In this document: in pieces, positions 1-24,766 of the stretch
Layout of the letters: each line of letters opens with the position of its first letter
Numbering within the stretch: position 1 is the first letter of the stretch
Origin: a virus
DNA length: 24,766 nt
IMG/VR virus record: IMGVR_UViG_3300030419_004708
Span: 9,431 to 34,196 of that record
Reading direction: 5' to 3' (one strand)
Made by a program: the position numbers and the translations under genes
The notes under the pieces: model-generated
Databases searched by the model: none
What the model saw: only the letters and a program-made list of their open reading frames with translations
What the model was told of the DNA's origin: nothing

Positions 1-811
1 AAGTAATACCTTCGGCTGCATTCACAATGGCAACTTTAAGTGCGTCACCAGAAAATCCTGCTGTTACTCCGCCCGCTCCAGAGTGAAGGGTTGATCTAAC
101 ATGTTGATCACCATCATAGCCATAAATCCGAATAGAATCAGTTGCAGAGGACAGTTCCCTGCCTCCGTCTGCTTGGACAGAACCCGTCACAGTAACCACA
201 TCAGCAATACCAAGTCTTCGTCCACCAGTGATTGCAATCGGAACACCGAACCCATAACCGGGATATATTTCACCAGCAACAGTTGCTGTTGCTCCTGCGG
301 CACCACCTTGAATGATAACACCTTCGGCTGAATTACCATTTCCTCTATTCCATGCCATTGCATTTTCTATATTTAAACCACCAGTGACTTCTACTGGAAC
401 TCCATTTACCATCCCCTGAACCGTTCCGGTGACTCCAATGAAAGAACCATATCCTTTACCACTTGTGTTTCCTGAAACCGCAAAGTATTGTATTGCGTGT
501 CCTTGTCCCACTTCATTATATCCTACTGGACCGGTGCCACCTGAATCTAGGAAGTTTGAGATTTGAACTTTATCGTTGGTTTCACCGCCAATTTTACCGC
601 GAATTTCAATTGCGCCCGTTTGTCCTGCAAATTGAACTGGAAGTCCTTGACTTAAAGTTACTCTATTACCCTCTGTGTGATCTCCCCAAACAAGTTTTGA
701 AAGACTTACATGAGCATCATCCAAACTGACACCGGAAAGACCATAGTCAGTTGCCATGTTTGCGGTATCTCCGCTAATCTGTATATTAATATTTCTATCT
801 TGGTCGGCCAT
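1..811 (-). CDS. Repetitive beta-rich virion structural protein, 3' end beyond window
   Basis: The frame is open from an ATG at 811 down to the left edge, giving at least 270 residues, and the C-terminus lies outside the window. The start is supported by CCTTGGAGAA about 10 nt upstream on the minus strand. The protein starts MADQDRNINIQISGD and is rich in Gly, Val, Thr and Ile. It carries spaced repeats of the form G-x-P-(V/I)-x-(V/I/F)-(T/A)-G, for example GVPVEVTGG, GVPIAITGG and GLPVQFAGQT. That composition and periodicity suggest stacked beta modules of a phage appendage or decoration protein. Similar repetitive proteins occur among unnamed structural proteins of T4-like marine phages, but I cannot assign a T4 gene. 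It is divergent from gp33, with 98 nt between the two starts. The coding call is secure; the function is inference from composition and neighbourhood. Confidence 0.75.
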   Translation of the reverse strand, partial: MADQDRNINIQISGDTANMATDYGLSGVSLDDAHVSLSKLVWGDHTEGNRVTLSQGLPVQFAGQTGAIEIRGKIGGETNDKVQISNFLDSGGTGPVGYNEVGQGHAIQYFAVSGNTSGKGYGSFIGVTGTVQGMVNGVPVEVTGGLNIENAMAWNRGNGNSAEGVIIQGGAAGATATVAGEIYPGYGFGVPIAITGGRRLGIADVVTVTGSVQADGGRELSSATDSIRIYGYDGDQHVRSTLHSGAGGVTAGFSGDALKVAIVNAAEGIT

Positions 812-836
812 TTTTGAAATTCTCCAAGGAAAATGA

Positions 837-865
837 TTGATCTTTAATGCAATCTGTCATATTAT
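837..865 (+). promoter_or_regulatory. Possible sigma70-like promoter for gp33
   Basis: TTGATC (837-842) and TATTAT (860-865) are separated by 17 bp, a plausible host-type promoter about 45 bp before the gp33 start. The interval 812-909 is AT-rich and must also hold the promoter of the divergent minus-strand gene. A symmetric TATATATA at 863-870 could instead be a degenerate late promoter in either direction. The call rests on consensus resemblance only. Confidence 0.3.
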
Positions 866-909
866 ATATAACAAATCTTATACTTAATTATTCAAATCAG
901 GAGATCTAT

Positions 910-1137
910 ATGTTGTTTAGTAAAGAAGACAGTGATACCTTCATTAAAGAAGTGGAGCAACATGCTTCTAAAAACGATCAGAGTTATATAGACGCCACTC
1001 TGGCTGTGTGTGATAAATATGAAATAGAGCCTCTGATGATTGCAAAGATACTACCAAAGCCTATAGTTGAAAAAATAGAACAAGAGGGAATGAGTTTGAA
1101 TATACTTCCAAAGAATTCTTCCCAATTACCAGTTTAA
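910..1137 (+). CDS. 33: gp33, late-promoter transcription co-activator
   Basis: This 75-residue protein resembles T4 gp33, which bridges the beta-flap of host RNA polymerase and the sliding clamp (gp45) to activate late transcription with the late sigma factor gp55. The shared signature is SYIDAT (residues 25-30; T4 has SYLEAT from memory) followed by the IAKILPKPIVEKIEQEGM segment, equivalent to the FAKFIPSGIIEKIQSEAI region of T4. The start at 910 is preceded by AGGAG at a good distance. An in-frame ATG at 847 has no ribosome-binding site and would add residues not expected in the family. The protein is shorter than T4 gp33 (112 aa), mainly at the N-terminus. Its end, SSQLPV, does not look like the hydrophobic clamp-binding tail of T4 gp33. 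Placement directly before gp32 supports the assignment. Confidence 0.8.
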   Translation: MLFSKEDSDTFIKEVEQHASKNDQSYIDATLAVCDKYEIEPLMIAKILPKPIVEKIEQEGMSLNILPKNSSQLPV

Positions 1138-1140
1138 TGT

Positions 1141-1168
1141 TTGCATTGGCTGTAAATATCAGTATAAT
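1141..1168 (+). promoter_or_regulatory. sigma70-like promoter of gp32
   Basis: TTGCAT (1141-1146) and a perfect TATAAT (1163-1168) are separated by 16 bp just after the gp33 stop. Transcription would start near 1175, leaving a leader of about 75 nt that contains the two hairpins described separately. This would let gp32 be made early from host polymerase, apart from gp33 read-through. Confidence 0.55.
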
Positions 1169-1186
1169 GAGTATACATAGTTAAGT

Positions 1187-1229
1187 GGTAGGGAGGTCCT
1201 ACCGATGACTAGAACACGGGAGTACCGTG
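1187..1229 (+). promoter_or_regulatory. Twin hairpins in the gp32 mRNA leader
   Basis: Two short perfect hairpins lie just upstream of the gp32 ribosome-binding site. The first has GGTAGG (1187-1192) pairing with CCTACC (1198-1203) around loop GAGGT. The second has CACGG (1215-1219) pairing with CCGTG (1225-1229) around loop GAGTA. They share the core GG-GAG(N2)-CC. The Shine-Dalgarno AAGGAG is at 1236-1241, 7 nt before the ATG. In T4, gp32 represses its own translation by binding a leader nucleated by a pseudoknot. These hairpins occupy the equivalent place and are a plausible translational operator, which is inference. Confidence 0.6.
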
Positions 1230-1248
1230 AGAAATAAGGAGACAACAT

Positions 1249-2127
1249 ATGTCATTTTCAGATTTTAAGAAGCGATCTCAGTCCAGCATTGGTGATCTTA
1301 CCAAGAAGATTGAGCAACTAAACAAGAAGGATTCGTATAAAGATGACCGTTTCTGGCGTCCAGAGTTGGACAAGTCCAGTAACGGTTATGCTGTTATTCG
1401 GTTTCTTCCTGCCGTTGATGGTGAGGATCTTCCTTGGGCGAAGTATTACTCACACGGTTTCAAAGGTAAGGGTGGTTGGTATATTGAGAAGAGCCTAACA
1501 ACCATTGGACAGAAGGATCCTGTTTCAGAGATGAACACCGAACTTTGGAACAGCGGCGTTGAACGAGACAAGGATATCGCACGCGAGCGTAAACGTCGTT
1601 TGCACTACACTTCTAACATTCTTGTGGTAAGCGATCCAGCAAACCCACAGAACGAAGGTAAGGTATTCCTTTATAAGTTTGGCAAGAAGATCTTTGATAA
1701 GATTCAGGAAGCAATGCAACCAGAATTTGCTGATGAAGATCCAATCAACCCATTTGATTTTTGGAAGGGTGCAAACTTCAAGTTGAAGGTTCGCAAGGTT
1801 GCAGGATACATCAACTATGATAAATCAGAGTTTGATTCACCTTCACAAGTGTTTGATGGTGATGATCAGAAGTTGGAGGAACTGTGGAAGACAGAATATC
1901 CTCTTTCTGAATTTACCGATCCATCCACGTTCAAGACGTATGATGAACTAAAGAAGAAACTACATGAAGTTATTGGTTCTGATATTCGTCAGACAGAGGT
2001 GGTAGAAACTTCTACTGCGGAAAGCACAAGTTTCACCGAAGACGATTCTCCTTCAACTCGTAATGTTGAGGACACACAAGAAGATACAGACGCTCTATCA
2101 TATTTTGAAAAGTTGGCGAACGAGTGA
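1249..2127 (+). CDS. 32: gp32, single-stranded DNA-binding protein
   Basis: This 292-residue protein coats ssDNA at the replication fork and in recombination and is close to T4 gp32 in length (301 aa). The N-terminus holds the basic cooperativity (LAST-type) motif FKKRSQSS (residues 6-13). The OB-fold core contains NGYAVIRFLP (about 45-54), HGFKGKGGWYIE, then NILVVSDP and NEGKVFLYKFGKKI. The C-terminus (about 250-292) is acidic and Ser/Thr-rich, as expected for the partner-binding tail. His69 matches the T4 zinc-ligand histidine, but the three zinc cysteines are absent and the whole protein has no cysteine. The replacing segment, EKSLTTIGQKDPVSE, resembles cyanomyovirus gp32 as I remember it. 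AAGGAG lies 7 nt upstream. The gene ends in a strong terminator. Confidence 0.95.
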   Translation: MSFSDFKKRSQSSIGDLTKKIEQLNKKDSYKDDRFWRPELDKSSNGYAVIRFLPAVDGEDLPWAKYYSHGFKGKGGWYIEKSLTTIGQKDPVSEMNTELWNSGVERDKDIARERKRRLHYTSNILVVSDPANPQNEGKVFLYKFGKKIFDKIQEAMQPEFADEDPINPFDFWKGANFKLKVRKVAGYINYDKSEFDSPSQVFDGDDQKLEELWKTEYPLSEFTDPSTFKTYDELKKKLHEVIGSDIRQTEVVETSTAESTSFTEDDSPSTRNVEDTQEDTDALSYFEKLANE

Positions 2128-2150
2128 TCTGAGTCACCCAATTCTTGTGG

Positions 2151-2180
2151 AAAAAGGAGTCCTTCGGGACTCCTTTTTTT
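2151..2180. terminator. Bidirectional intrinsic terminator with UUCG loop
   Basis: AGGAGTCC (2155-2162) pairs perfectly with GGACTCCT (2167-2174) around a TTCG tetraloop. It is preceded by an A-run (2151-2155) and followed by a T-run (2174-2180), so it can terminate on either strand. It sits between the convergent ends of gp32 and the minus-strand cluster. The TAA of the minus-strand gene (2181-2179) lies at the edge of the T-run. Confidence 0.93.
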
Positions 2181-3135
2181 ATCCTAAAGTTGTTCTCCAA
2201 GCAGGCAAGTTTCCAGTTGAGCGAAGGAAAGATTTACCAGAACCAATTGTAGAAGAAGAACCACGATTTACTGAACCACCATTGTTGTTTGGGTTTGGTG
2301 GGGGAGTAACTGGATTTGTGGGAACCGGGGCCGGAGCAGGAGACTTCAAATTCTGTTCTTTGAGATTAGAATTTTCTCCCATAGCCTCACTTGCAATTGC
2401 TGATGGATTTTGTTTTGTTGGTTCTAGACCTAAAAATCCCTGAATAGATGTTATGATATTTGAACCAAGACCCTCTAACATTTCCATAATATTTGATTGA
2501 GGTGCAATAATTTCTGGTTCTAATTTACCACTATCATCAGTTGCACCACCAACTAATGCTGGTTGTTCTTCCAACACTGTTCCTCCATTATGGAACATTG
2601 GTATTTTTACTGTGTTTTTATTTTTGTTTATTACATTGGTTATATTCTTTGTTAATAACTCATAATTCATATTCTTCATAGAATTTTCTATTTGTTCTTG
2701 GTTATTTGTTGTGTTGTGGTTTATCTTATTAGTTTTATCAATCAAAAAGGACTTGTTTACAATATCATTAGTTTTATTAATCAAAAAGGATTTGTTTGAA
2801 ATGTCCTTCGTATAATTTTTTATAAAAGATGATCTATTTACAGTATTTGTAATGTAGTTATTTTTGTTTTGATTCTTTAATAGATTTTCCACTTTCATCA
2901 TTTTCATTATTTTTTGCGGATTTGTTCTTATGAAATCATCAAGTTTATCAGATAATTTTTTGATGGAAACCATAGATTCATCGTTGTTATCGTTTTTGGT
3001 ATCCTGATTGTGCCGAACCTCGGGAATAGTTAAAATTTTAGAATAGAGATTTGGTTTATCTTTGAAGTTCAAAAATTTAACACCATTTTCAGACTTCAAC
3101 ATCTTTTTGAGAAGATTTTCTTTATTCTTTTTCAT
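2179..3135 (-). CDS. Small tape-measure-like tail protein, uncertain
   Basis: This 318-residue protein starts 3 nt after the stop of the gp26 frameshift extension, suggesting coupled translation. The N-terminal 170 residues are very Lys/Asn-rich and probably helical or extended. They contain three degenerate 13-residue repeats (NKSFLINKTNDIV type). The middle carries FHNGGTVLEEQPALVGG followed by EPEIIAP, which resembles the NGG...VGE.GPE.i.P motif near the C-terminus of many tape-measure proteins. The end is a Pro/Asn/Gly-rich linker closing with a short basic tail. Position after a G/GT-like chaperone pair fits a tape measure. At 318 residues it is much shorter than T4 gp29 (590), so it may be an accessory, a shortened relative, or an unrelated virion protein. 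The ribosome-binding site is weak. The coding call is firm; the function is tentative. Confidence 0.45.
   Translation of the reverse strand: MKKNKENLLKKMLKSENGVKFLNFKDKPNLYSKILTIPEVRHNQDTKNDNNDESMVSIKKLSDKLDDFIRTNPQKIMKMMKVENLLKNQNKNNYITNTVNRSSFIKNYTKDISNKSFLINKTNDIVNKSFLIDKTNKINHNTTNNQEQIENSMKNMNYELLTKNITNVINKNKNTVKIPMFHNGGTVLEEQPALVGGATDDSGKLEPEIIAPQSNIMEMLEGLGSNIITSIQGFLGLEPTKQNPSAIASEAMGENSNLKEQNLKSPAPAPVPTNPVTPPPNPNNNGGSVNRGSSSTIGSGKSFLRSTGNLPAWRTTLG
2728..2844 (-). repeat. Tandem 39-bp coding repeats
   Basis: Two adjacent 39-bp units (2728-2766 and 2767-2805) match at 34 of 39 positions by my count. A more diverged third unit extends to about 2844. Each encodes 13 residues of the type NKSFLI(N/D)KTN(D/K)I, within the Lys/Asn-rich N-terminal half of the protein at 2179-3135. 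Repeat number could change easily by slippage or recombination. Confidence 0.7.
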
Positions 3136-3138
3136 TTC

Positions 3139-3351
3139 TTATCCATACCTTGATCTATTTTTTGATTGCATTTGTGAAAGTTTGATTTTTTCATTTTCAT
3201 TTTTTATGAAAGCGATTACCTGGCTTAAATATATATCTCTTTCCCAAGGAATCATGTTCTCCAATTCAGATAAATTATAATTGTGTATATGAATTAGTTG
3301 GAAGTTAACAACAAAGTAGTCTTTCAGGCTTAGGTGACTAAGCCCTAGCCG
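3139..3351 (-). CDS. Start-less -1 frame extension of gp26 (predicted frameshift product)
   Basis: This open frame gives 70 residues after the shift site and stops with TAA at 3141-3139. It has no ATG before its residue 33, inside the best-looking part, and no ribosome-binding site. Expression as a -1 frameshift fusion to gp26 is therefore the natural reading: 238 + 70 = 308 residues covering 4064-3139. The extension contains NYNLSELENMIPWERDIYL followed by a charged helix (about extension residues 25-60). That pattern resembles the T domain of tail-assembly chaperones and the small orphan ORFs seen after gp26-like genes. In T4, gene 26 is followed by gene 51, a hub assembly factor, and the extension could be functionally related; that link is speculative. 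The tape-measure-like gene starts 3 nt downstream. Confidence 0.75.
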   Translation of the reverse strand, partial: RLGLSHLSLKDYFVVNFQLIHIHNYNLSELENMIPWERDIYLSQVIAFIKNENEKIKLSQMQSKNRSRYG

Positions 3352-3357
3352 AAAAAA
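3327..3357 (-). promoter_or_regulatory. -1 programmed ribosomal frameshift signal at the end of gp26
   Basis: On the minus strand, the heptamer T_TTT_TTC (3357-3351) lies in the correct phase of gp26 codons GAT TTT TTC. A 6-nt spacer GGCTAG (3350-3345) contains the zero-frame stop TAG. A perfect 7-bp stem follows, GGCTTAG (3344-3338 side read as CC..., 3333-3327 partner CTAAGCC), around a 4-nt loop. Slippery site, spacing and stimulatory stem all match canonical -1 signals. A -1 slip enters the open 70-codon frame. Confidence 0.8.
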
Positions 3358-4064
3358 TCCGATAGACCACTCAGCAGCACCTCCCTCTCTACACCATCAG
3401 AGGTAACATAGTTGATTGATTTTTCCAATTTTGGTATATTCACAAAGAAATTGAGTATTTTTTCAAATTGACTTTTTGTCATGTTGTCAACAAATTCTTC
3501 TACTTCAACAATTGGAAGTTGATCCACATTAATGGTTTCTTCTTTGGTTATTATTTTATCAATGCATCTTATTGCTAGATTATAAAATGATTCAGGATCT
3601 TGGAAATCAACCTCATAATCTTGATCTAATATTGTTTTTAGTGTGGGGTATTTCATTTTCAAAATAATATCGTCGCTTATTTTTATCTTATTTTCTTTTT
3701 GGGGTGTTCCTTTTAATTCTATTTCATTTAAATTAACTTCTAATTGGATTTCTTCTTCGGTGATAGGACATTTTATGATAGGATTTGCTAACTCTCCAAT
3801 TGATTTTGATCTTAATTTTATGAACAAATATTCAAGATCAAACAGAGGAAGAGAACTTGCATCACGAACACCATCAACACAATATTCTATAATTCTTTGT
3901 ATTGAATTTAATACCTCAGTGGTGCTTCCTGTATTTTGTGCCACAAGTAAAACCTTTTCTTCCTTTACCAGAAAAGGTCTAAATTTTGTTTTTTCCCCGG
4001 TGGAGGGAATGGTTATATCATACTTTGGTATGTTTGCCGTTAGGAGTTCAGATAAACGATTCAT
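3345..4064 (-). CDS. 26: gp26-like baseplate hub assembly protein / chaperone
   Basis: This 239-residue protein belongs to the T4 gp26-like baseplate family as found in marine T4-like phages (T4 gp26 is 208 aa). Supporting patterns are the N-terminal ITIPSTGEKTKFRPFLVKEE (about residues 18-37), then a helical stretch with CVDG, and FDLEYLFIKLRSKSIGE (about 98-114). A CPIT pattern and a long acidic C-terminal half follow. Family members act in hub assembly and may behave as a tail-assembly chaperone; here the -1 frameshift signal at the last codons supports the chaperone reading. AAAGGA lies 8-9 nt before the ATG. The gene starts 17 nt after the gp54-like stop, probably in the same transcript. 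The zero-frame product ends DFFG before TAG. Confidence 0.75.
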   Translation of the reverse strand: MNRLSELLTANIPKYDITIPSTGEKTKFRPFLVKEEKVLLVAQNTGSTTEVLNSIQRIIEYCVDGVRDASSLPLFDLEYLFIKLRSKSIGELANPIIKCPITEEEIQLEVNLNEIELKGTPQKENKIKISDDIILKMKYPTLKTILDQDYEVDFQDPESFYNLAIRCIDKIITKEETINVDQLPIVEVEEFVDNMTKSQFEKILNFFVNIPKLEKSINYVTSDGVEREVLLSGLSDFFG

Positions 4065-4081
4065 AATATATTTCCTTTATT

Positions 4082-4690
4082 CTATAATGTGTATGATCCT
4101 GATCTACTTATATACTCTTCTGATTCGAATTCGTATTTTCTATAATCAAACAAAACCTGAAGGCGAGTATAGTCATTTATCATTCCTGCACCAAAGTTTG
4201 ACGGAGTTATACTTGATGGGAATGCTCCATAAAAGAAGTATTTCGATGTAGGATTTGATTGTGCATCAAGAGTATAAAGAACAAACTGATATCCTTCTTC
4301 CCTTCCTCTTAATGAAGAATCTCTACCATCAGCGAATCCTGTGTGGGGATCAACGTATGAGTCCATCCATGCTTCAAAGAAAGATCTTTCTCTTTGTTTT
4401 TCTGATACAGGGAAACTCATGGTAACTGTTCCATCAAACTGTTGACCGGATGGTATTTTTCTCATAGCAGAGAAAAAATGCTCACCGATTGATATTAAAC
4501 TTCTGCCTGGAAATGAAACTGCTTCTGGTTGAAAAATTCCTACAAGATTACTTAAGTTTCTATTTGTAACTTGATTTGCTATAGGAGTAAAATCTACTGC
4601 AAATCTAGTGGGTTTGGATAACCCCACTCCTGATAGAAAGGTTCCCTTGAAGTTGTCAATTGAATTTGATTCTGGACCTATGATTGCCAT
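4082..4690 (-). CDS. 54: gp19/gp54-family tail tube or tube-initiator protein
   Basis: This 202-residue protein has the fold signature of the T4 gp19-like tube family. It shows FKGTFLSGVGLSKPTRFAV near the N-terminus, AVSFPGRSL and the KIPSG segment (about 56-80), then a beta strand TVTMSFPV followed by FFEAWMD, and a C-terminal YTRLQVLFDYRKYEF strand pair. gp54 starts the tail tube on the baseplate hub and gp19 polymerises above it. Length (gp19 163, gp54 320 in T4) does not decide between them. Neighbours gp26, gp4 and gp48 favour gp54, since gp19 usually sits beside gp18, which is not seen here. GAAGGA precedes the start. A perfect T4-type late promoter lies 22 bp upstream. gp26 follows after 17 nt. 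Confidence 0.65.
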   Translation of the reverse strand: MAIIGPESNSIDNFKGTFLSGVGLSKPTRFAVDFTPIANQVTNRNLSNLVGIFQPEAVSFPGRSLISIGEHFFSAMRKIPSGQQFDGTVTMSFPVSEKQRERSFFEAWMDSYVDPHTGFADGRDSSLRGREEGYQFVLYTLDAQSNPTSKYFFYGAFPSSITPSNFGAGMINDYTRLQVLFDYRKYEFESEEYISRSGSYTL

Positions 4691-4711
4691 TTTTGTATCC
4701 TTCTTCTAATT

Positions 4712-4719
4712 TATTTATA
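4712..4719 (-). promoter_or_regulatory. T4-type late promoter TATAAATA
   Basis: On the minus strand TATAAATA is a perfect match to the T4 late promoter -10 element. It lies in the 44-bp gap between gp4 and the gp54-like gene, 22 bp before the ATG at 4690. Transcription would start around 4705 and leave a short leader with GAAGGA. It would drive gp54-like, gp26, the frameshift extension and the tape-measure-like gene as one late unit. The presence of gp33 in the window fits. Confidence 0.7.
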
Positions 4720-4734
4720 CTAGAAAAAATAATT

Positions 4735-5169
4735 TTATGGTAAAATAGTGTCTTCTGTTAAGATTATGAACTTCCATCCTTCTTTATCACACATCTTTTT
4801 TGCGGATTTCCACTTTGCTTCGTTTATTGTGTATGTCATACATTCATTTAGATATGATTTTGTTTGTTTTTTTGCTTTCTTGGGTGGTTTTGTTTGTTTT
4901 TTAGGTTTTACTTCTATGACATATGTTTTAACTTCTCCAGAGTTGTTTTTTATTTCTGCAATGAAATCAGGATAGTATCTGTGGATCTTTTTATCCACTG
5001 GAGAATAATATGGAACTATAAGTTCTTCGCTGCCCCACCTAATCACATTACAATTATGATCTAGGTATTTACAAACTCTTCTTTCCCACAAAGATCTACA
5101 GATTATTTTTGTGGGATCCCCAATATACTTGGTTGGATTTTCTGCTTTATATTTTGTCTTGTATGCCAT
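4735..5169 (-). CDS. 4: gp4, head completion nuclease-like protein
   Basis: This 144-residue protein matches T4 gp4 (150 aa; also called gp50), which acts on filled heads before tail joining. Conserved patterns are GDPTKIICRSLWER (residues 17-30), WGSEELIVPYYSPVDKK (45-61) and a nuclease-like site: Pro67-Asp68 in YYPDF, then Glu86-Val87-Lys88 in VIEVKPKK, a PD-(D/E)xK arrangement. A C-terminal EAKWKSAKKMC...GWKFIILTED block follows. ATG at 5169 is chosen because the protein aligns from there; the upstream extension to 5253 would enter the divergent gp48 leader. No clear Shine-Dalgarno is visible, so translation may start on a very short leader. The gene order gp4 next to gp53/gp48 recalls T4, where 4 and 53 are adjacent. 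Confidence 0.9.
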   Translation of the reverse strand: MAYKTKYKAENPTKYIGDPTKIICRSLWERRVCKYLDHNCNVIRWGSEELIVPYYSPVDKKIHRYYPDFIAEIKNNSGEVKTYVIEVKPKKQTKPPKKAKKQTKSYLNECMTYTINEAKWKSAKKMCDKEGWKFIILTEDTILP

Positions 5170-5221
5170 ACTATTATGTATTTTTATCATACATATAGTA
5201 AACACACTCGGAGATAGAAAT
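5170..5221. promoter_or_regulatory. Divergent promoter region between gp4 and gp48
   Basis: This 52-bp gap separates divergent starts. On the plus strand it contains CATACATATAGTAAAC (5188-5203), which recurs with one mismatch before the tail-fibre gene and is a candidate promoter element. CGGAG (5209-5213) is the gp48 ribosome-binding site. On the minus strand TAAAAATA (5186-5179) is one mismatch from the late consensus and would give gp4 an almost leaderless mRNA. Confidence 0.45.
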
Positions 5222-6157
5222 ATGGCAATTGGACAACAAGGACAATGGAGCAATTGGAGAACCTTGTGTTATCCTGCTCCCAATTCACTAGAAGCAAATT
5301 CAAATGTTCCTTTGTGGCTTCAGATGACTGCTGTTCCATATGAACAAAAAACACAAATGAGAGATAATGCTGCGGATCCCGGAAGCAGTAATAATTATGC
5401 AACTGTTTCTTTACCTCTTCCTGTTGAGATTACAAATGCAAATAGTGCAAATTATGCTTCTGGAACCGTGTTTGGTAGGGGTGGTTTATTTGATGTAACA
5501 AACGCAATGATAGCCGAGGGGAGATCGACCAGTGCAGGCGTCTCAAAGATTGTTGCAGATTATATGGATACTGGAGTTGAGGGTGCCTTAGAAAATGTTC
5601 CAACAGCCCTAATAGAAGCCCTTGCAAAATCGGCAAAAGATGCTTTTGGGTTTCAAAATCGTGAAATGCCTATGGACTTGAGAGATCAGGTTTTCTCGGG
5701 AGTTAATTTTAGAAACTTTACATATTCATGGCAACTTATTCCTAAGACTGTAGATGATGCTTTTAGAGTTGCTACCATATGTAATGCCTTTCAAACTCTT
5801 TTATATCCAATTAGAAATGTAGAAAATAATTTCGGAGCATCTAGAGTTTTACATCCACCCATGTGGTTTATCTCAACATTTGATTATAGTGGTGGTGGAC
5901 CCAAAAACAGATGGACGATGTATCCTCAGATATGTTTGTTGCAAAGTGTTAGTGTTCAACCAAGAACAGGGGCGGGGTCTCCTTGGGTTCTTGGAAGTGG
6001 AGATGGACCATGGCCTGCAATAACAAATTTATCTGTGAATTTTGTTGAACTTGAACCCAATATCAATGTTGGAAATAGAATTGCAAATAGAAGTAAGGTT
6101 TTAAATAATGTTGGTAATAACGGTTTCTATGGTGGTAATCTCGGTGGTGATCTTTAG
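5222..6157 (+). CDS. 48: gp48, baseplate tail-tube cap/junction protein
   Basis: This 311-residue protein resembles T4 gp48 (364 aa), which sits on the hub together with gp54 and forms the platform for the tail tube. The best-conserved region is FRNFTYSWQLIPKTVDDAFRV (about residues 162-182), followed by a helix and LLYPI. The C-terminal half, with HPPMWFISTFDY, WTMYPQICLLQSVSVQ and a final NLSVNFVELEPN strand, has the mixed beta pattern of tube-like domains. The N-terminus contains LPLPVEITNANS and a Gly/Ala-rich helix pair. ATG 5222 is chosen because CGGAG lies 8 nt upstream; the longer frame from 5111 would run through the promoter region. It opens the plus-strand run, and gp53 follows after 14 nt. 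Confidence 0.8.
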   Translation: MAIGQQGQWSNWRTLCYPAPNSLEANSNVPLWLQMTAVPYEQKTQMRDNAADPGSSNNYATVSLPLPVEITNANSANYASGTVFGRGGLFDVTNAMIAEGRSTSAGVSKIVADYMDTGVEGALENVPTALIEALAKSAKDAFGFQNREMPMDLRDQVFSGVNFRNFTYSWQLIPKTVDDAFRVATICNAFQTLLYPIRNVENNFGASRVLHPPMWFISTFDYSGGGPKNRWTMYPQICLLQSVSVQPRTGAGSPWVLGSGDGPWPAITNLSVNFVELEPNINVGNRIANRSKVLNNVGNNGFYGGNLGGDL

Positions 6158-6171
6158 TATAGGATTCTAAC

Positions 6172-7218
6172 ATGTATTTTGAAAATATGCCTAAAATACA
6201 ATATGATTTTTTGAATAATTATAACATGGAAATGCAGGATGTGTTTCGCAGGGTTTCGTTTACACAAGAAACTTTAAACAATCCTGAAAATTTTATTCAA
6301 TACACTGTGGTTGAGGGTGAGAGTCCTGATCAGGTATCAATAAAGTTTTATGATAGTCCTAACTATTGGTGGTTAATTTTATTAGCAAACAATATCATTG
6401 ATTACCGAAATGAGTGGCCAAAATCTGCTAACGATATGGATAGATTATTTGAGAATTTTCTATCGGGTAATAGTTACTATATTTTTGAAGACATTGATAT
6501 ACAAAAAGAAGATATAATTGTAAAACGAGATGTCACTGCAACCGATTCCGATGGAGATCACACTTCAAGTCTTGATATGAATGTTTATGGTGTGGTTGAT
6601 AATTATGATCGTATTCTGCATAAGATTGATGTAAAAAAACAAAAAGGTACGATTAGAGGCGCTGATGAAATCTATATCTTCCGAAAAGGAATAACATCAA
6701 GTGGAAGTAGTGGATCGTATTATTTAATAGAAGGGTTTGGGCAAACTGGTTGCTATAAACCATATTTTGGTGCTACAACTTGTGTTGAGATCACAGGACC
6801 TACTGGCTCTCTTGTTCATGGAGGAGGATGGGGGGAATTGTGTGTGACTGTTGGAAGTACATTTGCGGTAGTGCAAAAAGCAACAACAATCAAAGATAGT
6901 GTTGTGAAATTTGAGTACGAATCGGCAAATGTTAATCCCTATGCTGCTTATCATGATGGTCCCAGTGGAGACTTCTTCTCTCTTGGAAACATTTGTGGTA
7001 TGTCTGGGACAATACTGTATAATTATGTAACAGATTCTTTGCCCAGTTCAATCAAAACAATAACTAAATTTGATGATGTCATAAAAACAAATGATTTAAA
7101 CAGAACAATAAATATTTTATCACCGGATCTTCTTGGTATTTTAATGAGCGAGATTTCAACACTGTTTGGTTCAGGAACTCCCAGAGGAACAACCAAAATA
7201 ATTAAAAGAAACTATTAA
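6172..7218 (+). CDS. 53: gp53, baseplate wedge subunit with an insertion
   Basis: This 348-residue protein is recognisable as gp53 by its N-terminal LysM-like block, YTVVEGESPDQVSIKFYDS followed by NYWWLILLANNIID (about residues 43-77). In T4, gp53 (196 aa) joins neighbouring wedges around the hub. A C-terminal helical segment (about 300-348) with NDLNRTINILSPDLLG and a basic end is the likely counterpart of the T4 C-terminus. Between about 120 and 285 there is an additional Gly-rich, beta-looking domain with several cysteines (QTGCYKPYF, TTCVEI, ELCVTV, NICGMSG) and no T4 equivalent. AGGA lies 7 nt before the ATG. The alternative ATG at 6187 has no better site. Confidence 0.85.
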   Translation: MYFENMPKIQYDFLNNYNMEMQDVFRRVSFTQETLNNPENFIQYTVVEGESPDQVSIKFYDSPNYWWLILLANNIIDYRNEWPKSANDMDRLFENFLSGNSYYIFEDIDIQKEDIIVKRDVTATDSDGDHTSSLDMNVYGVVDNYDRILHKIDVKKQKGTIRGADEIYIFRKGITSSGSSGSYYLIEGFGQTGCYKPYFGATTCVEITGPTGSLVHGGGWGELCVTVGSTFAVVQKATTIKDSVVKFEYESANVNPYAAYHDGPSGDFFSLGNICGMSGTILYNYVTDSLPSSIKTITKFDDVIKTNDLNRTINILSPDLLGILMSEISTLFGSGTPRGTTKIIKRNY

Positions 7219-7232
7219 AGTGAGAATATATT

Positions 7233-9461
7233 ATGGTTGAAAGATATGATATTAAAATAACAGAAATCACCATTGAAAAAATAAATGGTGATGGTTTTCT
7301 TCAAATTTTTCCAAATCCAGAAGATCTTGATGAAGCAGATCCAATCTTCACAAACTTAGTTTTTGGTTCTAGTATTTTTTTTCCGGGAATGACTGGTGTA
7401 TTAAAAATAAAAGAAGTGGGTAGAATTGGAGAGAGTTTTTCTCTTTCTGGTTATGAAAAGGTAACAATTGTACTCGAAAATCCCAAGATAGAAGATTCTA
7501 AAAAAACTATACAAATGTGCGTGGAGAATGTTAGAAGAATTGGTGATGTTGCGTCTGAGGCTCTAGGAGGGAAGAATAGAAAAGCAGATGAAGGTTGGCA
7601 GTTAGAATTAATTTCATGTGAAAGTTATATTCTAAATCGTGAGAATTGGTCAGTTGAAGAGGTGGACGAAGGACTGATAGCACCACCAACTTTTCGTAAG
7701 ATAGCAACGAACGAGGATGAAACTTGGGGTGTTCCTATTTTTAAAGAGGACGAAACAATAACGGAGGAACCCAAAGGTCTTATAAACGAATTCGCAGAAG
7801 AGTATTTTTCAGGAAGCGTATTCATTACGGAGAACGATGCTGATACTAATATAGATTTATCTGATTCTACAAAAGAAATGGAAATTGAAGGAACGAAAAA
7901 TGTTATTTGGTTAAGAAAAAATAACAACCTATATCCTTGGGGCAAGGATGTAGGTAATCAAACTTTATTACAAATGATTAACAACCTTACAGAAAATTCT
8001 GTAACCGAAGATGAAGAGGGATTTAATTATGTTTTCTATAGAGATATTGATAGATGGAATTATAAATCAATCAATAAAATAATAAAAGACAGCGAAGATG
8101 ATGAAGATAGTATTAGAAATTATACTATTAGTGATGTTAATATTGATGATGAAAAATGGGAACATGGGGATCCAAGAATATTGTCTCTTATTGATTTTAG
8201 AGACTGGGATCATTTAGGATTTTGGGAGGGGGGCGCCTACTCCGCATATTATGAAATGATAAAACCATACTATGATGATCCATATTTTAATTATTTGGAC
8301 TTTGCTACTTCCCATCAAGATCCTCAATTTAGATATACTTCATATGGAAAAAGAGAAATAATTGATTGGGATTATCATAGAGATCATACTCTGAGTATTG
8401 AACAATATAAACTTCTTCCAGATGATACCAATACTTCAGTTTATATACCGTCCGAGGATGACGACTCCAATTCACTTATTAGTTCAAGAAAAACTCATGC
8501 ATCTCCGTTATATGGATATTTCTCATCACCATATAATGACTATAGAAATGTTCCATATGATTACATGGGAAGTTTATATTCAGATGGTAAATATGGAAAA
8601 TCAAATGATATTATGTGGCAGACAATGTATGATATTACTCCACTTAAGGGAAAAATAAAATATACAATTGAAAAGAATGTCAAAGAAAGATTAAAACAAG
8701 ATTATAAAAATTATCTTGACAAGAGAAACTTAAAAGAGAAGTGGAATGTTTACAAGCACTCAATTTGTTGTGATAAGCCCGAAGTAAACAAATATCAATT
8801 CCTTGCTGTAATCACCGATGCAAAATTAGTTCAAGATAATGACAGAGGTGGAATTTTTGAATATAGTTGGAAAGAAGTTGAAGTGTGGCCGAAAGAAGCA
8901 ATAGAGGAGATGGAAGGACCAGAATTAGTAACTCTTATTGATGAGGAACAATCTCCAGATGCTCCGATGCAGGTGGTTGAAGTAAGAGACGGATTGAGCG
9001 GCACATATAGAGAAGATCTTCCAGAAGATCCTGGTCCAGATGATCCGACAGTTGTTGAATGGACGAATCCAGCATTTAATATAAATGAATTATTCAATTC
9101 GGATGATGCTGATGATATTTTTGTAGGACCTGGTGTGAATGTTGCAGACGAAGATTTCAATGATTATCCAGAGGGATATCAGGTAATGCCGGTTGGTGGT
9201 TATTTCCGTATAAACGATCCTGGTCCATGTGACTTTGGTGAAAATGCTAGAGAAGACAGAGCAGATGTATATTATCACAACCATCTAGTTCAAATGTATA
9301 GAATGCCTGGAAATATATTAGAAACGATAAAACCATCACCGAGATTTGAAGAAGTTGAAAATGAGAACGGAGAAACAACTACTCAGGAGAACATAAATAT
9401 TCCTGAAGAAATATTTTTCTTTGATGTACAGAATGCACATGATGGATTGTGTGGTTGTTGA
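7233..9461 (+). CDS. gp27-like baseplate hub protein, N-terminal part with extensions
   Basis: This 742-residue acidic protein shows the order expected for a gp27-type hub. A first beta-barrel domain (about 1-130) has DPIFTNLVFGSSIFFPGMTG, SLSGYEKVTIVL and a QMCVENVRRIGD strand. WQLELISCESYILNRE follows, then GNQTLLQMINNLTENSV and NYVFYRDIDRWNYKSI (about 240-285), equivalent to the T4 gp27 segment preceding its FVFVWQDI strand. A Tyr/Asp-rich region (about 300-480) and a segment with SICCDKPEVNKYQFLAVI follow. The last 150 residues are Pro/Asp-rich and end GLCGC. T4 gp27 is 391 aa; the C-terminal hub strand motif is not seen here but appears in the protein at 15693-16556. Large marine-phage baseplate proteins at this position may be annotated under other names such as VrlC (from memory). 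The Shine-Dalgarno is weak. Confidence 0.6.
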   Translation: MVERYDIKITEITIEKINGDGFLQIFPNPEDLDEADPIFTNLVFGSSIFFPGMTGVLKIKEVGRIGESFSLSGYEKVTIVLENPKIEDSKKTIQMCVENVRRIGDVASEALGGKNRKADEGWQLELISCESYILNRENWSVEEVDEGLIAPPTFRKIATNEDETWGVPIFKEDETITEEPKGLINEFAEEYFSGSVFITENDADTNIDLSDSTKEMEIEGTKNVIWLRKNNNLYPWGKDVGNQTLLQMINNLTENSVTEDEEGFNYVFYRDIDRWNYKSINKIIKDSEDDEDSIRNYTISDVNIDDEKWEHGDPRILSLIDFRDWDHLGFWEGGAYSAYYEMIKPYYDDPYFNYLDFATSHQDPQFRYTSYGKREIIDWDYHRDHTLSIEQYKLLPDDTNTSVYIPSEDDDSNSLISSRKTHASPLYGYFSSPYNDYRNVPYDYMGSLYSDGKYGKSNDIMWQTMYDITPLKGKIKYTIEKNVKERLKQDYKNYLDKRNLKEKWNVYKHSICCDKPEVNKYQFLAVITDAKLVQDNDRGGIFEYSWKEVEVWPKEAIEEMEGPELVTLIDEEQSPDAPMQVVEVRDGLSGTYREDLPEDPGPDDPTVVEWTNPAFNINELFNSDDADDIFVGPGVNVADEDFNDYPEGYQVMPVGGYFRINDPGPCDFGENAREDRADVYYHNHLVQMYRMPGNILETIKPSPRFEEVENENGETTTQENINIPEEIFFFDVQNAHDGLCGC

Positions 9462-9475
9462 TGAAAGGTTGAATT

Positions 9476-12400
9476 ATGAGATCATTTAGACCATGTTGCT
9501 GTGGTTGCTCTAGTAATGTATGTGATCTTGAAGAGTATCAATATGAAGATACTCGTAGTGTTGTTGCGGGTGGATCTATAAATTGTCCAGTTTGTGCAAT
9601 TGGAAGAACTTCTGCAAGAAAACAAGGAAATAATTTTCCCACATTCCAATACCTTTCATATCTAGATGCTGGTGAAATGAAACCAATGTATTCACATGGA
9701 GAAAACGAAGAGTTTTCTGAGGCTATGGGCCCAGGCGCTTTTCGTGACTATGGAATTTATGGAAATCATCTAAAGATCGGACACCCCTGTATGGATAGGT
9801 GGTCAAGAACACTTAAAAATGGTCATGCATCTCCTTGGTTTGAAATGCAAGAATTGGGTTGGACCGGTCGTTGGGGAGATGGTGCTGTTGTTCCTGCTTT
9901 GCATCTTTTACAACATGCGTTTGCCAGAGACTCTGAGGCCCAGTCGGGGTCGGATGCCCAAATGGGAGTATGGAATCCATTTAGCACACGCAATCGAGGA
10001 ATGGCTCCAGACGAGGATTGGTTTCCAAATCACAGCAGCGGGGGGGAATTTCTTAATCCACCGGAGGGGGAATATTATTATGATCATATGAACGAAATTT
10101 ATCGGTATAGAAATCCAGCAGCAAGAAATGTATGGGTAAGACAATATAGACCATATGAGTGGTTATTTGATACAAAATGGGATACTGGACAATGGGCTCC
10201 AAACAACGATTGGTTTATGACAGGGTATAGGGAAGTATATGATAACGGAGGTATAAATCCCTTCATTTATAATTTCAAAGACTGGCCAACCAACGAGGCC
10301 TACGATTCTCCAATGCCAGTATTCCCCTATCATCATTATGTTAATTATGATTTACCAAATGGTGGAGAGGATGTTACATTTAATAGTGAATATGTTTGGG
10401 CTTTTCAGAATAGTTGGTCAAATACATGTGGTTTTGATGGAATATCTCCATACGAATTGATTCATATTGATAGAGGACAAAGAGAACCAGGCATAAAGAA
10501 ACTTTTTCCGTGCGATTCAAATCATGCTGCTGGTGTTCATAATTATAATGTTCCAACTTGGTATTATGAAACTATTTCTCCTTTTGGTTATCTTCCATTC
10601 TCTCCTCAATTCTTTGATAGGTGGATTCATAAATTTGATGGTCCTCTATATCCCCAAGGAAATTGTAGTATGCATTGTACCGAAAGAAACATCTATGCAC
10701 ACAAACTTGCTTTCGTGGGATCAATTGGAACATTTTATCAAGGATATCATGACGGATCAAATTCCAAAAGATGTGTAGGTGATGGTAGACGTAATAATTT
10801 ATTGTACCCACTGGAGGAGAATTGGATTCTCAGATGGGGTGAGCATTCGGGGCCCGGATCAACTTATCATTCCCGTGCAACTAGGCCAATTTCTCCATGT
10901 GACATTATTGATTTTCCTTTGTATCAGGATGCTCATTGGGAAAATGTTTGTTCAGAATTGGGACTACCCGAAGAAATATGTAATCAAAATACAATCGGAT
11001 TTGGTTGCTCGCCCCGAAATGATGCGATAGCCGCTGGGGTCAACCCCGCTTTAAACAATACCCCCAGAGAGACAGAGTGTTGGAATTGTTCACAGGACAG
11101 CACCGATGCAATCGTTACCATACCACCAGATCCCGGAGAAAATTACGAAAATTGGGAGTGGATAAGACAATGGGTAAATTCTGGAGGCAAATTAGTAGTA
11201 TTGTATTCTTCCAAAGATATTATTGATGAAGGACGCAAGCAAGCAGGATTCATGGCGGACTATCAAGGAAGCAAATATTGGATTAAAAATTCTTCTTTTC
11301 CTAAAAGTTGTGGATCTTGGTTAACACATGAAGATACCGATCCAACCAAAGGAATGCAGGAACCAACTCCCTCCCCAAATTCTGGAACTTCATTTATACC
11401 CCAACTAACAGGCGACGACTCGAGCATTGATAGTATTATCAAACAGTTCTATGCAGAAGATCCAAATACCTCTTTTCATGGAGGAGACTATGTGGATGAG
11501 TCCGGTGTAGAAGAACTTCTATATCAATTTGCAACATATTGCTCAATGAGCGACGAAGAATTTGAAGAAAGTGGTGGTGTTCTTGTTCCTTTCTATGAAG
11601 GATTGTGTTCTCAAATACCTGATGATACTCCTTATTTTGAAGGTAGTATTTACCAAACATTAAAAGAAACTTGGTGTGGTAGAAGTGATAGTGTGAACTT
11701 CCATCCAAATCAACACGATTGGAATAATAGAAGAATGAGATCACCCTCTCAATGGGGGTATCTTCCGTTTTATGGTTCAGATGTGTCTGGACAAGGAGAA
11801 AATGATCCTACATACGGTCCGATTTATGAAGCACCATATAGAAGATATCACTATATGACGGAGGCGTATTATTCCTACACATACTATTACTGGCGGTTCG
11901 ACATGAACTCGCACTTAAATACACAATTTAAAGATAGACATAGATCTTTTAATGGACCTTCTTTTTCGGTGTTTTTTGATTATGATGAAGAGTGGTCTCC
12001 TATTGCTCCCGGTGGGTACTGGCTTACAGATCCCCTTCCAGGTCACGGAGGCACACCATACTATGATTCGTCTGTCGGAACTCACGCAAGAAGAGAAGAA
12101 GAGATGGCACTTGTTAGTAACGTCGGAATAGGAAAACAATGGCCAAATTATGATTATCTTGGAACTCATCCTTATTTTTGGTGGGGTGGTAACAAAAGTT
12201 TCTGGAGCGACTGGTTTTGGACTGATAATTGGTTCTATGGAGATGCTTCGCCCTGGACTGACGTTGAGTTTAATGATGATGATAGAAGAAGTTATTTGTC
12301 TTCTTACTTTAATTTTCTTGCAAGAGACTACCCTACATTTTTAAGTTGTCAAAAAACTAAAGGACCAAATACCACAAAGGAAGGAAAGCCTCTTTCGGTT

Positions 12401-15400
12401 ACGTCCATGAGCGGAGGGGATCCTCTTTTTCCAATAACAAGAAATGGAGGGAAATCTTTAGTCGGAGGAAATTGGCAATCTTTTGGTGGGATTTTTGACT
12501 ATGATTATTTCCAGTTCAATTCTGATGGGTGGGGGGATGAATGTGTAGTAAACCAAGACTGCCCCGGATATCATCAGAATTCAGAATCGAGAACAGAAAC
12601 ATGCTTTCATGGTTATTGTATAGGTTATGGACAGGAAAATTGTGATAATGAATGTGAATGTTCTTATTCCCAGTGGTACTATGACACGCAAAATGAGTGT
12701 GGTCCAGACGATTTGTATATTTGCGCCCGTGGAAGATGTCTATCCACCTTGTCTTGGAATTGGATTAATCTAATTAATGGTAGTGTACCAGACGATTACG
12801 GTGTCTGGTATAATTGGAGTGCTTATGGTTGGAACTCATCAACGGCTAATTACTCCAATAAATTATTGAAATATAGAAGAGTTATAGAGGCACCTTTTCA
12901 TTCAGATATGGGCCCTGCTGCTACTGTTTATGATGAACCGATGGGAAACGACATTTGGCCTTCGTTCATATTAGAAGATCCTATAGTTGATAATATTATT
13001 CAGAATGCTTGTAGCGTTGTTTATAAGAAACATGGAGATGGTGCAGTTATTGTTTCTTATGATCCTAGTTCCCTTGGTACTGCAACAAATTTCCCAGATA
13101 ATATGTTTACAAACGAATTAGACTATGATGGGAATGAAAGATTATATCAAGAAGAAAATCTATATGAATTTTTTGAAAATGCAGGGGACACTGGAGCGGA
13201 ACAAATTTCAAAATTTGCAAAAGAAAATCCTACTAATTTCTATGGAAACGATCCAGAGAATCCAGGTCTTACTCCTAAAGAGAGAAGAAAACACGCAGCA
13301 AATAATGATTTTTGGACTTTCATTTGCCAGGATTTCTTGAACAAAGATGGTCAAGATCCAGAATGGTTTGAAGAGTATGATGAAGATACACATGGACCTA
13401 GATTCTGGGATTATAAAGGTCCTTGGATCGGTGATGGTAGTAGTATGAGACTTGCTTATAAAAATAATCCATGCCTTGAACACTTGGATTCTGCTTGTTG
13501 TCTTCCTAGTGGTGGATGTGAAAATCTAAATCCTTGGGAATGTGCAGAACGGGGAGGAAGATGGCAAGGCATGAGAATGATGACAAATGCTTCTGATGCA
13601 TATGTTGAGGATGGTGGAAATTTTGGTTGGCAGACTGCCTTTAATCAGGGTTGGTTAAACGAATATGGAGATTGTTACGACGACGCCGCCGATTGGTGGG
13701 AGTTAAACGGTGGTTATGCCTCAGAGTTTGGTGCTGCAATTCCTAGAATTCAATTGCAGGGTAATTATTTCTTCCGAGGTCCAAGCACCCATACATGGTG
13801 GAATTTTTCGTCCTCGGAGGGCTCATATTCGCAGTCTCATAACTACAACAACAAAATCTTAAAGAGATATGGTCCAGGTCAAGTATATACGAGTAGATTT
13901 AGTGATTTTGGATTTAGGGCAAGATTTAAAAATTATTATGAAGCACCATTAACATTGGTGCCAGAACTGTGGTACGTTACTGACGGCGAAAATCCTGATC
14001 CCGGGCTTTGCGAAACGAGGACTCGGGAATTATTTAGTATGTTATCATGTCCTTATGGGGGGTATGTTTCACATGATCCAGATCCAAATAAATCATGTTT
14101 GAAAAAATGTGAGGACTTTGGTGCTGATTATCCAAGTGGACCGTGTGATCCTCCAAGAGAGGGAAATTGTTACTATAAATGCACAGATCTTGGATCTTGT
14201 CAGAGATCTCTCATTGGTGACAACCGAAGGGGAGAGTTTGATTATTCAGATGAGAATAGTTACTTTATTTCCAACTGGTGGGAAAGAAGAAGTTATTCTT
14301 CAGTTCCCGAATATCATTATCAACAGGATTATTGGTCAGAGCCACAAATAGGCTTTGAGGGGCGGTATCCGGGGCAAGCGAAGCGTCTTCAAGATTTATT
14401 TGAACCACTAGAATCAGAAGGGGATACGGATCTACAATGGGAACATTATTTAAGAAATAACTCAACACTTGTTGAGGGAATAACAAAAGTAGAATGTGCT
14501 GCACTTGCAACAAATGGTGGTGAAATTCCCGGACCTGGTGGAACGTGGGATCTTAGAAATTTCAACTCCGAGGAAGACGCAGAAAATGCTGGATGGTTCT
14601 ATTGGAGACCTTATGTGTATGGTTCCTGTTGCACTAATGTGGCACAACGGTACGGATCAGGTTGGGATGCATATTGGGAATATGAGGGTTCAAGTTGTTT
14701 TAATTCTTCAGATTATGAGTGTTTCCTTAAATCAACGGAGGATACAGATCCTGGCGATGATGACTGGTTCGGCGAACCAGAAGGGGATACTAGAATTCGT
14801 ACCGTGTTTAGACATGGTGCTAGTTGTGAAGAAGTTATATGCGCTCCGACCGCTGGCTATGGAGAGTACGGAGGAATGTGTATAGGATCCTCTGGACAAT
14901 ATTTCCAAGGATGCGGCGGTTCACTTGATCCTATTGGAGCATGTTGCCATGTTGATTGTATTGATAACGTAACAGAGGCATGGTGTGAAAACTATACTGG
15001 TAGTTTTGATGATAACGATAGTAATCCTTATAACGATAGTCCGTTTGATTCCGAGTGGTTTGAAGGACAGAGTTGTAAAGAAGCATGTGCATATGGAGCA
15101 TGTTGTGGTACGCCTTCAGAACAGCAATCATGGGGAACCTGTGGAGTTGAAGAGTTCTGGGAGATACGAAATGGTTGTATAGATTATCAAATAACACAAA
15201 AAGGTTGTGAAGAATACCGCGATGGAACATGGAACGGAGATAACACAGTGTGTGCGCGGGCAAACAATTCATTTAATGTATGTTATTATGATGAAGGAGA
15301 ATGTGATACAACATGTTGCACATGTGTTGCATATCCAGAAACTGGGCCCGGATGCGGTGCCCCCGGTGACTGGTCAGAACCGTGCGAAGATTCCTGTTTC

Positions 15401-15670
15401 TTCGTTGGATATGCACCACAGGCAGATCATGTTAGTTGTGGAGATGCAAATATCGGCGCAGATTATATAAGATGGGTTATGTTGGGTACTTGGGGAGGTG
15501 ATTGTGATTATTGGTTGGATGCGTTGAATTATATTGAACAGTATGGAATTATTGCACAACATCAAGTATCTCTGAAAACTTTATGTGAAGAACATCAAGG
15601 GAATTGCTACAATTATTGTCAAGATCTATACAATGAAGTTTATCAAGGAAATCCAGTTGATTGCGGTTGA
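9476..15670 (+). CDS. Giant cysteine- and tryptophan-rich virion protein
   Basis: This unbroken 2064-residue frame has AAAGG before the ATG and starts 14 nt after the previous stop. By my count it has about 85 cysteines, nearly half in the last quarter, and is exceptionally rich in Trp, Tyr, Gly, Asn and Asp. The N-terminus has a tight cluster (CCCGC...C, then CPVC by residue 40). Around 1023 there is a CVVNQDC...CFHGYC...CDNECEC block like small disulfide-rich repeats. Modules of the form CC-x(4-6)-C-x(7)-C-x(3)-GG-x-W recur near 1340 and, in variants, near 1823 and 1876. A segment near 560-575 (WVNSGGKLVVLYSS) looks like an alpha/beta strand-turn. No signal peptide, membrane span, lysozyme motif or other catalytic signature was recognised. 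Placement between the gp27-like genes suggests a baseplate or hub-attached component, which is inference. Confidence 0.55.
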   Translation: MRSFRPCCCGCSSNVCDLEEYQYEDTRSVVAGGSINCPVCAIGRTSARKQGNNFPTFQYLSYLDAGEMKPMYSHGENEEFSEAMGPGAFRDYGIYGNHLKIGHPCMDRWSRTLKNGHASPWFEMQELGWTGRWGDGAVVPALHLLQHAFARDSEAQSGSDAQMGVWNPFSTRNRGMAPDEDWFPNHSSGGEFLNPPEGEYYYDHMNEIYRYRNPAARNVWVRQYRPYEWLFDTKWDTGQWAPNNDWFMTGYREVYDNGGINPFIYNFKDWPTNEAYDSPMPVFPYHHYVNYDLPNGGEDVTFNSEYVWAFQNSWSNTCGFDGISPYELIHIDRGQREPGIKKLFPCDSNHAAGVHNYNVPTWYYETISPFGYLPFSPQFFDRWIHKFDGPLYPQGNCSMHCTERNIYAHKLAFVGSIGTFYQGYHDGSNSKRCVGDGRRNNLLYPLEENWILRWGEHSGPGSTYHSRATRPISPCDIIDFPLYQDAHWENVCSELGLPEEICNQNTIGFGCSPRNDAIAAGVNPALNNTPRETECWNCSQDSTDAIVTIPPDPGENYENWEWIRQWVNSGGKLVVLYSSKDIIDEGRKQAGFMADYQGSKYWIKNSSFPKSCGSWLTHEDTDPTKGMQEPTPSPNSGTSFIPQLTGDDSSIDSIIKQFYAEDPNTSFHGGDYVDESGVEELLYQFATYCSMSDEEFEESGGVLVPFYEGLCSQIPDDTPYFEGSIYQTLKETWCGRSDSVNFHPNQHDWNNRRMRSPSQWGYLPFYGSDVSGQGENDPTYGPIYEAPYRRYHYMTEAYYSYTYYYWRFDMNSHLNTQFKDRHRSFNGPSFSVFFDYDEEWSPIAPGGYWLTDPLPGHGGTPYYDSSVGTHARREEEMALVSNVGIGKQWPNYDYLGTHPYFWWGGNKSFWSDWFWTDNWFYGDASPWTDVEFNDDDRRSYLSSYFNFLARDYPTFLSCQKTKGPNTTKEGKPLSVTSMSGGDPLFPITRNGGKSLVGGNWQSFGGIFDYDYFQFNSDGWGDECVVNQDCPGYHQNSESRTETCFHGYCIGYGQENCDNECECSYSQWYYDTQNECGPDDLYICARGRCLSTLSWNWINLINGSVPDDYGVWYNWSAYGWNSSTANYSNKLLKYRRVIEAPFHSDMGPAATVYDEPMGNDIWPSFILEDPIVDNIIQNACSVVYKKHGDGAVIVSYDPSSLGTATNFPDNMFTNELDYDGNERLYQEENLYEFFENAGDTGAEQISKFAKENPTNFYGNDPENPGLTPKERRKHAANNDFWTFICQDFLNKDGQDPEWFEEYDEDTHGPRFWDYKGPWIGDGSSMRLAYKNNPCLEHLDSACCLPSGGCENLNPWECAERGGRWQGMRMMTNASDAYVEDGGNFGWQTAFNQGWLNEYGDCYDDAADWWELNGGYASEFGAAIPRIQLQGNYFFRGPSTHTWWNFSSSEGSYSQSHNYNNKILKRYGPGQVYTSRFSDFGFRARFKNYYEAPLTLVPELWYVTDGENPDPGLCETRTRELFSMLSCPYGGYVSHDPDPNKSCLKKCEDFGADYPSGPCDPPREGNCYYKCTDLGSCQRSLIGDNRRGEFDYSDENSYFISNWWERRSYSSVPEYHYQQDYWSEPQIGFEGRYPGQAKRLQDLFEPLESEGDTDLQWEHYLRNNSTLVEGITKVECAALATNGGEIPGPGGTWDLRNFNSEEDAENAGWFYWRPYVYGSCCTNVAQRYGSGWDAYWEYEGSSCFNSSDYECFLKSTEDTDPGDDDWFGEPEGDTRIRTVFRHGASCEEVICAPTAGYGEYGGMCIGSSGQYFQGCGGSLDPIGACCHVDCIDNVTEAWCENYTGSFDDNDSNPYNDSPFDSEWFEGQSCKEACAYGACCGTPSEQQSWGTCGVEEFWEIRNGCIDYQITQKGCEEYRDGTWNGDNTVCARANNSFNVCYYDEGECDTTCCTCVAYPETGPGCGAPGDWSEPCEDSCFFVGYAPQADHVSCGDANIGADYIRWVMLGTWGGDCDYWLDALNYIEQYGIIAQHQVSLKTLCEEHQGNCYNYCQDLYNEVYQGNPVDCG

Positions 15671-15692
15671 TACATACTAGGAGAGAAATTAA

Positions 15693-16556
15693 ATGGAAAA
15701 TGAATTTTTAGCAAAATTAAAAATCTGGGCGAACACCGATTATATGGAAGCAAAAATCGGACATGGTTTTGCTGGTAGAGATTCGAACATTGCAGAAAAA
15801 TATCCATGTGCAAATCCAAACGGGCCTGTAGAAAATTTTGATTGTCCAGAAGACGATCCATATTGCAATTGTCCTCATCAAGAGTTAAAACCAGATTCTA
15901 TTATGGAAGCAGCACGAATCTATAGTTATTCTGATCCTGAAGGTGAGGGTGGTCCCGACACCGTTGACGATGTTCAAGAAACATTAAGAGAACCCACAGA
16001 TGAAGAGATTAAAAACCTACCCAAATCACTAAAAGAATGTGATTTAGTATCAGATGCACTTTCATCTGTGGGTGAAGATGGTGAAAAATGGATAGGTTGT
16101 ATATGGGACAATCAAGATCATCCTAGTAGTTGTTGTGAACGAGTATATGCAGAAGGTAATGAAGGACTGTATGCGGAAGGTTGGGAAGGAAACAAATTCA
16201 AAGACTATCTTGAATATACAAGAACATATGCAACATATTGGGACACTCCATATAAAACTCCTTTGTGGAGAAACGCTCAGATGAGATTGCTGGGATCTCA
16301 AAGTGCAGTGATCGCTTTGAATGGTGACTTAACTTTAAAGCCAGGAACGATTATTAAAATAAATGATCCTCATTTTGAGAATTCTTCACCAGAAAATGAA
16401 AATAAAAACTACACAGGAAAATGGTTAGTTACCGCAGTTGAGCATAGTGTTGGGATTAGGTCTCATCGGTGTCTTTTAAGTCTATCGAGAGATAGTGTTA
16501 ACTATGATGCCAATTCCGAAGAGGTGGATGTTGATTATAGAGATGATGATTCTTAA
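15693..16556 (+). CDS. gp27-like hub protein, C-terminal part
   Basis: This 287-residue protein has two parts. Residues 1-150 are acidic, with cysteines in YPCANPNG, DCPEDDPYCNCP and SSCCERVY. Residues about 175-270 resemble the C-terminal domain of gp27-type hubs. There a helix with LWRNAQMRLLGSQ is followed by a strand ALNGDLTLKPGTIIKINDP, then YTGKWLVTAVEHSVG and CLLSLSRDS. This corresponds to the T4 gp27 series FNLTPGVKIIFND, FYVDEVIHEL and HLYMFTNA. The same helix-LxPGxxI-WxVxxVxH arrangement is general in hub proteins. Since the N-terminal hub domains are in the gene at 7233-9461, the hub appears to be split. AGGAGAG precedes the start, 22 nt after the giant gene. gp25 follows after 77 nt. 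Confidence 0.6.
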   Translation: MENEFLAKLKIWANTDYMEAKIGHGFAGRDSNIAEKYPCANPNGPVENFDCPEDDPYCNCPHQELKPDSIMEAARIYSYSDPEGEGGPDTVDDVQETLREPTDEEIKNLPKSLKECDLVSDALSSVGEDGEKWIGCIWDNQDHPSSCCERVYAEGNEGLYAEGWEGNKFKDYLEYTRTYATYWDTPYKTPLWRNAQMRLLGSQSAVIALNGDLTLKPGTIIKINDPHFENSSPENENKNYTGKWLVTAVEHSVGIRSHRCLLSLSRDSVNYDANSEEVDVDYRDDDS

Positions 16557-16633
16557 TTTAGATAATTCTACTTCTACTTTTTAGTTAGGCTTGTTCGGTT
16601 GGTTACATATATACTTTAAAGGAAAAGAAGTAT
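16557..16633 (+). promoter_or_regulatory. Intergenic leader before gp25
   Basis: This 77-bp gap is the longest in the plus-strand run and may hold a promoter for gp25-gp6. It contains TTACATATATACTTTAAAGG (16603-16622), whose ACATATA start is shared with the motif upstream of gp48, but the rest differs. AAGGA at 16619-16623 is the gp25 ribosome-binding site. No terminator-like hairpin was found. Confidence 0.3.
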
Positions 16634-17038
16634 ATGGCATCAAAAAGCAAATATTCAGACGTTGATATAGACTTCAACAAAAATGATTTTACCTCAGATG
16701 TGTCAGTTAAAAAAGATAGAAGTGCTGTACAGCAATCTGTCATCAACATTATTATGACAAGAAAGGGAGAAAAGAGATTTGATCCCAATTTTGGGGTAGG
16801 TATTCATGATCTTTTATTTGAAAATTTAAGTCCAATTGAAATAGCAATGATGGAAAAAACTATTGCTGCTCAATTCAGTACATATGAACCAAGGGCTCTT
16901 CTTGAAAACGTAGTGTTTAATGAAGAGTATATTGATAGTAATGAACTTAGTATTGATATAAATTATGTAATTTTAACAAGTTCATATGAAGACGTATCAA
17001 AAGAAACTTTTACGGTATCTCTAACGAAGGTAAGATAA
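16634..17038 (+). CDS. 25: gp25, baseplate wedge subunit (GPW/gp25 family)
   Basis: This 134-residue protein is nearly the size of T4 gp25 (132 aa). gp25 binds gp6 and gp53 at the wedge core and is among the most conserved baseplate proteins of contractile systems. Supporting patterns are MTRKGEKRFDPNFGVGIHDLLFE (about residues 43-65) and the family-defining Glu85-Pro86-Arg87 in YEPRALLENV, followed by two beta strands ending in VSLTKVR. AAGGA lies about 10 nt upstream of the ATG. The gp6 start comes one nucleotide after the stop, so the two are probably co-translated. Confidence 0.93.
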   Translation: MASKSKYSDVDIDFNKNDFTSDVSVKKDRSAVQQSVINIIMTRKGEKRFDPNFGVGIHDLLFENLSPIEIAMMEKTIAAQFSTYEPRALLENVVFNEEYIDSNELSIDINYVILTSSYEDVSKETFTVSLTKVR

Positions 17039-17039
17039 A

Positions 17040-18791
17040 ATGGAAAAATCTAATATACAATTAGGAAGTCTTGATTATGATACAATCAAAAATGACATAA
17101 AGAATTATCTAAAACAACAAGATACTCTTTCAGATTTCGATTATGAGGGTTCTGCATTGAATGTTATTTTAGACGTTCTTGCATATAACACTTTATATTA
17201 TGGTTACTATTCAAATATGGTTGCGAATGAAATGTTTCTTGATACTGCACAGAGAGAAGAATCTCTTATATCTTTGGTAAAACCTTTGGGGTATGTTGTT
17301 CCCGGAAGAACATCTTCTAGAGCAAGAATAAAGGTAAGGGCGGGAGGAGATAGAGTCCCCAAATATACAAAGTTTCCCGGACAGAACTCTTTCGGAACAA
17401 ACTATACTTTTTATAACATAGAAGAATATATTTTAGATTCTGATGGAGAAGGAATTTTTGATATTTTTCAAGGTTCTTTGGTAAAGGAAGCACCGCTTAC
17501 AGTTGATCAAGGAACACAAAAAGGATTTCTTTCTGGAACTAATATTGATATCAACACAATAAGTGTTGAAGTATATGACGAGGATTCTGGTGTTTGGGAT
17601 CTTTGGTCAAAGGTAAGTAATATTGAAAGTGGCTTAGACGGTTTTAGTAAAGTTTACTGGTTGGAAAGAAGTGAACTTGGATTCTTTATTTCTTTCGGAG
17701 GAAACTTTGGTTCTGAAACAGGAACGCAGGTGGGAGTAAGTGTTGGTGAAAATCAATCAGTAAGAGTTTCTTACTTGACAACAGATGGTGAAAGTGGAAA
17801 TGGAGTAGGAAGTTTTGGAGTTATTGCATCAGGTTCTTTAGGAAACGCTGCTATTGACACTCTATCATTATCTTCTGGAGGAAGTGATAAACCAGATCTT
17901 GAGTTGATCCGATTCTTTGCTCCAAAATGGTTTGCTGGACAAGATAGAGCAGTTACTGTTGATGACTGTAAGGCGATTTTAGCAGCAAATGGATTCGTTA
18001 GTGGAACTCAATCTGTTGATGAACAGGTGAGTATTTGGGGAGGAGAAGAAATGAATCCTCCAAGATATGGTAGGGTTTTTGTTTCTTTACCAGATACTTT
18101 AGAAGCAACACAAATCGCATCGGCAATTGAACTACTTAAACAAAAAACTTGTGTTTCTATCATACCAGAGTATGTTGGTATGAAAGAATTTGTATTAAAA
18201 ATTGGTGGGGGTGTAAACTTTGATTCTTTACAAACTCCTTTGAGCAGAGAACAACTTCTAGGTTTGATTTCTCAAACACTACGAGGAGAGTATATTTCCC
18301 AATTTAATCGTTCTATAAACTCAATAGAAGTATCAGAATTGATTAATGGTGTTGATAGATCACTTTCTGCTAGTCCCTTTTCAATAAACATTAAATGTTC
18401 AACTGAAGTAGATGTAATTCCAAGTGGTGCTGTTGAAACAATAAATTTCAATAATTCTTGTTTAGAGGGAAGTCTGGTTTCAAATTCTTTCAATTCTGGA
18501 TTTACAATAAATGCTTCCGGTCCTATACGTTTAAGATGTTTACCAAATGGGAACATAAACAATAAAGGATACCAACCGATACAAGCCGTGGAAGATGGGG
18601 AAGGTGTTCTGATTAATCATGGAGTAGTTGGTTCATTCAATCCAAGTTTAGGAATAGCAAAATTCAATTCTGGATTCGCTGGAGAAAATTTTGAAATAAC
18701 GGTTGATTCCTCAAATGTGGGATCTAATACATTTGATATAACAGAAAATAGATTTTTTAAATTAGATATAGAAGATTTAACAGTAGTTTAG
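17040..18791 (+). CDS. 6: gp6, baseplate wedge subunit (baseplate J-like)
   Basis: This 583-residue protein corresponds to T4 gp6 (660 aa), which forms the dimeric inner ring of the baseplate with gp25, gp7 and gp53. The N-terminal block is diagnostic: LGSLDYDTIKNDIKNYL, DFDYEGSALNVILDVLAYNT and NEMFLDTAQREESL (about residues 8-80), followed by LVKPLGYVVPGRTSSRA. The central region is Gly/Ser-rich beta. A second conserved section has PDLELIRFFAPKWFAGQDRAVTV (about 285-307), the KAILAANGF helix, then GRVFVSLPDT and a C-terminal sandwich. The ATG is one nucleotide after the gp25 stop, with AAGG inside the gp25 end. No odd features were noted beyond slightly reduced length. Confidence 0.92.
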   Translation: MEKSNIQLGSLDYDTIKNDIKNYLKQQDTLSDFDYEGSALNVILDVLAYNTLYYGYYSNMVANEMFLDTAQREESLISLVKPLGYVVPGRTSSRARIKVRAGGDRVPKYTKFPGQNSFGTNYTFYNIEEYILDSDGEGIFDIFQGSLVKEAPLTVDQGTQKGFLSGTNIDINTISVEVYDEDSGVWDLWSKVSNIESGLDGFSKVYWLERSELGFFISFGGNFGSETGTQVGVSVGENQSVRVSYLTTDGESGNGVGSFGVIASGSLGNAAIDTLSLSSGGSDKPDLELIRFFAPKWFAGQDRAVTVDDCKAILAANGFVSGTQSVDEQVSIWGGEEMNPPRYGRVFVSLPDTLEATQIASAIELLKQKTCVSIIPEYVGMKEFVLKIGGGVNFDSLQTPLSREQLLGLISQTLRGEYISQFNRSINSIEVSELINGVDRSLSASPFSINIKCSTEVDVIPSGAVETINFNNSCLEGSLVSNSFNSGFTINASGPIRLRCLPNGNINNKGYQPIQAVEDGEGVLINHGVVGSFNPSLGIAKFNSGFAGENFEITVDSSNVGSNTFDITENRFFKLDIEDLTVV

Positions 18792-18803
18792 AGATTTATA
18801 TAA

Positions 18804-20012
18804 ATGTTTTTTCCCATAATCAGAAATTCAGAACAGAACTTGCACTACAAGATGCTCATCTTGGGTGAGGAGTTACCTAGTCTAAATGAGGCTGTTGAAA
18901 AACCTGTTGATGTTATTGATTTGTTCCCGTTGTGGATTACTGATAGAAGTGAATCAAACAATCCAAGTAATCATATGGTAAAGTTTATACAATCTTACTA
19001 TGATTGGTTATATGATAAAAGTGGATATGAATTAAGCACCACCACATTTAGTGATGTTGGACTTAGAAGATTAATTGATATTGATGAAACTCCTGTTGAA
19101 TTTTTAAAACTATTTGTTAAAAATTATGCTTCTGGATTTCCAGAATGGTTTGTTGGGGCAACAGCAAATATAGATGGTTCAAGTACTGGATTATATATTC
19201 GTAAATTTATAAAAAATATACGAAGAGGGTTATATCAAAGAAAAAGTACAGAAGAAGCATATCAATATTTCTTTGAAAGTTTATTTGATAAACCGGATGT
19301 TGAACTATCATATCCAAAGACAAACATTCTGAGACTCAATGGTGGTAGATTTGGTGATATGCCCACAAATAACCATGAAATGAGTGGAAGTTATTTGAAT
19401 GGTCCTTATAAAATTCAAGACAGCAATTGGTATCAAGATTTTTCTTATGTTCTCAAAGCAGGAGTTTCCGTTGTAGATCCAAAGACAGGACTACCAATTT
19501 ATTATGATGCTTTGCAGGGAACATTACATCCTGCTGGATTAAAGGGATTTTTTGAAAAATCTTCACAAGACTACGTTCCTCCCGATGATTATGAAGGCGG
19601 AATTGATATAGCAGAAACTTCTACATTAAAAAATTATTTTCCATATAGAATGAAATCAAATTCAAGTATAGAACTTTGTTTTGGTTGTTCAGGTGGTGGA
19701 TATACTTACGCGGGTCCAACTGCGATGGCATTAGGACTTAGTGGAAGTAATTTAGATAGTTTTGCTGGTGGAACTTTTGGATGGACATACGGAGATATGT
19801 GGTCTGGGGTCGGAGCAGGATCAATTGAGGTTGAGTATGGTGAACCGACACATGCTCATCCATCTTGGTCGGAAAACATAGACTCAGTTAATTTTGAGAA
19901 CATATATATTAGTGACATGATTTACCTTTCTCCTGCTTCGGATAGTCCAAATTTAGGAATAACTGGTTGTACTGCATATGGAGATGCTGGAGGTGGGGCA
20001 TGTTGGAGTTAA
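18804..20012 (+). CDS. 7: gp7-like baseplate wedge protein, short form
   Basis: This 402-residue protein lies directly after gp6, the place of gene 7 in T4. It resembles the C-terminal third of T4 gp7. Helices MVKFIQSYYDWLYDKSGYE (about 53-71) are followed by LRRLIDIDETPVEFLKLF (about 79-96), FIKNIRRGLYQRKSTEEAYQYFFESLFD (about 131-158) and VELSYPKTNILRL. A later segment has a HPAGLKGFF pattern, like HPVGFGF in T4. The large N-terminal beta-propeller-like part of T4 gp7 (1032 aa) is missing. The last 120 residues are Gly/Ser/Trp-rich and end GGGACWS. The ribosome-binding site is weak; a second ATG at 18852 is possible but would drop residues that look conserved. It probably links wedge core and periphery. 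Confidence 0.65.
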   Translation: MFFPIIRNSEQNLHYKMLILGEELPSLNEAVEKPVDVIDLFPLWITDRSESNNPSNHMVKFIQSYYDWLYDKSGYELSTTTFSDVGLRRLIDIDETPVEFLKLFVKNYASGFPEWFVGATANIDGSSTGLYIRKFIKNIRRGLYQRKSTEEAYQYFFESLFDKPDVELSYPKTNILRLNGGRFGDMPTNNHEMSGSYLNGPYKIQDSNWYQDFSYVLKAGVSVVDPKTGLPIYYDALQGTLHPAGLKGFFEKSSQDYVPPDDYEGGIDIAETSTLKNYFPYRMKSNSSIELCFGCSGGGYTYAGPTAMALGLSGSNLDSFAGGTFGWTYGDMWSGVGAGSIEVEYGEPTHAHPSWSENIDSVNFENIYISDMIYLSPASDSPNLGITGCTAYGDAGGGACWS

Positions 20013-20025
20013 TGGAGAATAAAAA

Positions 20026-21996
20026 ATGAATATTTCATTTGGACAATCTTTCATAGATGAAGCAGTTTATAAAAATTTGCTTGATGAGCCTGTTGCTTTA
20101 TTTTTAAGTAATAGTGATCGTGATGTCCTACCCGATACTAATGAAAACTCAACCGATTCTCTTTCTGATCTTAGTTCTCTTTCATATGCACAAAAAATTA
20201 AAACAAGTGAAGTTCATAGAGTCCTTCAAGTACCAAAAGGATCAAATGCAAGATTTACAATTGACGGAAAACCTTTAACTTCATATTATGATTCATCGGT
20301 GAGATCAAAAAGTTCTTCTGAGGGTGGTCAATTTTGGTATACGATTCATTCTGGTGGCACTCAGTACTTAATTTTTATAATGGGATTTCCGGGAATAAAA
20401 TATAGACTTGACAAATTAGGATCAGTCATTCCTCAAGTGATTCCGGGTTCTGAAGGTCTTGAGGGAGGAAAAATATATGTAAGCGGTTCTGGTATTCATC
20501 AGATTGCATATACTGTAGTTTCTGCACTTCCCGATAATACATTCTTAAGTCCTAAAAAGTTTGTTCCAATTGAACCCACAAAAGATACTCAAGAAAAATT
20601 AGATTTTTATAACGCTACAAGTATCAGTTCAGAGGCAACAAACATATGTGGTCCTGGTCAAGAGCAAAGATGTGGAACTTGTTGTTTATACACAAAGAGT
20701 GGTTATTATGACTCCATTGGTGGAGTTACATATGATGCAGGAGATTTATATAAATGTATAGATGCAAAATGCTATAAGTGTATTGAAATAGCAAAGAAAA
20801 TGAAAATGAAATATGTTTTCAAACGACATATTGAAACTGGAAGTAGTGTTACTGGGGGGACAGGATCAAAATGTTATGGGTGTAGTGATGTGGAAAGTTA
20901 TCCGAATGATTGTGGACCATGTCCATGCACCATAGATTGGAATGATGCAAGTTATTATGATTCAATTATAGAAGATAGAAACATTTCATCCATTAGATAT
21001 GAAAATATAAATGCAATATTAGAAAAAGATAGTGATGATCTTTCCGGTGCAATTGCAAGTGCCTGGATTGATTTGAGTAATTTATCAGCAGAAGAAAGAA
21101 AAATGTCTTCTTATTATGCTGATAGACCTGAACTTCAAAATATACCAACTATTAGTGACGGTGACAATAGCGGAGATACTGCTTATAACCAAAAATTTGC
21201 GACAGAAACAGATTCTTCTGGAAATGTATACATTGTTGGTTTTGAACAGCCAGAAAATCACGGGAAAAATGCAACTTACGTTGAACTTGATGTTGACAAG
21301 TTTAATGATATGTTCCCCAACTATAGTGGTTGGAAAGATAGAATAAAATTTACTCGTATTCCTGTGAGGGGAATTACAAAAAATCTAACAAAAATTCTTC
21401 CTTTAAAAACTTTAGTGAGAGTTTCTGTTGATAAAGCAACAGTTCAAAATGTGACAAATGTTTCATCATTTAATGCATTTGGAATTGGAAGATTCTATGT
21501 TGAGGGAAACAAAGCAAGAAATGTATTTAGTGGTGTTGCAGATCAACAAGAAGATACACTCAAACTAACTACAGAATTAAATCTACAAAAAGAATCAGGT
21601 GCGGCATTTGATGCTTCTGAAATAACCACAGGAACAGATCCAACAGCAGGTATAGGTTCTGGGTTTGGTGGAGGAAAAGGAGGATCTTCGTCCACCACAC
21701 AAATATCATTCAAGGATAGATTGTTGTCTGCATCTAATGTAGACAGCACAACCGTAAAGGTAGATGTTACAACATCGAGACCTAAATTGTATGATGATAC
21801 AACCACTCTGAAAGATATAGACGGAAACAATTATAACATTGTTTCTGTGACTAAACCAACAACAACAAATGATGAAACTATTGATTTGACAAAAACAGAT
21901 ATAATTCAGAGAACATCTGGTAGTTTTGATTTAAATCAAATGACAGGCAACCAACTTAGTTTTGTTTTAGAAATAATTCTTGGAAGTAACGAATAA
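20026..21996 (+). CDS. Unassigned baseplate/virion structural protein with a cysteine-rich insert
   Basis: I do not recognise a family for this 656-residue protein. GGAG lies about 10 nt before the ATG. The N-terminal 200 residues are mixed beta with GSNARFTIDGKPLTSYYDSS and a YLIFIMGFPGIKYRLD strand. Residues about 208-301 hold twelve cysteines in three clusters: CGPGQEQRCGTCC, KCIDAKCYKCIE, and KCYGC followed by CGPCPC. This spacing could bind zinc or form disulfides. The second half is acidic and beta-rich, with a Gly/Ser linker near residues 545-558 (GIGSGFGGGKGGSSS) and a Thr/Asp-rich end. Synteny after gp7 would suggest a gp8-like role, but the T4 gp8 pattern is not evident. A baseplate periphery or fibre-attachment role is inferred. 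Confidence 0.6.
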   Translation: MNISFGQSFIDEAVYKNLLDEPVALFLSNSDRDVLPDTNENSTDSLSDLSSLSYAQKIKTSEVHRVLQVPKGSNARFTIDGKPLTSYYDSSVRSKSSSEGGQFWYTIHSGGTQYLIFIMGFPGIKYRLDKLGSVIPQVIPGSEGLEGGKIYVSGSGIHQIAYTVVSALPDNTFLSPKKFVPIEPTKDTQEKLDFYNATSISSEATNICGPGQEQRCGTCCLYTKSGYYDSIGGVTYDAGDLYKCIDAKCYKCIEIAKKMKMKYVFKRHIETGSSVTGGTGSKCYGCSDVESYPNDCGPCPCTIDWNDASYYDSIIEDRNISSIRYENINAILEKDSDDLSGAIASAWIDLSNLSAEERKMSSYYADRPELQNIPTISDGDNSGDTAYNQKFATETDSSGNVYIVGFEQPENHGKNATYVELDVDKFNDMFPNYSGWKDRIKFTRIPVRGITKNLTKILPLKTLVRVSVDKATVQNVTNVSSFNAFGIGRFYVEGNKARNVFSGVADQQEDTLKLTTELNLQKESGAAFDASEITTGTDPTAGIGSGFGGGKGGSSSTTQISFKDRLLSASNVDSTTVKVDVTTSRPKLYDDTTTLKDIDGNNYNIVSVTKPTTTNDETIDLTKTDIIQRTSGSFDLNQMTGNQLSFVLEIILGSNE

Positions 21997-22021
21997 ATAA
22001 TTAGACAGGAGATTGTTTAAT

Positions 22022-23035
22022 ATGGCAGAAAAAAATACTCAACCATTTTATAAAGGTGCAGGTGGTACTGATGGAGAAGGTACTTCTTGGCCTTTAAGAC
22101 CTTCTCCTTACTATAGTAGAGTTGAAGATCAGGAAATTGATTTTGAAGAAAGTTCATTCGGAGACAGATCAAAAAATTATCAATTCATTGCTTTCAGACC
22201 AGGATTTTCTCTACAGGCATCAGAATTAAATGAAATGCAAGAACATTTTCAGATGCAACTTACTTTGACTATGAACATGTATCATAACTGGATTACTTCT
22301 GGTATAACAAGTATATTTAACCCTTGGAGTTCAACTTCAATTGGGGGGTATGGGGGAGATATCCCACCTTCTGATGAATGGAAAGGAACTTCAATAGGTC
22401 AAGGTGGTGGTTATGCCGCTGATGGGACCATACAACACGATTCTAGTAAAACAATTACAGCGCCCGGATGGAGAGGAGCATGTCCGTTATATCCATATGA
22501 CTGCCCGTATCAGGGACCTACTGATAACATGTCTTCGGTTACGGTTATTGATAATTCTGCGGGGAAACTTATCAGATTTAATCCCGGATGGTGGTTAGTG
22601 GATTTAAGACAACCTTGGGACGGTGATGTTAACAATCAACCTGCTGAAATAAGTGGACTAAAGCATTGGATATATCTCAATAACAGCACAGAAGATGGTT
22701 CGTATGAAATTCAAATTACAAATTCAGACATGGAAATAGGCAATGAAATTGTTGCTGGATTGAGACTTGAAAGTGATTACTACACTTGCGAGGAAGATCC
22801 CGATCTTGCTGATAATGCATCTGGTGTTCCAAATTCGGCATCCTGTGGAGCAGATAGATATGGTGTAAGCGTACTTTCGGCGAACAAAGCAGTTGCTATT
22901 GGTGGTAATTGGGGATCACAAACTGATACAGAAGGACCTTTTGTTGATAGGGAGAATATATCCCTTGTCTGTAAAGTAGATTTAAGTGATAATACTATTC
23001 GTTATATGAATAATATGATAATTCATAAATTCTAA
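22022..23035 (+). CDS. Structural protein with DUF4815-like N-terminal motif
   Basis: This 337-residue protein starts at ATG 22022, with AGGAG (22007-22011) ten nucleotides upstream. Residues about 50-85 read FIAFRPGFSLQASELNEMQ followed by a helix. This resembles the xxFRPGxxxQxxELxxLQ signature of DUF4815-type phage proteins found in baseplate or fibre-attachment positions of marine myoviruses. After a Gly/Pro/Ser-rich stretch with CPLYPYDCPYQG, residues about 180-337 form a beta-rich domain with FNPGWWLVDLRQPW, HWIYLNN, EIVAGLRLES and a C-terminal ISLVCKVDLS strand. Cysteines occur in pairs (CPLYPYDC; YTCEEDP with SASCGADRYG). It lies between the cysteine-rich structural gene and the tail fibre, and may connect fibre to baseplate. 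Confidence 0.55.
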   Translation: MAEKNTQPFYKGAGGTDGEGTSWPLRPSPYYSRVEDQEIDFEESSFGDRSKNYQFIAFRPGFSLQASELNEMQEHFQMQLTLTMNMYHNWITSGITSIFNPWSSTSIGGYGGDIPPSDEWKGTSIGQGGGYAADGTIQHDSSKTITAPGWRGACPLYPYDCPYQGPTDNMSSVTVIDNSAGKLIRFNPGWWLVDLRQPWDGDVNNQPAEISGLKHWIYLNNSTEDGSYEIQITNSDMEIGNEIVAGLRLESDYYTCEEDPDLADNASGVPNSASCGADRYGVSVLSANKAVAIGGNWGSQTDTEGPFVDRENISLVCKVDLSDNTIRYMNNMIIHKF

Positions 23036-23045
23036 TTCAAAGTAA

Positions 23046-23061
23046 CATACATAGAGTAAAC
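23046..23061 (+). promoter_or_regulatory. Candidate phage promoter motif before the tail-fibre gene
   Basis: CATACATAGAGTAAAC differs at one position from CATACATATAGTAAAC upstream of gp48 (5188-5203). It lies in the 37-bp gap between the preceding stop and the fibre ATG, 11 nt before the start codon, so any transcript would have a very short leader. A variant of the late promoter or another conserved control element are both possible. Confidence 0.4.
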
Positions 23062-23072
23062 GGAAAAAAAGA

Positions 23073-24766
23073 ATGGCAAATGTTGACGACAATTCGTATT
23101 CAATACCATACCTAACAGGAAATGATACATTTTTAGACTGGGTGAATCATTACAATACTAATATTGTAAATAAACTCAACAATGTAAAAATGTTTGATGG
23201 TGCTTCAGGTGATGGTATCGTTTTCACTCTCGGAACTGTTGCAACAAACGACCCTGTAGGTGGGGCAACATCTGGACCAGATTTAGCAGCAGGAACCTTT
23301 AGATGTTCTTTGGCAGAAGTTATTCCAAATGGAACTACATTTTCTGGTGATGTTTCAATTAATGGTACTTTAAATTATGATCTTTCAACTTTAGAATTGT
23401 CTTCAATTAAAACCAGAGTTCACCCTATGGGCGGATTCACAGCAACTACTGGTTTTACTTTTGGTATGCCTACTCGAATTGCAACTAATCATGATTATGG
23501 AACAGAGGGAGACTATTTCCTATCCAAAGCAAATGATAAAAACTTTGCAGAAGTGTTTGGTATTGTTTCGGGTGTTACTTGGCCAAGTAGTTCTGGAACA
23601 CCACAAGGTCCATACACCTCTTCAAATACTTATATAGAAGTCACAACTCATGGTAAGATTAAGGGCGATTTTAGTAGAGCATTGTCATCCGATAGTCAAT
23701 TTGCAAATCCTCCTTCTGTTGGACTTAGTGCTGGTCACACATATTTCTTAAGTCCCGGTAACAGTGGCGGACTAACACCAATTGAACCAACAATATCTGG
23801 ACAAGTAAGTAAACCCGTCTTGACGGGATTAACTTCAGATGTTGGATACATTCTTCATTATAGAGGTCAATTCTTACAGGGTTCTGGAACAGGCGGAACT
23901 GGCGGAATTGACAACAACCGATTCTTTGTTGATGTTCCAACCGGAAGTTCAATTGCACTAGGAGATGTTGTTGGTTATGATCCAGATAGGGGTGCAGGTG
24001 GAAATGAAGGTTGGTTTACTGCGGTTGAGGGAACTCGCCTTGAAAATGTAGTTGGTTTGTGTATAACTGCTCCCTTCGTACTAGATGGTACAACTTATAT
24101 TCAAGTTATAACATCCGGTTATTTTGATGACATTAATTTTTCAACATATGATCATGATCCCGGAACGGGAGTTTTATATGTTGGAACAGACGGAAAATTA
24201 ACTTCTACCTTACCAGCAAATGCTAAACAATTCGCTATTGGTTGGCGAGATACTGGAACTGGAAAGATTAGCATAAACATTATAAATCAAAGTTCGGAAT
24301 CCGCTGGAACCGTTCCATTAGGAGGAGATGGAGAACAAAAATCAGGAAGATCAAATGAATCATGGGCATATGTTTCTACTTCAAAAGGTGGAGCAACATA
24401 TGGAAGTGCAATTAATGAAAACATTTTGATTAATGGTGGTTTTGATGTTTGGCAAAGAGGAATCGGAGTCAACGGCGTACATGGAGTAACTGGATCAACA
24501 TACTTCGCAGACAAATGGGTAAGAGTTGATGGTATATCCGCTGCCGGTGGTGGTGCAGGTGCAACAACTGGTATATACTCAATTGAAAGAAAGAGTTTTG
24601 CAGACAAACAAACCGATGTTTATGGTAATCCAAAGTATTATGCTTCTCTTAGAAATGATGCATTACCAGATTCTTCAAAGGGCGATTATGTCTTTATTGA
24701 AAATAGAGTGGAAGATGTTCGTGTTCTAAGAGGAGAAGATGCAACCATTTCATTCTTTGCTAAGTG
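23073..24766 (+). CDS. Tail fibre protein with carbohydrate-binding-like domain, 3' end beyond window
   Basis: The frame is open from ATG 23073 to the right edge (564 codons). It starts MANVDDNSYSIPYL and has a short N-terminal helix (DWVNHYNTNIVNKLNNVK) of the sort seen in fibre or baseplate-attached proteins. Residues about 140-270 form a beta module: FGIVSGVTW, YIEVTTHGKIKGDF, HTYFLSPGNSGGLT, then EPTISGQVSKPVL and GYILHYRGQFL, a pattern recurring in marine myovirus fibre proteins. From about residue 449, ENILINGGFDVWQRG followed by YFADKWVRVDG is the start of a jelly-roll, receptor- or sugar-binding domain common at the ends of tail fibres. The likely role is host recognition. GGAAAAAAAG before the start is a poor ribosome-binding site. 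Confidence 0.8.
   Translation, partial: MANVDDNSYSIPYLTGNDTFLDWVNHYNTNIVNKLNNVKMFDGASGDGIVFTLGTVATNDPVGGATSGPDLAAGTFRCSLAEVIPNGTTFSGDVSINGTLNYDLSTLELSSIKTRVHPMGGFTATTGFTFGMPTRIATNHDYGTEGDYFLSKANDKNFAEVFGIVSGVTWPSSSGTPQGPYTSSNTYIEVTTHGKIKGDFSRALSSDSQFANPPSVGLSAGHTYFLSPGNSGGLTPIEPTISGQVSKPVLTGLTSDVGYILHYRGQFLQGSGTGGTGGIDNNRFFVDVPTGSSIALGDVVGYDPDRGAGGNEGWFTAVEGTRLENVVGLCITAPFVLDGTTYIQVITSGYFDDINFSTYDHDPGTGVLYVGTDGKLTSTLPANAKQFAIGWRDTGTGKISINIINQSSESAGTVPLGGDGEQKSGRSNESWAYVSTSKGGATYGSAINENILINGGFDVWQRGIGVNGVHGVTGSTYFADKWVRVDGISAAGGGAGATTGIYSIERKSFADKQTDVYGNPKYYASLRNDALPDSSKGDYVFIENRVEDVRVLRGEDATISFFAK

Follow-up and report, generated by a model that had tools for sequence, protein, structure and literature searches.

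How a marine T4-like virus translates an open frame that has no start of its own is the question raised by the 3' end of gene 26 on the minus strand of the window, a stretch of 24,766 nucleotides that forms part of a 34,196-base IMG/VR virus record. At the end of this gene a second frame, shifted by -1, stays open past the gp26 stop codon, and it could be read either as a gene in its own right or as a continuation of gp26 that ribosomes reach by slipping back one nucleotide. An earlier interpretation of the DNA, made from its letters alone (here the sequence-only reading), had proposed the latter, with gp26 prolonged through a programmed -1 frameshift by a start-less, chaperone-like extension. 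The comparative evidence is supportive: we consider it highly probable that frameshifting at this site gives a TAC-N / TAC-NC pair, gp26 and the gp26-51 fusion being best read as the short (TAC-N) and long (TAC-NC) tail assembly chaperones. The features of the locus are the following.

3345..4064, minus strand: gene 26, T4_baseplate family, 239 aa, interpreted as TAC-N, the short tail assembly chaperone (PF12322, E 3.5e-53; phrog_150, E 1e-55)
3357..3351, minus strand: slippery heptamer T_TTT_TTC in the phase of gp26 (from the sequence, and from its register at the loci encoding the -1 protein)
3350..3345, minus strand: 6-nt spacer GGCTAG with the gp26 stop TAG at 3347..3345 (from the sequence)
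3344..3327, minus strand: likely stimulatory hairpin, perfect 7-bp stem with a 4-nt loop (from synonymous shuffles and compensatory changes)
3139..3357, minus strand: -1 extension, start-less, gp51-like C-terminal domain of the predicted TAC-NC (phrog_634, 'baseplate hub assembly catalyst', E 7.4e-22)
2179..3135, minus strand: next gene, 318 aa, in the position expected for the tape measure (no significant family)

A predicted -1 frameshift site at the end of gene 26

Gene 26 (4064..3345, minus strand) ends in GAT TTT TTC GGC TAG, which places an X_XXY_YYZ heptamer in the zero frame, as in -1 programmed frameshift sites; the 3' structure that such sites carry at short spacing is present as a 7-bp hairpin past the 6-nt spacer, made up of GGCTTAG (3344..3338), the loop TCAC (3337..3334) and CTAAGCC (3333..3327). 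The sequence-only reading had named the heptamer in gp26 phase, the stop-bearing spacer and the perfect stem, and all of these are borne out by the sequence.

In the mechanism that we propose, gene 26 would encode the short chaperone TAC-N, and the 3' hairpin would slow the ribosome at T_TTT_TTC, where a fraction of ribosomes would slip by -1, bypass the stop and continue in the -1 frame. The product of slippage would be a minor gp26-gp51 fusion of 308 aa, TAC-NC, with 238 residues predicted to come from gp26 and 70 from the extension. Following the precedent of lambda G/GT, the gp26 portion may bind the tape measure or a hub precursor while the extension may recruit tail tube subunits. We infer the slippage itself, its efficiency, the short:long ratio, the binding partners and the chaperone role in this virus; the slip site, the stem, the selected start-less -1 frame and the homology to the C-terminus of T4 gp51 emerge from comparison among related sequences.

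The -1 frame is under selection ahead of any possible start

Starting at the heptamer, 72 codons of the -1 frame can be read before a TAA at 3141..3139. Its earliest ATG, GTG or TTG is a TTG at 3264 (codon 32) and its earliest ATG lies at 3255 (codon 35), within a conserved ELENMIPWER block. The sequence-only reading, which had given 70 open codons and no usable start ahead of the conserved part, holds here too. The start-less stretch is nonetheless protein-coding in its pattern of change: over 17 codons, the first 12 nt from the heptamer start, pN/pS in the -1 frame is 0.225 (331 pairs), similar to the 0.263 of the gp26 end in its own frame, while the other two frames of the same 17-codon region give 1.3 and 2.3. 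The -1 stretch before any possible start is under purifying selection, and a selected -1 protein that has no start of its own is what a -1 programmed frameshift site would leave behind.

The least improbable alternative makes the gp51-like ORF a gene of its own, which ribosomes would reach past the gp26 stop by re-initiation or translational coupling, as many database records have it. The -1 ORF is indeed entered as a separate gp51 gene in the records of S-PM2 and S-ShM2, and in 33 of 73 relatives one of the six opening codons of the -1 frame, right behind the gp26 stop, is an ATG, so that separate initiation is possible in these. Against this, the first possible start in the window comes only at codon 32, and there is no ATG, GTG or TTG within the first 17 codons in 18/73 relatives, nor any ahead of the PWE motif in the relative L077, yet this stretch is under purifying selection; moreover, the heptamer is retained even in relatives that have an ATG in the -1 frame. 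The architecture of T4-type gp51 also speaks against an independent gene. The gp51 of CGG4-1 matches nearly the full profile of the gp26 family (positions 13-282 of 282 of phrog_150 covered; residues 1-200 matched to PF12322), while the extension can be aligned to the C-terminal end of this gp51 (hhalign probability 76, E 2.3e-5), from which we conclude that T4-type gp51 consists of a gp26 domain with the extension attached. It is the long form encoded as a gene of its own, and it has the composition that defines a TAC pair, a long form consisting of the short form plus a C-terminal extension. On this evidence we regard an independent gene as very unlikely.

T4 and the window have the gp26 family (phrog_150, PF12322) in common, as well as the C-terminal extension (phrog_634), but differ in how the long form is obtained: in T4 it comes from a separate, divergently transcribed gene 51, whereas in the window one gene and a predicted frameshift would provide both forms. 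Gene 51 is divergent from gene 26 in T4, CGG4-1 and MIZ2, and the end of T4 gp26 (GAG TTC TTT GAG TTA CTA TAA) has no heptamer.

The sequence-only reading had further suggested that frameshifting could explain orphan ORFs after gp26, and the comparative evidence accounts for the orphan 'gp51' ORFs in this way. The -1 protein matched 523 phage records at E up to 10, mostly cyanophages; 'gp51, baseplate hub assembly catalyst' is the name that this domain bears in some 520 phage records. Frameshifting would thus offer one explanation for the short 'gp51' ORFs annotated separately in hundreds of T4-like marine phage genomes: these would be the C-terminal part of a frameshift product, the real protein probably being a gp26-gp51 fusion, and the 'baseplate hub assembly catalyst' label would conceal a tail assembly chaperone. 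Start-less copies (S-CAM1, Aeh1, AS-zj) are omitted from annotation altogether.

Heptamer and hairpin are conserved in relatives

The sequence-only reading had put forward conservation of the heptamer, the stem and the -1 ORF among relatives as the check on its proposal, and conservation was found for each. The 73 relatives had been picked on T6, which makes them circular for conservation of the heptamer, and the count uses instead 80 viral contigs selected solely by a match to the -1 protein, without using the heptamer or gp26. T_TTT_TTN stands in register directly upstream of the -1 protein in all of them (80/80) and at the end of a gp26-type frame in 79/80; compared with a background of 0.0013 in-phase T_TTT_TTN per codon (102,672 codons, a figure in which the gp26 sites are included), this makes the site more than chance. 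The heptamer is TTTTTTC in 61 of 66 unique sequences. The codon preceding the two Phe codons is GAT, AGT, TCT, AAT or GCT (D, S, N, A), always with T as third base, and the first Phe codon is TTT in every case; this constancy of a T-ending codon followed by TTT has a log10 P of about -11 (35 clusters below 80% identity; pooled synonymous usage). The gp26 stop of the 73 relatives begins 10 nt (57/73) or 7 nt (11/73) from the heptamer start. A gp26-based scan of viral contigs gave one locus. In the one remaining contig of the 80, L050, the gp26 frame spans just a few codons before the T run (around position 500), probably through a deletion or misassembly.

The hairpin is supported both in the window and across relatives. 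Compared with synonymous-codon shuffles in which the -1 protein is left unchanged, the hairpin of the window has a z of -3.64 (p 0.003), and the same shuffles applied to the stem across 73 sequences give a mean z of -2.26, with 68% below -1. Within the clade of the window, compensatory changes on both sides occur at 4/7 stem pairs, and 76.9% of cells are paired vs 11-44% when the partner is slid. In one subclade (L042, L046, L047, L060, L064, L066, L078, L081, L083, L095, L096) a TAA directly follows TTT TTC, and in the shuffle analysis of the 73 sequences its members mostly have no clear local stem; the stop adjoining the slip site may itself be the stimulator there.

These data also bear on whether the fusion could arise when the polymerase, not the ribosome, slips on the T run. 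A homopolymer does make up the site, with six T and, in a few relatives, more, but T6 is short for slippage by bacterial polymerases, the run is held in X_XXY_YYZ register, and a nearby 3' stem with compensatory changes is retained; we consider transcriptional slippage less probable still than an independent gene. Least probable is a chance T-rich sequence beside a decayed ORF: these sequences are AT-rich, and 0.9% of their codons do carry an in-phase slippery heptamer of some type, but the position-specific conservation in 79/80 loci, the stem covariation and the selection on the -1 frame rule it out.

Relation to known tail assembly chaperone systems

The predicted arrangement resembles that of lambda G/GT, with a short protein, a minor -1 fusion and a slip site close to where the short gene stops. 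The slip sequence of lambda is G_GGA_AAG, unlike the T_TTT_TTC of the window. The lambda proteins are tail assembly chaperones (Levin et al. 1993; Xu et al. 2004, both as cited in PMC5009743).

Frameshift-made TAC systems have been described before, as has the role of the gp26 family, and this virus would be a further case. PMC10885494 and PMC12846349 attribute the identification of TAC genes in T4-like phages to Vladimirov, Gautam and Davidson (2022, Virology 566:9-15). Citing that study, PMC10885494 describes some T4-like phages as having a short gene plus a longer fusion copy, with no frameshifting, and PMC12846349 refers to it for poly-T slip signals within the TAC-N genes that T4-like phages carry. 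The suggestion that frameshifting had gone unreported for the gp26 family does not stand beside this last citation. Similar in layout is the TAC locus of Vandenendeviridae and Andersonviridae (PMC12846349), where TAC-N ends close to a conserved poly-T motif for slippage (GTTTTT) and the -1 frame is likewise open and is annotated as a separate gene or as intergenic; these are, however, other phage families, and the window has T_TTT_TTC together with a 3' stem supported by covariation.

Spread among phages

The heptamer and the -1 ORF are found also in Aeromonas AS-zj and Aeh1, Vibrio vB_VmeM-32 (with T_TTT_TTT) and D490, Citrobacter Ci1, Stenotrophomonas Mendera (Menderavirus) and Ochrobactrum OC, and Pootjesviridae share them (OLIVR5, and RL2RES and phiM9 with T_TTT_TTG). 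It is conceivable, though we would not count on it, that the frameshift is the ancestral route to the long chaperone in gp26-type myoviruses, kept with the hairpin in Kyanoviridae, several Straboviridae lineages and Pootjesviridae, that in T4 an in-frame duplicate, gene 51, later took the place of the frameshift, and that Ackermannviridae rely on a further, non-canonical NTTTTC site.

At the gp26 ends of Ackermannviridae (L010, L013, L102-L105) there is a -1 ORF with a conserved MPWHLD block. Their junctions have no T6 heptamer, carrying ATTTTC, GTTTTC or CTTTTC instead, and some copies, L010 among them, lack an early ATG in the -1 frame.

Structure of gp26 and the neighbouring gene

The assignment of gp26 to a tail assembly chaperone family comes from its membership of PF12322 / phrog_150, whose TAC status goes back to Vladimirov 2022 as cited in PMC10885494. 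For the N-terminus of its structural model (pLDDT 88.9) the best VIA match is the HK97 tail assembly chaperone 2OB9 (Z 7.8, rmsd 4.2, 87 residues), followed by YqbN 3KLU (7.2), 3FGX (6.6) and 5IR0 (4.3), with the following rows near Z 3. This is suggestive only of an HK97 TAC-like fold, as values in this Z range can mean merely a common arrangement; sequence identity to 2OB9 is 10%, and gp26 has, beyond the HK97 protein, a further strand-rich part at about residues 95-235. Foldseek of the gp26 model against the PDB gave nothing significant (HK97 TAC at an E of about 2), and a sequence search of solved structures returned no match for gp26 and matches at chance level for gp51. The two parts of the predicted fusion were folded separately, the fusion being no straight translation of one frame, and the extension was modelled as helices.

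The next large gene of relatives is long and in some of them gives weak tape-measure matches. In S-CAM1, S-ShM2 and S-PM2 the next gene is far longer than the 318-aa gene at 2179-3135 (minus strand) of the window. Elsewhere in the window, at 9476-15670 on the plus strand, an ORF of 2064 aa among the tail genes is visibly rich in Cys, Trp and Tyr.
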